Source: Embleya scabrispora (GTDB lineage Bacteria > Actinomycetota > Actinomycetes > Streptomycetales > Streptomycetaceae). From it: a stretch of 64,000 nucleotides of DNA. Position 1 is the first letter of the stretch. The number at the start of each line of letters is the position of its first letter. The translations under genes and the position numbers were made by a program. The stretch is from the NCBI RefSeq assembly GCF_002024165.1, contig NZ_MWQN01000001.1:4009365-4073364 (forward strand), in the 5' to 3' direction. The notes under the pieces were generated by a model that worked only from the letters and a program-made list of their open reading frames with translations, searched no databases and had not been told where the DNA came from. This document shows positions 1-64,000 of the stretch, piece by piece.

Positions 1-1119
1 AAGGTGGCGCCGAGCGAGTCCGGCGGGCGGCTGGACGTGGTCGGCATGGTGCTCGCCGGGGTCGGCACCTTCATGCTGGTGCACCCGCTGGTGCAGGGTC
101 GCGAACTGGGCTGGCCGCTCTGGTCGTTGATCGAGTGCGGCGCGTCGCTGCCGGTGCTCGCCGGGTTCGCGGTGTACCAGCTGCGGCGGCAGGCGTCCGG
201 TCGGACGCCGCTGATCGGGCTCGGAGTGTTCCGGCGCCGGTCGTACGCCTCGGGCGTCGGGTTCGTGATGGTGTTCTTCGGCGCGATCGTCGGCATCTCG
301 ATGGCGATCGGACTGTTCCTGCAGATGGGCCTCGGGTACACGCCGACCCGGGCGAGCCTGACCATGGGCGCGTGGGCGGTCGGCGCGTTCGTGGGGTCCG
401 GGTTCAGCGGTGTGGTGATGGGCAAGCTCGGTCGGCGCATCCTGCACATCGGGCTGACCGTGATGGCGGCGGGGACCGGCTGGCTCTACCTGGTCTTCAG
501 GCAGGCCGAGACGGGCCCGGGCAGCGGCGATCTGCTCGGTCCGCTGGCGGTGTTCGGGCTCGGGATGGGCATGATCTTCGTCCCCGTCTTCGACATCATC
601 ATGGGTGAGGTCGAGGACCACGAGGTCGGCTCGGCATCCGGTGCGCTGGAATCCCTGCAGCAACTCGGCGCCTCGCTGGGCATCGCGGTCCTGGGCACGG
701 TGTTCTTCGGGGTGATCGGCGCGCAGGCCACGCACAACTTCGACACGTCGGCGGCGCCGAGGCTGCGCGCGGAAATGAGCGTCGCGGGCGTGCCGACCGG
801 GACGCAGGACACGATCGTGGCCGGCCTGCGGGCCTGCCTGGACGACCGGGAGAACGCCACCGACCCGGACACCGTCCCGGCGAGCTGCCGCACCCTCCAG
901 GTGCCGCCGGCCGCGACCGGCGCGGTCGCCGAGGCGAGCGCGGACACCCACACCCGCTCCTCGCTCGACGCGATCCGCCGCACCACCCTGCTGGCCCTCG
1001 CCCTGACCGCGGTCGCCTTCGCCCTGGGCTTCCTCCTCCCCAAGCGGGCAAGGGAGAACCAGCCCACCGAACCCACCTCGGAAACCTCCACCGCAACCCG
1101 CGAACCGGCCCTGGTCTGA
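1..1119 (+). CDS. MFS drug exporter, DHA2 type, C-terminal part (5' end outside window)
   Basis: The reading frame is open from base 1, so the true start lies upstream; about 372 residues are visible. They contain roughly eight hydrophobic segments, a Major Facilitator core typical of the second half of 14-helix DHA2 (EmrB/QacA-like) proton antiporters, and a conserved stretch reading GSASGALESLQQLGASLGIAVLG (split here: GSASGALESLQQ then LGASLGIAVLG) that recurs in this family. A hydrophilic loop near residues 260-300 carries two cysteines, probably extracytoplasmic. The tail is Thr/Glu-rich and soluble. Family membership predicts export of hydrophobic compounds; the substrate cannot be read from sequence. 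A strong stem-loop follows the stop. Family assignment is secure, substrate unknown. Confidence 0.88.
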   Translation, partial: KVAPSESGGRLDVVGMVLAGVGTFMLVHPLVQGRELGWPLWSLIECGASLPVLAGFAVYQLRRQASGRTPLIGLGVFRRRSYASGVGFVMVFFGAIVGISMAIGLFLQMGLGYTPTRASLTMGAWAVGAFVGSGFSGVVMGKLGRRILHIGLTVMAAGTGWLYLVFRQAETGPGSGDLLGPLAVFGLGMGMIFVPVFDIIMGEVEDHEVGSASGALESLQQLGASLGIAVLGTVFFGVIGAQATHNFDTSAAPRLRAEMSVAGVPTGTQDTIVAGLRACLDDRENATDPDTVPASCRTLQVPPAATGAVAEASADTHTRSSLDAIRRTTLLALALTAVAFALGFLLPKRARENQPTEPTSETSTATREPALV

Positions 1120-1136
1120 TGCCCGTTCCCCCATCC

Positions 1137-1180
1137 CGCCGCCCGGCCCGAGCCCCGAAAGGGGCCCGCGCCGGGCGGCG
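1137..1180. terminator. Bidirectional stem-loop after the MFS gene
   Basis: Perfect 11-bp arms CGCCGCCCGGC (1137-1147) and GCCGGGCGGCG (1170-1180) enclose a second small stem CCCC-GAAA-GGGG. It lies between the stop of the MFS gene and the minus-strand coding region ending near 1196. No T-run is present, as is common for actinomycete terminators. Confidence 0.7.
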
Positions 1181-1195
1181 GCACGTCTTTCACGA

Positions 1196-1339
1196 TCACG
1201 CCTCGCGGAGCCGGGTACAGAACTCCGTCCACCGATCCACGGCTTCCGGCAGCTCCAATGCCGCGACCTCCGCGGGGGCCAGGCCCACTGTGTGGATCAA
1301 CCGCTCGGCCGGCCAGTCCGGTTCCTGGAGCGGGACTGA
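1196..1339 (-). other. Possible short or frameshifted coding remnant downstream of the small membrane protein gene
   Basis: Immediately after the stop of the membrane protein gene at 1342, the -1 shifted frame reads a protein-like segment (PDWPAERLIHTVGLAP, then AALELPEAVDRWTEFCTRL) ending with TGA at 1196-1198. It has no ATG; only TTG (1300) or GTG (1288) could start it, without a clear ribosome site. It could be a short peptide, the decayed end of a gene, or a frameshifted extension of the preceding gene. No function is suggested. Confidence 0.2.
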
Positions 1340-1341
1340 GG

Positions 1342-1818
1342 TCAGCCGGCGACCCGCGCGGCGGTCTTCGCGTTCGCGCGGTTCAGGGCGCGGATGATCA
1401 GCCACTGGTCCGTCATCGCGCCGAACGTGGCGAACAGGCCCATCACGACGCCGACGACCACGTGGCCGGTCTGCGCGGCGAGTTCGAAGCCGACCAGGTG
1501 GATCAGCAGGCGCAGGCCGAAGCGGATGGCGACCAGGGCCAGCGCGAGCATCCGGGTGTGGCTGTTGCGCATCATCGCCTTGAAGAACTTCATCCGCGCC
1601 CGCATCACCGTGAACGAGACGACGACGTTCACCACCACGAGCGGGATCAGGTACGCCCACAGCGACGGGTAGCCCTGCGCCACGTCGCAGCCGCCGACCG
1701 ACACGCCCACCATCGCGAAGTACCACGCGGGCAGGCCCTTGGGGGCCTCGACCGGGGCGGGGTCGGCGACGGTGGTGGCGGTGGTGTTCTTCGTGAAGGC
1801 GATGGTGGCGATGCTCAT
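1342..1818 (-). CDS. Small integral membrane protein of unknown function
   Basis: 158 residues from the ATG at 1818, preceded by a GGAG about nine bases upstream; a longer frame begins at 1866 but lacks a ribosome site. A soluble Thr/Ala/Pro-rich N-terminus (about 25 residues) is followed by three or four hydrophobic segments (starting near WYFAMVGVSVGG, YLIPLVVVNVVVSF, LALALVAIRFGL and VVVGVVMGLFATFG) and a short basic tail. I do not recognise the family. It is followed in another frame by the possible coding remnant at 1196-1339. Probably a cytoplasmic-membrane protein; role unknown. Confidence 0.6.
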   Translation of the reverse strand: MSIATIAFTKNTTATTVADPAPVEAPKGLPAWYFAMVGVSVGGCDVAQGYPSLWAYLIPLVVVNVVVSFTVMRARMKFFKAMMRNSHTRMLALALVAIRFGLRLLIHLVGFELAAQTGHVVVGVVMGLFATFGAMTDQWLIIRALNRANAKTAARVAG

Positions 1819-1953
1819 GGTTCCCGGCTCCCCGATTTCGGCCCGTTCCGGCCCGTTCGCTGACATGCATCAGCCTGCCGCCCCGGGGCCGGCGGACAGG
1901 ACGACCGACCGACGTACACCGCCTGTCCACCGAACGGCTGACACGGGGCCGGC

Positions 1954-2004
1954 CACGGCGCGGGCGCGGCCATCGGTCGACCCGACGGCCGCGCCCGCGC
2001 CGTG
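1954..2004. terminator. Stem-loop downstream of the oxidoreductase gene
   Basis: Perfect 18-bp inverted repeat: CACGGCGCGGGCGCGGCC at 1954-1971 and its complement at 1987-2004, with a 15-base loop. It starts four bases beyond the stop codon of the minus-strand oxidoreductase gene, the expected place for a terminator. Confidence 0.75.
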
Positions 2005-2007
2005 GGC

Positions 2008-2673
2008 TCAGTACGCCACGGTGAAGCGCTCGCCCGTGTGCTGGGGGGTTTCGATCTCGTCGAGCAGGGCCACCGCGTAGTCGGCGACCGAGATGCGGCT
2101 CACCCCGTCCGCGTCCACGACCAGGTCGTCGCGGCCGGTGCGGTAGGAGCCGGTGCGCTCGCCGGGGCCGATGTCGGCGGCGGGGGAGAGGTAGGTCCAG
2201 GTCACGTCGGTCACCGTGCGGTAGTGGTCGAGGGCCGCGCCCTGCCCGCGCATGACCTGCACCGCCAACTCGGGGATGCCCTCGGCGTCCCACACCCGGC
2301 CGCCGTCGGGGGTGCGCAGCGAGCCGGCGCCGCCGACCACGAACAGGCCGAGCGCGGGCGCCGCGTCGCCGAGCGAGCGCAGCCCCTCGGTCAGCGACTT
2401 CGCCGCGGCCACCACGAGCGCGGCGTGCGCGGCGCCGTCCACGTAGCCACCGCCGATCGCGCTCACCAGCGCGTCGTGCCCGGCCGCGACCGAGGCCGCG
2501 GACGCCGGGTCGGTCGCGTCGCCGGTGACGACCGTCAGCCGCTCGTGCTCCTCGCCGGCGAGTCGGGCCGGATCGCGCACCACCGCCGTGACGTGGTGAC
2601 CGCGCCCCAGGGCCTCGCGAAGGATGTGCACACCGATACCGCCGTTGGCGCCGAACAGGGCGATCCTGGCCAT
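2008..2673 (-). CDS. NAD(P)-binding oxidoreductase, atypical short-chain dehydrogenase
   Basis: 221 residues from the ATG at 2673. The N-terminus is a Rossmann fold with glycine motif GANGGIG at residues 7-13, followed by a basic VVRDP segment that usually favours NADPH. The rest resembles the atypical SDR / NAD(P)H-binding group that includes YwnB- and NmrA-like proteins; there is no classical YxxxK active site, so it may be a reductase of quinone-like substrates or a redox sensor. It is transcribed divergently from an HxlR regulator, an arrangement common for HxlR-controlled oxidoreductases, so regulation by that neighbour is likely. A longer frame upstream of 2673 would overlap the control region and is not favoured. 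Confidence 0.8.
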   Translation of the reverse strand: MARIALFGANGGIGVHILREALGRGHHVTAVVRDPARLAGEEHERLTVVTGDATDPASAASVAAGHDALVSAIGGGYVDGAAHAALVVAAAKSLTEGLRSLGDAAPALGLFVVGGAGSLRTPDGGRVWDAEGIPELAVQVMRGQGAALDHYRTVTDVTWTYLSPAADIGPGERTGSYRTGRDDLVVDADGVSRISVADYAVALLDEIETPQHTGERFTVAY

Positions 2674-2758
2674 GTTGAAATCCTCGTTCTTCGGAGCGGA
2701 AAAGCTACGACACCCATCCAACACCGCAGCTCGGGCCAATTGTTACTCCCGGATACCG

Positions 2759-2774
2759 AGCACCTTGAAGTGCT
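2759..2774. promoter_or_regulatory. Candidate HxlR operator in the divergent control region
   Basis: Inverted repeat AGCAC-CTTGAA-GTGCT with perfect 5-bp arms lies 11 bases before the GTG start of the HxlR gene, inside the 112-base divergent region shared with the oxidoreductase gene. Its position over the likely start region suits autoregulation. The binding protein is inferred. Confidence 0.45.
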
Positions 2775-2785
2775 ATTGTTTCCTC

Positions 2786-3172
2786 GTGGATACCAGTGAC
2801 GGGGCCGGTCTCGCGGCGAGGTTGCTGACCGACTCGCCGGACTGCCGCAGCCGGCACGTCCTGGACCGCCTCGGCTCGCGGTGGAGCGTGCTGATCATCC
2901 TCAACCTGGCGGCCGGCACCCTGCGCTTCACCGAGCTGCGCCTGCGGGTCCGGGGCATCACCCCGAAGGTGCTCACCACCAACCTGCGCGACCTCGAACG
3001 CGACGGGCTGATCCGCCGCGAGGTCTTCGCCGAGGTCCCGCCGCGTACCGAATACACGCTGACCCCCCTCGGCGAAAGCCTGATCACCACCTACCGGGCG
3101 GTCCAGGACTGGGCCGAGGCACACGTGGACGAGGTGCTCGCCAACCGGGAGTCCTACGACGGGGCCCACTGA
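2786..3172 (+). CDS. HxlR-family winged-helix transcriptional regulator
   Basis: 128 residues from a GTG at 2786; an in-frame ATG at 2624 would overlap the divergent gene and is rejected. The protein has the HxlR signature: a cysteine close before the helix-turn-helix (SPDCRSRHVLDRLGSRW), then FTELRLRVRGITPKVLTTNL and the wing LIRREVFAEVPPRTEYTLT. HxlR proteins bind as dimers and several respond to thiol stress through the N-terminal cysteine. Here the adjacent divergent oxidoreductase is the likely target. The effector is unknown. Confidence 0.88.
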   Translation: MDTSDGAGLAARLLTDSPDCRSRHVLDRLGSRWSVLIILNLAAGTLRFTELRLRVRGITPKVLTTNLRDLERDGLIRREVFAEVPPRTEYTLTPLGESLITTYRAVQDWAEAHVDEVLANRESYDGAH

Positions 3173-3277
3173 CCGCACCGGCCATCCCGGCCCCACCCGC
3201 CACACCCACCGTCGACCGCCGGCGACCGGGCGCGGGGTTGGTCGGGCGTCGATCGCACGGCGCGGGAGAATGGTTGT

Positions 3278-3796
3278 ATGACAACGCCCGTCCGGCTCTC
3301 CGCGATCGATCTCGTCACGTACACCCCCGGTCTGGCCGCGCTGCTCGTGGACGCGGTGGACGACGGGGCCGGGGTCGGCTTCCTCTCCCCGCTGCCGATC
3401 GACGCGGCCGCCGAGTGGTGGGCGACGCAGGCGGTCGAGATACGCAACAACCGGATCATCGTGTGGGCGACCTCGGATTCCGAGGGCGTCACCGGGACCA
3501 TCCAGCTCCGCTTCGCGGGCATGCCGAACAGCCGGCACCGTGCCGCGATCTCCAAGCTGCTGGTGCACCGACGCGCCAGGGGCAACGGCATCGCCCGCGA
3601 ACTCCTGTCCACCGCCGAGCAGTTCGCCGCCGCGTCCGGCCGCAGCCTGCTCACCCTGGACACCCAGACCGGCAGCGGCGCGGAACGCCTGTACAAACGC
3701 GCCGGCTGGATCGAGTCGGGCGCCATCCCGTCCTACGCGGCGGACGCCTCGGGTGTGCTGCGCTCCACCACGATCTTCCACAAGCACCTGGTCTGA
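3278..3796 (+). CDS. GNAT-family N-acetyltransferase
   Basis: 172 residues. The GNAT acetyl-CoA pyrophosphate-binding motif RRARGNGIA lies around residues 98-106, after the beta-strand segment AAISKLLVHR; the C-terminal LYKRAGW matches the usual end of the GNAT fold. The N-terminal region is longer than in minimal GNATs and resembles aminoglycoside/small-molecule acetyltransferases. The substrate is unknown. It lies 50 bases upstream of the DUF4186 gene and may be cotranscribed with it. Confidence 0.85.
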   Translation: MTTPVRLSAIDLVTYTPGLAALLVDAVDDGAGVGFLSPLPIDAAAEWWATQAVEIRNNRIIVWATSDSEGVTGTIQLRFAGMPNSRHRAAISKLLVHRRARGNGIARELLSTAEQFAAASGRSLLTLDTQTGSGAERLYKRAGWIESGAIPSYAADASGVLRSTTIFHKHLV

Positions 3797-3845
3797 GCCG
3801 GACGAGCACCCGGCCCGGGCCGGACGGGTTACCGTTGGAGGCGAT

Positions 3846-4343
3846 ATGACGACCAAGACCTCCAAGGGCGCCAGGCCCGAGCCGCTCGATGCCCGCCTGG
3901 ACGCGATCGGCAAACTTCCCTCCCGTGCCCGGTTCCACCTTCCCGGCCGGGAACGCACCGTCGCCATGACGCTGGGCGAGTCCGGCGTGCGCTGGTACGC
4001 GTACGACGTGATCGCCCGGCGCATCGGCCCCGCCAAGCCGAGCAGGGACGGCCGGCAGACCCCGTACCGGGGCCACCCGGTCTTCGTCGCGCAGCATGCC
4101 ACGGGCACCTGCTGCCGGGGCTGCCTGGAGGAAGTGCACGGCATCCCCCAGGGCCGGCCGCTCGACAAGGCCGAGTTGAACTACGCGGTCAACCTCGTCT
4201 GCGGCTGGCTCACCCGGGAGATCGGCCCGGTCGCCAAGACCCGCACGAGTCGCCCGCCGCGATCGGCGATGCCGGCCGTCCCGGAGAACCCGACCGGCGC
4301 CCCGAGGACGGGTCGCGGTCTGCGGGCGTCCAAGTCCCGCTGA
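3846..4343 (+). CDS. DUF4186 family protein
   Basis: 165 residues from ATG 3846 with a GGAG-like site seven bases upstream. The core matches DUF4186: LPSRARFHL, then YDVIARRIGPAKPSRDGRQT, GHPVFVAQHATGTCCRGCL, then HGIPQGRPL and a helical LNYAVNLVCGWL. The paired cysteines of TCCRGC together with nearby histidines could bind metal; this is inference. The last 35 residues are a basic, proline-rich tail beyond the usual domain. The family has no established function. It converges on the FN3 lipoprotein gene. Confidence 0.85.
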   Translation: MTTKTSKGARPEPLDARLDAIGKLPSRARFHLPGRERTVAMTLGESGVRWYAYDVIARRIGPAKPSRDGRQTPYRGHPVFVAQHATGTCCRGCLEEVHGIPQGRPLDKAELNYAVNLVCGWLTREIGPVAKTRTSRPPRSAMPAVPENPTGAPRTGRGLRASKSR

Positions 4344-4392
4344 GCCGAGCACCCGCCGCGCCGTACCCGCCGATGCCCGGCCCGCACGGCGC

Positions 4393-5394
4393 TCACGGCC
4401 CGCCCGGCGTCGCGGCGCCGGGCGGTGCGTCGGTGACGGTCAGGTCGGCCGAGAACTCGCCCCACGTCCCGTCGGGCAACTGGCCCCGGATCTTCAGCAC
4501 GTGCCCGACCGCCCGCTGATCGCCCAGCGGCAGGCTGTACCGCGCCGTCTCCGTCGGCGGCGCCGCGCCCCACTGGACCGTGGTCAGGAACCGCCCGTCC
4601 AGATACACCTCGTAGCTCGCGACCACCCCGTCCACGTCCGGCGGGGTCCAGGTCAGGTCGACATAGGTGCCGTCCGCCGCGGTGCGCGGGATCGCGCGCA
4701 GGTCGGTCGGCGCGGTGTTGCGACCGTTCCCGGCGCCCTGTTCGGTGACCACCGTGACGGGGCTGCTCGCCGGCGACTTGTTGTCGGCGGCGTCGCGCGC
4801 GGTGACGGTGAACACGTACTCGGTGCCCGGGCGCAATCCGGTGACCACCGCCGTGGTGCGATCCGCGGCGACGCTGTGCACCCGTACGCCGGCCTGCCAC
4901 ACGTCGTACGCGGTCACCCCCACGTCGTCCGTGGCGGCCGCCCACGTCAGCGTCGCCCCGTCCTTGCCCCGGGCCTGGCCGCGCAGGTTCCCGGGCGCGG
5001 TCGGCGGCACCCGCTCGCCCTGGACCACGGACGGCGTGGTGGCCGGCACCTGCGGGCTCGCCGCCGACACGTTCCCGGCCTTGTCCTTGGCCCGCACGGA
5101 GAACGTGTACGCGGTCCCCGGCGTCAGCCCGCCCACGTCCACCATGTGCCGCCCGCCGGTGACGTCCAGCACCTTGGCGTCGCCGCGATACACCTCGAAC
5201 ACCGCCACGCTCGGATCGGCCCGCCACATCACGTGCACCGAGACCGAACTCGACGCGAGCGCGCTCACCTCGACGGGCACCGGCGGCGGCGTGGTATCAC
5301 GCCCGTCGTCCGAACACCCGGTCACCGCCAGCGCAACGACCAAGCCGGTCAAGCCGATCCGTGCCACCCGTCGCGCCACAACGCCTCTCTCCAC
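4393..5394 (-). CDS. Lipoprotein with three fibronectin type III domains
   Basis: 333 residues. The N-terminus is a lipoprotein signal with lipobox AVTGC (cysteine at residue 27). Three fibronectin type III domains follow at roughly residues 34-120, 128-220 and 228-325; each of the first two has the late motif LTPGTAYTFSVRAKD / LRPGTEYVFTVTARD typical of FN3 and a linker starting with PP(T/V). No enzymatic domain is attached, although in actinomycetes FN3 repeats usually accompany secreted glycosidases. Likely a surface-anchored binding protein. It is divergent from the lipoprotein pair at 5627 and 6551, so all three may act at the same envelope site. Confidence 0.85.
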   Translation of the reverse strand: MERGVVARRVARIGLTGLVVALAVTGCSDDGRDTTPPPVPVEVSALASSSVSVHVMWRADPSVAVFEVYRGDAKVLDVTGGRHMVDVGGLTPGTAYTFSVRAKDKAGNVSAASPQVPATTPSVVQGERVPPTAPGNLRGQARGKDGATLTWAAATDDVGVTAYDVWQAGVRVHSVAADRTTAVVTGLRPGTEYVFTVTARDAADNKSPASSPVTVVTEQGAGNGRNTAPTDLRAIPRTAADGTYVDLTWTPPDVDGVVASYEVYLDGRFLTTVQWGAAPPTETARYSLPLGDQRAVGHVLKIRGQLPDGTWGEFSADLTVTDAPPGAATPGGP

Positions 5395-5626
5395 CGATCA
5401 CCAGAGGAGCAATTGGTCTAGACATATATGACACAGTCCCCCGCCCCGGAACAAGAGCACGGCTCCGCGCGTGGCCCCGCCGGGCCGCCGAACCCGCCGG
5501 TCGGATCCGGGGAACTCCCCGTGACTTTCCCGGGAATCGCGCAATCCCTCGGGTTCGGGTGTGGGAGTTCGCGCCACCCGCTTGAATGGACCTCGACGCT
5601 GGGGTTTCGGGAGGCGGGGGCGTTCC

Positions 5627-6475
5627 ATGGTGCGCAAGGTGGGGATGGCGACGGCCCTGATCGTGAGCGGGGTGCTCGCGGCCGGGTGTTCGGGCGGGTC
5701 GTCCAAGGGCGGGCCGTTCGGCCTCGGGGTGAGCGATTCGCCCACCGTGACCCGGAGTTCGACGCAGAACCCGGAACCGCCGCCGCCGCCCTCGCCGGAT
5801 CCGGTCACCCCGGAGCCGGTCACCACCAGTGCCACGCCGCGTCCCACCACGACCGCCCGCCCCGACGTGACGCTGACCGCCGCGCGGGCGCAGACCGTGG
5901 TCTCCGCCGTCGCGCTCGTCCCCAAGGACTGGGGCGACACCTACGTCCCCCAGGAGCAGAACTACGAACACACCGCGCTCGACCGGGTGATCACCGGCAC
6001 CGACTGCAAGCAGGCGCTCCAGGGCACCACCCCGGGGGCGCTCGCGACGATGGGGCGCTACGTGTACATCCCCGACGGCAAGCCGAGCGTGGACAACCTC
6101 AGCAAGACGCTCGCCACGTCCTCCGCGACCGTGTACTCCACCGCCGTCGCGGCCCGTACCGACATGCAGATCGGACTCGCCGACGCCCGGCGCTGCCCGA
6201 ACCAGGTGCTCGGCGGCGACGAGAAGCTGAACGGCATCCAGGTCCTGGACCTGACCGTGGAGGGCATCGACGAGGTACACGTCGCCCGCGCCCAGTGGGT
6301 CTCCGGCCACGGCGGCGCGCCGTTCCAGTACGTGTGGGTGACGGCTCGGCAGGGACAGATGGTGCTCACCGCGGCGGTCGTCGACCGGGGCGACAAGACC
6401 TTCGAGTCGGCCAAGAACCAGGCGATCGACGCGCTGGCCAAGATGATCGCCCGCACCACCGTGCACCTGCGCTGA
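5627..6475 (+). CDS. Secreted lipoprotein, paralogue of the next gene
   Basis: 282 residues from ATG 5627 with a GGGAGGCGGGGG site upstream; a longer frame from 5561 lacks one. Signal peptide with lipobox LAAGC (cysteine 21). A Pro/Thr-rich low-complexity linker (about residues 45-85) leads to a globular domain with motif ALVPKDWGDTYVPQEQNYE, a cysteine in GTDCKQAL and a second in ARRCPN. The downstream neighbour has the same order (ALAPEDWGGGFVKQSTYE, DCTQQT, DRCPT), so the two are diverged tandem duplicates. The domain loosely resembles extracellular sensor domains of actinobacterial kinases, but I cannot confirm that. Function unknown. Confidence 0.8.
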   Translation: MVRKVGMATALIVSGVLAAGCSGGSSKGGPFGLGVSDSPTVTRSSTQNPEPPPPPSPDPVTPEPVTTSATPRPTTTARPDVTLTAARAQTVVSAVALVPKDWGDTYVPQEQNYEHTALDRVITGTDCKQALQGTTPGALATMGRYVYIPDGKPSVDNLSKTLATSSATVYSTAVAARTDMQIGLADARRCPNQVLGGDEKLNGIQVLDLTVEGIDEVHVARAQWVSGHGGAPFQYVWVTARQGQMVLTAAVVDRGDKTFESAKNQAIDALAKMIARTTVHLR

Positions 6476-6550
6476 CCCGACGCGACCGCGCCGACCTCGC
6501 GCAAGCACGGTGAATATCATGTGGGTTTCCGCTCACGGGGGAGTCATCGG

Positions 6551-7372
6551 ATGAACGGCACGAGAATCCGCGCGGGAGCCGGCCCGAAACGAACGATGCT
6601 CCGCGCGATCGGCCCGCTCCTGGCCGCCCTGGTGCTCGCGGGTTGCGCCGACAGCGGCGACGGGCCGTTCGCGGTCGTTCCGAACTCGACATCCACCGAC
6701 GCGAGCCCCGTGGCCAAGGGCCCGGGCACGACCGCGTCCACCTCCGCGACCCCCCGCCCGTCCGGCACCACCGCGCCGCCGAGCCGCAGCCCCGAGCAGG
6801 CGCAGACGCTCGCCCGTTCGCTGGCGCTGGCCCCCGAGGACTGGGGCGGCGGCTTCGTCAAACAGAGCACCTACGAGTTCGCCGGCGAGACCTGGACCGA
6901 CTACGCCGCCGACTGTACGCAGCAGACCGTGCCGCTGCCGTCGAGCATCATCGGCCAGTGGGTGCGCCAGGTCCAACAGTCCGACGCAGCGCAGTCGAAC
7001 GCGCTCTCCAGCGGCAGCACCAGCGCGATCGTGCACAAGGACACGCGCGGCGCGCGCGATCAGGTCCAGAACGCGCACCAGGTCAAGGACCGCTGCCCGA
7101 CCCGCACGTACACCGACGGCACCCAGGCCAAGGACACCCCCGGCGCCCCGCAGCCCACGTTCGCCGAGGCCGACGAGGTGTTCGCCGAGGAGGGCCTGAT
7201 GTACCTGAAGTCGGGCGGCAGTCCGTACGCGTACGTCGTGGTGACCCTGCGCAAGGACACCGTGGCGATGTCCGCCTACTTCAGCGCCCCCGGCCCCGAG
7301 CACATGGCCGACGTGCGCACCCGCGCGACCCAGGCCGCGCGCCTGATGCTCGACCGCCTGCTGCGCTCCTAG
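6551..7372 (+). CDS. Secreted lipoprotein, tandem paralogue
   Basis: 273 residues from ATG 6551. Lipobox VLAGC (cysteine 32) follows a signal with a rather long n-region. A Ser/Thr/Pro-rich linker (about residues 40-85) precedes the same domain as the upstream gene, with motif LALAPEDWGGGFVKQ and cysteines in AADCTQQT and KDRCPT that may pair. The 75-base spacing and common orientation suggest an operon with 5627-6475. A role in envelope sensing or binding is possible; no catalytic motif is visible. Confidence 0.8.
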   Translation: MNGTRIRAGAGPKRTMLRAIGPLLAALVLAGCADSGDGPFAVVPNSTSTDASPVAKGPGTTASTSATPRPSGTTAPPSRSPEQAQTLARSLALAPEDWGGGFVKQSTYEFAGETWTDYAADCTQQTVPLPSSIIGQWVRQVQQSDAAQSNALSSGSTSAIVHKDTRGARDQVQNAHQVKDRCPTRTYTDGTQAKDTPGAPQPTFAEADEVFAEEGLMYLKSGGSPYAYVVVTLRKDTVAMSAYFSAPGPEHMADVRTRATQAARLMLDRLLRS

Positions 7373-7458
7373 GAGCGCCCCCGGCCCGCCGGTCGCCCGG
7401 TCCGCCGGATCGGTCGGATGCGCGCCGGAGGGCGTCGGGGCGACTAACGTTTCCGGTC

Positions 7459-8607
7459 ATGACCCAATCGCACGGCTTTGAGACCCTGGCGATCCATGCC
7501 GGGCAGGAACCCGACCCGCTGACCGGGGCCGTGGTTCCGCCGATCTACCAGGTGTCCACCTACAAGCAGGACGGCGTCGGCGGGCTGCGCGGCGGCTACG
7601 AGTACAGCCGCTCCGGCAACCCGACCCGCACCGCGCTCGAAGAGTGCGTCGCGGCCCTGGAGGACGGCACCAGGGCGCTGACCTTCGCCTCCGGACTGGC
7701 CGCCGAGGACTGCCTGCTGCGCGCCCTGTGCGCGCCGGGCGACCACGCGGTGATCCCGGACGACGCCTACGGCGGCACCTTCCGACTGTTCGCGAAGGTG
7801 GCCTCGCGCTGGGGGATCGAGTACACCCCCGCGCATGCCGGCGACCTCGACGCGGTACGGGCCGCCATCCGGCCCGGCGTCACGAAGATCGTCTGGTGCG
7901 AGACGCCGAGCAACCCGCTGCTGGGCGTCGCCGACATCGCCGCCCTCGCGGCCGTCGCGCACGACGCGGGCGCGCTGTTCGTGGTCGACAACACCTTCGC
8001 CTCGCCCTACCTCCAGCAGCCGCTGACCCTGGGCGCGGACATTGTGGTGCACTCCACGACGAAGTACATGGGCGGCCACTCCGACGTGATCGGCGGCGCG
8101 CTCGTGGTCAAGGACGCCGGTCTGGCCGCCGAGTTGGCGTTCCACCAGAACGCGATGGGCGCCGTGCCCGCGCCGTTCGACGCGTGGCTGACGCTGCGCG
8201 GGCTCAAGACGCTGGGCGTGCGGATGGACCGGCACTGCGCCAACGCGGAGCGGGTCGTGGACCTGCTCTCGCGGCACCCGCGCGTGGCCGAGGTGATGTA
8301 TCCCGGGCTGCCGGGACACCCGGGCCACGATGTCGCGGTCAAGCAGATGAAGGCGTTCGGCGGCATGGTGTCGTTCCGGGTGACCGGTGGCGAGGAGGCC
8401 GCCGTTCAGGTGTGCAACCGGGCCGAACTCTTCACCCTGGGCGAATCCCTCGGCGGCGTCGAGTCGCTGATCGAGCACCCGGGCCGGATGACGCACGCCT
8501 CGGCGGCGGGCTCGCCGCTGGAGGTCCCGGGCGACCTGGTGCGGTTGTCGGTGGGCATCGAATCCGCCGACGACCTGCTGGCCGACCTGGAACGCGCCCT
8601 CGGCTGA
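7459..8607 (+). CDS. metB: Cystathionine gamma-synthase
   Basis: 382 residues from ATG 7459; a long upstream frame is read-through of another gene and is rejected. PLP-dependent trans-sulfuration enzyme of fold type I. The YEYSRSGNPTR substrate/phosphate motif lies near residue 54, and the Schiff-base lysine is in HSTTKYMGGHSD (Lys202). The closing SVGIES motif is present. It condenses O-activated homoserine with cysteine to cystathionine (methionine branch), though close homologues act as gamma-lyase or gamma-synthase and the two cannot be separated safely by eye. Length is normal. A strong terminator follows, so it appears monocistronic. Confidence 0.9.
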   Translation: MTQSHGFETLAIHAGQEPDPLTGAVVPPIYQVSTYKQDGVGGLRGGYEYSRSGNPTRTALEECVAALEDGTRALTFASGLAAEDCLLRALCAPGDHAVIPDDAYGGTFRLFAKVASRWGIEYTPAHAGDLDAVRAAIRPGVTKIVWCETPSNPLLGVADIAALAAVAHDAGALFVVDNTFASPYLQQPLTLGADIVVHSTTKYMGGHSDVIGGALVVKDAGLAAELAFHQNAMGAVPAPFDAWLTLRGLKTLGVRMDRHCANAERVVDLLSRHPRVAEVMYPGLPGHPGHDVAVKQMKAFGGMVSFRVTGGEEAAVQVCNRAELFTLGESLGGVESLIEHPGRMTHASAAGSPLEVPGDLVRLSVGIESADDLLADLERALG

Positions 8608-8620
8608 GGTCCGGTTCTCC

Positions 8621-8670
8621 GGAGCCGCGAGCGCCGGGGGGCGGTCGGCCCACCCGGCGCTCGCGGCTCC
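8621..8670. terminator. Strong stem-loop after metB
   Basis: Perfect 18-bp arms GGAGCCGCGAGCGCCGGG (8621-8638) and its complement (8653-8670) with a 14-base loop, between the convergent metB and minus-strand membrane protein genes; probably bidirectional. Confidence 0.8.
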
Positions 8671-8703
8671 GCCGGCCTGCGCCGAGTTCCGCCGGCACCG
8701 GCC

Positions 8704-9399
8704 CTATCGTGTCTCGTTCGTACAGTCCGCGCAGGCCGCGACCAGGTTGCCGGCCTCGTCGTAGACGGTGATCGAGACCGGGGACCCGCCGGTGAAGGTC
8801 CACAGGTAGGCCACCCCGGGCAGGTCCGCCGGGCGGTCCAGGCGCATCGATCGGGCGCCCGCGGCGTCGTGGAGTTCGCCGCGCAGGGCCGGGGCGGTCG
8901 TACTGCGGCCGATCAGGATGGTGACCACCAACCGCTGTCCGGCGGGCGCGTACCGGCCCGAAGGCATGATCGCCGTGTCCAGCCGCCCCGGGGTGGGCAG
9001 GAAGCGACACCGCGCCGCCTCCGGTTCGGCCGCGCCGCCCAGGCACCAGGACGAGTCGCCCTCCGGGCCGGTGTCGCCGATCCAGGCCGAGGCGCCGAAG
9101 CCGACGTCGGTGCGCGGGTCCGACGACTCGCTCCGGTCCACCGGCCACAGCGGCGTGGGATCCGGCGGCGCCGGCGGCAGGCCGCCCCCGCCGCCGCTGC
9201 CCGGGACGGCCAGCCACAGGCCGCCGGCCGCCGCGCCGGCCAGTACGACCGAGCCGAGCACGTGGCGCAGCCTGCGCAGCGCCGCCCGCCGCCGCACCCG
9301 CCGGGCCAGGTTCGGCGGCAGTGGCCGATACGGGAACTCCGGCGGCTCGGGCACCTCCTCCGCGTCCGCCGCGCCCGGCGGCGACACGGTCACGCTCAT
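8704..9399 (-). CDS. Single-pass membrane protein, probable partner of the overlapping sigma factor
   Basis: 231 residues from ATG 9399. A cytoplasmic Pro/Glu-rich N-terminus and a basic cluster (RRVRRRAALRRLR) precede one transmembrane helix at about residues 48-68 (VLGSVVLAGAAAGGLWLAV); the remaining 160 residues are outside, with several cysteines (SSWCLGG, ARCRFL, ACADC). Its start overlaps the stop of the upstream SigE-like gene by four bases (ATGA), implying translational coupling. Context suggests an anti-sigma or sensor-type membrane protein, but no zinc anti-sigma HxxxCxxC motif is present. The partner role is inference; topology is clear. Confidence 0.7.
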   Translation of the reverse strand: MSVTVSPPGAADAEEVPEPPEFPYRPLPPNLARRVRRRAALRRLRHVLGSVVLAGAAAGGLWLAVPGSGGGGGLPPAPPDPTPLWPVDRSESSDPRTDVGFGASAWIGDTGPEGDSSWCLGGAAEPEAARCRFLPTPGRLDTAIMPSGRYAPAGQRLVVTILIGRSTTAPALRGELHDAAGARSMRLDRPADLPGVAYLWTFTGGSPVSITVYDEAGNLVAACADCTNETR

Positions 9400-9902
9400 C
9401 GGTACGCCTCCGCGCCCGCGGCGAGATCCGTCGCCTCCCGCACCCCGACCGGCGCCGCGCGGACCAGTCCGCCGCCGGCCAGGACCTGGGCCATCCCGCG
9501 CCGCCACGCCCCGGACACCGTCTCCACCGGCAGCCCCATCGCCTCTGCCGCGTCGTACTCGTCCAACCGCGCGTAAAGCCGCAACACCACTGCGGCCCGC
9601 TCCATCCGGCCGAGCCGGTCCAGCGTGCGGAACGGCTCGCCCGCGTCCGGGAGTTCGTCGTCGTGCCCGCGCGGCCCCGGACGCCACGGATCCAGGTAGC
9701 CGGCCATCAGCGCCCGCCACGCGGTGCGTACCGGATCCCGGCTCGGCAGCCGGCTCCACTTCAGACAGGTATGCGCCAGCGCCCGCTCGACCCGGCGTTC
9801 CGCCCGTTGTCGGTCACCGGTGAGCAGGTCCGCGGCGTGCAACAACTGCGTGCCGACCGTATGGACGAAAACCTCGAACTCGCGAGCGTCGCGCTTGTGC
9901 AC
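9396..9902 (-). CDS. SigE-family (ECF-like) RNA polymerase sigma factor
   Basis: 168 residues from the GTG at 9902, which has a GGGAGG site six bases upstream. Region 2 corresponds to EFEVFVHTVGTQLLHAADLLTGD, and region 4 to LDRLGRMERAAVVLRLYARL followed by the helix-turn-helix EAMGLPVETVSGAWRRGMAQVL. This matches the short SigE-family sigma factors abundant in Streptomyces; region 4 is rather divergent, so it could be a sigma-like regulator. The downstream membrane gene overlaps it by four bases, suggesting coordinated expression and control at the membrane. The target promoter is unknown. Confidence 0.8.
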   Translation of the reverse strand: MHKRDAREFEVFVHTVGTQLLHAADLLTGDRQRAERRVERALAHTCLKWSRLPSRDPVRTAWRALMAGYLDPWRPGPRGHDDELPDAGEPFRTLDRLGRMERAAVVLRLYARLDEYDAAEAMGLPVETVSGAWRRGMAQVLAGGGLVRAAPVGVREATDLAAGAEAYR

Positions 9903-10036
9903 GGTGCCTCCCGCAGGTCTGCCGAGCGGATGCCGTCGGGCCCGGCTCGGTGCCGTCGCCGCTCTGTCTGTGCTGCTGCCCCACACCCGTCCGGGTAGTC
10001 GCGGGTCGCGACATATCGCCCCTCGGCGCCGCATCC

Positions 10037-10065
10037 CCGTCGCCGGGCCCGCACTCCGGCGACGG
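10037..10065. promoter_or_regulatory. Inverted repeat between sigma factor and MarR genes
   Basis: CCGTCGCCGG (10037-10046) and CCGGCGACGG (10056-10065), perfect 10-bp arms with a nine-base spacer, lie midway in the 297-base divergent region 9903-10199. It could be an operator for the MarR protein or simply a structured leader element. Nothing else was recognised in that stretch. Confidence 0.35.
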
Positions 10066-10199
10066 CGGCAAAACACCCCGTTGTGGCCACGGTGGAACCC
10101 TCGGCCCGATTGCGGGGTGGAATCGTCCGGTCGGGGCCCGGTGATCCCGGTCCGCGCAATATCCTCGGGGCATCACATCGGATCGACGAACGAGCGGCG

Positions 10200-10697
10200 A
10201 TGACACCGGAACAGGACCCGATCGACCCCACCGGCTCTGCGGACCCGCTCTACGACCGCCTGCAGCACGAGGTGGCCCTCTTCGCGCGGCGCGCCGAACA
10301 GACCCGCCTCGGCGCGGTCGGCGAACTGCGCAACTCCATGGACCGCGCGGCCTACCTGCTGCTCGGCCGGTTGGAGGCGGGCGGCCCGATGGGCGTCAAG
10401 GCCCTCGCACAGGCGATGACGATCGACTCGTCCACGGTGACCCGCCAGGTCACCCCGCTGGTCGAACAGGGCCTGGTCGACCGGGTCCCCAACCCGGACG
10501 ACGGCCGCGCGGTCCTCCTCGAACTCTCCACCGAAGGCCGCGACCGCCTCCACCAGGTCCGCAACGCCCGCCAACGCCTGATGGCCGAAATCTGCGAAGG
10601 CTGGAGCCTGGACGACCGCGAACGCTTCACCGCCCTCCTCACCAGATTCAACGCCTCCATGGAACGCCGCCAAAACCGCACCACCTCGGAGTCCTGA
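10200..10697 (+). CDS. MarR-family transcriptional regulator
   Basis: 165 residues from ATG 10200; a longer frame from 10083 lies in the control region. The winged helix-turn-helix spans about residues 45-110: KALAQAMTIDSSTVTRQV is the recognition helix region, followed by the wing VDRVPNPDDGRAVLLELS with the DxR signature of MarR proteins. Flanking helices form the dimer interface. It is divergent from the SigE-like gene and has no transporter or enzyme immediately downstream except ilvA 170 bases away, so the target is uncertain. Confidence 0.87.
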   Translation: MTPEQDPIDPTGSADPLYDRLQHEVALFARRAEQTRLGAVGELRNSMDRAAYLLLGRLEAGGPMGVKALAQAMTIDSSTVTRQVTPLVEQGLVDRVPNPDDGRAVLLELSTEGRDRLHQVRNARQRLMAEICEGWSLDDRERFTALLTRFNASMERRQNRTTSES

Positions 10698-10864
10698 CCC
10701 CGGCGATCGGACCATCACGGCGCGGGCCACGCCCCAAGGGCGGCCGGCAACCACACCGAGCGAACCGCCGGCCGGCCGGTGACGGGGGCGCGGGCAACCC
10801 CGTACCCGCCGGGTGGCGCGGCACCCCGCGCGGGGTCCGGGGCCGTTGGTGCGACACTCGGCGT

Positions 10865-12088
10865 ATGAGCAGCCCTGCCTCGGACGTGGTGAATCTCCAC
10901 GACATCCGCCTCGCGCGGAAGATGTTGGAAAGTGTCGTCCGCGAGACGCCGATACGGTCCTGTCGGGCGCTGACCGATCGGGTCGGCACGCCCGTCCACC
11001 TCAAGTGCGAGAACCTCCAGCGCACCGGGTCGTTCAAGATCCGCGGGGCCTACGTGCGGATCGCGGGACTGTCCGACGCCGAGCGGGCCCGGGGCGTGGT
11101 CGCCGCCAGCGCCGGCAACCATGCCCAGGGCGTCGCGCTCGCGGCCCGCACCCTCGGTGTCGCGTCCACCGTGTTCATGCCGGCCGGCGCGCCGCTGCCC
11201 AAGGTCGCCGCGACCCGCTCCTACGGCGCCGAGGTGATCCTCGGCGGGGACAACGTCGAACACGCGCTCGCCGCCGCGCGCGCCCACGCGGACGAGACCG
11301 GCGCGGTGTTCATCCACCCCTTCGACCACCGCGACGTGGTGGCCGGCCAGGGCACCGTGGGCCTGGAGATCCTGGAGCAGTGCCCCGAGGTCGAAACCAT
11401 CCTCGTGGGCACCGGCGGCGGCGGCCTGCTGGCCGGAATCTCCGTGGCCGTCAAGGCACTTCGCCCCGACGTCAAGGTGATCGGCGTACAGGCCGCGTCC
11501 GCCGCCGCCTACCCGCCCTCGCTCGCCGCCGGCGCCCCCGTGTCGCTGCCCTCGTTCGGCACGATGGCCGACGGGATCGCGGTCGGCCGCCCCGGCGAGG
11601 TGCCCTTCGCGCTGATCCGCGCGTACACCGACGCGATCCGGACCGTCGGCGAGGAGTCCCTGTCCCAGGCGCTGCTGCTGTGCATGGAGCGGGCCAAGCT
11701 GGTGGTCGAACCGGCCGGTGCCGCGTCGGTGGCGGCGCTGCTCGAGGCCGGCGAGCCGATCGAGGGCCCGGTGGTCGCGGTGTTGTCCGGGGGCAACGTG
11801 GACCCGCTGCTGATGTTGCGGGTATTGCGGCACGGCCTGGCCTCGGCCGGCCGCTACCTCTCACTGCGCGTCCGGATTCCCGACAGCCCGGGCGCACTGG
11901 CCACCCTGCTCGGCCGGTTGGCGGAGACCGACGCCAACATCGCGGCGGTGTCGCACGTACGCACCGACGCCACGCTGCGCGTCGGCGAGGCGGACGTGGA
12001 CCTGCAACTGGAGACCAAGGGACGCAGCCACTGCGCGGCGGTGGTGGAGGCGCTGTACGGCGCCGGGTACACGGTCAGCAAGAGCTGA
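10865..12088 (+). CDS. ilvA: Threonine ammonia-lyase (threonine dehydratase)
   Basis: 407 residues. PLP fold type II enzyme converting L-threonine to 2-oxobutanoate, first step of isoleucine synthesis. The PLP lysine sits in GSFKIRGAY (Lys58); SAGNHAQG and the phosphate-cradle GTGGGGLLAG follow. The C-terminal region (about residues 335-407, SLRVRIPDSPGALATLLGRL) is an ACT-like domain that binds regulatory amino acids. This arrangement fits the short actinobacterial enzyme, which may serve biosynthesis or degradation. It is preceded by 167 bases without a gene and followed by a stem-loop. Confidence 0.92.
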   Translation: MSSPASDVVNLHDIRLARKMLESVVRETPIRSCRALTDRVGTPVHLKCENLQRTGSFKIRGAYVRIAGLSDAERARGVVAASAGNHAQGVALAARTLGVASTVFMPAGAPLPKVAATRSYGAEVILGGDNVEHALAAARAHADETGAVFIHPFDHRDVVAGQGTVGLEILEQCPEVETILVGTGGGGLLAGISVAVKALRPDVKVIGVQAASAAAYPPSLAAGAPVSLPSFGTMADGIAVGRPGEVPFALIRAYTDAIRTVGEESLSQALLLCMERAKLVVEPAGAASVAALLEAGEPIEGPVVAVLSGGNVDPLLMLRVLRHGLASAGRYLSLRVRIPDSPGALATLLGRLAETDANIAAVSHVRTDATLRVGEADVDLQLETKGRSHCAAVVEALYGAGYTVSKS

Positions 12089-12436
12089 GTGCGAGCGCGA
12101 CGCACCGGGCCGGCCGGCGGTCGGCAGCCGAACGGGCGCCCCCACACCCCTCTTCCGGCGTGCGTACCCGGCGATTGTCGGTGCCGTGTGCTTGGCTCGA
12201 TCCTCGAGCCATGCCCGTCCACGAAGGACGCGGCCGAGCGGGACCCGGGACCGGGGCGGCGCGATCGACGTGACCGACCGATGACGCAGACGCCGTCGGT
12301 CGGTCACGAAGAGTTGCGCTCGCGGTGAAATGCGGTCGCGCGCTCGCCGTGTCCGGGCGCATGGTGGAGATCCGAATGATCCATCCGACCGCGGCCCCAC
12401 CCCCTGCCCCACCCGCACGAGGAGTGATCCACCGAC
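12089..12436. other. Intergenic region between ilvA and the DrrAB-like exporter
   Basis: No convincing gene. It contains a perfect 12-bp inverted repeat (12269-12280 with 12297-12308, annotated separately) and then an A/T-poor leader to the exporter ATPase with a GAGGAG about 12 bases before ATG 12437. Presumably holds the ilvA terminator and the exporter promoter. Confidence 0.5.
12269..12308. terminator. Inverted repeat CGTGACCGACCG / CGGTCGGTCACG
   Basis: Perfect 12-bp arms separated by 16 bases, 180 bases after ilvA and 130 bases before the exporter gene. It may be a late ilvA terminator; the arms also contain the repeated GACCGACCG half-site feature, so a regulator-binding site is the alternative. 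Confidence 0.4.
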
Positions 12437-13477
12437 ATGCAGGAAGCGATCGTCGCCGAAGGTCTGGTCAAGACCTTCGGCTCGGTCCGAGCGCTCGACG
12501 GCGTGGACGTGAGTGTGCCCACCGGCACCGTCCTCGGTCTGCTCGGCCCGAACGGCGCAGGCAAGACGACATGCGTACGCGTACTGACCACACTGCTCAA
12601 ACCCGACTCGGGGCGAGCGGTGGTGGCCGGTCACGACGTGCTCAAGAACCCCAACGAGGTCCGCCGCTCGATCGGTCTGTCCGGGCAGTTCGCCGCCGTG
12701 GACGAATACCTGACCGGCCGGGAGAACCTCCGGATGGTCGGCGAGCTGTACCAGCTGAGCGGTCGCGACGCCAAGCGTCGCGCCGACGAACTGCTCGCCC
12801 AGTTCGACCTGTCCGAAGCGGGCGATCGGCCCGCCAAGACCTATTCCGGCGGGATGCGCCGCCGGCTCGACCTGGCGGCGGCCCTGGTGGTCAGCCCGCC
12901 GGTGATGTTCATGGACGAGCCGTCCACCGGGCTCGACCCGCGCAACCGCATGGCGTTGTGGCGCGTGATCGAGGAACTGGTCGCCGGCGGCACCACGTTG
13001 CTGCTGACCACGCAGTATCTGGAGGAGGCCGACCACCTCGCGCACGAGATCGCGGTGGTGGACCACGGCAAGGTGATCGCCCGCGGCACCGCCGACCAGC
13101 TCAAGGTCAAGGTCGGCGGCGAGCGGGTCGAGGTGGTCGTGCACGACGCCGAACGACTGACCGACGCCACCGAGATGCTGACCGGTTTCGGCAAGGGCGA
13201 ACTGGGTGTGGTCAAGCTTCAGCGCCGGATCACCGTCCCGGTCACCGGCGGCGCCAAGCTGCTCGCCGAGATCATCCGCGAACTGGACGCGCGCGGCATC
13301 GAGATCGACGACATCGGGCTGCGCCGGCCCACCCTCGACGACGTGTTCATCTCGCTCACCGGGCATGCCGCGGAAAGCGAGAACGACAACGCCGACAACG
13401 CCGACAACGACGGCGACGACGAAGACCGGAGCGAGGCCGGTCCGCAACGCGGTCGCGGCAAGGCGGTGAAGCGGTGA
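12437..13477 (+). CDS. ABC transporter ATP-binding protein, DrrA-like
   Basis: 346 residues. Walker A GPNGAGKTT near residues 36-44, signature YSGGMRRRLDLAAAL near 136, Walker B VMFMDEPSTGLDPR near 156 and switch histidine region TTQYLEEAD. The long domain after the ATPase core, including RRPTLDDVFISLTGH, matches the DrrA/DrrA-C class that exports hydrophobic drugs with a separate permease. An unusual Asp/Asn-rich acidic linker (about residues 315-335) precedes a basic tail. Stop and start codons of this and the permease gene overlap in TGATG, so translation is coupled. Substrate unknown. Confidence 0.92.
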   Translation: MQEAIVAEGLVKTFGSVRALDGVDVSVPTGTVLGLLGPNGAGKTTCVRVLTTLLKPDSGRAVVAGHDVLKNPNEVRRSIGLSGQFAAVDEYLTGRENLRMVGELYQLSGRDAKRRADELLAQFDLSEAGDRPAKTYSGGMRRRLDLAAALVVSPPVMFMDEPSTGLDPRNRMALWRVIEELVAGGTTLLLTTQYLEEADHLAHEIAVVDHGKVIARGTADQLKVKVGGERVEVVVHDAERLTDATEMLTGFGKGELGVVKLQRRITVPVTGGAKLLAEIIRELDARGIEIDDIGLRRPTLDDVFISLTGHAAESENDNADNADNDGDDEDRSEAGPQRGRGKAVKR

Positions 13478-14337
13478 TGGCTGTCGTGACGAAGACGCCC
13501 CTGGGCGAACCGGTGACCCGAAGCGGCGTGGCCCAGTCGATTCACGACTCCCTGGTCATCGCGCGCAGGAACCTGATCAGGATGACCAGGATTCCGGAGA
13601 TGATCCTGTTCGGGGTCATCCAGCCGGTGATGTTCGTGGTGCTGTTCACGTACGTCTTCGGCGGCTCGATGACGGTCGGTGGCAGTACCGACTCCGGCGT
13701 CTACAAGGACTTCCTGATGGCGGGCATCTTCGCCCAGACCGTCACCTTCGCCACCGCGGGGTCGGCCGCAGGCATCGCGGACGACATGCAAAAGGGGCTC
13801 ATCGACCGGTTCCGGTCGTTGCCGATGGCGCGTGGAGCCGTACTGACCGGCCGCACGGTCGCCGACCTCGCCCAGACGGCGATCACGATGTTCGTGCTCG
13901 CGGTCGTCGCGCTGCTCGTGGGCTGGCGCACCGGCTCCGCCGACTCGACCAGCGTCGCGCGGGTCGCGGCCGGCTTCGGTCTGCTGCTCCTGCTCGGATA
14001 CGCGTTCACCTGGATCGGCGCGCTGATCGGACTGTCCGTGCGCACCCCGGAGGCGGCGACCTCGGGAGGGATCATCTGGCTGTTCCCGGTCACGTTCATC
14101 TCGAACGCGTTCGTGGACTCCAGCCGGATGACGCCCTGGGTGCGGCACATCGCCGAGTGGAACCCGTTCAGCGCGACGGTGCAGGCGGCCCGGGTGCTGT
14201 TCGGCAATCCGGGTGTCGTGCAGTCCGACGCCTGGCCGATGCAGCACCCCGTGTGGGCCTCGCTGATCTGGTCGGGTGTGATCATCGTGATCTTCCGCGC
14301 GCTTGCGGTCCGCAAGTACCTCCGGGCGACCGGCTGA
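13477..14337 (+). CDS. ABC-2 type transporter permease, DrrB-like
   Basis: 286 residues from ATG 13477, which shares one base with the stop of the ATPase gene. Six hydrophobic segments in the ABC-2 pattern: the first after LIRMTRIPEMILFGVIQPV, the last ending VIIVIFRALAVRKY, with the conserved cytoplasmic DMQKGLIDRFRSLPMARGAV loop and the WNPFSATVQAAR segment characteristic of DrrB-like proteins. Forms the membrane half of the exporter with the upstream ATPase. A stem-loop follows. Confidence 0.92.
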   Translation: MAVVTKTPLGEPVTRSGVAQSIHDSLVIARRNLIRMTRIPEMILFGVIQPVMFVVLFTYVFGGSMTVGGSTDSGVYKDFLMAGIFAQTVTFATAGSAAGIADDMQKGLIDRFRSLPMARGAVLTGRTVADLAQTAITMFVLAVVALLVGWRTGSADSTSVARVAAGFGLLLLLGYAFTWIGALIGLSVRTPEAATSGGIIWLFPVTFISNAFVDSSRMTPWVRHIAEWNPFSATVQAARVLFGNPGVVQSDAWPMQHPVWASLIWSGVIIVIFRALAVRKYLRATG

Positions 14338-14383
14338 AGCCGCGCTGAGCCGACGAAAGCCGTCGGCGCGTACGACAAACGCA

Positions 14384-14418
14384 ACGGCCCGGCCCCCCTC
14401 GCGCGGGGACCGGGCCGT
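14384..14418. terminator. Convergent terminator between exporter and greA
   Basis: Arms ACGGCCCGG (14384-14392) and CCGGGCCGT (14410-14418) with an inner C/G pairing in the loop; located 47 bases after the permease stop and 14 bases after the greA stop on the other strand. Confidence 0.7.
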
Positions 14419-14431
14419 GTCGCGTCGGTGC

Positions 14432-14929
14432 TCAGCCCCGGTAGGGCTTGGCGTCCACGACCTCGACACTGGTGGTCTTGCCGTTCGGCAGCGCGAACGT
14501 GGCCTGGTGACCGATGGTCTTGCCATTGATCGCCTTGCCCAGCGGGGACTGGGGCGAGTAGACCTCGATGTCGGTCACGGCGTCCTCGCGCGAGCCGAGC
14601 AGGAAGGTGGTGGGGTCGTCCTTGTCGCCGTCGAAGACGACGGTCACGACCATGCCGGGCTCGACGACGCCGTCGTCCGCGGGCGCCTCGCCGACCTTGG
14701 CGTTCTGGAGCAGGCCGATGAGCTGGCGAATGCGCAACTCCTGCTTGCCCTGCTCCTCCTTGGCCGCGTGGTAGCCCGCGTTCTCCTTGAGGTCGCCTTC
14801 CTGGCGGGCCTCTTCGATCTTCACGGCGATCTCGGCACGGCCGGGACCCGACAGGTCTTCCAGCTCGGCCTTCAGCCGGTCGTACGCCTCCTGGGTGAGC
14901 CAGGTGACGCTTTCGCTGGTCTGGGTCAC
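14432..14929 (-). CDS. greA: Transcription elongation factor GreA
   Basis: 165 residues from the GTG at 14929, chosen because AGGAG lies eight bases upstream; an in-frame extension to 15178 has no support. The N-terminal coiled coil carries the GreA signature ARQEGDLKENAGYHAAKEEQG in two parts (ARQEGDLKENAGY and HAAKEEQG; about residues 42-62), with acidic residues at the tip that stimulate transcript cleavage. The C-terminal FKBP-like domain includes YSPQSPLGKAINGKTIGH. It rescues backtracked RNA polymerase. The leader carries an unusual set of direct repeats (14959-14995). Confidence 0.95.
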   Translation of the reverse strand: MTQTSESVTWLTQEAYDRLKAELEDLSGPGRAEIAVKIEEARQEGDLKENAGYHAAKEEQGKQELRIRQLIGLLQNAKVGEAPADDGVVEPGMVVTVVFDGDKDDPTTFLLGSREDAVTDIEVYSPQSPLGKAINGKTIGHQATFALPNGKTTSVEVVDAKPYRG

Positions 14930-14958
14930 GGGGTGCTCCTCGTAGGTTTGCGACGGGG

Positions 14959-14995
14959 GTGCGTACACGGTGCGTACGGAATACACGGTGCGTAC
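14959..14995. repeat. Three GTGCGTAC direct repeats upstream of greA
   Basis: GTGCGTAC occurs at 14959-14966, 14970-14977 and 14988-14995, the last two embedded in a longer near-identical unit (ACGGTGCGTACG). They lie 30-66 bases upstream of the greA start. The 297-base stretch 14930-15226 otherwise shows no gene. Role as binding site or leader element is unproven. Confidence 0.45.
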
Positions 14996-15226
14996 GAAAG
15001 AGGTACACACGACCCCCGCGCCGCCCGGGCGGGCCCCGGCGGCGGAGGGGGTCACATATACCAGCGCCCCCTCACCGTCCGCGGTGTGAACACCTCGGGT
15101 CGTGAGGGGACGAAGCTTCGAGAGTAACAATCTCCCGCCGTCCGGGGCAGTCACCCGAGTCCGGGTGACATGCGACACCGGCGGGTGCGGCGCGGGACGC
15201 CCACGGGCGCGGCAGGGCCGCGTCGG

Positions 15227-15613
15227 TCAACCGACGGTGTGACAGTTCTCCAGTTCGGCGGTGTTCGGCTTGCCCGCCGTCTGCAGCGTCTCGGTGCGCT
15301 CGATGTGCTTCTCGCCCTTGGCGAACCGCAGTTCGCGGCGTCCGACCTCGGCGCCGTCGCGATCGCGCGAGCGCAGTACGCAGACGGCTTCCTTGTCGGC
15401 GTCCTTGCGGATCTCGACCTGGGCCTCCACCGAGGAATCCGAGGTCACCCGAAAGCTCGGAATAGACCCGCGCACGCCGGGGTTCGCCACATCGAGGCCG
15501 ATCCACACCGTCCCGGCCACGAGCACGACCATGAAGACCGCGAACGCGATCCGCAGTTTGCGATCGCTTCGGGTGGCGCCCTTGCCGTAACGGGTGACGG
15601 GCGTTGCGCTCAC
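15227..15613 (-). CDS. DUF4307 membrane protein
   Basis: 128 residues. A basic N-terminus (TRYGKGATRSDRKLR) leads to one transmembrane helix at about residues 22-42 and an external domain with cysteines in EAVCVLRS and LENCHTVG. The length, single N-terminal helix and its position next to mca and greA match DUF4307 in actinobacteria. Function unknown; the conserved proximity to mycothiol amidase is suggestive but not evidence of a shared pathway. It is divergent from mca with a 145-base gap. Confidence 0.88.
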   Translation of the reverse strand: MSATPVTRYGKGATRSDRKLRIAFAVFMVVLVAGTVWIGLDVANPGVRGSIPSFRVTSDSSVEAQVEIRKDADKEAVCVLRSRDRDGAEVGRRELRFAKGEKHIERTETLQTAGKPNTAELENCHTVG

Positions 15614-15758
15614 CGGGTCTCCTGCGGGACGGGCCCGGGTTTGCGCCCGGGCGAGATCTATCGGCCACTATATGTCGGGTGCAAGAGCGGCCCTCTACAG
15701 GTCCCGGCGGTTCACCCGGCGGCTGGGACACGGGGCACGGATGAGGAGCGACGTTCCG

Positions 15759-16637
15759 GTGAGTGACGATCGACTGAGGCTGATGGCGGTGCACGCGCAC
15801 CCCGACGACGAGTCGAGCAAGGGCGCGGCCACGATGGCCCGCTATGTCGCCGAGGGGGCCGAGGTCCTCGTCGCGACCTGTACCGGCGGCGAACGCGGCT
15901 CGGTACTGAACCCCGCTCTCCAGGGCGACCCGGAGATCGAGGCGAACATCCACGAGGTGCGCCGCAAGGAGATGGACGCGGCCCGCGAGATCCTGGGTGT
16001 GGAGCAGGCCTGGCTGGGCTGGGAGGACTCGGGGCTGCCCGAGGGCGACCCGCTGCCGCCGCTCCCCGAGGGCTGCTTCGCGCTCCTCGACGTGGACAAG
16101 GCGGCCGAGCCGCTGGTCCGGCTGATCCGCGAGTTCCGTCCGCACGTGATCACCACGTACGACGAGAACGGCGGCTACCCGCACCCGGACCACATCCAGA
16201 CGCACAAGATCACCATGGTGGCGTTCGACGCCGCGGGCGACCCGGACGCCTACCCGGGCGCCGGCGAGCCGTGGCAGCCGCTGAAGCTGTACTACAACCA
16301 GGGCATCTCGCGGGCGCGGATCGAGGCGCTGCACGAGGGCATGCAAAAGCGCGGCCTGGAGTCCCCCTACGGCGAATGGCTGGAGCGCTGGGGCGACCGG
16401 GACGAGCGCGACATCACCACCCGTGTGCCGTGCGCCGACTGGTTCGAGACCCGGGACCGGGCGCTGATCGCGCACGCCACCCAGGTGGACCCGGACGGCT
16501 TCTGGTTCCGGGTGCCGATCTCGGTACAGCGCGAGGTGTGGCCGACGGAGGACTACGAACTGGTGCGATCGCTGGTGGACACCGACCTGCCGGAGGACGA
16601 CCTGTTCGCGGGTGTGCGGGTGGGCGTGCGCCGCTAG
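15759..16637 (+). CDS. mca: Mycothiol S-conjugate amidase
   Basis: 292 residues from GTG 15759, which has GAGGAG ten bases upstream; ATG 15741 is an alternative with a poorer site. LmbE/PIG-L zinc hydrolase fold: the first zinc motif AHPDDE is at residues 13-18, the TGGERGS loop near 47, and the second motif GGYPHPDHIQTH about residue 142. Mca cleaves mycothiol conjugates of electrophiles and antibiotics, releasing mercapturic acids for export. The length and the extended C-terminus with WFETRDRALIAHATQVDP distinguish it from MshB. A terminator follows at 16655. Confidence 0.94.
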   Translation: MSDDRLRLMAVHAHPDDESSKGAATMARYVAEGAEVLVATCTGGERGSVLNPALQGDPEIEANIHEVRRKEMDAAREILGVEQAWLGWEDSGLPEGDPLPPLPEGCFALLDVDKAAEPLVRLIREFRPHVITTYDENGGYPHPDHIQTHKITMVAFDAAGDPDAYPGAGEPWQPLKLYYNQGISRARIEALHEGMQKRGLESPYGEWLERWGDRDERDITTRVPCADWFETRDRALIAHATQVDPDGFWFRVPISVQREVWPTEDYELVRSLVDTDLPEDDLFAGVRVGVRR

Positions 16638-16654
16638 GCGTGGTCGATACGTGT

Positions 16655-16684
16655 GAGGGCCCGGGAGCGACTTTCCGGGCCCTC
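16655..16684 (+). terminator. Stem-loop after mca
   Basis: GAGGGCCCGG (16655-16664) and CCGGGCCCTC (16675-16684), perfect 10-bp arms with a ten-base loop, 18 bases after the mca stop. Confidence 0.75.
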
Positions 16685-16754
16685 GGTGCATACGTTCCGG
16701 CGATCGGATGTCACTCTTGACACCGAGGGGTTCCGATCCAGGAGGTAGTTCGTC

Positions 16755-17003
16755 ATGTCGCTCGCGGTCCAGCTCGCGGTCGAGGAAAGCAAGGTCACGC
16801 CCGGCCTGCTCGGATTCGTGGTGGTCGCGTTCCTGGCGGTCGCCACCTGGCTGCTGCTGAAGTCGATGAACACGCGGCTCAAGCGGGTGGACTTCGACGA
16901 GAGCGGCAAGCCGGCCGAGAGCCGCGAGCCCGCCGACACCGACGCCGCGCCGCGGACCGACGCGGCGCGGAAGAAGGAAGACAACGGCGCGCCCGTCGCC
17001 TGA
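16755..17003 (+). CDS. Small single-pass membrane protein
   Basis: 82 residues with a very good ribosome site (AGGAGG, nine bases before ATG). One transmembrane helix at about residues 17-38 ([18 protein letters not shown]); the tail is charged, rich in Lys, Asp, Glu and Pro, and cytoplasmic by the positive-inside rule. The same type of small protein follows mca in Streptomyces as I remember it. No function assigned. The yyaL-like gene starts 38 bases downstream, so cotranscription is likely. Confidence 0.8.
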
Positions 17004-17040
17004 GCGGTCCCACACGCGACGGTCCTGCGAGGATGGCGCC

Positions 17041-19104
17041 ATGCCGAATCGTCTCGTCGGGTCCACGTCGCCCTACCTGCTGCAGCACGCCGACAATCCC
17101 GTCGACTGGTGGCCGTGGGGTGAGGAGGCGTTCGCGGAGGCGCGTCGCCGGGACGTGCCGATCCTGCTCAGCGTCGGGTACAGCGCCTGCCACTGGTGTC
17201 ACGTGATGGCGCACGAGTCCTTCGAGGACGAGGCCACCGCCGCGATCGTGAACGCCGACTTCGTGGCGATCAAGGTCGACCGCGAGGAGCGCCCGGACGT
17301 GGACGCGGTCTACATGGAGGCCACGGTCGCGCTGAACAACGGCCAGGGCGGCTGGCCGATGACCGTGTTCGCCACCCCCGACGGCGAGCCGTTCCACTGC
17401 GGCACCTACTACCCGAGCGAGGCCCGCCGGGGCATGCCCTCGTTCCGCCAACTGCTGCACGCGGTCAAGACCGCCTGGAACGACCGCAACGACGAGGTGC
17501 GGCGCACCGGCACCCAGATCGCCGCCTCCCTGGCCGCCCCTCGCGAGTTGCACACCGACGGCGCGGCGCCGACCGCCGAGGAGTTGGACGCGGCGCTGAC
17601 CCTGCTCGCGCGCGAGTACGACACCGCGCACGGCGGCTTCGGCCACGCGCCCAAGTTCCCGCCGTCGATGGTGCTCGAATTCCTGCTGCGCCACCACGCC
17701 AGGACCGAGTCCGAGGCGGCCCTGGGCATCGTCCAGGAGACCTGCGAGGCGATGGCGCGCGGCGGCCTGTACGACCAGCTCGGCGGCGGCTTCGCGCGCT
17801 ACTCGGTGGACGAGGCGTGGGTGGTGCCGCACTTCGAGAAGATGCTCTACGACAACGCCCAGCTGATCCGGGTCTACACCCACCTGTGGCGGGCCACGGG
17901 CAGCGAGTTCGCCCGCCGGATCGCGTTGCAGACCGCCGACTTCGTGGTGCGCGAACTGCGCACCCCCGAGGGCGCGTTCGCCTCCGCGCTGGACGCGGAC
18001 AGCGCGGACGCCGAGGGCCACTTCGTGGAGGGCGCGTTCTACGTGTGGACCCCGGCCGAGCTGGTCGAGGTGCTGGGCGCCGAGGACGGCGCGTGGGCGG
18101 CCGACGTGTTCGGGGTGACCGGGGAGGGCACCTTCGAGCACGGGCGGTCGGTGCTGCAACTGGCCGACGACCCCGAGGACTTCGAGCGGCTGGCCGACGT
18201 GCGGGCGAGGTTGCTGGCCGCGCGCGGGGAGCGGGAGCGGCCGGGGCGCGACGACAAGGTCGTGGCCGCGTGGAACGGGCTCACGATCGCCGCGCTGGCC
18301 GAGGCCGGCACCCTGTTCTCCCGCCCGGACCTGCTCGACGCCGCGCTCGCGGCGGCCGACCTGCTGGTCGCGGTGCACCTGGGCGGCGACGAGGACGACG
18401 AGCTGGGCGACCGGCTGGTGCGCACCTCGCGCGACGGCCGGCCCGGGCCGAACGCCGGGGTCCTGGAGGACTACGCGGACGTGGCCGAAGGGTTCTTGGC
18501 GCTGTACGCGGTGACCGCCGACGACGCGTGGCTGACCTTCGCCGGGGTGCTCGTGGACGTGATCCTCGGGCACTTCACGGACGAGGACGGCGCGCTGTAC
18601 GACACCGCCGACGACGCGGAGGAGCTGTTCCGCCGCCCGCAGGACCCCACCGACGGGGTCACCCCCTCGGGCTGGACCGGCGCGGCCGGCGCCCTGCTCG
18701 GCTACGCGGCGTATCTGGGCTCGGCCGAACACCGCGAGGCGGCCGGACGCGCGCTCGGCGTGGTCCGGGTGCTGGCGGCCCAGGCGCCGCGCGGGATCGG
18801 CTGGGGCCTGGCGGTCGCCGAGGCGTGGCTGGACGGCCCGCGCGAGATCGCCGTGGTCGGCCCGCGCGACGACGACGCGACCTGGGCGCTCTACCTGACC
18901 GCGCTGATGACCACCGCGCCCGGCGCCGTGGTCGCGATGGGCGACCCGGCCGAGGACCCGCCGGTGCCGCTGCTGCGCGACCGCACGCCGGTGGGCGGCA
19001 GGCCGGCGGCGTACGTGTGTCGGCACTTCACCTGCGACGCGCCGGTGACCGACCCGGAGCACCTGGCCGACCAGGTCCTGGCCAAGGCGGTGGCCCGAGC
19101 CTGA
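17041..19104 (+). CDS. YyaL-like thioredoxin-domain protein (DUF255 / spermatogenesis-associated 20 family)
   Basis: 687 residues, normal for the family. The N-terminal thioredoxin-like DUF255 domain begins [14 protein letters not shown] and has the active-site-like CHWCH (Cys50, Cys53) in [15 protein letters not shown]. The C-terminal two-thirds is an alpha/alpha-barrel related to glycoside hydrolases and epimerases, with [10 protein letters not shown] and [13 protein letters not shown]. The family is widespread but its substrate is not established. A convergent terminator lies directly downstream. Confidence 0.9.
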
Positions 19105-19119
19105 ACCCGCCGGTTCCCG

Positions 19120-19160
19120 CCGGTCCCCGCCCCACCCGGCCCGAACCGGGCGGGGACCGG
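19120..19160. terminator. Convergent terminator between yyaL-like and tetR
   Basis: CCGGTCCCCGCCC (19120-19132) and GGGCGGGGACCGG (19148-19160), perfect 13-bp arms, 15-base loop, in the 63-base gap between convergent stops. Confidence 0.8.
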
Positions 19161-19167
19161 GCCGGCA

Positions 19168-19797
19168 TCAGGGCCCGTCCCGCAACCCCGCCTCCAGGAT
19201 CCCCAGCGCCCGGTCGACCAGCACCGCCGGATCCCCGACGCAGCCGCCCTCCGCCCAGGTCAGGATCGCGTCCGACATCGCCGCGTTGATCGCCGAGACG
19301 GCCACCCGGAGGTCGAAGTCCCGCGCCGACCGCCCGGTCCGGGCGGCGTACGCCTCGGCCATCAGGCTCCACGACTCCATCTGCTGCTCGTAGCTGCGCC
19401 GCCGCAGCGCCGGCACGCGGACCACGAGCGACATCCGGGTGACCATCTCCTCGCCCTCCTCGCGCATGATCCGGCGCAGCGCGTCCACCACGCCGGTGCG
19501 CACGATCCGGATCAGGCTGGTGCCCTCGGGGGCGCTGCGCAGGATCTCCACGAGCAGCGGGTCGTACTCGTCGGTGAGTACGACGTCCTCCTTGCTCGGG
19601 AAGTAGCGGAAGAAGGTGCTCGGCGAGATCTCCGCGGCCTCGGCGATCTGGTCCACGGTGGTCGCGTCGTAGCCGTGCTCGCGAAAGAGCCGATAGGCCT
19701 CGCGACGGATCGCCCGCCGGGTCTTGATCTTCTTGCGCTCGCGCAGCCCCGCGGGGGCGACGGGCAGGTCAGGGATGGAGGACTCCTTCGCGGTCAT
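19168..19797 (-). CDS. TetR-family transcriptional regulator
   Basis: 209 residues from ATG 19797 with GGGAGA ten bases upstream; an in-frame ATG at 19842 would enlarge the overlap with the upstream gene. The N-terminal helix-turn-helix is clear: TRRAIRREAYRLFREHGYDATTVDQIAEAA, then SPSTFFRYFPSKEDVV (about residues 20-65). It overlaps the end of the MFS exporter gene by 29 bases, so the two form an operon and this protein most likely represses it. The ligand-binding C-terminal half is not diagnostic. Confidence 0.9.
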   Translation of the reverse strand: MTAKESSIPDLPVAPAGLRERKKIKTRRAIRREAYRLFREHGYDATTVDQIAEAAEISPSTFFRYFPSKEDVVLTDEYDPLLVEILRSAPEGTSLIRIVRTGVVDALRRIMREEGEEMVTRMSLVVRVPALRRRSYEQQMESWSLMAEAYAARTGRSARDFDLRVAVSAINAAMSDAILTWAEGGCVGDPAVLVDRALGILEAGLRDGP

Positions 19798-21391
19798 GGT
19801 CCGATTCTCCCGGTCCACCCGCGCCGTCTCCTCCCGGTCCACCCGCGCCGTCCGTCGGCGCCGGGGTCGTCGCGGCGCGGCGGGGCAGGAAGACCGCCAC
19901 CGCGGCGGCCAGCACCAGTGTGGTGACGCCGCAGATCAGCAGGCTCGAGTTCATCCCGTGCACGAACGCGTCGCGGGCCGAGTCGAGCAGCGCGGGGTCG
20001 GCGCCGTGGCCGGCCACCTTCGCCGCGCCGCCGATCGACTCGCGCGCGGTGTCGGCGACCGGTTCGGAACGCCCGCCGGTGTCGATCCGGTCCACGTAGG
20101 CCGACGCGAGCACGCTGCCCAGGATGGCCACCCCGAGCGCGCCCGCGACCTGGCGCAGGGTCTGTACCAGGGCCGACCCCATCCCGGCGCGCTCCGGCGC
20201 GACGCCCGCCATCACCGCGTCCATCGCGGGCACCAGGGACAACCCGAGGCCCATCCCCGTCGACACCAGCCAGCAGGCCGTCCACCCGTAGCCGTCGTCG
20301 GCCGAGCCGGTCGCGCCCAGCAGCAGCCCGCAACCGAGCAGGAACATCCCGCTGGGGATGACCACCTTGTAGCCGAAGCGCGGCGCGACCCTGTCGCTCG
20401 CCAGCGCGGTCACGAACAGCCCGCCGAGCAGCGGCAACAGCCGCAGACCGGTGCCCAGCGCACTGCTTCCGTCCACGCCCTGGAAGCGCTGCGGAACCAG
20501 GAACAACACGCCCGACATGGCGAACGACGGCACCAGCGCGGAGATCGTGGCCCACAGGAAGTTGCGGTCGCGGAAGAGCCCGAAGTCGATCATCGGCTGC
20601 CGGGCCCGGCTCTCGCGCACCGCCACGCTCGTCGCGAGCAGCGCCGCCGCGCCGAACAGGGTGAGCACCCGGGCGTCGCCCCAGCCCCACTCGGGCGCCT
20701 CGATCACCGCGAAGATCAGCGTGGTCAGCGCGGCGGTCACCAGGACCGTGACCGCCACATCCACCCTGGGCGCGTCGGCGGAGCGGGAGACCGGCAGCAG
20801 GAATCCGCAGACCAGCAGGGCGAGCCCGACCATCGGGATGTTGATCAGGAACACCGATCCCCACCAGAAGTGCTCCAGGAGCAGCCCGCCCAGGATCGGT
20901 CCGAGCGGGATGCCGAGCGCGGTGCTCGCGGCCCAGATCGAGATGGCCCGGCCACGCTCGGCGGCGGGGAAGAGCGAGGGCAGGATGGACAACGACAGCG
21001 GCATGATGAACGCGCCGCCGACGCCCATCAGCGCGCGGGCCGCGATCACCCCCTCGACCGAGCCGACGAGCGCGCCGACCATCGAGCCGACGCCGAATAC
21101 GGCGAGCCCGACCAGCAGGAAGCGCCGTCGGCCGTAGCGGTCGCCGATCAGTCCGGCCGGGAGCATCAGCGCCGCGAACACCACGATGTAGGAGTCGGCG
21201 ATCCACTGGAGGTCGCCCGTGCTCGCGCCCAATCGGTCGCTCATCGTGGGCATCGCCACGTTGATGATCGTGGTGTCCAGGCCGACCACCAGAAGGCCGA
21301 CCACCAATGCCCCCAGGGCCCACCACCGCCTGGGATCCGGCGGCCCCTCGGCCTCGCTCGTGCGGCTCGGCTCGTCCGTCGTCGCTTCCAT
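19769..21391 (-). CDS. MFS drug exporter, DHA2 family (14 helices)
   Basis: 540 residues. Motif A appears as GLIGDRYGRRR after helix 2, and motif C-like GIPLGPILGGLL in helix 5, both typical of EmrB/QacA-type proton-driven exporters; the first helix contains the acidic LDTTIINVAMP segment (VGLDTTIINVAMPT) that is a DHA2 hallmark. The C-terminus is a Gly/Ala/Asp-rich soluble tail. A perfect AGGAGG lies nine bases before ATG. Cotranscribed with the overlapping TetR gene. Substrate unknown; antibiotic or toxic metabolite export is inferred. Confidence 0.92.
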   Translation of the reverse strand: MEATTDEPSRTSEAEGPPDPRRWWALGALVVGLLVVGLDTTIINVAMPTMSDRLGASTGDLQWIADSYIVVFAALMLPAGLIGDRYGRRRFLLVGLAVFGVGSMVGALVGSVEGVIAARALMGVGGAFIMPLSLSILPSLFPAAERGRAISIWAASTALGIPLGPILGGLLLEHFWWGSVFLINIPMVGLALLVCGFLLPVSRSADAPRVDVAVTVLVTAALTTLIFAVIEAPEWGWGDARVLTLFGAAALLATSVAVRESRARQPMIDFGLFRDRNFLWATISALVPSFAMSGVLFLVPQRFQGVDGSSALGTGLRLLPLLGGLFVTALASDRVAPRFGYKVVIPSGMFLLGCGLLLGATGSADDGYGWTACWLVSTGMGLGLSLVPAMDAVMAGVAPERAGMGSALVQTLRQVAGALGVAILGSVLASAYVDRIDTGGRSEPVADTARESIGGAAKVAGHGADPALLDSARDAFVHGMNSSLLICGVTTLVLAAAVAVFLPRRAATTPAPTDGAGGPGGDGAGGPGESDHDREGVLHP

Positions 21392-21407
21392 GACAGCAAC
21401 CTCCTAT

Positions 21408-21439
21408 TGAGTGCTTCTACATTATGACAGTAGCTCTCA
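21408..21439. promoter_or_regulatory. Candidate TetR operator upstream of the MFS-tetR operon
   Basis: TGAGTGCT (21408-21415) and AGCTCTCA (21432-21439) are near-perfect inverted halves (7 of 8). Nested inside is CTAC-ATTATGACA-GTAG. The location, 17-48 bases before the exporter start and next to A/T-rich promoter-like sequence, suits TetR repression. Inference only. Confidence 0.45.
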
Positions 21440-21504
21440 AAAGTCAGCGACAGTCAGATTGCTCGGCAAAGGGCAGCCCAAGCTCGGGGGAAAATCCGGA
21501 AAAG

Positions 21505-21546
21505 CCCGAAGGCCCGCAACTCCCGGGGGAGTGGCGGGCCTTCGGG
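21505..21546. terminator. Terminator after the trhA-like gene
   Basis: CCCGAAGGCCCGC (21505-21517) pairs perfectly with 21534-21546; the loop itself holds ACTCCCGGGGGAGT. It is 21 bases beyond the stop of the minus-strand gene, and separates it from the exporter promoter. Confidence 0.85.
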
Positions 21547-21566
21547 CCGACGAGTGTGGCGTCGGG

Positions 21567-22232
21567 TCAGCCGAGCGCGACCAGCGCGACGGCGACGAAG
21601 TGGCTCGCGAACGCGAGCAGCGTGAAGGCGTGGAAGACCTCGTGGAAGCCGAACCACTGCGGCGAGGGGTTGGGCCGCTTGATCCCGTAGACCACCGCGC
21701 CGAGGCTGTAGAGCACGCCGCCGACGATCACCAGGACCACCACCGCGACGCCGCCCTCGCGCATGAACTCGGGCAGGTAGAACACCGCCGCCCAGCCGAG
21801 TACGACGTAGATCGGGGTGTAGAGCCACCGTGGCGCGCCGATCCAGAAGACTCGGAAACCGATGCCGGCGAGTGCCCCGATCCACACCGCCCACAGCAGT
21901 ATTTGATCGCTTTTGCCCAACAATAGGATGGTCAGCGGGGTGTAGGTGCCCGCGATGATCAGGAAGATGTTGGCGTGATCGAGCCGCCGCAACACCGCCT
22001 CGCCGCGCGGTCCCCAGTTGCCGCGGTGGTACACCCCCGACGTGCCGAAGAGCATCGCCGCGGTCAATGCGAACACGCCGGTCGCGACGCGGGACTTGGC
22101 GTCGTCGGACAGTGCGACCAGGACTATGCCCGCGGCCACGGCCAGCGGGAAGGTGCCCGCGTGGATCCATCCGCGGAGCCTGGGTTTGATGGGCGACAAG
22201 GGCGCCGTGAAGCCATGTGCGTCCACACTCAT
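21567..22232 (-). CDS. trhA: Hemolysin III / TrhA-family membrane protein
   Basis: 221 residues from ATG 22232; longer in-frame starts lie in the divergent control region. Seven hydrophobic segments. Conserved family motifs are present: an early histidine in RGWIHAGTF, S-x-x-Y-H in FGTSGVYH, LDHANIFLIIAGTYTPL, and a late FHEVFHAFTLLAFASHF with histidines that, with the others, form the putative zinc site of the PAQR superfamily. Role in membrane homeostasis is proposed for bacterial relatives; hemolysis is unlikely to be the native function. Divergent from pckG across 245 bases containing a palindromic site. Confidence 0.88.
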   Translation of the reverse strand: MSVDAHGFTAPLSPIKPRLRGWIHAGTFPLAVAAGIVLVALSDDAKSRVATGVFALTAAMLFGTSGVYHRGNWGPRGEAVLRRLDHANIFLIIAGTYTPLTILLLGKSDQILLWAVWIGALAGIGFRVFWIGAPRWLYTPIYVVLGWAAVFYLPEFMREGGVAVVVLVIVGGVLYSLGAVVYGIKRPNPSPQWFGFHEVFHAFTLLAFASHFVAVALVALG

Positions 22233-22242
22233 GGGGCCGAGT

Positions 22243-22275
22243 GTACTTACGGCGACGTAGGTTACCGGTAAGTAC
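22243..22275. promoter_or_regulatory. Palindromic site cluster between trhA and pckG
   Basis: GTACTTAC (22243-22250) and GTAAGTAC (22268-22275) form perfect inverted arms; the perfect palindrome TTACCGGTAA (22262-22271) overlaps the right arm. The GTAAG/CTTAC core thus appears three times in 33 bases. It sits just upstream of the trhA start and about 200 bases before pckG, so it probably controls trhA or both. The binding protein is unknown. Confidence 0.5.
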
Positions 22276-22477
22276 GGAGTGAGACGCATCACGGGAGATC
22301 TTGTCCCGGAGGGGCGCGAAAGCGCACGTCTTTGGGGTTTTCGGTCCGGGACGGGGCACAACTTCCAGGTGGGGGCCCGATCCCGGGCGGTTCCGTGTTC
22401 GGCCGACCGGATAAAATCCCCGCAACCCTCAACCCGACGCCGGGGACTCGCCGTCCCGGGCGCGAAATGGAGCGATC

Positions 22478-24280
22478 GTGGCCAACGAGGTCCCGACGAA
22501 ACACAGGCAGCTGCTCGACTGGGTGAGCGAGATCGCCCGGCTGACCCAGCCCGACCGAATCGAATGGTGTGACGGTTCGGAAGAGGAGTACCAGCGCCTC
22601 GCCGACCTCCTCGTCGAGAAGGGCACCTTCCGCAAGCTCGACGAGAACAAGCGCCCCAACAGCTACTACGCGACGTCCGACCCTCGGGACGTCGCGCGTG
22701 TCGAGGACCGGACCTTCATCTGCTCCGAAAAGGAGGAGGACGCGGGTCCGACCAACAACTGGATAGCCCCGGCCGAGATGCGCGCCAAGCTCGACGGGCT
22801 GTTCGCCGGTTCGATGCGTGGTCGCACGATGTACGTGGTGCCGTTCTGCATGGGTCCGGTCGGCTCGCCGCTGGCCGCCTACGGCGTGGAGATCACCGAC
22901 TCCGCCTACGTCGCGGTGTCGATGCGCACGATGACCCGCATGGGGCAGGCGGTCCTGGACTACCTGGGCACCGACGGCGAGTTCGTCAAGGCCGTGCACA
23001 CCGTCGGGGCACCGCTCGCCGAGGGCGAGGCGGACGTGCCGTGGCCGTGCAACACCGAGAAGTACATCACGCACTTCCCCGAGGACCGGGAGATCTGGTC
23101 CTTCGGCTCGGGCTACGGCGGCAACGCCCTGCTCGGCAAGAAGTGCTACGCGCTCCGGATCGCGTCGGTCATGGCGCGCGACGAGGGCTGGATGGCCGAG
23201 CACATGCTGATCCTGAAGCTCACGCCTCCCTCGGGCGCCGAGCCGAAGTTCATCGCCGCCGCCTTCCCCTCCGCGTGTGGCAAGACCAACCTCGCGATGC
23301 TCCAGCCGACCATTCCGGGCTGGACCGTGGAGACCGTCGGCGACGACATCGCGTGGATGCGGTTCGGCGAGGACGGCCGGCTCTACGCGATCAACCCCGA
23401 GGCGGGCTTCTTCGGGGTCGCGCCGGGCACCGGCGAGCACACCAACGCCAACGCGATGAAGACCATGTGGGGCAACTCGGTCTTCACCAACGTCGCGCTC
23501 ACCGACGACAACGACGTCTGGTGGGAGGGCATGACGGAGGAGCCGCCGGCCCACCTGATCGACTGGAAGGGCAACGACTGGACGCCCGAGTCGTCGACCC
23601 CCGCCGCCCACCCCAACGCGCGCTTCACCGTCCCGGCCGCCCAGTGCCCGACGATCGCGCCGGAGTGGGAGGACCCGAAGGGCGTGCCGATCTCGGCGAT
23701 CCTCTTCGGTGGTCGCCGGGCCAGCGCGGTGCCGCTGGTGACCGAGTCCTTCGACTGGCAGCACGGTGTCTTCCTCGGTGCGAACGTCGCCTCGGAGAAG
23801 ACCGCCGCCGCCGAGGGCACGGTCGGCGAGCTGCGCCGCGACCCGTTCGCGATGTTGCCGTTCTGCGGCTACAACATGGGCGACTACATGGCGCACTGGC
23901 TGGACATCGGCAAGGCGACCTCGGCGGACAAGCTGCCGAAGATCTACTACGTGAACTGGTTCCGCAAGGACGCGGACGGCAAGTTCGTGTGGCCTGGCTT
24001 CGGCGAGAACAGCCGGGTGCTCAAGTGGATCGTCGAGCGCCTGGAAGGGCTCGCCGACGGCCTGGACACCCCGATCGGCGTACTGCCCACGCGCGAATCG
24101 CTGGACCTCAAGGGTCTGGACCTGAGCGACGCGGAGCTGGACCTGCTGCTGAGCGTGGACCGGGAGATCTGGAAGCAGGAGGCCGCACTGGTCCCCGAGC
24201 ACCTGGAGAAGTTCGGCACCCACACCCCGCAGGGACTGTGGGACGAGTACAACAAGCTGGTCGCGCGACTCGACGGCTGA
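22478..24280 (+). CDS. pckG: Phosphoenolpyruvate carboxykinase (GTP)
   Basis: 600 residues, standard for the GTP-dependent family. The kinase-1a loop with the reactive cysteine is FPSACGKTN (residues 263-271), followed by [20 protein letters not shown] holding the metal-binding and kinase-2 residues, and the PEP-binding [14 protein letters not shown]. It decarboxylates oxaloacetate to phosphoenolpyruvate in gluconeogenesis and anaplerosis. The genomic setting beside trhA and uppS is standard for streptomycetes as I recall. A perfect terminator follows. With glpX and the lactate genes it makes this segment rich in gluconeogenic functions. Confidence 0.96.
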
Positions 24281-24357
24281 GCCGGCCCGTACGTCCACAT
24301 CGAGCGGACGGTGCGCCGACGGTGAGCTGACTCGACGTCAAAATACCGGTACGCTCC

Positions 24358-24388
24358 GGGCCCGGCGGGATCTCCTCCCGCCGGGCCC
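24358..24388 (+). terminator. Stem-loop after pckG
   Basis: GGGCCCGGCGGGA (24358-24370) and TCCCGCCGGGCCC (24376-24388): perfect 13-bp stem with a five-base loop. The rest of 24281-24576 shows no gene; the uppS promoter must lie in it. Confidence 0.85.
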
Positions 24389-24576
24389 TCGGCGTTTCGA
24401 CCGGATCCTTCCCCGGCCGGGACCCGGTCGGCCCCCAAGCGCGTGTCGTGGCGCGACACGCCGTGCGCGGGCCGACCTTCACCGCATCTTCACGCCTGTC
24501 CTCCGCCGCGTGAGATCGAGCGGACGTCGGACGGGAGTAGGGTTTTCGGCGCGGGTGATCACGGACGGAGGAGCAG

Positions 24577-25344
24577 GTGGACATGGGCCTGCGGGACCTC
24601 GCATACGGCGCGTACGGAAAGCGCATCGAGGCGTCGCTCGACCGTACGGTGATACCGCGTCACGTCGGCGTCATCCTCGACGGCAACCGCCGTTGGGCGA
24701 AGGCGTACGGCGAGCAGGTCGCCGAGGGGCACCGCAAGGGCGCCGACAAGATCCACGAACTGCTCACCTGGTGTGAAGAGGTCGGCGTCGAGGTGGTCAC
24801 CCTGTGGCTGCTGTCCACCGACAACCTCAACCGGCCGCCCGACGAGCTGGCCGACCTGATGGTGATCATCGAGAACGCGGTCACCGACCTGGCCGCCGCG
24901 CGGCGCTGGCGGGTTCACCCGGTGGGCGCGCTCGACCTGCTGCCCGAACACACGCGCGAGGTGCTGAAGCGATCCGAGGCCGAGACCGCCGACCTGACCG
25001 GCGTCTTCGTCAACGTCGCGGTCGGCTACGGCGGTCGGCACGAGATCGCCGACGCGGTCCGCTCGCTGCTGGTCGAGCACGCCGGCAAGGGCACCTCGAT
25101 CGAGGAGTTGGCCGAGGTACTCGACGTCGAGCACATCGCGGAGCACCTGTACACGCGCGGGCAGCCCGATCCGGACCTGGTCATCCGAACCTCGGGTGAA
25201 CAGCGGTTGTCCGGCTTCCTGTTGTGGCAGAGCGCGCATTCGGAGTTCTACTTCTGCGAGGCCTTCTGGCCGGACTTCCGAAAAGTCGACTTTCTCCGGG
25301 CGTTGCGCGACTACTCCGCCCGCCATCGTCGCTACGGGGCCTGA
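24577..25344 (+). CDS. uppS: Isoprenyl transferase (cis-prenyltransferase, undecaprenyl-diphosphate synthase family)
   Basis: 255 residues from GTG 24577, five bases after GGAGGAG; ATG 24583 is a weaker alternative. Family signature HVGVILDGNRRWA with catalytic Asp35, then the LWLLSTDNLNRP segment, the NVAVGYGGRHEI motif and the C-terminal PDLVIRTSGEQRLSGFLLWQ (in parts) that binds diphosphate. It makes the C50-C55 cis-polyprenyl diphosphate carrier for peptidoglycan and other wall polymers, or a shorter chain; actinomycetes often have two or three paralogues, so the exact chain length is not certain. Confidence 0.93.
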   Translation: MDMGLRDLAYGAYGKRIEASLDRTVIPRHVGVILDGNRRWAKAYGEQVAEGHRKGADKIHELLTWCEEVGVEVVTLWLLSTDNLNRPPDELADLMVIIENAVTDLAAARRWRVHPVGALDLLPEHTREVLKRSEAETADLTGVFVNVAVGYGGRHEIADAVRSLLVEHAGKGTSIEELAEVLDVEHIAEHLYTRGQPDPDLVIRTSGEQRLSGFLLWQSAHSEFYFCEAFWPDFRKVDFLRALRDYSARHRRYGA

Positions 25345-25475
25345 CGCCTCGTCACCGGGCTTGTCGGAGCCACCGGTTCCACCGGTGTGTGATCATCCGG
25401 TTTGTGTTGGACCCCCCGCGACCGGGCATAACCCCGTCGGGCCGGCGCACATCATGTGGGCCGGTGCGATATGTG

Positions 25476-25574
25476 GGTGACACCCCGTCACCTGCCCGGG
25501 AGGCCCTTCCGTGCACTTCAAGCTCCACTGTTCACGGCGACAGGAGGGTCGGGCACCCGGCCTTCGGGCCGGGT
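25476..25574. other. Structured leader upstream of phoH: two stem-loops
   Basis: GGTGAC-ACCCC-GTCACC at 25476-25492 and ACCCGGCC-TTCG-GGCCGGGT at 25555-25574, the latter a stable UUCG-type hairpin, lie in the 291-base gap between uppS and phoH. One may terminate uppS; the other is close enough to the phoH start to be part of its untranslated leader. No known riboswitch class was matched. Confidence 0.5.
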
Positions 25575-25635
25575 CCCGGACTCCGAGCGATCAGGGCGCA
25601 CGGTGCGCGTGCCCTGAGAGGGGGCGAGGCACTCC

Positions 25636-26952
25636 GTGGCCACGATCCAACGCCGTGCTCCGCAGCACCGGACGTATGTCCTCGACACCAGCGTGCTCCT
25701 TGCCGATCCGTCGGCGCTCTTGAAGTTCGACGAGCACGAGATCGTTCTGCCCGTCGTCGTGATCACCGAGTTGGAGGCCAAGCGGCACCACCCGGAGCTG
25801 GGCTACTTCGCCCGGCACGCGCTGCGGATGCTGGACGAGCTCCGCACGCAGTACGGGCGGCTCGACGCGCCGGTGCCGATCGGCGAGTCCGGCGGCACCC
25901 TGCGGGTGGAGCTCAATCACATCGACGCGACGGTTTTGCCGCCCGGCTTCCGGCTGGGCGACAACGACTCGCGGATCCTGGCGGTGGCCAGGCACCTCAT
26001 GGCCGAGGGACACGATGTGACGCTGGTGTCCAAGGACGTCCCGATGCGGGTCAAGGCCTCCGCCGTGGGGCTGAGCGCGGAGGAGTACCGCGCCGAACTG
26101 GTGAACACCTCGGGCTGGACGGGGATGGCCGAACTCCAGGTCGACTCGGCCGATATCGACGCCCTGTTCGAGCACGACCGCACACACATCGAACAGGCCG
26201 CCGATCTGCCCTGTCACACCGGTCTCGTGCTGGTCTCCGAGCGCGGCAAGGCGCTCGGTCGGGTCACCGCCGACAAGCAGGTCCGACTGGTGCGCGGCGA
26301 CCGCGACGTGTTCGGTCTGCACGGGCGCAGTGCCGAGCAGCGGATAGCGCTGGATCTGTTGCTCGACCCCGAGATCGGCATCGTGTCCCTGGGCGGCCGG
26401 GCGGGCACCGGCAAGTCGGCGCTGGCGATGTGCGCGGGCCTGGAGGCGGTCCTGGAGCGCAATCAGCACCGGAAGGTGATGGTCTTCCGGCCGCTGTACG
26501 CGGTGGGTGGTCAGGAACTCGGCTATCTGCCGGGCACCGAGAACGAGAAGATGAGCCCCTGGGCCCAGGCGGTTTTCGACACGTTGTCGGCGGTGACCAC
26601 GTCGGATGTGATCGAGGAGGTCGTCGCGCGCGGGATGTTGGAGGTGCTGCCGCTCACCCACATCCGCGGGCGTTCGCTGCACGACGCGTTCGTGATCGTG
26701 GACGAGGCGCAGTCGCTGGAGCGCAATGTACTGCTGACCGTGCTGTCGCGGATCGGCAGCAACTCGCGGGTGGTGCTCACCCACGACGTTGCCCAGCGGG
26801 ACAACCTGCGGGTGGGCCGGCACGACGGAGTGGTCGCGGTGGTGGAGAAGTTGAAGGGGCATCCGCTGTTCGCGCACGTGACGCTGACCCGATCCGAGCG
26901 CTCGCCGATCGCGGCCCTGGTGACCGAGATGCTGGAGGACCTGCCGGGCTGA
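25636..26952 (+). CDS. PIN-domain and PhoH-domain ATPase (PhoH2-like)
   Basis: 438 residues from GTG 25636 with a purine-rich site upstream. The N-terminal PIN domain (about residues 10-150) has the acidic active-site residues in YVLDTSVLL and [10 protein letters not shown] and a late DNDSRIL. The C-terminal PhoH AAA-like domain has Walker [12 protein letters not shown] (about residue 253) and Walker [17 protein letters not shown]-PhoH fusions (PhoH2) act as RNA-unwinding ribonucleases in other actinobacteria. The protein is complete and typical. A strong terminator follows. Confidence 0.92.
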
Positions 26953-27361
26953 CGGATGCCTGGTGAACGACCCGGGGGACTGCTTCGACCGGCCCCGTCG
27001 GCGACGTCTCGACTGCTTCGAGACGTCGGCGGCGGGGCTTCGACGTGTCCGCATATTCCGGGTGGAAACGGTCCGCGGCGAAATGGAAAAGGCTTGGCGA
27101 TTCCGGGAGTTGTGATGTTCGACACGTCTCCGGAAATTGCTTCCCGATGTTTGGCTGAGGCAGGCTGCTGGACTTGTAAGACCTCCGCGTACAGCTCGGC
27201 CCGAAAACTCAACACATGACCTGCTGTACGCCACCCACGGCACGAGCCCGGCGAACGATCGGGCGCGCAGGCCGAAACGCCCCCCGAGGGGGCGGGGGAG
27301 ACCGGAGGTTGGACCCGTTCGCCGCTTGGATCGCGGTGCACGCCTGCCGGAAGGAACGTGT
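26953..27361. other. 409-base intergenic region between phoH and the transglycosylase gene
   Basis: Contains the phoH terminator (26992-27038) and then an A/T-richer stretch around 27055-27180 likely to hold the promoter, followed by a G/C-rich leader with CCCCCC/GGGGGC pairing near 27280-27295. I looked for the cyclic-di-AMP riboswitch often found before actinobacterial wall hydrolases and could not match its conserved core. No gene seen. Confidence 0.45.
26992..27038 (+). terminator. Terminator after phoH
   Basis: Inner perfect 11-bp stem CGACGTCTCGA (27002-27012) with TCGAGACGTCG (27018-27028), loop five bases; outer arms GCCCCG and CGGGGC extend it. Located 40 bases after the phoH stop. 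Confidence 0.85.
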
Positions 27362-28096
27362 GTGAGCCGGATCTCGGTTCGGGGGATAGCCGTGGCGTCA
27401 GCCACCGCTGTCACGGCCGTTGGCGCCGTGGTCGGATTCAGTGGCACGGGCGTTTCCGCGTCCGCCGACGCCCAGACGGCAGACGAAGCGAGCACCACGA
27501 AGCTTCTCGAGGTTCCCGCGGCCCCCGCGGCGCAGCGGTTGAGCACCGGTATCACCCACCAGGCCGACGCGCAGACCGCCGCCTACGACGAGGCGCAGCG
27601 CGTGCAGGCCGAAGAGGCCGCCCGGGTCAAGGCCGAGCGCGACGCGGCCGACAAGGCCGCCGCGGAGAAGGCCGCCGCCGACAAGGCGGCCGCGGAGAAG
27701 GAAGCCGCCGAGAAGGAAGCCGCCCAGAAGGAGGCCGACCGCAAGGCGGCCGCCGAGCGCGCGGCGCGATCCGACAACCGCGGCGCGGTGGAGAAGGTGT
27801 CGGCGTCCGCCGCCGACGCCCAGTCGATCGCGAAGTCGATGATGAGCGCGAGTTCGTACACGTGCTTCAGCAACATCGTCGAGCGCGAGAGCGGCTGGCG
27901 GGTCAACGCCACCAACAAGTCCTCCGGCGCGTACGGTCTGATGCAGGCGCTGCCGGCGAGCAAGTACGCCTCCGCCGGCGCCGACTGGCGGACCAACCCC
28001 GCGACGCAGATCAAGTGGGGCCTGAGCTACATGAACGAGCGCTACGGCAGCCCGTGCCAGGCGTGGACGTTCTGGCAGAGCCACAACTGGTACTGA
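27362..28096 (+). CDS. Secreted transglycosylase-like protein with Ala/Lys/Glu coiled coil
   Basis: 244 residues from GTG 27362 with GGAAGGAA upstream; the longer in-frame extension to 27137 is untranslated leader. N-terminal signal sequence (VRGIAVASATAVTAVGAVVGFSGTG region), then a long A/K/E-rich coiled coil (about residues 75-140, repeats of KAAAEK and DKAAAEK), and a C-terminal lysozyme-like domain of about 75 residues with catalytic glutamate in IVERESGW and the SGAYGLMQALPASKY motif. Two cysteines (YTCFSN and SPCQAW) probably form a disulfide. This matches secreted actinobacterial aggregation-factor/transglycosylase proteins that remodel peptidoglycan. The coiled coil may tether it in the wall. 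Confidence 0.85.
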   Translation: MSRISVRGIAVASATAVTAVGAVVGFSGTGVSASADAQTADEASTTKLLEVPAAPAAQRLSTGITHQADAQTAAYDEAQRVQAEEAARVKAERDAADKAAAEKAAADKAAAEKEAAEKEAAQKEADRKAAAERAARSDNRGAVEKVSASAADAQSIAKSMMSASSYTCFSNIVERESGWRVNATNKSSGAYGLMQALPASKYASAGADWRTNPATQIKWGLSYMNERYGSPCQAWTFWQSHNWY

Positions 28097-28133
28097 GCAG
28101 GCCGCGGGTTTCCCGACCCGCCCCTCCCTCACC

Positions 28134-28179
28134 TACGACCGGGCCCCGCCCGCCTTTCGGCGCGCGGGGCCCGGTCGTA
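28134..28179. terminator. Bidirectional terminator between transglycosylase and thiolase
   Basis: TACGACCGGGCCCCGC (28134-28149) pairs perfectly over 16 bp with 28164-28179; loop 14 bases. It sits between convergent stops 28096 and 28193. Confidence 0.85.
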
Positions 28180-28192
28180 TGCGGCGGGTGTC

Positions 28193-29362
<1,170 letters not shown>

Positions 29363-29460
29363 CTAGCGAGTCCTGAGTGGCCGGTCCTCGGGCCGGGCCA
29401 CGGTGGCGACGGGGTGCCGGCCCGAGCCGACCAGCCTGATCTCACCCTGCACCAGGTGTA

Positions 29461-29471
29461 TGACTAAGTCA
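29461..29471. promoter_or_regulatory. Palindrome TGACTAAGTCA in the thiolase/TetR control region
   Basis: Perfect 5-bp arms TGACT and AGTCA around a central A, roughly 108 bases before the thiolase start and 130 before the regulator. The sequence class (TGACT...AGTCA) resembles operators of some actinobacterial fatty-acid TetR proteins. Candidate operator. Confidence 0.45.
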
Positions 29472-29561
29472 AGGATATGGGGATCTCGGGCGGGTTCGGC
29501 GGGGGTGCCGAAATGGTCGATGATGGGGCGGATGGGATGGGCGGGGACTACCGGAACGTGA

Positions 29562-29578
29562 GATTCCGCATGGGAATC
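29562..29578. promoter_or_regulatory. Inverted repeat GATTCC-GCATG-GGAATC before the double-TetR gene
   Basis: Perfect 6-bp arms, five-base spacer, 22 bases before the GTG start at 29601; a TAC TAC GCT-like -10 lies just after it. Likely operator for autoregulation; differs from the TGACTAAGTCA palindrome, which would fit two DNA-binding domains of different specificity. Confidence 0.45.
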
Positions 29579-29600
29579 CCAGGCGTACTACGCTTGCCTC

Positions 29601-30908
29601 GTGTTGAGCGATCGAGCGGGTGCGGAGCGTCACAACAGGCCGCGAGCGGATCGACGCGCGGAGATCATCAGACACGCCTGCGCGCTGTTCGCCAAGCGCG
29701 GCTACGGTGCCACGACGGTCCGTCAGATCGCCGAGTCCGCCGACATGCTCTCGGGCAGCCTGTACCACCACTTCCCGTCCAAGGAAGCGATGTTGCTCGA
29801 GGTGCTCGACTCCTTCTTCGCCGACATCATGAGCCGGCAGCGGGCCACCGTCGAGCGCGGCGGCGCCCCCGTCGACACCCTGCGCGGACTGCTGCGGGAC
29901 AGCCTCGAAGTGATCGGCAACAGTCCCGACGCGGCCATCGTGGTGGTCGGCGAATCGCGCCGGCTCTCCGGGAGCGACGGTTTCGTGTGGCTGTCCGATC
30001 GCACCGTCGAGGCATCCGCGTTGTGGGGGCGGGTGTTGCGGCGCGGCGTCGAGGAGGGCAGCCTGCGCCGAGACCTGCATCCCGTACTGCTGTCGCTGAT
30101 GCTCCAGTCGGCGGTGTGGGGGATGGCCCAGTGGTATCGGCCGACCGGGCGCTACGACCCCGACGCCGCCGCCGGTCGGCTCGTCGACCTCTTCGTGCGC
30201 GGCATCGTCCGCCCCGGACGCTACGCGTCGCAGCACATCTGCACCCTGCTCGGACCGGCCCGCCACATGATGCCCACACTGCGCCGGAGCGGCTCCGGTG
30301 ACGACGTCCGGGTCGAGGCCGAGCGGCGGATGGCCCGGGTGCCACGCCGCACCGACGCGCGCACCCGGATCCGGATCGCCTCCAACCTGCTCTTCGAACA
30401 GGACGGGTACGCGGGCACCACGGTGCGCCGGATCGCCGATCTGGCCGGTGTCCCGGTCGGCAGCCTCGCCCATCACATCGGCTCCAAGGAGCAGTTGCTC
30501 GGCGAACTCCTCGGTGAATTCCTCGGCGATCTGCGCACCGCCTTCGACAAGGACGCCGCCGATCGACCGGAGCCGGTCCAGCGACTGGCCGGTCTGATCG
30601 GGCACACCGTGGAGGCGCACGCGTGCCACGGGGTGTCGACGGTGCTGGCGATAAACGAGGTACGCGGCGACGAACTGCCCGCGAGCCGGCTGTCCGCGCA
30701 GCGCGCCAAGGTCTCCGACACGTGGACCCGCGCGCTGGTCGCCGGCATCCGCTCGGGCGACTTCCACCCGGACCTGGACCCGGTGTTCACCCAGCGGGTG
30801 TTGCGCACGGCGATCTCGACCGGGAGCCGGATCTATCGCGGGATGGGCGTGCGGGACGCGGTCGGGTTGTATCGCGAGGTCGCGTTGGCGGGGATGGCGG
30901 CGTCGTGA
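29601..30908 (+). CDS. Tandem double TetR-domain regulator
   Basis: 435 residues from GTG 29601. Two complete TetR helix-turn-helix units are seen: RRAEIIRHACALFAKRGYGA with SGSLYHHFPSKEAMLLEVL (about residues 20-70), and RTRIRIASNLLFEQDGYAGT with VGSLAHHIGSKEQLL (about 250-305). Each is followed by its own about 130-170-residue helical ligand-type region, so this is a head-to-tail fusion or duplication rather than a TetR with a stray motif. The first half resembles KstR2-like regulators of acyl-CoA metabolism. Divergent thiolase is the likely target. The gene has no frameshift; the linker (about 205-250) is basic. Confidence 0.88.
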   Translation: MLSDRAGAERHNRPRADRRAEIIRHACALFAKRGYGATTVRQIAESADMLSGSLYHHFPSKEAMLLEVLDSFFADIMSRQRATVERGGAPVDTLRGLLRDSLEVIGNSPDAAIVVVGESRRLSGSDGFVWLSDRTVEASALWGRVLRRGVEEGSLRRDLHPVLLSLMLQSAVWGMAQWYRPTGRYDPDAAAGRLVDLFVRGIVRPGRYASQHICTLLGPARHMMPTLRRSGSGDDVRVEAERRMARVPRRTDARTRIRIASNLLFEQDGYAGTTVRRIADLAGVPVGSLAHHIGSKEQLLGELLGEFLGDLRTAFDKDAADRPEPVQRLAGLIGHTVEAHACHGVSTVLAINEVRGDELPASRLSAQRAKVSDTWTRALVAGIRSGDFHPDLDPVFTQRVLRTAISTGSRIYRGMGVRDAVGLYREVALAGMAAS

Positions 30909-31063
30909 GGGCGGGGCCCGGGGCGGGCTCGCCGCCGGTGTCGGCGCGGCTGCGGTGGACGGCCCGGTGGTGGCGGGCGACCTGGGTGCGCGGCGCGGTG
31001 CGGGTGCGGTGGGCGATTCGGTCCCGGCCGGTGGGGTGGTCGCGCGCGGGGCGGTGAGGGGTG

Positions 31064-31110
31064 CGACGCGGGAGAGCCCGCCCCCCGGGTGGGGACGGGC
31101 TCTCGCGTCG
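31064..31110. terminator. Convergent terminator between the double-TetR gene and ahpD
   Basis: GAGAGCCCG (31072-31080) and CGGGCTCTC (31096-31104) form the core; outer CGACGC and GCGTCG extend the stem with a two-base bulge. Lies between stops 30908 and 31177. Confidence 0.75.
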
Positions 31111-31176
31111 TTCTCGCTTGCCGTACGCGGGTGTTCGGGTTCGGGGTGTGCTCGGCCCGGCCCGAACTCCGGTGGC

Positions 31177-31701
31177 TCAGCCCTGCTCGGACTCCAGCGT
31201 CACACCGACCGCGTGGATCACGGCGGCGATCTTGATCGCCTCCTGGATCGTCTCGCGCGGCATGTTCTCCTTGCGCAGGACCTGCTCGTGCGACTCCAGG
31301 CACCGACCGCAGCCGTTGATCGCCGAGACGGCGAGCGACCACAGTTCGAAGTCGGCCTTCGGGGCGCCCGGGTTGGCCATGATGTTCATCCGCAGCCCGG
31401 CCCGCAGGTTGCCGTACTCCGGGTCGCCGATGAGGTGCATCGACCGGTAGTAGACGTTGTTCATCGCCATGACCGCGGCGGCGGCCTTGGCGGCGTTGTA
31501 CGCCTCCTCGGACAGCCGGCTCTTCGCCTCGGGCTCCAGCTCGGCGAGCACCTTCGGGCTGCGCGTGGCGATGGCCGACACCAGTACCGTGCCCCAGAGC
31601 GTCTGCTCCTGGAGCTTGGAGTTGCCGACGACCGAGCCCAGGTTGAGCTTGAGGTCCTTGGCGTATTCGGGCAGTGCGGCCTTCAGGACGTCGAGACCCA
31701 T
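31177..31701 (-). CDS. ahpD: Alkyl hydroperoxidase AhpD
   Basis: 174 residues. The CxxC redox centre is in [16 protein letters not shown] (Cys131, Cys134) with the downstream histidine H138, the proton-relay arrangement of AhpD. In actinobacteria it regenerates AhpC together with lipoamide-type donors. The start is three bases after the ahpC stop, so the pair is an operon controlled from the region upstream of ahpC. Confidence 0.95.
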
Positions 31702-31704
31702 GGA

Positions 31705-32256
31705 TCAGGCGTCCATCAGCTTGGCGGCGTCGAGGGTCTCGCCGCCCTTCTGCCAGTTGCACGGGCACAGCTCGTCGGTCTGCAGCGCGTCGAGGACGCG
31801 CAGGACCTCGTCGGGGTTGCGGCCCACCGAGCCGGCGGTGACCATCACGAACTGGATCTCGTTGTTCGGGTCGATGATGAAGACCGCGCGGTCGGCGACA
31901 CCGTCGGCGTTGAGCACGCCGGCGGCCGAGGACAGCTCGCGCTTGAGGTCGGACAACATCGGGAACGGCAGGTCGGTCAGGTCCGGGTGGTCCTTGCGCC
32001 AGGCCAGGTGCACGAACTCGGAGTCCACGGACACGCCGAGCAGCTGCGCGTCACGGTCCTGGAAGTCCTCGTTGAGCCGGCCGAACGCGGCGATCTCCGT
32101 CGGACACACGAAGGTGAAGTCCTTCGGCCAGAAGAAGACGACCCGCCACTTGCCGTCGTACGACTTGTTGGTGATCTGCTCGAAGGCCTTGTCCGCCTCC
32201 AGCGACACGACGCCGGTGAGGTCGTACTCGGGGAACTGGTTACCGACAGTAAGCAC
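31705..32256 (-). CDS. ahpC: Alkyl hydroperoxide reductase AhpC (peroxiredoxin)
   Basis: 183 residues from GTG 32256, six bases after GGAGGAG; an ATG extension to 32322 is rejected for lack of a ribosome site and because family members begin near LTVGNQFPEYDL. Peroxidatic cysteine is in FTFVCPTEI (Cys51); resolving cysteines in ELCPCNWQKGG near the C-terminus. It reduces organic peroxides, hydrogen peroxide and peroxynitrite; AhpD, three bases downstream, recycles it. Expected inducer is OxyR, whose typical palindrome lies 85 bases upstream although oxyR itself is elsewhere. Confidence 0.96.
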   Translation of the reverse strand: MLTVGNQFPEYDLTGVVSLEADKAFEQITNKSYDGKWRVVFFWPKDFTFVCPTEIAAFGRLNEDFQDRDAQLLGVSVDSEFVHLAWRKDHPDLTDLPFPMLSDLKRELSSAAGVLNADGVADRAVFIIDPNNEIQFVMVTAGSVGRNPDEVLRVLDALQTDELCPCNWQKGGETLDAAKLMDA

Positions 32257-32340
32257 TGGATCTCCTCCGCAGGGGGGCCGGGGAGGCAGGTTCACCGCCC
32301 CGGTCGGACGTACGTCGATCACGATGCCACAGCCAAATTG

Positions 32341-32369
32341 ATAGATGAAATAAGCAATGGTTCATCTAT
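32341..32369. promoter_or_regulatory. Candidate OxyR operator upstream of ahpC
   Basis: ATAGATGAA (32341-32349) and TTCATCTAT (32361-32369) form a perfect 9-bp inverted repeat with an 11-base spacer in a locally A/T-rich stretch; the arms contain ATAG/CTAT, the half-site of LysR-type OxyR. A related TTGAT flank occurs on both sides. The site is 85-113 bases before the ahpC start. The stretch 32370-32642 beyond it contains no convincing gene, although oxyR occupies that place in Streptomyces as I recall. Confidence 0.6.
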
Positions 32370-32642
32370 TGATCGTGATCACTTATCAGTGTGGAGGAGA
32401 TGGGGAACGACCAGCTCAGCCGGCCCGTGCGGATGTTCGACGGCCGCCGGAGGGGGCCGGAAGGAGCATACGCGTCACTCTCGCGAGTGCCGAATCGGCG
32501 CATTTGGGGGAGGGGCGGCCCCGGTCGCCGAACGGGCGCGCGGGAGTGCCCGCGACGCCCGGCGACCGAACGGATGGATGTGAGGGCGACGATTACGGGG
32601 TGTGGCGACCCGGGTCGTCGGCCGCCGGGCACTCCGGCCTGC

Positions 32643-32978
32643 CTAGCCTTCCGGATAGAAGAGGAACAGCGTGCAGCCGGTGGTGGTCGAGGGGACGTGC
32701 CACGACCCGGCGGGGGCGTGCAGGAAGGTGCCGGCCGGGTAGTCGCGCGCCCCGTCGTCGAAGGTGCCGGCGACCACGTAGACCTCCTCCGGGCCGGGCT
32801 CGTGTACATCCCGGCGGGGCCAGGCGGACCCCGGGTCCATCTCCAGCACGCCGGCGTGCGCACCGGTCGGTCCCCGCCACAGCGGGCGGAAGCGAACTCC
32901 CGGGAAGAGCACGCGGATCGGGGCTTCGTCGACGGACGCGGACACATAGCCCGGCTGGGCGAGGATCTCGGGATGCAT
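32643..32978 (-). CDS. Cupin-domain protein
   Basis: 111 residues from ATG 32978; GAGGAG is only one base away, so GTG 32987 may be the real start. A single conserved beta-barrel cupin: metal-site residues in RRDVHEPGPEEVYVVAG and the second box FLHAPAGSWHVPST. It resembles the ChrR/AraC-type anti-sigma cupins and small dioxygenase-like proteins, but without partner evidence no function is given. Divergent from the AraC-type regulator, which may control it. Confidence 0.75.
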   Translation of the reverse strand: MHPEILAQPGYVSASVDEAPIRVLFPGVRFRPLWRGPTGAHAGVLEMDPGSAWPRRDVHEPGPEEVYVVAGTFDDGARDYPAGTFLHAPAGSWHVPSTTTGCTLFLFYPEG

Positions 32979-33050
32979 GCTCCTCACGGTGCCGTGGGTG
33001 GGCCGCGGTGGGACAGGGCCCGGGCGGACACCATGGGGTACGTTCCTGCC

Positions 33051-34025
33051 ATGCATCGTGTGGTGGCCCTGGTGCGGCCGGTGCAGTCGACGTTCGAACT
33101 CGGCTGCGCGGTCGAGGTCTTCGGCACCGAGCGGGCCGGGGTGCCGCGGCACTACACGTTCGAAACGTGTACCGAGACGCCGGGGCCGGTGCCGACCACC
33201 GGCGGATACACGATGCACGTGCCGCAGGACCTGGCGGTGCTCGACGCGGCGGACACCGTGATCGTCCCGGGGTGGCTGCCGGTGGAGACGCCGCTCTCCG
33301 CCGGCGTGCGCCACGCGTTGCTTCGGGCGCACGTGCGTGGGGCGCGTCTGGTCACGATCTGCTCCGGGGTGTTCGCCCTGGCCCGCACCGGGCTCCTGGA
33401 CGGCCGCTCGGCCACCACGCACCGGGCCCGCGCCGAGCAGTTGCGCCGGGAGTTCCCCCGGGTGCGGGTGGAGCCGGACCGGCTGTACGTGGACCACGGC
33501 GACGTCGCCACCAGTGCGGGCGCGGGCGCGGGTCTGGACCTGTGCCTGCACCTGGTCCGGCGGGACCACGGGGCCGCGTACGCGGCTTCGGTGGCGCGGG
33601 ACATGGTGCTGCCGCCCCGTCGCGAGGACGGCCGGGTGCGGTATCCACCGGCCTCGGCGCCCGGGGACGGCCTCGACGACCTGTTCGCCTGGGCGGGCGA
33701 ACGCGTCGGCACACCGCTGTCGGTCCCCGACCTGGCCGCGCACGTGGGCGTCTCGCCCCGCACGTTGGCCAGACGCTTCGCCGACCGCCTCGGCACGAGT
33801 CCGGGCGCGTGGCTCGTGTCCCGCCGGGTGGCCGAGGCCCGCACGCTCCTGGAGGAAACCGACCTGCCGGTGGAAGCCATCGCCACGCGAGTCGGCTTGG
33901 CATCGGCGGTCAACCTCCGCCGCCGCTTCCGCACCCAGGTGGGCACCACCCCGGGCGCATACCGCCGGGCGTTCCGCGCGCGGAACGGCTCCGTCGGTTC
34001 GGACGCCGGGCCCCGGCGGCCGTAA
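33051..34025 (+). CDS. GATase1/DJ-1-domain AraC-family regulator (FtrA-like)
   Basis: 324 residues from ATG 33051 (an ATG six codons upstream is possible). The N-terminal DJ-1/PfpI-like domain has the nucleophile-elbow cysteine in VTICSGVFALARTGLLDG (Cys104), as in FtrA-type regulators where it acts as sensor rather than protease. The C-terminal AraC domain holds two helix-turn-helices: VPDLAAHVGVSPRTLARRF and EAIATRVGLASAVNLRRRF. It probably controls the divergent cupin gene. Ligand unknown. Confidence 0.9.
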   Translation: MHRVVALVRPVQSTFELGCAVEVFGTERAGVPRHYTFETCTETPGPVPTTGGYTMHVPQDLAVLDAADTVIVPGWLPVETPLSAGVRHALLRAHVRGARLVTICSGVFALARTGLLDGRSATTHRARAEQLRREFPRVRVEPDRLYVDHGDVATSAGAGAGLDLCLHLVRRDHGAAYAASVARDMVLPPRREDGRVRYPPASAPGDGLDDLFAWAGERVGTPLSVPDLAAHVGVSPRTLARRFADRLGTSPGAWLVSRRVAEARTLLEETDLPVEAIATRVGLASAVNLRRRFRTQVGTTPGAYRRAFRARNGSVGSDAGPRRP

Positions 34026-34221
34026 GGGCACCGACACCTTCCGGTCCGCGCCACGGCGGTGCGTCGGGCCGCGCGGGGCAAGTTGCATCCTGTCGGTTGT
34101 GGGCTGGGAGGGTGAAGGGCGATATCACCCATGGCGCCCAAACGAATACGATGGGTGCCATAGGGGATGTGGCGACACTCGAGTCCTCCCCGAGTGGTCC
34201 GACCCTCATCGAGAGGTATCC

Positions 34222-34725
34222 ATGCGTCCGAAGCGATTCGAGCCCTGGTTGGCGGAACTGCTCAGGCAGTCCGGCGCGGTCACCGACGTGGCGGTGCGAA
34301 CCGAGGCCGGCGAGCAACGGGCTCCTCGGCCGGGCCCGTACGGGGTTTCGCTTCGGCTGCGCAACGGGGCCACGATCGAACTGGGCATCACGGCCGAGTC
34401 GGCGCCGGGCGACCAGTACGTGCAGACGGAGACGGAGGTGCGCGGGGAGCCGCCGGCGCGCGTCGAGTCGGTGCCCGCGATCGACGGGGCCAAGGTCAAG
34501 GTGGCCGACGTCGAGGAATGGCTCGCCGCCCTGGCGGTCAACAGTGGGAGTCCCGAACTGCGAAAGGTGAGCACACGCTACTCGCAGGAGGACCCGCCGG
34601 GGGCGATCCCGTACGGCGTCGAACTTCGTTGGCACAGCGGAGCGAAGACCCGGGTGAACTTCCAGCACGCCTACAGCTCCGGTGATCGCCCCGGAGCGGC
34701 GTACCAGTGCCCGGACATCATCTGA
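34222..34725 (+). CDS. Hypothetical protein with internal duplication
   Basis: 167 residues from ATG 34222 with GAGAGG upstream; a longer frame is read-through of the preceding gene. No recognised family, no signal or membrane segment. Two copies of a roughly 25-residue motif are visible: GPYGVSLRLRNGATIELG near residues 38-55 and IPYGVELRWHSGAKTRVN near 128-145, each followed by a GD turn, suggesting two similar beta-sheet units. The surrounding residues are charged. Function unknown. Confidence 0.65.
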   Translation: MRPKRFEPWLAELLRQSGAVTDVAVRTEAGEQRAPRPGPYGVSLRLRNGATIELGITAESAPGDQYVQTETEVRGEPPARVESVPAIDGAKVKVADVEEWLAALAVNSGSPELRKVSTRYSQEDPPGAIPYGVELRWHSGAKTRVNFQHAYSSGDRPGAAYQCPDII

Positions 34726-34824
34726 GTCGAGGCTCGCCCGCCTCCCGCGCGCACCTTCCGGACCGTGCCCGCCGCCGATCCGCCGGCGACGGGCGACGGG
34801 CATCGGCCGCGGGCTGTCGGGACG

Positions 34825-36276
34825 TCACGGCCGGGTCATCCCCAACACGTCCAAGGCGGTGTCGAGTTCGGCCTCGGTGAGGCGGCCGGCCTCGACGTGT
34901 CCGCGTTCGATGACCACCTGGCGGATCGTCTTGCGTTCGGCCAGCGACTGCTTGGCGATCCTCGCCGCCTCCTCGTAGCCCAGGAAGCGGTTCAGCGGGG
35001 TGACCACCGACGGGGAGGACTCGGCGTATTCGCGCATACGCTCGACGTCGGCCTCGATGCCGGCCACCGTACGATCCGCCAGTACCCGCGTGACGTTGGC
35101 CAGCAGGCGGATCGATTCGAGCACGTTGCGGGCGATCACCGGCAACATCACGTTGAGTTCGAAGTTGCCCGCCGCGCCGCCGAAGGCCACCGCCGCGTCG
35201 TTGCCGATCACCTGCGCGACGACCTGGCCGACCGCCTCCGGGATCACCGGGTTGACCTTGCCCGGCATGATCGAGCTGCCCGGCTGCAGGTCCGGCAGCC
35301 GGATCTCGGCCAGCCCCGTACGCGGCCCCGAGCCCATCCAGCGCAGGTCGTTGACGATCTTGTTCAGGCCGACCGCGACGGTGCGCAACTGGCCGGACAG
35401 CTCGACCAGTCCGTCCCGCGCGCCCTGCGCCTCGAAGTGGTCGCGCGCCTCGACGAACGGCAGCCCGGTGGCCGCCGCGATCTCCGCGATCACCCGGGCC
35501 GAGAAGCCGGGCGGGGTGTTGATCCCGGTACCCACCGCCGTGCCGCCCAGCGGCAGTTCGACCACGCGCGGCAGCGTCGCGTGCAGCCGTTCCACGCCGT
35601 GGCGCACCTGCGCCGCGTAGCCGCCGAACTCCTGCCCCAGGGTCACGGGTGTGGCGTCCATCAGGTGCGTGCGGCCGGACTTGACCACGTCGGCGAACTC
35701 GGTCGCCTTCGACTCCAGGGAGGACGCGAGGTGGTCGAGCGAGGGGATCAGCCGGTGGGTGACCGCGAGCGCCGCCGCGATGTGGATCGAGGAGGGGAAG
35801 ACGTCGTTGGACGACTGGGACGCGTTGACGTGATCGTTGGGATGTACGTCCCGCCCCAGTCGCTCCGTCGCCAGGGTGGCCAGGACCTCGTTCATGTTCA
35901 TGTTCGACGAGGTGCCGGACCCGGTCTGGAACACGTCCACCGGGAACTGGTCCGCCCAGCGGCCACCGACCACCTCGGCCGCGGCCTGCTCGATCGCCTC
36001 GGCCGTCTCCTCCTCCAGCACGCCCAGTTCGGCGTTCACCCGGGCCGCCGCGCCCTTGATCCGGGCCAGGGCCTCCACGTGCGCCGGTTCCAGGTGCTGC
36101 CCGGAGATCGGGAAGTTCGCCACCGCGCGCTGGGTCTGTGCCCGCCACTTGGCGGCGACCGGCACCCGCACCTCCCCCATCGAGTCGTGCTCGACGCGGA
36201 ACTCGCCGGACGGGTCCGCACCCGCACCCGCGGTCGGTCCTGCGGTGGGCTCCGCGCTCGCTGCTGCCTCGGACAT
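34825..36276 (-). CDS. fumC: Fumarate hydratase class II
   Basis: 483 residues. The fumarase/aspartase superfamily signature [11 protein letters not shown] (about residue 330) carries the catalytic serine loop; [13 protein letters not shown] and the substrate motif [12 protein letters not shown] are also present. Oxygen-stable, iron-independent hydration of fumarate to malate in the citric acid cycle. A low-complexity Ala/Pro/Gly N-terminal extension of about 25 residues precedes the domain. A class I iron-sulfur fumarase lies at 50801, giving redundancy of the step under iron or oxidative stress. Confidence 0.95.
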
Positions 36277-36366
36277 CGCTGTGGCCTCCTAGAAAGCGTT
36301 CCCTGGCGACAACGGCTTGTCGGCCCGGCCTGTTCCTGCGGATCGGGCCGGGCGGTCCCGAGCCGC

Positions 36367-37014
36367 CTAGCCGATCAGCAACACGTGCAGCGTTCGCGGC
36401 CCGTGCACGCCCATCACCCGTTCCAGTTCGATGTCGCTGGTCGCCGACGGACCGGAGATCCAGGTCTGCGGACGGCGCGGGTCGAGCCGGGCCACCGCCT
36501 CCGGCACGGTGCCCACGACCTGGTCGGCGCGCACCACGCACAGGTGGTAGTCCGGGAGCAGGGTGAGCACCCGGCGGCCCTGGTCGGGGCCGGTGTCCAG
36601 GACGATCGTGCCGGTCTCGGCGACGGCGAGCGCACACCCGGTGGCCACCGCGTCGATCGCGCCGATCTCGTCCCGGCTCAGCTCCGGGGCGTCCACCACC
36701 AGTTCCGCGCCGAGCCGGTTCAGCCAGGCCATCTTGTTCCCGCGCGGAACCACCAGGCGGGTGACCCCGGCCCGGCGCAGCAGGTCGCTCGCGCCGAGCA
36801 GCAGGTCCCGGGTGTCGTGTACGCGCAGCACGGTGGCGTCGTAGTCGGCCAGCCGCGCGGCGAACCGGGCGACCGGGTCGAGTCCCGCCGGGCGCTCGCG
36901 CCGATACGTCCGGCGTACCGGCGGCGGCTTGGGCCGGTCGTCGAGGGCGGCGCGGAGTCGGTCCAGGACCACCGTTCGCGCCTCGCGGTCCGCCTCGTGG
37001 CGTTCCACCGTCAC
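36367..37014 (-). CDS. lutC: Lactate utilisation protein LutC (LUD domain)
   Basis: 215 residues from GTG 37014, overlapping the lutB stop by four bases. LUD domain with GCALAVAETGTIVLDTGPD and the closing WISGPSATSDIELERVMGVHG. LutABC replaces lactate dehydrogenase, oxidising L-lactate to pyruvate. Third gene of a tightly overlapping operon; slightly shorter than Bacillus LutC but typical of actinobacteria. Confidence 0.92.
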   Translation of the reverse strand: MTVERHEADREARTVVLDRLRAALDDRPKPPPVRRTYRRERPAGLDPVARFAARLADYDATVLRVHDTRDLLLGASDLLRRAGVTRLVVPRGNKMAWLNRLGAELVVDAPELSRDEIGAIDAVATGCALAVAETGTIVLDTGPDQGRRVLTLLPDYHLCVVRADQVVGTVPEAVARLDPRRPQTWISGPSATSDIELERVMGVHGPRTLHVLLIG

Positions 37015-38507
37015 AACTCTCGACCCCCTTCGGTGCGCTTGTACCAGGACCGGAACGACTCCGCCGGGGGCGCCGGCGCGTCCCGGTCGGCGAACCACGC
37101 GCCCACCGGCCCGGACACGCGCTTGGGCAGGGGGACCCGACCGATCACGCCGTGGCGCACGAAGTGCGCGCCGACCCCGGCCACATGTTGGGCGAAGCCG
37201 ATCCGCCACGGCTTCTCGAACATCCAGCGCAGCGTCTTCATCCCGGCGTCCTCGGCCCGGTCGTGCGGCCCGCGCCCGCCGTCCACAACCTGTGCACGAA
37301 GATGCACCAGCACCTCGGGGATGTCGATCCGCACCGGACACGCGTCGAAGCACGCCCCGCACAGACTCGACGCGAACGGCAACGACGCGGTCTGCGCGTC
37401 CACCGGATGCCGGGCGATGCCGCGCAGTTGCGGAGTGAGGATCGCGCCGATCGGCCCCGGGTACACCGACCCGTACGCATGCCCGCCGGTGCGCTCGTAC
37501 ACCGGGCACACGTTCAGACAGGCCGCACACCGGATGCAGCGCAGCGCCTGGCGGCCCACCGGGTCGGACAACACGTCGGAGCGGCCGTTGTCGAGCAGGA
37601 TCAGATGGAACTCCCGCGGCCCGTCCCCGGGGGTGATTCCCGTCCACATCGACGTGTACGGGTTCATCCGCTCCCCGGTGGCGCTGCGCGGGAGCAGTTG
37701 CAGGAACACCTCCAGGTCGCCCCACGTGGGCAGCAGCTTCTCCACGCCCAGAACGGTGATCAGCGTCTCGGGCAGGGTCAGACACATGCGCCCGTTGCCC
37801 TCCGACTCGACCACGCACACCGTGCCGGTGTCGGCGATGGCGAAGTTGGCGCCGGAGACCGCGACCTTCGCGCGCAAGAACTTCTCCCGCAGGTGCAGCC
37901 GCGCGGCGGCGGCGAGCGCGGCCGGCTCGTCGCTCAGCCGTTCGGGCGCCGGCCGGCCCACCCGGCCCATCTCGCGGACGAAGATCTCCCGGATCTGCGC
38001 CCGGTTGCGGTGGATCGCGGGCACCACGATGTGCGACGGCAGGTCGTCGCCGAGCTGCACGATCAGCTGCGCGAGGTCGGTCTCCCACGCGTGGATCCCG
38101 GCCTCGGCCAGCGCGTTGTTCAGCTCGATCTCCTCGGTGGCCATGGACTTGACCTTGACCACCTCGTCCACGCCCTCGGCCCGGACGATGTCGACCACGA
38201 TCGCATTCGCCTCGGCCGCGTCCCGGGCCCAGTGCACCACGCCCCCGGCCGCGCGGACCGCCGCCTCCAGGTGTTCCAGGAGGCCGGGCAGTCGGGCCAG
38301 CACGTCGTCCTTGATCGCCTCGCCGGCCCGGCGCAGCAACTCCCAGTCGGGCAGCTCCGCGACCACCGCGTCGCGCTTGGCCCGGATGGTGTGCGTGGCC
38401 GCGCGCAGATTGGCCCGCTGGACGGGGTTCGCCAGCTCGGCCTCGGCCGCCTCGGGGAAGGGCGGCATGCCGACGAAGGTGGGTTCCCTGCGTACCGCCG
38501 CGGTCAT
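37011..38507 (-). CDS. lutB: Lactate utilisation protein LutB (iron-sulfur and LUD domains)
   Basis: 498 residues from ATG 38507, overlapping lutA by four bases. An N-terminal LUD domain (VKVKSMATEEIELNNAL, FAIADTGTVCVVESEGNGR) is followed by a two-cluster ferredoxin-like region: CIRCAACLNVCP and CGACFDACPVRI, eight cysteines for two [4Fe-4S] clusters. The C-terminal DUF3390-type tail is present. Electron-transfer subunit of the lactate-oxidising complex, probably at the membrane through partners. Confidence 0.94.
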   Translation of the reverse strand: MTAAVRREPTFVGMPPFPEAAEAELANPVQRANLRAATHTIRAKRDAVVAELPDWELLRRAGEAIKDDVLARLPGLLEHLEAAVRAAGGVVHWARDAAEANAIVVDIVRAEGVDEVVKVKSMATEEIELNNALAEAGIHAWETDLAQLIVQLGDDLPSHIVVPAIHRNRAQIREIFVREMGRVGRPAPERLSDEPAALAAAARLHLREKFLRAKVAVSGANFAIADTGTVCVVESEGNGRMCLTLPETLITVLGVEKLLPTWGDLEVFLQLLPRSATGERMNPYTSMWTGITPGDGPREFHLILLDNGRSDVLSDPVGRQALRCIRCAACLNVCPVYERTGGHAYGSVYPGPIGAILTPQLRGIARHPVDAQTASLPFASSLCGACFDACPVRIDIPEVLVHLRAQVVDGGRGPHDRAEDAGMKTLRWMFEKPWRIGFAQHVAGVGAHFVRHGVIGRVPLPKRVSGPVGAWFADRDAPAPPAESFRSWYKRTEGGREL

Positions 38508-39319
38508 CGGGTCGCCTCCGGTCCGGGGGCGTGCCCCACGACGAGGTCCGACGCGCCGGGCAGGCCCGGCCGGTACACCGGCACGTCCGGCAGCGCGTCG
38601 GTGCGGGCCAGGATGTCCGCCAGGTGCAGCACCCGGACGCCCGCGTGTTGTCGGGAGACGAGTCCGCCGATGTGGGTCAGGCACGAGTTGTCCCCGGCGC
38701 ACAACACCTGCGCGCCGGATTCCAACACGGCGCTCACCTTGTCGTCGCCCATCGCCGCCGACGTCGGCGCGTTCTTCACCGCGAACGTGCCGCCGAAGCC
38801 GCAACATTCCTCGGCGCGCGGCAGGTCGACCAGGGTCAGTCCGCGCACCGCGCGCAGCAGTCGGGTCGGCCGATCGCCCACCCGCAACATGCGCAGCGAG
38901 TGGCAGGTGGGGTGGTACGCGACGCTGTGCGGGAAGTAGGCGCCCACGTCGGTCACCCCGAGCACGTCGACCAGGAACTCGCTCAGTTCGTACACCTTCG
39001 GCGCCACCCGCGCGACGCCCTCCGGCAGCGTGCCGCCGGCCGTGCGGGCCACCGTGGCGGAATGCTCGCGCACCATCGCGGTGCACGATCCGGACGGCAC
39101 GATCACCGCGTCGTAGCCCTCGAACGCCTCGACGAAGGACCGGACCAGCGGTACCGCGTCGCGCCGGTAGCCGGAGTTGAAGTGCATCTGGCCGCAGCAC
39201 ACCTGGTCGTACGGGAACTCCACCTCGTGTCCGAGGCGCCGCAGCACCCGGACCACGGACGCGCCGGTCTCCGGGAAGAGCGTGTCGTTGAAGCACGTGA
39301 TGAAAAGGGCAAGACGCAC
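38504..39319 (-). CDS. lutA: Lactate utilisation protein LutA (cysteine-rich CCG domains)
   Basis: 271 residues. Two cysteine-rich CCG domains: early CFNDTLFPETG with VCCGQMHFNSG, late AYHPTCHSLR with ECCGFGGTFAVKNA, the pattern of heterodisulfide-reductase-like subunits binding unusual Fe-S centres. First gene of lutABC; it is divergent from the hydrolase/ABC fusion gene, and the 152-base region between them should carry the promoter. Regulation by a GntR-type LutR is not seen here. Confidence 0.94.
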   Translation of the reverse strand: MRLALFITCFNDTLFPETGASVVRVLRRLGHEVEFPYDQVCCGQMHFNSGYRRDAVPLVRSFVEAFEGYDAVIVPSGSCTAMVREHSATVARTAGGTLPEGVARVAPKVYELSEFLVDVLGVTDVGAYFPHSVAYHPTCHSLRMLRVGDRPTRLLRAVRGLTLVDLPRAEECCGFGGTFAVKNAPTSAAMGDDKVSAVLESGAQVLCAGDNSCLTHIGGLVSRQHAGVRVLHLADILARTDALPDVPVYRPGLPGASDLVVGHAPGPEATR

Positions 39320-39471
39320 GATTTACCTCCGCGATCGACTGTACGGACGTCCCGTGGCACACGCCCGGTCAGACCCGCCGGGCGCGTCCGGTCGTGTGAC
39401 GAAGGGCGCGGCGGGGGCGTCGGGATCGGGGCCGGTCTCCGACCTGCGCGGTTGCCACGTAGGGTCTGCGC

Positions 39472-42249
39472 ATGAGCCTCCGGACGGCATTCGGCCGCCC
39501 CTTCGCCGCCGTGCGCACGCGACTGACCACGCGTCGGTCGCGGGTCCTGGCCGGTGTCCTCGCCCTCGTGGTGGTCGCAATCGCGGTCCTCGGCGTCGGC
39601 GTGGTGGCCGGTGACGACGCCGCGACGCCGGTACGCGCCGCCGAACAGCGCGTGGACGTGGCCGCGGGACCGGGCGATCCGGCCCGGATCGGCATCGACA
39701 CCACGCTGTTCGTGCCGCCCGGTGTGCGCGGGCCCGCGCCCGCGGTGCTGCTCGCACACGGATTCGGCGGCAGCAAGGCCGAGTTGCGCCGGGACGCGGA
39801 GGCGCTGGCCCGTTCGGGGTATGTGGTGCTGACCTATTCGGCGCGGGGCTTCGGCGGCTCGGCGGGGCAGATCATGCTGGACCAGCCGGACTACGAGGTG
39901 GCCGACGCGCGGGCGCTGATCGACTGGCTGGCCGCGCGGCCCGAGGTGCGCCTGGACGGTCCCGGCGATCCTCGGGTGGGCGTGGCGGGTGCCTCGTACG
40001 GCGGCGCGCTCTCGCTGCTGACCGCCGCCTACGACCCGCGCGTGGACGCCATCGCGCCGCAGATCACCTGGCACGACCTCGCCGACGCGCTGCTGCCGAA
40101 CGCGGCGGGCGGCGGGCCGGCCGAGGGGGTGTTCAAGAAGATGTGGGCCGGGCTGTTCTTCTCCTCCGGGACCAGCCCGCTGGGCGGGCTCGCCCCGATA
40201 GACGCGAAGACCGGATGCGGGCGGTTCGACGACCGGGTGTGCCAGATCTACCGCGAGGTGGCGGTGTCGGGGAAGTCCACGCCGCAGGCGGTCGACCTGC
40301 TGCGGCGGGCCAGTCCGGTCTCGGTCGCGGACCGGATCGCGGTGCCGACGCTGCTGATCCAGGGCCAGAACGACTCGCTGTTCCCCCTCGACCAGGCGGA
40401 CCGCAACGCGGCGGCGATCGCCCGCAACGGCGCGCCGGTGGAGATGGTGTGGACGGCGGGCGGGCACGACGGCGGGCGGCCGCAGAGCGCGATGGTGCGC
40501 GACCGGGTCACGGGGTGGTTCGACCGCTGGCTCAAGCCGGCCGCCCCCGCGCCCAAGGCCGGTGCGCCGACCGCGGCCGGGCCGTTCCGGGTGACCCGCT
40601 CCGGCGGGGTGGACAGTGCGACCCGGGAGCAGCGGCTGCGGATCGCCGACACCGACCACTACCCGGGCCTGGGCGGAACCCGGCAGCGCGAGGTGGTGCT
40701 CGCGGGGCCGGAGCAGACCGTGGCCAACCCGCCCGGGGGTGCGCCGACGTCGGTGTCCGGGCTGCCCGGCCTCGGCCTGCTGTCCGGCGCGGGCGGGCCG
40801 GCCGCGCTGGCCGCCGGCGCGGGCGACCTCGGCGGGATCGCCTTCGACCTCCCCGGGCAGAGCGCGTTCTTCCAGAGCGACCGGGTCGACGGCAGTGTCC
40901 GGATCACCGGTTCGCCGACCGCCCGGGTGCGGGTTTCGGGCGCCGACGACATCGTGCTGTTCGCGAAGTTGTACGACATCGCGCCGGGTGGGGCGAGTGT
41001 GCTGCCGCATCAGTTGGCCGCGCCGATCCGGGTGAGCGGGGCGCAGGGCGGGCGGGACGTGGAGATCCGGCTGCCGGCGATCGACCACGAGGTGGACTCG
41101 GGTCACCGGCTGCGGCTCGTGCTGACCGCGACCGACCTGGGCTTCGCGTCGCCGAATCCGCCCGCGAGCTACCGGGTCGCGCTCGCCGGGCCGCTGACGC
41201 TGCCGTCGGTGCCGCGGTTGCACGTGGCCTCGACCGGCTACGCCTGGTGGACGTGGGGCCTGCCGCTGATCGCGGTCGTGGTCGCGCTCGCCCTGCTGCT
41301 CACCGGGCGGCGGCGGGCGGCGGCGGCCGCGCCGGATCCGGATCTGGCCGACGTTCCGCTGCAGATCCGGGGCCTGACCAAGCGGTACAAGGGCGGCAAG
41401 CTCGCCGTCGACGACCTGTCCTTCGGGGTCGAGGCGGGTCAGGTGCTCGGTCTGCTCGGCCCCAACGGCGCGGGCAAGACCACCACACTGCGCATGTTGA
41501 TGGGCCTGATCCTGCCGGACGGCGGCGAGACAAGGATCTTCGGTCGAGTCGTCGGGCCCGGCGCGCCGGTGTTGTCCCGGCTCGGCTCGTTCGTCGAGGG
41601 CCCGGGCTTTTTGCCGCACCTGTCCGGGCGGGAGAACCTGTCGCTGTACTGGCGCGCCACCGGCCGGCCGCACGAGGACGCGCACTTCGACGAGGCGCTG
41701 GAGATCGCCGGGCTCGGCGAGGCGCTGGATCGGAACGTACGCACCTACTCGCAGGGCATGCGCCAGCGCCTGGCCATCGCCCAGGCCATGCTCGGCCTGC
41801 CGGATCTGCTGGTGTTGGACGAGCCGACCAACGGGCTCGACCCGCCGCAGATCCGGGCGATGCGCGACGTGCTGATCGGCTACGCGGCCACCGGCCGCAC
41901 CGTGGTGGTCTCCAGCCACCTGCTGGCCGAGGTCGAACAGACCTGTACGCACGTCGTGGTGATGCACCGGGGCCGGCTGATCGCCGCCGGGCCGGTCGGT
42001 GAGATCGTCGGCAACGGCAACACGCTGGTGATCGGAACTCCCGTGCCGGACCTGGCGATCGCGACCCTGAAGGACCTGCCGGGCGTCGGCTCGGTGGAGC
42101 CCGAGGAGGGCGGCGTACTCGTGCACCTGGCGGGCGCGCAGACCTCCGTCCTGGTGGCCGAACTCGTCGGCGCCGGCGTCGCGGTGGACCGGGTGACCGC
42201 GCGTCGCCGGTTGGAAGACGCGTTCCTGACGCTCATTGGGGAGTCCTGA
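39472..42249 (+). CDS. Membrane-anchored alpha/beta hydrolase fused to an ABC ATPase
   Basis: 925 residues in one uninterrupted frame. Residues 25-46 form an N-terminal membrane helix; an alpha/beta hydrolase of the CocE/X-prolyl-peptidase group follows, nucleophile Ser175 in GASYGGAL, with a C-terminal jelly-roll-like part to about 585. A second membrane helix (about 588-610, WGLPLIAVVVALALLL) returns the chain to the cytoplasm, then an ABC ATPase domain: Walker A GPNGAGKTTT (Lys669), signature YSQGMRQRLAI, Walker B LLVLDEPTNGLD. Thus a hydrolase outside and an ATPase inside are one polypeptide. Coupled by one-base overlap to an ABC-2 permease gene. Substrate unknown; similar fusions exist in actinobacteria as I recall. 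Confidence 0.88.
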   Translation: MSLRTAFGRPFAAVRTRLTTRRSRVLAGVLALVVVAIAVLGVGVVAGDDAATPVRAAEQRVDVAAGPGDPARIGIDTTLFVPPGVRGPAPAVLLAHGFGGSKAELRRDAEALARSGYVVLTYSARGFGGSAGQIMLDQPDYEVADARALIDWLAARPEVRLDGPGDPRVGVAGASYGGALSLLTAAYDPRVDAIAPQITWHDLADALLPNAAGGGPAEGVFKKMWAGLFFSSGTSPLGGLAPIDAKTGCGRFDDRVCQIYREVAVSGKSTPQAVDLLRRASPVSVADRIAVPTLLIQGQNDSLFPLDQADRNAAAIARNGAPVEMVWTAGGHDGGRPQSAMVRDRVTGWFDRWLKPAAPAPKAGAPTAAGPFRVTRSGGVDSATREQRLRIADTDHYPGLGGTRQREVVLAGPEQTVANPPGGAPTSVSGLPGLGLLSGAGGPAALAAGAGDLGGIAFDLPGQSAFFQSDRVDGSVRITGSPTARVRVSGADDIVLFAKLYDIAPGGASVLPHQLAAPIRVSGAQGGRDVEIRLPAIDHEVDSGHRLRLVLTATDLGFASPNPPASYRVALAGPLTLPSVPRLHVASTGYAWWTWGLPLIAVVVALALLLTGRRRAAAAAPDPDLADVPLQIRGLTKRYKGGKLAVDDLSFGVEAGQVLGLLGPNGAGKTTTLRMLMGLILPDGGETRIFGRVVGPGAPVLSRLGSFVEGPGFLPHLSGRENLSLYWRATGRPHEDAHFDEALEIAGLGEALDRNVRTYSQGMRQRLAIAQAMLGLPDLLVLDEPTNGLDPPQIRAMRDVLIGYAATGRTVVVSSHLLAEVEQTCTHVVVMHRGRLIAAGPVGEIVGNGNTLVIGTPVPDLAIATLKDLPGVGSVEPEEGGVLVHLAGAQTSVLVAELVGAGVAVDRVTARRRLEDAFLTLIGES

Positions 42250-43145
42250 TGACCCGTACGCTCCCCGAGTTGCCGACCGACGAGGGCGCGCACCCGATCC
42301 CGGGCGCGGCACACGCGCACGGTTATCGCCCCCGGCACACGTTGCCTATTCGGGTCGAGGCCGTGCGCCAATTCCGGCGCCGGCGCACGCTGTTCATGAT
42401 CGGGCTGCTGCTCGCGCTGCCGTGGATCCTGGTCGCCGCGTTCAAGATCGGCGGCGATCCGTCGGCGGACTCGGTGCCGACGCTGGTGGACGTGGCGACT
42501 CGGAGCGCGCTCAACTTCACCGCGTTCACCCTGTTCGTCTCGACCGGGTTCCTGCTGGTGGTGGCGGTCGCGCTGTTCTGCGGCGACACCGTGGCCAGTG
42601 AGGCGAGTTGGTCCTCGCTGCGGTATCTGCTGGCCGCTCCGGTGCCGCGTGCCCGGCTGTTGCGGGTCAAGCTCGTGGTGGCGCTCGGCTACAGCGTGCT
42701 GGCCCTGGTGCTGCTCCCGCTGATGGCGATGATCGCGGGCGCGATCGCCTTCGGGTGGGGGCCGTTGGACCTGCCGGTGGGTGCGTCGCTGCCCACGGGC
42801 GAGGCGCTGGCCCGGATGTCGGTGGTGGTCGCCTACGGCGTGGTGGCGCAACTGGTGGTGATGGGCATCGCGTTCTGGCTGTCCACGGTCACCGACGCCC
42901 CGCTGGGCGCGGTGGGCGGCGCGGTCGGCCTGGTGGTCGTCTCCAACATCGTGGACGCGGTGACGGCGCTCGGATCCTGGCGGGACTACCTGCCCACGCA
43001 CTGGCAGTTCGCGTGGGTCGACGTACTCCAGACCGACCCGGAGTGGGACGGCATGATCAAGGGCTCGGCGGTGTCGGTCTCGTACGCGGTGGTCTTCCTG
43101 GCCTTGGCGTTTCGCCACTTCGGCCGCAAGGACATCGTCTCGTGA
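42249..43145 (+). CDS. ABC-2 type permease partner of the hydrolase/ATPase fusion
   Basis: 298 residues from ATG 42249, sharing one base with the preceding stop. Six hydrophobic segments in ABC-2 order, with the family-typical SWSSLRYLLAAPVPRARLL cytoplasmic segment between the second and third. Together with the fused ATPase it would make a complete exporter, so the external hydrolase could process the exported or a recognised substrate. The assignment as partner follows from coupling and family pairing. Confidence 0.9.
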   Translation: MTRTLPELPTDEGAHPIPGAAHAHGYRPRHTLPIRVEAVRQFRRRRTLFMIGLLLALPWILVAAFKIGGDPSADSVPTLVDVATRSALNFTAFTLFVSTGFLLVVAVALFCGDTVASEASWSSLRYLLAAPVPRARLLRVKLVVALGYSVLALVLLPLMAMIAGAIAFGWGPLDLPVGASLPTGEALARMSVVVAYGVVAQLVVMGIAFWLSTVTDAPLGAVGGAVGLVVVSNIVDAVTALGSWRDYLPTHWQFAWVDVLQTDPEWDGMIKGSAVSVSYAVVFLALAFRHFGRKDIVS

Positions 43146-43336
43146 GCCCCGCCGAGGCTCCGGTGGTCGGGGGTGCGGCGGGCGCCGGCCGACCTGCTCG
43201 GTGAGGTCTTCGGCGGGCTTCGGGCCTACGGCGGCCCGCGGTGCGTCGGCGTCCGTACCCGGATGTTCTTCGCATGATGGCCCACCCGTAACATGACTTC
43301 CGGTCAGGTGTTCCGGGCGCTGGGTACACCAAGCTC

Positions 43337-44023
43337 ATGTCTAACATCCTGCGCATGCACGAGCACTTCGACGATTCCCGTTCCGCGGCCGGCACCTGGT
43401 CTCCCGGCGACCAGGTGCTCTGGCGTTATCTGCGCGGGGACCAGGTCCTGGACTGTCGGCCGGTGACCGTGGTTCGCGACGACCCGGACCAACTCGCGGT
43501 CTGGCTCGCCGGCGGGACCTCACGGGTCAAGCCGATGTTGCCGGACGGTTCGGACATCCGGACCGCGCCGATCGAACGCAGATTCCGGCTCGGTCGGATC
43601 CCCTCGGTGGTCGAGTGGCACGGGACGGGCGTGTTGATGCTGGCCCGGCCGGGCGAGCCGTGGTCGGTCTGGCTGTTCTGGCAGCCCGGCTGGCGGTTCT
43701 CCGGCTGGTACGTCAACCTCGAACGCCCGCGCACCCGTTGGGCGGGCGGCGTGGACACCGAGGACCACGTGCTGGACGTGTGGGTCACCCCGGATCGCCG
43801 CTGGGAGTACAAGGACGAGGACGAACTCGCCGCCTCCCGCGAGGCGGGCCGGCTCACCGACCGTCAGGTCGAGGCGATCGAGGCCGAGGGTCGGGCCGCC
43901 GTCGCGGCGATCGAGGCGTGGGGCGCGCCGTTCGACCAGGGGTGGGAGAACTGGCGTCCCGACCCGGCCTGGCCGCTGCCGCAACTGCCCGACGACTGGG
44001 CGGACAACGTCCGCATCGCCTAG
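43337..44023 (+). CDS. DUF402 domain protein
   Basis: 228 residues. DUF402 core: GVLMLARPGEPWSVWLFW, then SGWYVNLERP and DTEDHVLDVWVTPDRRWEYKDEDEL, where the acidic residues bind divalent metal in characterised relatives with nucleoside diphosphatase-like activity. The N-terminal 45 residues are family-variable; ATG 43355 is an alternative start. Standalone gene with a terminator downstream. Nucleotide hydrolase function is inferred from family only. Confidence 0.88.
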   Translation: MSNILRMHEHFDDSRSAAGTWSPGDQVLWRYLRGDQVLDCRPVTVVRDDPDQLAVWLAGGTSRVKPMLPDGSDIRTAPIERRFRLGRIPSVVEWHGTGVLMLARPGEPWSVWLFWQPGWRFSGWYVNLERPRTRWAGGVDTEDHVLDVWVTPDRRWEYKDEDELAASREAGRLTDRQVEAIEAEGRAAVAAIEAWGAPFDQGWENWRPDPAWPLPQLPDDWADNVRIA

Positions 44024-44037
44024 CGACTCCGCTTTCC

Positions 44038-44061
44038 CGGGCCCGACTTCGGTCGGGCCCG
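44038..44061 (+). terminator. UUCG hairpin terminator after the DUF402 gene
   Basis: CGGGCCCGAC-TTCG-GTCGGGCCCG, perfect 10-bp stem with a stable tetraloop, 14 bases after the stop. Confidence 0.85.
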
Positions 44062-44189
44062 ACGTGTGCGCGGACCGGTTCGTCGGGCCCGACGAGCAAC
44101 GATCGAGGCGGGTGGGCTCGCGGACGCCGTTGCGACGGCGACGGCCCGTCGCCGACCCGAACGGCGCCGTCACGCCCCGGCGCCGGCCC

Positions 44190-45128
44190 TCACCGCACCA
44201 CCCGTACCGGCAGATCGCGCACCGCGCGCCGCAGCGCGACCGCCAGGTCGGCGAACTCCGCGCCCCGGCCCGTGCTGGAGCGCATGACCAGGCCGATGCG
44301 TCGGTACGGCGCGGGCGCGGCGAAGCGGGACACCGCCAGCTGCGAGCCCGGGCGGGTCTCCACGTCGATCGCGGTCTGCGGGAGCAGGGTCACGCCCAGG
44401 CCGCCGGCGACCAGCTGGACCAGGGTGGGCAGGCTCGCCGCGCGGGTCGCGCCCGCCTCGGCCGCGCCGACCTCGCGGCAGACGTCCAACGCCTGGTCGC
44501 GCAGACAGTGGCCCTCGTCCAGGAGCAGTACGTCGAGGCCGCGCAGGGCGGAGCGGGACAGGTTCCGGCGGCCCGCCAACTCGTGGCCCTCGGGCACGAT
44601 CAGGGTGAAGTCCTCCTCGTACAGCGGGATCTCCTCTACCCCGCCGAGCCCGGGGGAGGGCAGCGCGAGCAGGAGCAGGTCCAGCCGGCCGCCGGTGAGG
44701 CCGTCCATCAGCGAGCCGGTCTGCTCCTCGTGGACGTACAGCTGGAGGTCCGGGTACTCCTCCCGGGCCAGCCGCAGCAGCGCCGGCAGCACGTACGGCG
44801 CCACCGTCGGGATCACCCCCAGGTGCAGCGGCCCCGTGAACGGGCGCCGGGCCGATTCGGCCTCGTCCACCAGGTCGGCGAGCGCGTCGAGCACGCGGCG
44901 GGTATGCCGCGCGACCCGTTCGCCGGCCGGGGTGAGCAGGACCCGCCGCGTGGTGCGCTCCACCAGCTGCGTGCCCAGGGCGTCCTCCAGGGCGGCGATC
45001 GCCCCGGACAGCGCGGGCTGACTGGTGCCCACCGCCGCCGCCGCGTCCCGGAAGTGCAGGTAGTCGGCCACCGCGGCGAAGGCCCTGAGCTGCGACAACG
45101 TCGGCGTGCGAGTACTGATGGGAACCAC
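44190..45128 (-). CDS. oxyR: LysR-type peroxide sensor OxyR
   Basis: 312 residues from the GTG at 45128; in-frame starts up to 45311 would add an unusual 60-residue extension. LysR helix-turn-helix: TLSQLRAFAAVADYLHF, then TSQPALSGAIAALED (residues about 10-50). The co-inducer domain contains the OxyR redox motif DEGHCLRDQALDVC with Cys208 and Cys217, the same spacing as the disulfide pair of E. coli OxyR. This identifies it as OxyR rather than a generic LysR. The expected target ahpC is about 12 kb away with a preserved palindrome (32341). The neighbouring genes here have no obvious oxidative-stress role. Confidence 0.9.
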   Translation of the reverse strand: MVPISTRTPTLSQLRAFAAVADYLHFRDAAAAVGTSQPALSGAIAALEDALGTQLVERTTRRVLLTPAGERVARHTRRVLDALADLVDEAESARRPFTGPLHLGVIPTVAPYVLPALLRLAREEYPDLQLYVHEEQTGSLMDGLTGGRLDLLLLALPSPGLGGVEEIPLYEEDFTLIVPEGHELAGRRNLSRSALRGLDVLLLDEGHCLRDQALDVCREVGAAEAGATRAASLPTLVQLVAGGLGVTLLPQTAIDVETRPGSQLAVSRFAAPAPYRRIGLVMRSSTGRGAEFADLAVALRRAVRDLPVRVVR

Positions 45129-45267
45129 CTGTCGGGTGCGTGTGGGCGGCCGATCCCCCGGCTCCTCCACGATAGGGCAACCGTCCGGACCGGCCCCGTG
45201 CCGCGGACGCGTCCCGCCGCTCCGCTCGGGTGGCCGGCCGATCCTTGTGTCGCACGTCACTTCTCTT

Positions 45268-45283
45268 CCGGTGTACCCACCGG
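45268..45283. promoter_or_regulatory. Palindrome CCGGTG-TACC-CACCGG upstream of the SGNH-lectin gene
   Basis: Perfect 6-bp arms with a four-base loop, 83 bases before ATG 45366 and about 140 before the oxyR start on the other strand. Candidate operator or transcript hairpin in the 237-base divergent region. Confidence 0.35.
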
Positions 45284-45365
45284 TAGCTTGCTCTCGCTCC
45301 ACAGTGCCCAAGTCCCCTTTGGGCGGCTCGTGCGTGTTCCTTCCATGCCACGAAGGCGAGGGTGC

Positions 45366-47366
45366 ATGTCCAGATTCGAGCGAATGCGGACGCTACGACG
45401 GGTGCGCGGCAGGGTGGTGCCGGTGGCGCTGATGGCGACCCTGATGGGTCTCACCGGCGGCCTGACCGCGACCGGGTCGGCCGGTGCGGCCCCGGCGGGA
45501 GCCGCCGCCACCGCGCTGTCCCCCCAGCTGGAGGCGATCCGGCAGGCCGAGGCCCTGGCGCTCTACGGGAGCACCGGGATCAAGCCGATCGCCGAGCGCA
45601 AGACGTCGCTGATCTCGCTCGGCGACAGCGAGATCGCCGGCGAGGGCGTCGGCGTGTACGAACCCGGCACCGACGGCCCGGACAACTGGTGCCACCGGTC
45701 GCCCGAGGCGGCGATCCACAAGACCGGGATCCCGACCGACCTGACCTACAACGTGGCCTGCTCCGGGGCGTCCACGGTCAACATCAGGATCGGCGGCAGC
45801 AGGCAGTACGCCGACGAACCGGTGCAATCGGACAGCCTGGCGATCAAGGCGCGCAACACCCGCGTACAGCTGATCCTGCTGGTCGCGGGGGCCAACGACG
45901 ACATCCAATTCGGCCCGACCATGACCGACTGCGTGACCAGGCGGGTGTTCTTCCAGGGCGAGTGCTACGGCACGTACCAGCCCGGCTGGCAGGCGCGCGC
46001 CGACGCGATGCGACCCAAGGTCGAGCAGACCGTGCGCGACCTGAAGACCGTCATGGCCGACGCGGGCTACGCGAGCGGCGACTACAAACTCGTGCTGATG
46101 GGCTACCCGTCGCCGATCGCCCCGGATGTGGAGGACAACCCCGACTTCCCCGGCTGGTACGCCGGCGGCTGCCTGGGTTATCTGCGCGACGCGGCGTGGG
46201 GGCGCAACGAGGCGGTGCCGATCTTCGAGCGGGCCGAGCGCCTGGCCGCGGCGAACACCGGTGTCACCTACCTGGACAACTCGCGGCTGTTCCACGGCCA
46301 CGAGGTCTGTACCGACAACACCTGGGCACGCGGCCTGTGGTTCGCCAACCCGAACGTGTTCGATCCGAACACGACCCGGCAGAGCTTCCACCCCAACGCG
46401 CGCGGCCACCTGGCGTTCGCGTCCTGCCTGACCCAGCTGTACGCCTCGGGCTGGAATCAGGCCGGTTGCGCGGACCCGACAAGCACCGGACAGGCCAGGC
46501 TGTATCAGGGTGTGCTCAGTGCCGACTTCCGGCAACTGCGCAACGAGGGGACCGGGTTGTGCGCCGACGCGTACGGCTTCTCCTCGCGCAACCGGACCCC
46601 GGTGGACCTGTGGCCCTGCCACGGCGGGCGCAACCAGGGCTTCCGGTACGACGCCGCGAACCAGTCGTTGCACACCGAACTCAGTGAGGACCGGTGTGTG
46701 GACCCGCTCGGCGGCGGGCGCGCCGCGGGCACCGCGCTGGTGTTGTGGAACTGCGACGGCGGTACCAACCAGCGCTTCGTCGAGGTCGCGGGCACGCTGC
46801 GGCCGGCCGATACGCAGACCCTGTGCGTGGCGGCGCCGGCGGCCGACGCGACGCTCGGCGCGAAGCTGGTGCTGGCCGGGTGTGACGGCTCGGCGGGGCA
46901 GCGGTGGGTCAAGGAGCCCGCCGCGCCGGTACGGTTCGCCGAACTCGTCTCCGGCGCCAGGTGCCTGGACGTGGACGGCGGCACGATGTCGTCCGGGCAG
47001 GCGGTGCTGGCCTGGGACTGCACCGGCAACACCAACCAGAAGTGGTGGCGCAACCCGGCCACGGGCCAGGTGCACAGCCTGAAGGACCCGGCGTACTGCC
47101 TGGACAACCGCGGCGCCACGGCGGCGGGCGCGGGTCTGGGCATCTGGCGGTGCGACGACGCGCACGGGGCGTACCTGAACAACCTGCGCTTCGATTCGGA
47201 CGCGGCCGGCCGCCTGGTCAGCCGGGTCTCCGGCCTCGCGGTGACCGCTCCGGCGGGCAACGGCGCGGTCACCCAGCAGCCGGCGAGCGCGTCGCCGGCG
47301 CAGACGTGGACCGCGGGGGTCTCGGTGGCCCTGCCCTACTCGGTGATTCCGTACGACGCGTACTGA
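45366..47366 (+). CDS. Secreted SGNH-hydrolase with ricin-type lectin domains
   Basis: 666 residues from ATG 45366. A Tat-like or long Sec signal peptide (basic RRVRGRVV, hydrophobic stretch, AGAAPAGA cleavage region) is followed by an SGNH hydrolase: block I LISLGDSEIAGEG (Ser in GDS), block III VAGANDDI, and the catalytic histidine in SFHPNARGH. The C-terminal half (from about residue 365) is a beta-trefoil lectin region of two ricin-B-like domains with QxW-type repeats (NQGFRY, NQRFVEV, GQRWVKE, NQKWWRN) and many cysteines. Likely an extracellular esterase acting on polysaccharide-bound esters. Complete; a terminator follows. Confidence 0.88.
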   Translation: MSRFERMRTLRRVRGRVVPVALMATLMGLTGGLTATGSAGAAPAGAAATALSPQLEAIRQAEALALYGSTGIKPIAERKTSLISLGDSEIAGEGVGVYEPGTDGPDNWCHRSPEAAIHKTGIPTDLTYNVACSGASTVNIRIGGSRQYADEPVQSDSLAIKARNTRVQLILLVAGANDDIQFGPTMTDCVTRRVFFQGECYGTYQPGWQARADAMRPKVEQTVRDLKTVMADAGYASGDYKLVLMGYPSPIAPDVEDNPDFPGWYAGGCLGYLRDAAWGRNEAVPIFERAERLAAANTGVTYLDNSRLFHGHEVCTDNTWARGLWFANPNVFDPNTTRQSFHPNARGHLAFASCLTQLYASGWNQAGCADPTSTGQARLYQGVLSADFRQLRNEGTGLCADAYGFSSRNRTPVDLWPCHGGRNQGFRYDAANQSLHTELSEDRCVDPLGGGRAAGTALVLWNCDGGTNQRFVEVAGTLRPADTQTLCVAAPAADATLGAKLVLAGCDGSAGQRWVKEPAAPVRFAELVSGARCLDVDGGTMSSGQAVLAWDCTGNTNQKWWRNPATGQVHSLKDPAYCLDNRGATAAGAGLGIWRCDDAHGAYLNNLRFDSDAAGRLVSRVSGLAVTAPAGNGAVTQQPASASPAQTWTAGVSVALPYSVIPYDAY

Positions 47367-47381
47367 GCGCGCACGTCCCAC

Positions 47382-47415
47382 GCGGTCCCCGTCCGGATGC
47401 CGGGACGGGGGCCGC
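47382..47415. terminator. Convergent terminator after the SGNH-lectin gene
   Basis: GCGGTCCCCGTCC (47382-47394) pairs with GGACGGGGGCCGC (about 47403-47415) with one mismatch, between stops at 47366 and 47442. Confidence 0.7.
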
Positions 47416-47441
47416 GGCGGCGGCGGGTTCCGGGGCGCGGC

Positions 47442-48257
47442 TCAGTCGCGGTCGGGGTCCTTGCGGAGGGGGTCCTCGCGGCGGACGGGCTCGTCCTTGC
47501 GGAACATGTCGCGCTCGCGGCTTCGGTCGAGTTCGCGGCGGTACTCGGTGTCCGGAGGCAACTCGCGGACGCGGTCCGCCTCCATCTCGCGGGCGCGCTC
47601 CATCCCCACCTCGCGAACGCGCTCCGCCTCCATCTCGCGCTTGCGCTCGCGTTGTTCCTTGCGCCGCTTGACCCGGACCGAGACGCCGCCCATCACGGCG
47701 AGGCCCTTGACCACCACGACGGGTGCGCGCGGGTCGTCGGTGTACTGCTCGTGCACGTCGAAGCTGCCCATGAAGCCGAACCCGTGGTCGCGCACGGTGA
47801 CGCCCTCCGGGATCTTGATGTCGATCCCGCCCCAGAGGGTGAACACCCGGATGACCAGCTCGGGTTGGTCGAACACCGCGTCGGTGAGGTCGATGTCCAC
47901 CCCGCCCATCACCGCGACGGCGTTCAGCTTCCCGCCCGCGCGCCAGCGGCCCTTGCGGGTGGAACCACTCCAGAACGCGAACATGTTCGACCGGGCCGGG
48001 GTCGGCGGCACCGATGTGGTCGCGGCCGGCTCGTAGCCGATCGGGGCGGGTGTCGGGAGGTCGACGATCAGCGGCTCGAGTTGGCTCACCGTCCTCGCGG
48101 CCAGCGCCGCGTCCACCCGTTCGGCGTGTTCGTCGGCGGTCAGACGACCCTCCGCGAGCGCGTCGTGCAGTACGTTGACGTAGCGGTCGCGGTCCGCGTC
48201 GGACGCCCGCAGCTCGGGTATGGGCGGTTGCGATCGACGCTCTGGGCTGGTGTCCAC
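47442..48257 (-). CDS. DUF1707 protein with LiaF-like C-terminal domain
   Basis: 271 residues from GTG 48257 (an ATG at 48284 would overlap the upstream gene). The N-terminal DUF1707 motif reads ASDADRDRYVNVLHDALAEG then RLTADEHAERVDAALAA; a Pro/Ala linker follows, then a cell-wall-active-antibiotic-response (LiaF/VraT-like) region with repeating VMGGVDIDL, LWGGIDIKIP and VMGGVSVRVK strands. The last 75 residues are an unusual highly charged helix rich in RE/ER repeats (EMEAERVREVGMERAREM). No membrane helix is seen. Possible envelope-stress or membrane-associated role by family; the charged tail is not typical. Confidence 0.82.
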   Translation of the reverse strand: MDTSPERRSQPPIPELRASDADRDRYVNVLHDALAEGRLTADEHAERVDAALAARTVSQLEPLIVDLPTPAPIGYEPAATTSVPPTPARSNMFAFWSGSTRKGRWRAGGKLNAVAVMGGVDIDLTDAVFDQPELVIRVFTLWGGIDIKIPEGVTVRDHGFGFMGSFDVHEQYTDDPRAPVVVVKGLAVMGGVSVRVKRRKEQRERKREMEAERVREVGMERAREMEADRVRELPPDTEYRRELDRSRERDMFRKDEPVRREDPLRKDPDRD

Positions 48258-48267
48258 GGGGTCAAAT

Positions 48268-49659
48268 CTAGCCCGGGGGTGCACCTGCCGGGAGTACGGA
48301 CCGCGCGAGCAGCCGGACGGCCTCGCGCAGCCGGTCGGGGGACAACCCGGCGTAACCGATGATCACCGCCGGCGGGCCGGTCGCGAACGCGCGCAGGCCG
48401 GCCATCGGCTCGACCCGTACGCCCAGCGCCCCGGCCCGGCGTACCGTGGCCGACTCGTCGGAGCCGGGCGGCAGTTCGACGTAGAGGTGGATGCCCGCGG
48501 CGACGCCGTGCACCCGGGCGGCCGGCAGGTGTTCGGCCAGCGCCTCGACCACCGCGTCGCGGCGGGCGCGGTAGTGCGCGCGCATCGCCCGCAGGTGCCG
48601 CTCGTACGCGCCGGTGGCCAGCATCCGGACCAGGGTCAGCTGGGGGAGGGTGGCCGAGCCGAGGTCGGCGTTGGTCTTCAGGTCGTGGATCTGCTCGATC
48701 AGCGGTGCGGGCAGTACGGCCCAGCCCAGTCGCATCCCGGGGGCGAGCGCCTTGCTGGTCGAGCCCAGGTGCACCACCCGGTCCGGCGCCAGGCCCTGGA
48801 GGCAGCCGACCGGGTCGCGGTCGTAGCGGAACTCGGCGTCGTAGTCGTCCTCGACGATCAATCCGTCGTGCGTGCGGGCCCAGGCGACCAGGGCCGCGCG
48901 GCGGCGGGGGGACAGGACCACGCCGGTGGGGTACTGGTGCGCCGGGGTGACCAGCACCGCCCGGGCGCCGGTGCGGGCCAGCGCCGCGACGTCGACGCCC
49001 TCGGCGTCGGTGGGGGCGTAGGCGACGGCCAGGCCGTGGGTGGTGAAGATGCCGCGCTGCCGGTCGCTGGAGGGGTCCTCGACCGCGAGCACGTCCCGGC
49101 CCAGTCGGCGCAGCGCCTGGGATACCAGGGACAGGCCCTGGGCGACGCCGTTGACCACCACGATGTGCTCGGGTCGGGCCTGGGCGGCGCGGACCCGGCC
49201 CAGGTAGTCGGCCAGCGCGGCGCGCAACTCGCCCGCGCCGGACGGGCCGGGGTAGCCGAGTGCGCGGTGCGGGGCGGTGTTCAGCACGTGCCGGGTCGCG
49301 GCCACCCACGCGGAGCGCGGGAAGGCGGACAGGTCGGGCACCCCGGGCTTGAGGTCGTGGGTGATCGGGACCGCCGTGCCGGGATCGGGCGCGGCGGCCG
49401 GCTGGGGCGCGGTGCAGGCGGCGGTCACCCGGGTGCCCGAGCCGTGCCGGGAGACCAGGTAGCCCTCGGCGACCAGCTGCTCGTAGGCGTCGACGACCAT
49501 GCCCCGGGAGACGTCCAGGCTGTCCGCGAGCGCGCGGGTGGACGGCATCCGGAAGCCGGCGGGCAGCCGGCCCGAGCGGATCGCCTCGCGCAGGCCCGAC
49601 TGCACCTGGGCGCCGAGGCGGCCCGCGGATCGGTCGAGGTGGACGAGGAGTTCGCGCAT
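48268..49659 (-). CDS. MocR/PdxR-type GntR regulator with aminotransferase domain
   Basis: 463 residues. N-terminal GntR winged helix (about residues 10-75: LREAIRSGRLPAGFRMPSTR, then VSRGMVVDAYEQLVAEGYL) fused to a fold-type I aminotransferase-like domain with PLP lysine in HLGSTSKALAPGMRLGW and the DDYDAEFRYDR aspartate motif. MocR proteins sense PLP or amino acids and usually regulate a divergent gene; here it is the DMT permease at 49809. A pair of GAAGTGG direct repeats 24 bases apart lies between them. Confidence 0.92.
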   Translation of the reverse strand: MRELLVHLDRSAGRLGAQVQSGLREAIRSGRLPAGFRMPSTRALADSLDVSRGMVVDAYEQLVAEGYLVSRHGSGTRVTAACTAPQPAAAPDPGTAVPITHDLKPGVPDLSAFPRSAWVAATRHVLNTAPHRALGYPGPSGAGELRAALADYLGRVRAAQARPEHIVVVNGVAQGLSLVSQALRRLGRDVLAVEDPSSDRQRGIFTTHGLAVAYAPTDAEGVDVAALARTGARAVLVTPAHQYPTGVVLSPRRRAALVAWARTHDGLIVEDDYDAEFRYDRDPVGCLQGLAPDRVVHLGSTSKALAPGMRLGWAVLPAPLIEQIHDLKTNADLGSATLPQLTLVRMLATGAYERHLRAMRAHYRARRDAVVEALAEHLPAARVHGVAAGIHLYVELPPGSDESATVRRAGALGVRVEPMAGLRAFATGPPAVIIGYAGLSPDRLREAVRLLARSVLPAGAPPG

Positions 49660-49737
49660 GGGTGCCTGCCCTGGGTGGCGGGGAAGGGAGGGGATCGCAG
49701 GCCCGCCCGGGACGGAAGGGTCGTGGGCCCGCGTTCC

Positions 49738-49768
49738 GAAGTGGTCCGGTTTTTCGGGGCGGAAGTGG
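49738..49768. promoter_or_regulatory. Direct repeats GAAGTGG before the DMT permease
   Basis: GAAGTGG at 49738-49744 and 49762-49768 in the 149-base divergent region. MocR regulators are known to bind direct repeats, so these are candidates for the adjacent regulator's site. Not tested here. Confidence 0.4.
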
Positions 49769-49808
49769 CTCTGCCGAGGGCTCCACCGGCTTCATAACGT
49801 TACGACAC

Positions 49809-50741
49809 ATGACGCTCTCCTCGATGTCCCCCCGCTCGATCGGTCTGCTGTGCGCGGCCTCCGCGCAGGGGCTGATCGGCGCCGCCGCCGGCGTCTCCGC
49901 GGTGCTGCGCGACTATCCGGTGACCGGCGGCCAGATGCTCCGCTACACGCTGGCCGCACTCGTGCTGTTCGGGGTGCTGCGGGTGCGTCGGATCCCGCTG
50001 CTGCGGCCGACCCGGCGGGAACTGGTCCGGCTCGGACTGCTCTCGCTGTCCGGGCAGACGGTGTTCAACCTGTGCCTGTTCGCCGCGCTCGACCGGGCCG
50101 ACCCGGCCACGGTGGGCAGCATCCTGGGCGCGACGCCGCTGCTGCTCGTGCTGGTCGCGCCGCTGCTCGGCGGGCGCCGGCCGAGTCGGTCGGTGTTCGC
50201 CGCCGCGGTACTGGTGGTGGCGGGTGCGGCGGTGGTGCAGGGGCTCGGTGGCGGGACGGCGCTCGGGTTGGTGTTCGCGTGCGGGGTGGCGCTGTGCGAA
50301 ATGGGCTTCACGCTGATCGCGGTGCCGCTGCTGCCGCGGCTGGGTGCCTGGCGGATCGCGGCGTACGCGACGGCGATGGCGATTCCGCAGATGGCGGTGG
50401 TGGGGGCGTTCACCGATGGGTCGGACCTGATCCGGATGCCGTCGGGCACCGAGTCGGTCGCGCTGCTCTACCTGGCGCTGCCGCTCACCGCCGGGGCGTT
50501 CCTGCTCTGGTACTCGGCGCTGGCCCGGGTCGAGCCGGAGCGGGCCGGGCTGTTCATGGGCCTGGTGCCGGTGACGGCCGCGCTGTCCGGCCTGGTGCTC
50601 GGCACCGGCACACCCACGGTCGGCCAATTCGCCGGCGCACTCCTGGTCGGCGTGGGCGTGGTCCTCGGGCTGCGTGCGGAGGAGGACGAGCCGGCCGCGC
50701 CGCACGTGGAGCCGGCTGCGGCGGCGACCTCGAAGCCGTGA
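49809..50741 (+). CDS. DMT-superfamily permease (EamA-like)
   Basis: 310 residues from ATG 49809; upstream in-frame residues are control region. Ten hydrophobic helices in two EamA repeats of five, ending with a short soluble Ala/Glu/Pro tail. Motifs such as ALDRADPATVGSILGATPLLLVLVAP (in pieces) and the second-half LARVEPERAGLFMGLVPVTA are characteristic. Divergent from a MocR regulator, so a vitamin B6, amino acid or metabolite exporter is a reasonable guess, unproven. Confidence 0.88.
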   Translation: MTLSSMSPRSIGLLCAASAQGLIGAAAGVSAVLRDYPVTGGQMLRYTLAALVLFGVLRVRRIPLLRPTRRELVRLGLLSLSGQTVFNLCLFAALDRADPATVGSILGATPLLLVLVAPLLGGRRPSRSVFAAAVLVVAGAAVVQGLGGGTALGLVFACGVALCEMGFTLIAVPLLPRLGAWRIAAYATAMAIPQMAVVGAFTDGSDLIRMPSGTESVALLYLALPLTAGAFLLWYSALARVEPERAGLFMGLVPVTAALSGLVLGTGTPTVGQFAGALLVGVGVVLGLRAEEDEPAAPHVEPAAAATSKP

Positions 50742-50800
50742 GCGATCCGGGGCCGCTCTACTCTGGACGAGGCCCCGTTACCGCATGAGTGAGGATCACG

Positions 50801-52459
<1,659 letters not shown>

Positions 52460-52476
52460 ATCCGGTCGGTTTCGTC

Positions 52477-52514
52477 GCGGCCCGGGTGTCGAGCGCGCTC
52501 GACACCCGGGCCGC
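52477..52514 (+). terminator. 38-bp perfect palindrome after the class I fumarase gene
   Basis: GCGGCCCGGGTGTCGAGC (52477-52494), central GC, and exact complement (52497-52514). It begins 18 bases after the stop. The stem is exceptionally long and clean. Remaining sequence to 52737 has no gene but holds the whiB-like promoter region. Confidence 0.85.
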
Positions 52515-52737
52515 GGCCGTCACCCCCCGGGCCTCTCGGCGGGTTCGGGGTCGAGGGGGGTGTGCACAAGCGCGGCCGCTGTTTGCGCCGGTCGGAAAGC
52601 GGGGCGGGGTTTGTCGGTTTCCTTGACGTTTCCTTGTGGTTACTTGTCGTCGCCTTGTCACGCCGGCACGCATGCACGGGATTTCGTCGGGTAGGCGACA
52701 CCCACCGAGCCGACCAAGCCGACGTGAGGAGCACAGC

Positions 52738-53022
52738 GTGACGGAACGGATCGACATCATCCGCAGCGTCCGCGCGACCTGGACACCGCCGCCGGCCGGC
52801 GCGTGTGCGAGCGTGGACCGGGAGATCTTCCTCGGCTACCCCGGAGAGCCCGTGGTCGCCCGGCTCGCCCGCGAGGAGGACGCCAAACGCGTCTGCGCAC
52901 GCTGCTCGGTCCTGTTGGAATGCCGGGAGAGCGCCTTGGCCGAGACCAACCCGGTCGGGGTGCGCGGCGGGCTGACGCCGAACGAGCGTGGGGCGGTACG
53001 ACGCCGGCGCGCCTATCACTGA
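52738..53022 (+). CDS. WhiB-family iron-sulfur transcription factor
   Basis: 94 residues from GTG 52738 with GAGGAG nine bases upstream. Four cluster cysteines C23, C53, C56 and C62 in the WhiB spacing CX29CX2CX5C (GACAS, VCARCSVLLEC). The turn motif that is normally G(V/I)WGG reads GVRGG here, followed by a very basic RRRR tail for DNA contact. The location before glpX and after class I fumarase is that of wblI in Streptomyces as I recall; I give no symbol because that rests on context. Converges on the MFS-MarR gene with eight bases between stops. Confidence 0.9.
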   Translation: MTERIDIIRSVRATWTPPPAGACASVDREIFLGYPGEPVVARLAREEDAKRVCARCSVLLECRESALAETNPVGVRGGLTPNERGAVRRRRAYH

Positions 53023-53029
53023 TCCGCCG

Positions 53030-55066
53030 TCACCCCGGGTGCCGGTCCGCCTCGCCGACGATGTGGTCGTGCGGGGTGTCCGTGGTCAGCCGGGCCAACT
53101 TGCGCAGCAGCGCGCTCAGTTCCTCGGACTGTTCGGGTGACCAGTCCGCCATCACCTCGGTGAGCATCTGCCGACGGGCCTCGACCAGCGCCTCCAGCGT
53201 CTCGTGGCCCTTGGCGGTGAGCGCCATCGTGCCCTCGCCGAGCCGCTCGATGTGCCCGGAGAAGGTCAACTCGTCCGCGTAGCGGCGGACTCTGGCCTCG
53301 GGTTCGTGGATGCGGACGGCGAGGTCGGGGATCGAGATCGGCCCGAGCTGATCGAGTTGCACCAGCCCGTACGCGCACGGCACCGACAACTCCACGCCCG
53401 AGCGGCCGATCATGCGTTCGTAGCGCGACCAGCCGTTCTCCCGGTGCACCATCTGTGCCATCGCCCGCTCGATCTCGTCGACGGAACTGCGCGCGGTGGG
53501 CGACATCAACGGGGTCTGCTCGGTCTCGCGGGTGGCCTCGCGCAGCGGTACCTCGCGCAGCAGGAACGACAGCAGGAACGCGACCAGCACGATGCAGGAG
53601 GCGGCCAGGAAGACGGTTTGGAGCGACTGCGCGTACGCGTGGACGAATCCGGTCTTGGCCGCGGGCGGCAGCCGGTTCAACTCGGCCGGGTTGATCGCCG
53701 ACGAGGATCCCGGCGAGGTGCCGGGCGGCAGCCCTTCGCCCCGCGCGGCGGCCTCGCGCAGGTGGACCGCCAGGCGGTTGTTGAAGATGGTGCCGAAGAT
53801 GGCCGCGCCGAACGAGCCGCCGATGGAGCGGAAGAAGGTCGCGCCGGCGGTGGCCACGCCGAGTTCGGCGTAGGGCACGGCGTTTTGCACGGCGAGCACG
53901 ATGACCTGCATGACCAGGCCCAGGCCGACGCCGAAGACGAGCATGTACAGCGAGGAGGCGGCGGTGGTGGTGAACTCGTCCATCCGCGACATCAGGAACA
54001 TGCCGACCGCCATCACGGCGGTGCCCAGGATCGGGTAGATCTTGTATCGGCCGGTCCGGCTGATCAGTCGACCGCTGACGATCGAGGTGACCAGGAGCCC
54101 GCCCATCATCGGCAGCAGCCGCAGGCCCGACTCGGTCGGCGAGGCGCCGTTGACGACCTGCATGAACAGTGGCAGGAAGCTCAGTCCGCCCATCATCGCG
54201 AAGCCGACGATGAAGCCGATGCCCGCGGTCACCGAGAAGATCCGGTTGCGGAAGAGGGACATCGGGAGCACCGGTTCGGCCGCGCGCCGCTCGACCACGA
54301 CGAAGGCGACGAGCAACACCACGGCCGCGACGCCCAGTGCGACGATCTGTCCGGAGCCCCACGGGTAGGTGGTGCCGCCGAAGGTGCTGAGCAGGACCAG
54401 GCAGGTGGTGCCGGCGGCCAGGAGGGTGATGCCGAGGTAGTCGACGCTCGGCCGGGTGTGCACCTCCTTGGCGTGCAGCGCGGCGGCGATCACCGCGAGG
54501 GCGATCGCGCCGATCGGGAGGTTGATGTAGAACACCCAGCGCCAGGTGAGGTGGTCCACGAAGAACCCGCCGAGCAGCGGCCCGGCCACCGAGGTCACCC
54601 CGAACACCGCGCCGAACAGGCCCTGATACCGCCCGCGCTCGCGGGGCGGCACCACGTCGCCGATGATCGCCTGCGACAAGACCATCAGCCCGCCGCCGCC
54701 GAGGCCCTGGATGGCGCGGAAGGCGATCAACTCGGTCATGCCCTGGGCGATGCCGCAGAGCACCGAGCCGATCAGGAAGATCACGATCGACGCCTGGTAG
54801 AGCTTCTTGCGCCCGAACAGGTCGCCCAACTTGCCCCACAGCGGCGTGCTCACGGTCGACGCGAGCAGATACGCGGTGACCACCCACGACAGGTGATTGA
54901 GCCCGCCGAGGTCGCCGACGATGGTCGGCAGCGCGGTCGACACGATGGTCTGGTCGAGCGCGGCCACCAACATCCCGAGCATCAGCCCGGTCAACACCAA
55001 CCCGAGCCGGGGTGCGGCCTCCACCCCGGCCGGACTGCTGCCATGCCTGCGCTGCGGCGCGCTCAT
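53030..55066 (-). CDS. MFS drug exporter with C-terminal MarR-like DNA-binding domain
   Basis: 678 residues from ATG 55066 with GGAGG upstream. Residues 1-515 are a complete 14-helix DHA2 exporter (LDQTIVSTALPTIVG start, GKLGDLFGRKK motif A, GPLLGGFFVDHL motif C-like). Residues about 525-678 continue in the same frame as a winged-helix region: ISIPDLAVRIHEPEARVRRY, wing IERLGEGTMALTAKGHETL, then the MarR dimerisation helix WSPEQSEELSALLRKL. So transporter and regulator are one chain. Membrane-anchored MarR-like modules could sense substrate. A terminal helix after about 500 allows the fusion to be cytoplasmic. Complete and without frameshift. Confidence 0.88.
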   Translation of the reverse strand: MSAPQRRHGSSPAGVEAAPRLGLVLTGLMLGMLVAALDQTIVSTALPTIVGDLGGLNHLSWVVTAYLLASTVSTPLWGKLGDLFGRKKLYQASIVIFLIGSVLCGIAQGMTELIAFRAIQGLGGGGLMVLSQAIIGDVVPPRERGRYQGLFGAVFGVTSVAGPLLGGFFVDHLTWRWVFYINLPIGAIALAVIAAALHAKEVHTRPSVDYLGITLLAAGTTCLVLLSTFGGTTYPWGSGQIVALGVAAVVLLVAFVVVERRAAEPVLPMSLFRNRIFSVTAGIGFIVGFAMMGGLSFLPLFMQVVNGASPTESGLRLLPMMGGLLVTSIVSGRLISRTGRYKIYPILGTAVMAVGMFLMSRMDEFTTTAASSLYMLVFGVGLGLVMQVIVLAVQNAVPYAELGVATAGATFFRSIGGSFGAAIFGTIFNNRLAVHLREAAARGEGLPPGTSPGSSSAINPAELNRLPPAAKTGFVHAYAQSLQTVFLAASCIVLVAFLLSFLLREVPLREATRETEQTPLMSPTARSSVDEIERAMAQMVHRENGWSRYERMIGRSGVELSVPCAYGLVQLDQLGPISIPDLAVRIHEPEARVRRYADELTFSGHIERLGEGTMALTAKGHETLEALVEARRQMLTEVMADWSPEQSEELSALLRKLARLTTDTPHDHIVGEADRHPG

Positions 55067-55110
55067 CCGGTGGCCTCCTCGATCGACGCTCAAGGAGGAT
55101 CCCCATAAAA

Positions 55111-55129
55111 AGGTACAAAATCCGCACCT
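55111..55129. promoter_or_regulatory. Imperfect palindrome upstream of the MFS-MarR gene
   Basis: AGGTAC (55111-55116) and GCACCT (55124-55129) match as inverted repeats at five of six positions, in an A/T-rich patch 45-63 bases before the start. Candidate MarR-type operator and promoter. Confidence 0.35.
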
Positions 55130-55244
55130 ATTAGTGGGACAAGAGGCGGGGTCCAACCGAAAGCCGCGCAAGCACGCGGCCTCGCAATTCCGAAGCCTCG
55201 CGATCACCCAAGCCTTCGCGCCAAACGCCGACCGAGCGAAAATC

Positions 55245-55267
55245 CAGCCCGGCCGGCGTTTGAGGCC
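55245..55267. repeat. Streptomyces-type intergenic motif
   Basis: CAGCCCGGCCGGCGTTTGAGG matches the short intergenic element (…CCGGCG[A/C/T]TTGAGGAC…) that I recognise as frequent between Streptomyces genes. A second copy is at 63520-63543. Between glpX and the MFS-MarR gene. Confidence 0.5.
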
Positions 55268-55308
55268 ACCTCGGCCGAAGGCCGGGTCATCTCACCCCGG
55301 CCGCACGG

Positions 55309-56340
55309 CTAACGGGCGTGGTCGAAGTCGATCGCGCTGTACGCCCGCAGCTTCGCCAGCCGATGCTGGCTGTCGATCTGCCGGATCGTGCCGGACTTCG
55401 ACCGCATCACCAGCGACGAGGTCAGCGCCGTGCTCGCCCGATACCGCACCCCGCGCAGGAGTTCGCCGTCCGTGATCCCGGTGGCGACGAAGAAGACGTT
55501 GTCGCCGCGCACCAGGTCGTCGGTCAGCAGGACGCGCGAGAGGTCGTGCCCCGCGTCGATCGCCTTCGCCCGCTCCGCCGCGTCCTTGGGCCACAGCCGA
55601 CCCTGGATCACGCCACCCATGCACTTGATCGCGGCGGCGGCGATGATGCCCTCGGGCGTGCCGCCGATGCCGAGCAGCAGGTCGACGCCGGTGCCGTCCT
55701 TGGCCGCCATGATCGCGCCGGCCACGTCGCCGTCGGTGATGAACTTGATCCGGGCGCCCGCCTCGCGGATCTCCTTGACCGTCGAGTCGTGCCGGGGGCG
55801 GTCCAGGATGCAGACCGTGACGTCCTCGACGGCGCTGTGCTTGGCCTTGGCCACCCGGCGGATGTTCTCCGCGATCGGCGCGGTCAGGTCCACCACGTCG
55901 GCCGCCTCGGGGCCGGTGACCAGCTTCTCCATGTAGAACACCGCCGAGGGGTCGTACATGCTGCCGCGCTCGGACACCGCCATCACCGCGACCGCGTTGT
56001 TCATCCCCTTCGCGGTCAGCGTGGTGCCGTCCACGGGGTCGACCGCGACATCGCACTCGGGCCCGTGGCCGTCGCCGACGCGCTCGCCGTTGAACAACAT
56101 CGGGGCGTCGTCCTTCTCGCCCTCGCCGATCACCACCACGCCGTTCATCGACACGGTGTGGATCAGGCTGCGCATCGCCTTCACGGCGGCGCCGTCCGCG
56201 CCGTTCTTGTCGCCCCGACCGACCCACCGGCCGGCCGCCATCGCGGCGGCCTCGGTGACCCGGACGAGTTCGAGCGCGAGGTTGCGATCCGGTGCTTCCG
56301 GCGCGACTTCGAGTTGCGGGGGTACAGATTGGTCCGTCAT
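55309..56340 (-). CDS. glpX: Class II fructose-1,6-bisphosphatase
   Basis: 343 residues from ATG 56340, with AGGAAGG upstream; a much longer frame is noise. Metal-binding [12 protein letters not shown] and the phosphatase signature [16 protein letters not shown] identify class II (GlpX) fructose-bisphosphatase, the last gluconeogenic phosphatase in actinomycetes. It also keeps the C-terminal KSGTIRQID motif. Divergent from the DUF4245 gene. Confidence 0.95.
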
Positions 56341-56556
56341 GCGGCGGGCCTTCCTGTAGGGGAACCGGTCCGTAACCACGAGGGGTGCCCTGATCCCCCG
56401 GAGCCGTGTTCGCCATCGGGTGCGGGTGGCACGGCGATCGCGTGGCCCGGGTCCGGACTGGTTCCAACGGGATTGCCCCGATGTTATCGGTGGGCGGTGG
56501 TATCGGTGCGGGTAGGCCGTGCGGAACCGGCCGGCGGGCAATGCGACCATGTTCGG

Positions 56557-57081
56557 GTGGCGAGGAAGTCGGGTCGCGAGACCGTTCGAGACATGGTTCT
56601 TTCCCTGGGTGCGTGCGGCCTGGTGGTCGGTGCGCTGTTCCTGGTGGCTCCGCACAACGAGAGCGATCCCGTGCGGCGGGTGGCCTACGAGACGTCGTTC
56701 CGACAGGCGGCCCGGGTGGCCCCGTACCCGCTGCTCGCCCCGCAGGGCCTGGACGAGCGCTGGCGCGCGACCTCGGTGGACTACCAGGGCTTCGACCGCA
56801 ACCAGACCAAGTGGCACATCGGGTTCATCAACCCCGACGAGAAGTACGCCGCGGTGGAGCAGAGCAACGGCTTCAGCGACGAACTGGTCCGGGACAAGGG
56901 CAAGCGCGGCCGACCGATCGGCGATCGGGACGTGGCCGGCGAGCAGTGGAAGGCGTACGACGGCCCCAAGTACCGCTCGCTGGTCCGGGTGCGCGACGGC
57001 GTCACCACGATGGTCACGGGCAACGCGACTTTCGAGGATTTGACCGTTCTCGCCGCATCCCTGCGTCCGGCCGCCGCCTGA
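56557..57081 (+). CDS. DUF4245 membrane protein
   Basis: 174 residues from GTG 56557; no convincing ribosome site, and ATG 56593 is possible. A single N-terminal membrane helix ([19 protein letters not shown], about residues 13-32) is followed by an external domain with a conserved [20 protein letters not shown] and [20 protein letters not shown]. It matches DUF4245, found next to glpX in actinobacteria. Function unknown. Confidence 0.85.
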
Positions 57082-57384
57082 GCCGAAATACGCGAGATCC
57101 GTCCGACGTTTCGGGGCGATTCGGGCGGCGCAGTGCACATGTTGCGCAGGTACCTGTAAAGGTTTTGTAAAGACACAACCTCCTCCCCTGCCCCGTTCGT
57201 TGCTCTCGCCCCTAGGGTCCGGAAGCCCGGTCCAACATGCGCCGGCACCGTCGTGACCCGATGGTTGCCGGCACAGGTCGGCCGGGCTTTCCGAGCCGGC
57301 CCGACGCCGTGTGCGCTTGATCAGATCCCGCGCGGCGTCGCTTTGCGTCCGGGGGATGGCCCCCCGGTCGGAAAGGGGAGCACG
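57082..57384. other. 303-base leader of the first M6 protease
   Basis: No gene seen. It contains an 11-bp-spaced direct repeat TGTAAAG (57155 and 57166) near the expected promoter, and GCCGGCACC...GGTTGCCGGC (about 57242-57271), an almost complementary stem. These suggest regulated expression of the secreted protease. Confidence 0.5.
57155..57172 (+). promoter_or_regulatory. Direct repeat TGTAAAG spaced by 11 bp
   Basis: TGTAAAG at 57155-57161 and 57166-57172, in phase with one helical turn, as expected for a response-regulator dimer site. About 215 bases before the protease start. Confidence 0.4.
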
Positions 57385-60204
57385 TTGAGTCCATTGATAC
57401 CCGGGAGGGGTGCGACGCCGCCCCAAGGCGTCCGGCGGGTGAAGCGCCGCGTGGCACTGCTGTCCGTGTCCGCGCTTGCGATCACCGGCCTCGCGGCCAC
57501 GACCGCGCCCTCGACATCCGCCACGCCTACGCGCGTGGACACCACAAAGGCGGTGTGGAACCCGGGCCCCGAGGACCACTACGTCAACTCCGTCGATGCG
57601 GCGATCGACACCAGCGCGCTGCCGGACGATCCGGCCAAGGCGGCGGCGCTCAAGGCGCAGAACGAGCGCAACGCCGCGACCAAGCGCAAGAATTCGGACG
57701 GCAACCCGCGCGCCGCCGCCCAGCTCAAGGAGCTGGAGGCCGAGGCGAGCCGCACGGGCAAGAGCCCGGCCGAGATCAAGGCCGAGCGCAGCGGCAAGCC
57801 CGTCGACGCCAAGCAGAACGCGAAGCTGCTCACCGTTCTGGTCGAGTTCAACGACCAGGCCAACGACGACTTCTCCGGGTACAAGCGCCCGACCAGCGTG
57901 TCGGACCCGACGTGTGTCACCGAGCCCCCCGGCACGGTGAAGAACGGGCCGCTGCACAACCAGCTGCCCAACCCGGCGCTGAACCCGAACGACAACAACA
58001 CGCAGTGGGTGCCGAACTTCGACCAGGCCCACTACAACAAGATGCTCTACACCAAGGAGGGCATCACCGAGCGCATGCGCACCGACCTCAAGGGGCCGGA
58101 CGGCAAGCCGGGCATCAGCCTCGCGGGCCAGACCATGCGCAACATGTACGAGGAGATGTCGGCCGGAAAGTACTCCGTCTCCGGCGAGGCCACCTCCTGG
58201 ATCAAGGTTCCGCACTCCGAGGCCTGGTACGGCGCGGGCGCCTGCGGCAACGCCCAGCAGGACAACAGCGGCAGCCCGCAGAACCCGCTGGGCGCGCAGC
58301 GGCTCGCCATCGACGCGGTGGACCAGCTGGCCAAGTCGCAGCCGAGCTTCCCGTGGGCGGACTACGACAAGGAAGACCCGGGCGACGCCGACCACGACGG
58401 CAACACCCAGGAGCCGGACGGCGTGGTGGACCACCTGGTCCTGGTCCACGCCGGCAAGGACAAGTCCGCCGGCGGCGGCGCCGAGGGCACCTACGCCATC
58501 TGGGCACACGCCTCCACCGTGCTCTTCGGACACCAGGTCCCCGGCAGCAACATCAAGATCGCGAACTACATCGTCCAGCCCGAGGACTCCGGAGTGGGCG
58601 TCTTCGCCCACGAATTCGGCCACGACCTCGGACTCCCCGACCTGTACGACAACTTCAGCGGCGGGCAGACGGACCTGAACTTCTGGGACCTGATGTCGGC
58701 CGGTTCGCACACCGGCCCGCTGTTCCAGTCGCAGCCCGCGCACATGGGCATCTGGGACAAGTACGCGCTCGGTTGGCTGACTCCGGACCTGGTCAAGGTC
58801 GGTGACCGGCCCAAGGTCGCCACGCTGGGCCAGGCCGCGAAGACGCCCAAGGGCACCTCGCGGGGCATCCGGGTCAACCTGCCGAACAAGCAGGTCGCGG
58901 TCGGCAAGCCGCACGGCGGCAACGGCATGTGGTACTCCGGTCAGGACCAGGCCTGGTCCGACGTCCGGATCGAGCGCGGCATCGCGGTGCCGGCCGGCTC
59001 CGACGTGAAGTTCTGGATGTGGAACGACTACGTCATCGAGCAGGACTGGGACTTCGGCTTCGTCGAGGTGTCCACCGACAACGGCGCCACCTGGAAGCAG
59101 CTCGCGGTCAAGGACGAGGCGGGCGCGCTGGTCAGCACGCCGGCGGACTACCCGGACCCGCAGAAGAACCTGGCCACGTTCCGCAAGACCAGCGGTCTGA
59201 CCGGTTCCAGCAACGGGTGGCGGCACGACAACGTCGACCTGACCCCGTACGCGGGGCAGAACATCAAGCTGCGGTTGGACCTCAACACCGACGCCGCCTT
59301 CATGGAGAAGGGTTGGTTCGCCGACGACTTCTCGCTCACCAACGGCGGCACCACGGTGTGGTCCGACGACGTGGAGCAGGGCGACAACGGCTGGACCGCG
59401 ATCAAGGGCACCAACGCGATCACCAAGGGCGAGGGCTGGGGCCGGACCAACGGCACCTTCGAGCGGGAGCAGTACTACCTGCTGGAGTGGCGCAACCTGT
59501 CCGGCTTCGACGAGGGCCTGAAGTACGCGTACACCGCCGGCGAGAACGGCAAGACCAACCGGGTGCCGTACAACGCGCCGGGCATGCTGGTGTGGCTGCG
59601 CGACAACGAGTACCAGAACAACGGCGTCAACTTCAACATCAACAACGGGCCCTCGTGGGGTCCGAAGGGTGAGCTGTTGATCGTCGACTCGCACCCGGAC
59701 CCGCTGCGCTACGCCGGCGAGGCCGCGGCGCAGTTCCCCAAGCCCGACCCGAACTCCCCGGGCATCGAGTCGAAGAACGTGTTCGGCAACCTCGGCTCCC
59801 GGTCGCAGTCGGCCAACGCGGCGTTCGGCTTCACCAAGACCACGCCGTTCACGGACTGCATCCCCGGCACCAAGTACTGCACCTCGTTCGAGGCGCAGAA
59901 GCCGGTGACGCTGTTCACCGACACGGTCGGCTGGGCGCCGGGCACCGAGATGTACAAGGGTCGCGCGCTGCCCAAGGACCGCTACGGCTCGGCCGTGGTC
60001 CCGGCGAAGGCGCCGTACACGACCAAGGTCACCAAGGCGGACGGCTCGCTGGACAAGGACGCGTTCGGCAAGCTGTTCCACGGCTCCGAGTTGGGCACGG
60101 GCAACCCGGGCTTCGACAAGGGCTACGGCGTGACCGCGCTGCCGGTGCTCCCGCTGCCGGGCGGCTCCGGCGCGGTGGTCTGGATCCTGCCCGCGCAGAA
60201 GTAG
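57385..60204 (+). CDS. Secreted M6-family metalloprotease (immune inhibitor A-like), first copy
   Basis: 939 residues from TTG 57385, chosen for GGGGAG just upstream; GTG 57439 is the main alternative and gives a more classical signal peptide ([19 protein letters not shown]). Propeptide-like region to about residue 140, catalytic domain with zinc motif [11 protein letters not shown] (His409), then [11 protein letters not shown] and the C-terminal MAM/jelly-roll-like region with [17 protein letters not shown]. InhA/immune-inhibitor A proteases degrade proteins outside the cell. A 295-bp tract covering the active site is identical in the second copy at 60660. Confidence 0.93.
58371..58665 (+). 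repeat. Identical tract, copy 1 (in first M6 protease)
   Basis: 295 bases here are 100% identical, in inverted orientation, to 62196-62490 in the second M6 protease. I compared the whole tract line by line. Immediately outside both ends the genes differ at many positions (for example ACAAGG versus ACAGGG at the 5' end, and GGGCAGACG versus GGGGACACC at the 3' end). Includes the codons for the zinc motif. Confidence 0.97.
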
Positions 60205-60232
60205 GTTCCTCCGCGCGTGACGGTCGCGTGGC

Positions 60233-60295
60233 GGTGGAGCCGGTAGGTCCGGTGGATCCGTTGGATCCGGTGGATCCGTGGGATTCGTAGGACGA
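60233..60295. repeat. 9-bp tandem repeat (minisatellite)
   Basis: Seven consecutive units of nine bases from 60233 to 60295 with consensus GGTGGATCC (units: GGTGGAGCC, GGTAGGTCC, GGTGGATCC, GTTGGATCC, GGTGGATCC, GTGGGATTC, GTAGGACGA). It lies between the first M6 protease stop and the terminator. The complementary strand would read Gly-Ser-Thr-like triplets, but no start site suggests translation. Confidence 0.9.
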
Positions 60296-60327
60296 AAGGG
60301 GCGCTCCCGAGTGGGGGCGCCCCTTTT
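60295..60327. terminator. Bidirectional terminator with T-run between protease 1 and xseB
   Basis: AAAGGGGCGC (60295-60304) pairs with GCGCCCCTTT (60317-60326), followed by a T. It has the classical poly-U tail missing from most terminators in this window. Confidence 0.85.
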
Positions 60328-60366
60328 GCCGTGCCGTTCGTGCCTCGTGTCGGGTCGGTCGGCGGG

Positions 60367-60630
60367 TCAGCCGTCCCGCTCGGCCGACGCGTCCGGTCCA
60401 CCGTCGGCCGCGCCGGCGCGGACCGCCGCGTCCAGGCGGGCCCGGGCGCCGTCGAGCCACTGCTCGCAGACCACGGCGAGCCGCTCGCCGCGCTCCCACA
60501 GGGCCAGCGACTCCTCCAGGGTGATGCCGCCGGTCTCCAGGCGGCGCACGACCTCGATCAGCTCGTCACGGGCCTGCTCGTAGGCCGGTGCCTCGTCCTC
60601 CGGTACGGATGCGGTCTGCTGCTCGCTCAT
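60367..60630 (-). CDS. xseB: Exodeoxyribonuclease VII small subunit
   Basis: 87 residues. Classic XseB helix-pair: [44 protein letters not shown], read in segments, including the LExGxxxLEESLxLWERG signature. Forms ExoVII with XseA, which degrades single-stranded DNA. Usually directly downstream of xseA; here 2.9 kb and the second M6 protease gene lie between. Acidic C-terminus is normal. Confidence 0.94.
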
Positions 60631-60659
60631 GGCGTCAGCCTAGTTCGTGGGTGTGGGGG

Positions 60660-63362
60660 TCACGGGCGGGCCGGGGTGACCCGCACGGCGGCGCCGCGGT
60701 TCGGGTCGCGCCCGGCCGGGCTCACCAGTGCGGCCGAGGCGCCGTAGGCGAGGGTGGCGCCGGGATCGCCGCTGCCGAGCACGGAGCCCTTGTACGGCAC
60801 GCCGTAGTGCCCGGGGTCGGGCGAGCCGTCCGGAAGGACCACGCGGGTGCTGTACGGCCCGCGCGCGGGCACCACGGTCGACCCGTCGGTGAAGCGGTCC
60901 ACGGGCGCGCCGTCGACGTACTCCACGCCCGGCGCCCAGCCGCGCGCGTCGGAGAACGCGCGGACCGGTTCGCGGGCGGCGAAGTCCTGGCACCACGCGC
61001 CGTTGGAGTGGCACGCGACGAACGCCGGGGTGGGGGCGAAGCCGAACGCGGCGTCGGCGGACTGGGCGCGGCTGTCCAGGTTCTTCCGCGGGTTGCTCTT
61101 CGCCGGGTAGTGCTCGGCCGCCTCGCCCGTCCAGCGGCGCGGGTCGGGATGGGCGTCCACGAGCAGCGTCTGGCCCTTGGCGCCGTAGCTGGGCGGCGCG
61201 CCGAGATTGAAGTTCACACCGTTGTTCTGGTATTCGGCGTCGCGCAGCCAGACCAGCATGCCGGGCACGTTGTAGCCCAACCGGCGGACCCGTACGCCCC
61301 GTTCGTCGCTGTGCCCGGCGGTGTAGGCGTGGCTCAGGCCGCGGTCGAAGCCGACGGGCGCGCGCCACTCCAGGAGGTAGTACTGCTCGCGCTCGACCTC
61401 GCCGGAGGTCTGCCCCCAGCCCGCCCCGCGGGTGACCGTGGTACTGCCCCTGGTCGCGGTCCAGCCGTTGTCGCCCCGCTCCGCGTCGTCGGACCACACC
61501 GTGCCGCCGTCGGCGCCGCCGGTGAGCGTGAAGTCGTCGGCGAACCAGCCCTTCTCCATGAAGGCGGCGTCGGTGTTGTAGGTCAGGCGCACGGCGATCG
61601 TGCGGCCCGCGTACGGGGTCAGGTCGACGTTGTCGTGCCGCCAGCCGTCGGTGGTGCCGGTCAGGCCGTTGGCCTTGCGCAGCTCGGCGAGGTTGTGGTT
61701 CGGGTCGGGATAGTCGGGCGGGGTGCTCACCGGGTTGCCGGCATCGTCCCTGACCGCGAGCTGGGTCCAGGTGGCGCCGTTGTCGGCGGAGGCCTCGACG
61801 AAGCCGAAGTCCCAGTCCTGTTCGATGGTGTAGTCGTTCCACATGGAGAAGGTCGCGGGGCCGCCGGCGGGGATCGTGAGGTCGCGGACCAGGCGCGCGT
61901 CGGACCATTCCTGGTCCCGCTCCGAGTACCACATGTGCGTGCCGCTGTGCGGGGTGCCGATCCGGACACGTTCGTCGGGCAGGTTCACCCGGACCGCGTC
62001 GCGGGTGCCGGGCGACGGGGCGGCGGCGGCGCCGAGCAGCACGGTGGAGGGTGCGCCGCCGACCGGGACGACCGGGGGATCGATCCAGCCCAGCACGTAC
62101 TTCGACCACGCGCCCATGTGCGCGGGCATGGTCTGGAACAGCGGGCCGGCATGCGATCCGGAGGACATCAGGTCCCAGAAGTCGACGTCGGTGTCCCCGC
62201 CGCTGAAGTTGTCGTACAGGTCGGGGAGTCCGAGGTCGTGGCCGAATTCGTGGGCGAAGACGCCCACTCCGGAGTCCTCGGGCTGGACGATGTAGTTCGC
62301 GATCTTGATGTTGCTGCCGGGGACCTGGTGTCCGAAGAGCACGGTGGAGGCGTGTGCCCAGATGGCGTAGGTGCCCTCGGCGCCGCCGCCGGCGGACTTG
62401 TCCTTGCCGGCGTGGACCAGGACCAGGTGGTCCACCACGCCGTCCGGCTCCTGGGTGTTGCCGTCGTGGTCGGCGTCGCCCGGGTCTTCCCTGTCGTAGT
62501 CCGCCCACGGGAAGTCGGGCCGGGCGGCGGCCAGTGCGTCCACCGCGTCGGTGACGAACTGCCGTACCCCGCGCGGGTTCTGCGGGCTGCCGCCGTTGTC
62601 CTGGCGAATCGCGCCGCAGTGGCCGGCGGCGTACCAGGCCTCGGAGTGCGGGACGGTCACCCAGTCGGTCGCCTCGCCGCCGATCGAGTAGGAGCCGTGC
62701 GACATCTCCCGGTACATCGAGCGCATGGTCAGGCCGGTGAGGTCGATGCCCGGTCTGCCGTCGGGGCCGGTCAGGTCGGGACGGACGCGCTCGGTGATGC
62801 CCTGATCGGAGTAGAGCATCCGGTCGTAGTGGTCCTTGCCGAAGTCCGCGACCCACAGCGTGTTGTTGTCCGCGCCGCCGACCGCCGGATCCGGCAGCAG
62901 ATTGTGCCGGGGACCGTTCTTGACGGTGCCGGGCGGCTCGGTCACACAGGTCGGATCGGCCACGCTCATGGGCCGGCGGAACCCGGAGAAGTCGTCGTCG
63001 GCGTGATCGTCGAACTCGACGAGAACGGTCAGGAGCCGCGCCTCGCGGTGCGGTGCCCCCTCCTGGGCCCGAGGACTGACCCCGGTCCGAGCGGCGACCG
63101 CCTCGGCCCGCGCGAGCCGGCGCGCGGCGACGGGGTTGCCGGCGGCGAACTTGCGGTCGTACTCCCGCGCCCGCCGCTCCGCGGCGACCGCCCACTTCCG
63201 ACTTTCCGGCGGCAACGGATCTCTCGGCGCGACGTAGTTCACATAGAAGTCGGCAACGGACGGATTCCACCGCGCGGGCGAGTCATCGTCGGCGAGTGCC
63301 ACGGGGGCCGTGACAACACCGGTGAACAACAACGCGGACGCGGCCAGCAGATGACGCAACAC
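60660..63362 (-). CDS. Secreted M6-family metalloprotease (immune inhibitor A-like), second copy
   Basis: 900 residues from ATG 63362 with a Sec signal (LRHLLAASALLFTGVVTAP). Same domain order as the first copy; zinc motif [11 protein letters not shown] at His371. The catalytic tract 62196-62490 is base-for-base identical to the first copy while the remainder is clearly diverged (for example it lacks the tandem propeptide stretch and has extra Gly/Pro-rich loops). It sits between xseA and xseB on their strand, so it interrupts a normally tight pair. Likely secreted, overlapping in activity with the first copy. Orientation relative to the first is convergent via xseB. Confidence 0.92.
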   Translation of the reverse strand: MLRHLLAASALLFTGVVTAPVALADDDSPARWNPSVADFYVNYVAPRDPLPPESRKWAVAAERRAREYDRKFAAGNPVAARRLARAEAVAARTGVSPRAQEGAPHREARLLTVLVEFDDHADDDFSGFRRPMSVADPTCVTEPPGTVKNGPRHNLLPDPAVGGADNNTLWVADFGKDHYDRMLYSDQGITERVRPDLTGPDGRPGIDLTGLTMRSMYREMSHGSYSIGGEATDWVTVPHSEAWYAAGHCGAIRQDNGGSPQNPRGVRQFVTDAVDALAAARPDFPWADYDREDPGDADHDGNTQEPDGVVDHLVLVHAGKDKSAGGGAEGTYAIWAHASTVLFGHQVPGSNIKIANYIVQPEDSGVGVFAHEFGHDLGLPDLYDNFSGGDTDVDFWDLMSSGSHAGPLFQTMPAHMGAWSKYVLGWIDPPVVPVGGAPSTVLLGAAAAPSPGTRDAVRVNLPDERVRIGTPHSGTHMWYSERDQEWSDARLVRDLTIPAGGPATFSMWNDYTIEQDWDFGFVEASADNGATWTQLAVRDDAGNPVSTPPDYPDPNHNLAELRKANGLTGTTDGWRHDNVDLTPYAGRTIAVRLTYNTDAAFMEKGWFADDFTLTGGADGGTVWSDDAERGDNGWTATRGSTTVTRGAGWGQTSGEVEREQYYLLEWRAPVGFDRGLSHAYTAGHSDERGVRVRRLGYNVPGMLVWLRDAEYQNNGVNFNLGAPPSYGAKGQTLLVDAHPDPRRWTGEAAEHYPAKSNPRKNLDSRAQSADAAFGFAPTPAFVACHSNGAWCQDFAAREPVRAFSDARGWAPGVEYVDGAPVDRFTDGSTVVPARGPYSTRVVLPDGSPDPGHYGVPYKGSVLGSGDPGATLAYGASAALVSPAGRDPNRGAAVRVTPARP
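62196..62490 (-). repeat. Identical tract, copy 2 (in second M6 protease)
   Basis: Exact inverted copy of 58371-58665; see that entry. Separation about 3.5 kb. Both flanks diverge at once, which argues for gene conversion more than simple recent duplication. Confidence 0.97.
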
Positions 63363-63519
63363 ATGCGCAAAATATGCCGCTCAACCCACGAACCAGGCCG
63401 AATCCACCACCCCATCCCACAAACGGCCCAAACCCCCGCGCCCCAAGGACCGACGGCCGGCAACCCTCACCGCAGCCACCCCACCGGGACAAGCCGATGC
63501 GGCCCGTCCGGCGCCATCT

Positions 63520-63543
63520 CAGCCCGTCCGGCGCTTGAGGACC
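63520..63543. repeat. Streptomyces-type intergenic motif, second copy
   Basis: CAGCCCGTCCGGCGCTTGAGGAC with a partial copy GGCCCGTCCGGCGCC just upstream (about 63501-63515). Same element as 55245-55267, located between xseA and the second M6 protease. Confidence 0.55.
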
Positions 63544-63550
63544 CACGCCG

Positions 63551-64000
63551 TTACCCACCGTCCGCCGCAGTGCCGTCCCCCACCACCACGTCGAAGCGTC
63601 CCGTCGCCACCCGCGCGGTCAGCGCCTCACCCGCCGCCACCTCGCCCGGATCCCGCACCGCATGGCCGTCCGCCCGCTGCAGCACCGCGTACCCCCGCTC
63701 CAAAGTCGCCGCCGGAGACAACGCGACCACCCGCGCCCGCGTGTGCGCGAGGTCGCTCTCGGCCCGCTCCAGGAGGTGCCGCAGCGTACGCCGAGAGCGC
63801 TCCACCAGCCCGGCCACCTCCTCCGCCCGCAGGTCCACCATCCGCTGCGGATCGGCCAACACCGGCCGCGAACGCGCGGCCCGCAACCCCTGACACTCCC
63901 GATCCAACCGCGCCCGCAACGCGAGCCGCCCCCGATCGCGCACCTGGTGCACCTTGTGCAACTCCTCGCGAATATCCGGCACGATCCGCTTCGCCGCATC
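63551..64000 (-). CDS. xseA: Exodeoxyribonuclease VII large subunit, C-terminal part (5' end outside window)
   Basis: The frame is open to the window edge, giving the last 149 residues. [14 protein letters not shown] and the coiled-coil region [16 protein letters not shown] are typical of XseA C-terminal helices; the closing [16 protein letters not shown] and [10 protein letters not shown] end the protein. The catalytic N-terminal part is outside the window. Pairs with XseB at 60367. Confidence 0.93.

Follow-up and report, generated by a model that had tools for sequence, protein, structure and literature searches.

How did two strongly diverged protease genes come to share a stretch of DNA that is identical down to the last silent site? 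In the 64,000-nucleotide stretch of Embleya DNA analysed here (the window), two genes encoding M6 family metalloproteases, A and B, carry an inverted tract whose arms match at 295/295 positions. It is highly probable that this tract arose by interlocus gene conversion, that is, by homologous recombination in which A was the donor and B the recipient.

Genes A and B are convergent in the window genome, which consists of 8 contigs with a total length of 10.96 Mb. The Pfam Peptidase_M6 domain (PF05547, cut-off 22 bits) was found at residues 125-441 of A and 105-421 of B, with scores of 213.7 and 215.2 bits, respectively. Both proteins also contain InhA-like_MAM and InhA-like_VEG domains and match NCBIfam TIGR03296. 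This domain set, common to A and B, is that of M6 metalloproteases of the immune inhibitor A type; no unusual domains were revealed in either protein by the Pfam and NCBIfam scans. The catalytic domains of both proteins contain the HExxHxxGxxD motif, whose 11 residues, which we take to be the zinc/metal site of M6 enzymes, are unchanged between A, B, and the copies from another genus. Beyond gene B lies the end of an xseA-like gene; its TIGR00237 score (75.6 bits) is below the cut-off of 180, the match covering the last third of the profile and the examined frame being a 143-aa fragment. Within positions 60367-63982, gene B is thus flanked by xseB and xseA, with all three coding on one strand. 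A third close M6 paralogue, gene C, is located at 3793-6492 of locus L048 (contig C4 of the window genome). It lies on a separate contig from A and B in 4/4 Embleya genomes and is split over two contigs in one of them (SID3343). The accessible part of PMC13152386 reports a large secondary chromosome in Embleya.

Table 1. Features of the A/B locus, in positions of the window
Feature	Positions	Strand	Basis or remark
Gene A (donor), M6 family metalloprotease, 921 aa, GTG start	57439..60204	+	Pfam, NCBIfam
Gene B (recipient), M6 family metalloprotease, 900 aa, GTG start	60660..63362	-	Pfam, NCBIfam
xseB, exodeoxyribonuclease VII small subunit, between A and B	60367..60630	-	NCBIfam TIGR01280
Identical tract, A arm	58371..58665	+	residues 311-409
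Identical tract, B arm (probable converted stretch)	62196..62490	-	residues 291-389
11-residue motif of A, HExxHxxGxxD type, within the tract	58609..58641	+	
11-residue motif of B, HExxHxxGxxD type, within the tract	62220..62252	-	
Left-edge site	58370 (partner 62491)	+	B has G, like B of E. scabrispora DSM 41855; A-type base in E. hyalina
Silent site	58416 (partner 62445)	+	G in both window copies, C in both E. hyalina copies

The initial annotation described the arms as exact complements, with an abrupt loss of identity at both ends and strong protein-level divergence of the two genes. The complementarity is indeed exact, silent sites included. The repeat search places the tract inside a wider inverted match of 545 nt (89%), and the spacer of 3530 bp between the arms does include xseB, as the TIGR01280 match indicates. 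Outside the tract, with 60 bases on either side of it left out, A and B differ at 732/2261 aligned bases (67.6% identity). Across the full length of the genes, with the tract counted in, amino acid identity is 61%, in agreement with the divergence that had been claimed. When silent codons are compared over both genes, differences are found in 0/97 codons in the tract versus 113/410 outside it, with 10 codons on either side left out. If positions 59060-59430 are also left out, 99/328 silent codons differ outside (Fisher P 1.5e-13 versus the tract). In a permutation test, 105 consecutive variable columns agree between A and B, while the longest such run in 2000 shuffles was 22. As for the edges, the right one is abrupt, at 58666. 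The left one is softer than had been described: beyond a single mismatch at 58370, identity continues for another 23 bases (58347-58369), which gives a match of 318/319.

Four Embleya genomes were compared, including the window genome (suffix 0 of the gene names); the others are E. hyalina NBRC 13850 (G001, suffix 1), E. scabrispora DSM 41855 (G002, suffix 2), and Streptomyces sp. SID3343 (G003, suffix 3). Over the 295 sites of the tract, the number of A/B differences is 0 in the window genome, 1 in E. hyalina, and 32 in E. scabrispora DSM 41855. Hence, the tract is present in the first two genomes and absent from the third, in which A2 and B2 are 89% identical across the same region. The E. 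hyalina tract has the same right edge as that of the window genome and a slightly different left edge. In SID3343, contig C945 (locus L041) ends about 0.2 kb past A with no assembled B there, and a search of this assembly for xseB gave no match. In another genus, each of three genomes (G004, G020, and G030) yields a single M6 match with an E-value of 1e-50 or below. All three copies are of the B type and adjoin xseB on the same strand. In G004 and G030, xseA lies beyond the M6 gene, so the xseB-B-xseA arrangement is found in 2/3 of them; it was not found within the 15 kb taken from G020.

A site was considered diagnostic when A2 and A3 share one base, while B2 and two or more of the three other-genus copies share a different one. 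B0 is A-type at 10/11 such sites inside the tract and B-type at 52/62 (57700-58346), 35/38 (58666-59050), and 89/99 (59430-60190) sites on its sides. The counts for B1 are almost the same: 10/11 in the tract and 54/62, 35/38, and 92/99 in the flanks. A0 is A-type at 10/11 sites in the tract and at 50/62, 37/38, and 90/99 sites in the flanks. Gene B is a mosaic, with an A-like tract between B-like sides; since it switches type at the tract and A is mostly A-type throughout, B was overwritten by A. Phylogenies agree with the mosaic structure. The tract tree groups A0, B0, A1, and B1 with a support of 100/98.9, and this grouping is rejected by the flanks 57700-58340 (3.3e-8) and 59430-60190 (2.6e-39). 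A clade of B0, B1, and B2 is rejected in the tract (p-AU 0.0019), a test that bears on B1 with B2 given that B0, being identical to A0, was left free.

Distances show the same pattern. In the tract, B0 has 23/295 differences from A2 and 36/295 from its own orthologue B2; outside the tract, the corresponding numbers are 730/2252 and 346/2258. At the protein level, 9/98 fully included tract residues differ between B2 and window B, and some of these B2 residues are common to the other-genus copies. The tree says less about direction: the clade uniting the converted copies with A2 and A3 has a support of 59/58, and the p-AU for a clade with B2 plus the other-genus copies is 0.212, which does not reject it, while the clade with B2 alone is rejected (0.041). 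The direction from A to B is thus indicated by the diagnostic sites and distances, and weakly by the tree.

Gene C was also considered as a donor and rejected, having 44/295 differences from the tract. Conversion involving C, with either A or B as its partner, was likewise rejected, the lowest P being 0.095 among 7 pairs with all variable columns. When only fully silent columns are used, the P values for 58377-58494 are 0.016 for A1-C1 and 0.004 for B1-C1; among 30 pair-by-column-set tests, this signal is not convincing. The placement of A together with B2 and the other genus hinted at an older A/B event in the tract. That event was found to be unsupported, since the test does not reject a clade of A and C once the converted rows are removed (p-AU 0.106).

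Identity in a catalytic core might be expected from strong purifying selection without any DNA transfer, and the tract is indeed among the best conserved parts of the genes, A2 and B2 being 89% identical there. The silent codons speak against it: none of the 97 differ in the window pair, versus 13/85 in the A2/B2 pair, and B0 and B2 differ at 21/88 silent tract codons, so these sites are free to vary. In addition, the diagnostic sites change type at the tract edges. Silent and diagnostic sites, as features of the sequences compared, already refute this explanation, which seems to us practically untenable. Repeats of such length can mislead short-read assembly, and one arm might have been copied into the other by misassembly or read collapse. 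This is very unlikely, since the tract recurs in both genes of E. hyalina NBRC 13850, whose sequence is a separate record; its copies carry a private difference and a slightly different left edge, and the arms are 3530 bp apart. The presence of the tract in two species might also be explained by horizontal exchange of an A-bearing stretch between the window species and either E. hyalina or a third strain. The divergence between the species is 1.3-2.3% from 55301 to the end of A and 4.6-6.0% from xseB on, the tract aside; silent codons differ at 17/642 in A, 45/595 in B, and 44/612 in C. Nevertheless, conversion from A to B would be needed anyway, and a shared right edge inside B, with more diverged flanks, fits descent better, which leaves horizontal exchange rather unlikely.

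The inverted geometry raises two further alternatives. With 295-bp identical inverted arms 3.5 kb apart, crossing over between them could flip the segment that contains xseB, as the initial annotation suggested, and the tract might act in such a flip-flop or stem from it; a comparable yeast case is presented in the available text of PMC9731477. Inversion would leave A and B with exchanged halves and xseB on the opposite strand, and neither is seen. The order A(+) xseB(-) B(-) xseA(-) is constant in the 3/4 Embleya genomes with an assembled locus, the window included. In the three other-genus genomes, xseB and B are co-stranded, as is xseA in the 2/3 where it was found, and in the N-side and C-side trees, the A genes of the window species and E. 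hyalina group together, as do their B genes. An inversion is therefore very unlikely, in a comparison of orientation that is blind to an even number of flips, or to inversion in a minority of cells. A template switch at a replication fork that has stalled, instead of break repair, would suit the inverted copies and the sharp right edge; in yeast, as far as the accessible part of PMC8604942 goes, it acts between short inverted repeats, and we consider it an improbable route here. Trees, diagnostic sites, silent sites, and relatives all agree on gene conversion over the active-site segment, as had been proposed at the outset. In such an event, a stretch of A would have been copied to B within one chromosome and with no crossover, and some 295-320 bp of B, corresponding to the catalytic core with its HEFGH motif, would have been overwritten. 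The copying itself was probably ordinary recombination repair between inverted sister genes.

The conversion had been described as recent and the tract as perhaps private to the strain. This does not hold: since the tract, with an identical right edge, also occurs in E. hyalina, the event most likely, and most simply, predates the split of the window species from E. hyalina. If there was one old event, the silent site 58416 would require a second conversion or a parallel change. The latter is not far-fetched, since this site varies widely in the family (G in A3, B2, C2, and C3; C in A2, C0, C1, and the three other-genus copies). The left-edge site 58370 agrees with a later re-conversion but could be one mutation. 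Judging by rates, about 5 silent differences would be expected per genome since the split, and 0 are found in either; for all bases, 6.7 would be expected versus 0 and 1 found. This argument is weakened by gene C, which, without convincing conversion, is also unusually alike in the tract region (1/95 silent codons differing between the window genome and E. hyalina, versus 44/612; P 0.021). Further short A/B conversion after the species split is possible.

The strong signal is confined to the active-site segment, as was initially assumed; weaker ones are not. In E. hyalina, a small A-type patch can be noted in B at 59071-59120, with four sites at which B1 = A1, unlike B0 and B2. An excess of A/B matches at 59241-59424 was detected at variable or third positions in all three genomes tested, with the best P of 0.0015 in the window genome, 0.0005 in E. 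hyalina, and 0 of 2000 in E. scabrispora DSM 41855. In the window genome, it comprises patches at 59283-59312 (P 0.0015) and, at third positions, at 59322-59409 (P 0.006). At fully silent sites, the P for 59241-59424 is 0.017 in E. hyalina, 0.47 in the window genome, and 0.36 in E. scabrispora DSM 41855. One might imagine gene A as a standing one-way template that repeatedly refreshes the catalytic core of the faster-evolving B in Embleya. We regard this idea as doubtful; if it were true, B would retain a proven active site and drift in its other domains, a module-wise form of concerted evolution.

Why the catalytic core was copied can be approached with A2 and B2 as a stand-in for the state before conversion. 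Recombination requires long identical runs. The longest run between A2 and B2 is 68 nt (59264-59331), followed by runs of 40, 38, 33, 28, and 26 nt. Four of these six (40, 38, 28, and 26 nt) fall in the tract, while the longest lies outside it, in the 59241-59424 stretch. Conversion can start at the catalytic core because long identical runs survive there between diverged sisters. We infer that these shared runs led to conversion at the core; selection for matched active sites would be unnecessary as an explanation.

A separate peculiarity of gene B lies at 61500-61620, where the window protein has AVRLTY in place of the KLRLDL found in A and in B of E. hyalina and E. scabrispora DSM 41855. 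In 61501-61600, 15/100 bases differ from E. hyalina. Among the fetched loci, AVRLTY is confined to the window genome.

M6 loci were surveyed more widely, with 78 loci kept from the best 80 of 95 stretches encoding a relative. In the fetched flanks, a close second M6 copy was found in loci L068 and L121, besides the two Embleya A/B loci; the remaining second hits are distant M6 genes with about 26-33% identity. L068 (5003-10688, Acrocarpospora catenulata) contains two adjacent M6 genes with 84% identical DNA. The longest all-base runs are 96 nt in L068, over HExxH, and 72 nt in L121, and the silent-site test revealed no tract in either (P 0.16 and 0.31). Recurrence of M6 conversion outside Embleya was therefore not shown among the 78 loci surveyed. 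Among the papers listed in searches on gene conversion, none describes the A/B locus in its title or abstract opening.

The A/B conversion is an ordinary, known phenomenon and an instructive case. It is a natural example in which donor, recipient, and a tract-free relative are all available, and it illustrates that diverged sister genes may still trade the segment they conserve best. There is also a practical consequence: in trees built solely from the M6 catalytic core, gene B of the window species and E. hyalina would be wrongly placed.

Two known systems, each represented here by the accessible part of its description, are close to this one. As in the conversion between tufA and tufB of Salmonella (PMC5485169), copying would be non-reciprocal and would take place between sister genes of the chromosome. 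The tuf tracts are usually continuous and are affected by mismatch repair (PMC5485169). With 12 nucleotide differences (PMC5485169), the two tuf genes are close to identical, whereas A and B are about 68% identical, with one segment homogenised. Inverted gene pairs of Saccharomyces (PMC9731477) resemble A and B in that inverted sisters are homogenised by copying from one to the other; in yeast, this is recurrent. In that system, however, the arms are 4 kb long and a 24-kb region flips (PMC9731477), while the A/B arms measure 0.3 kb, with no inversion seen.
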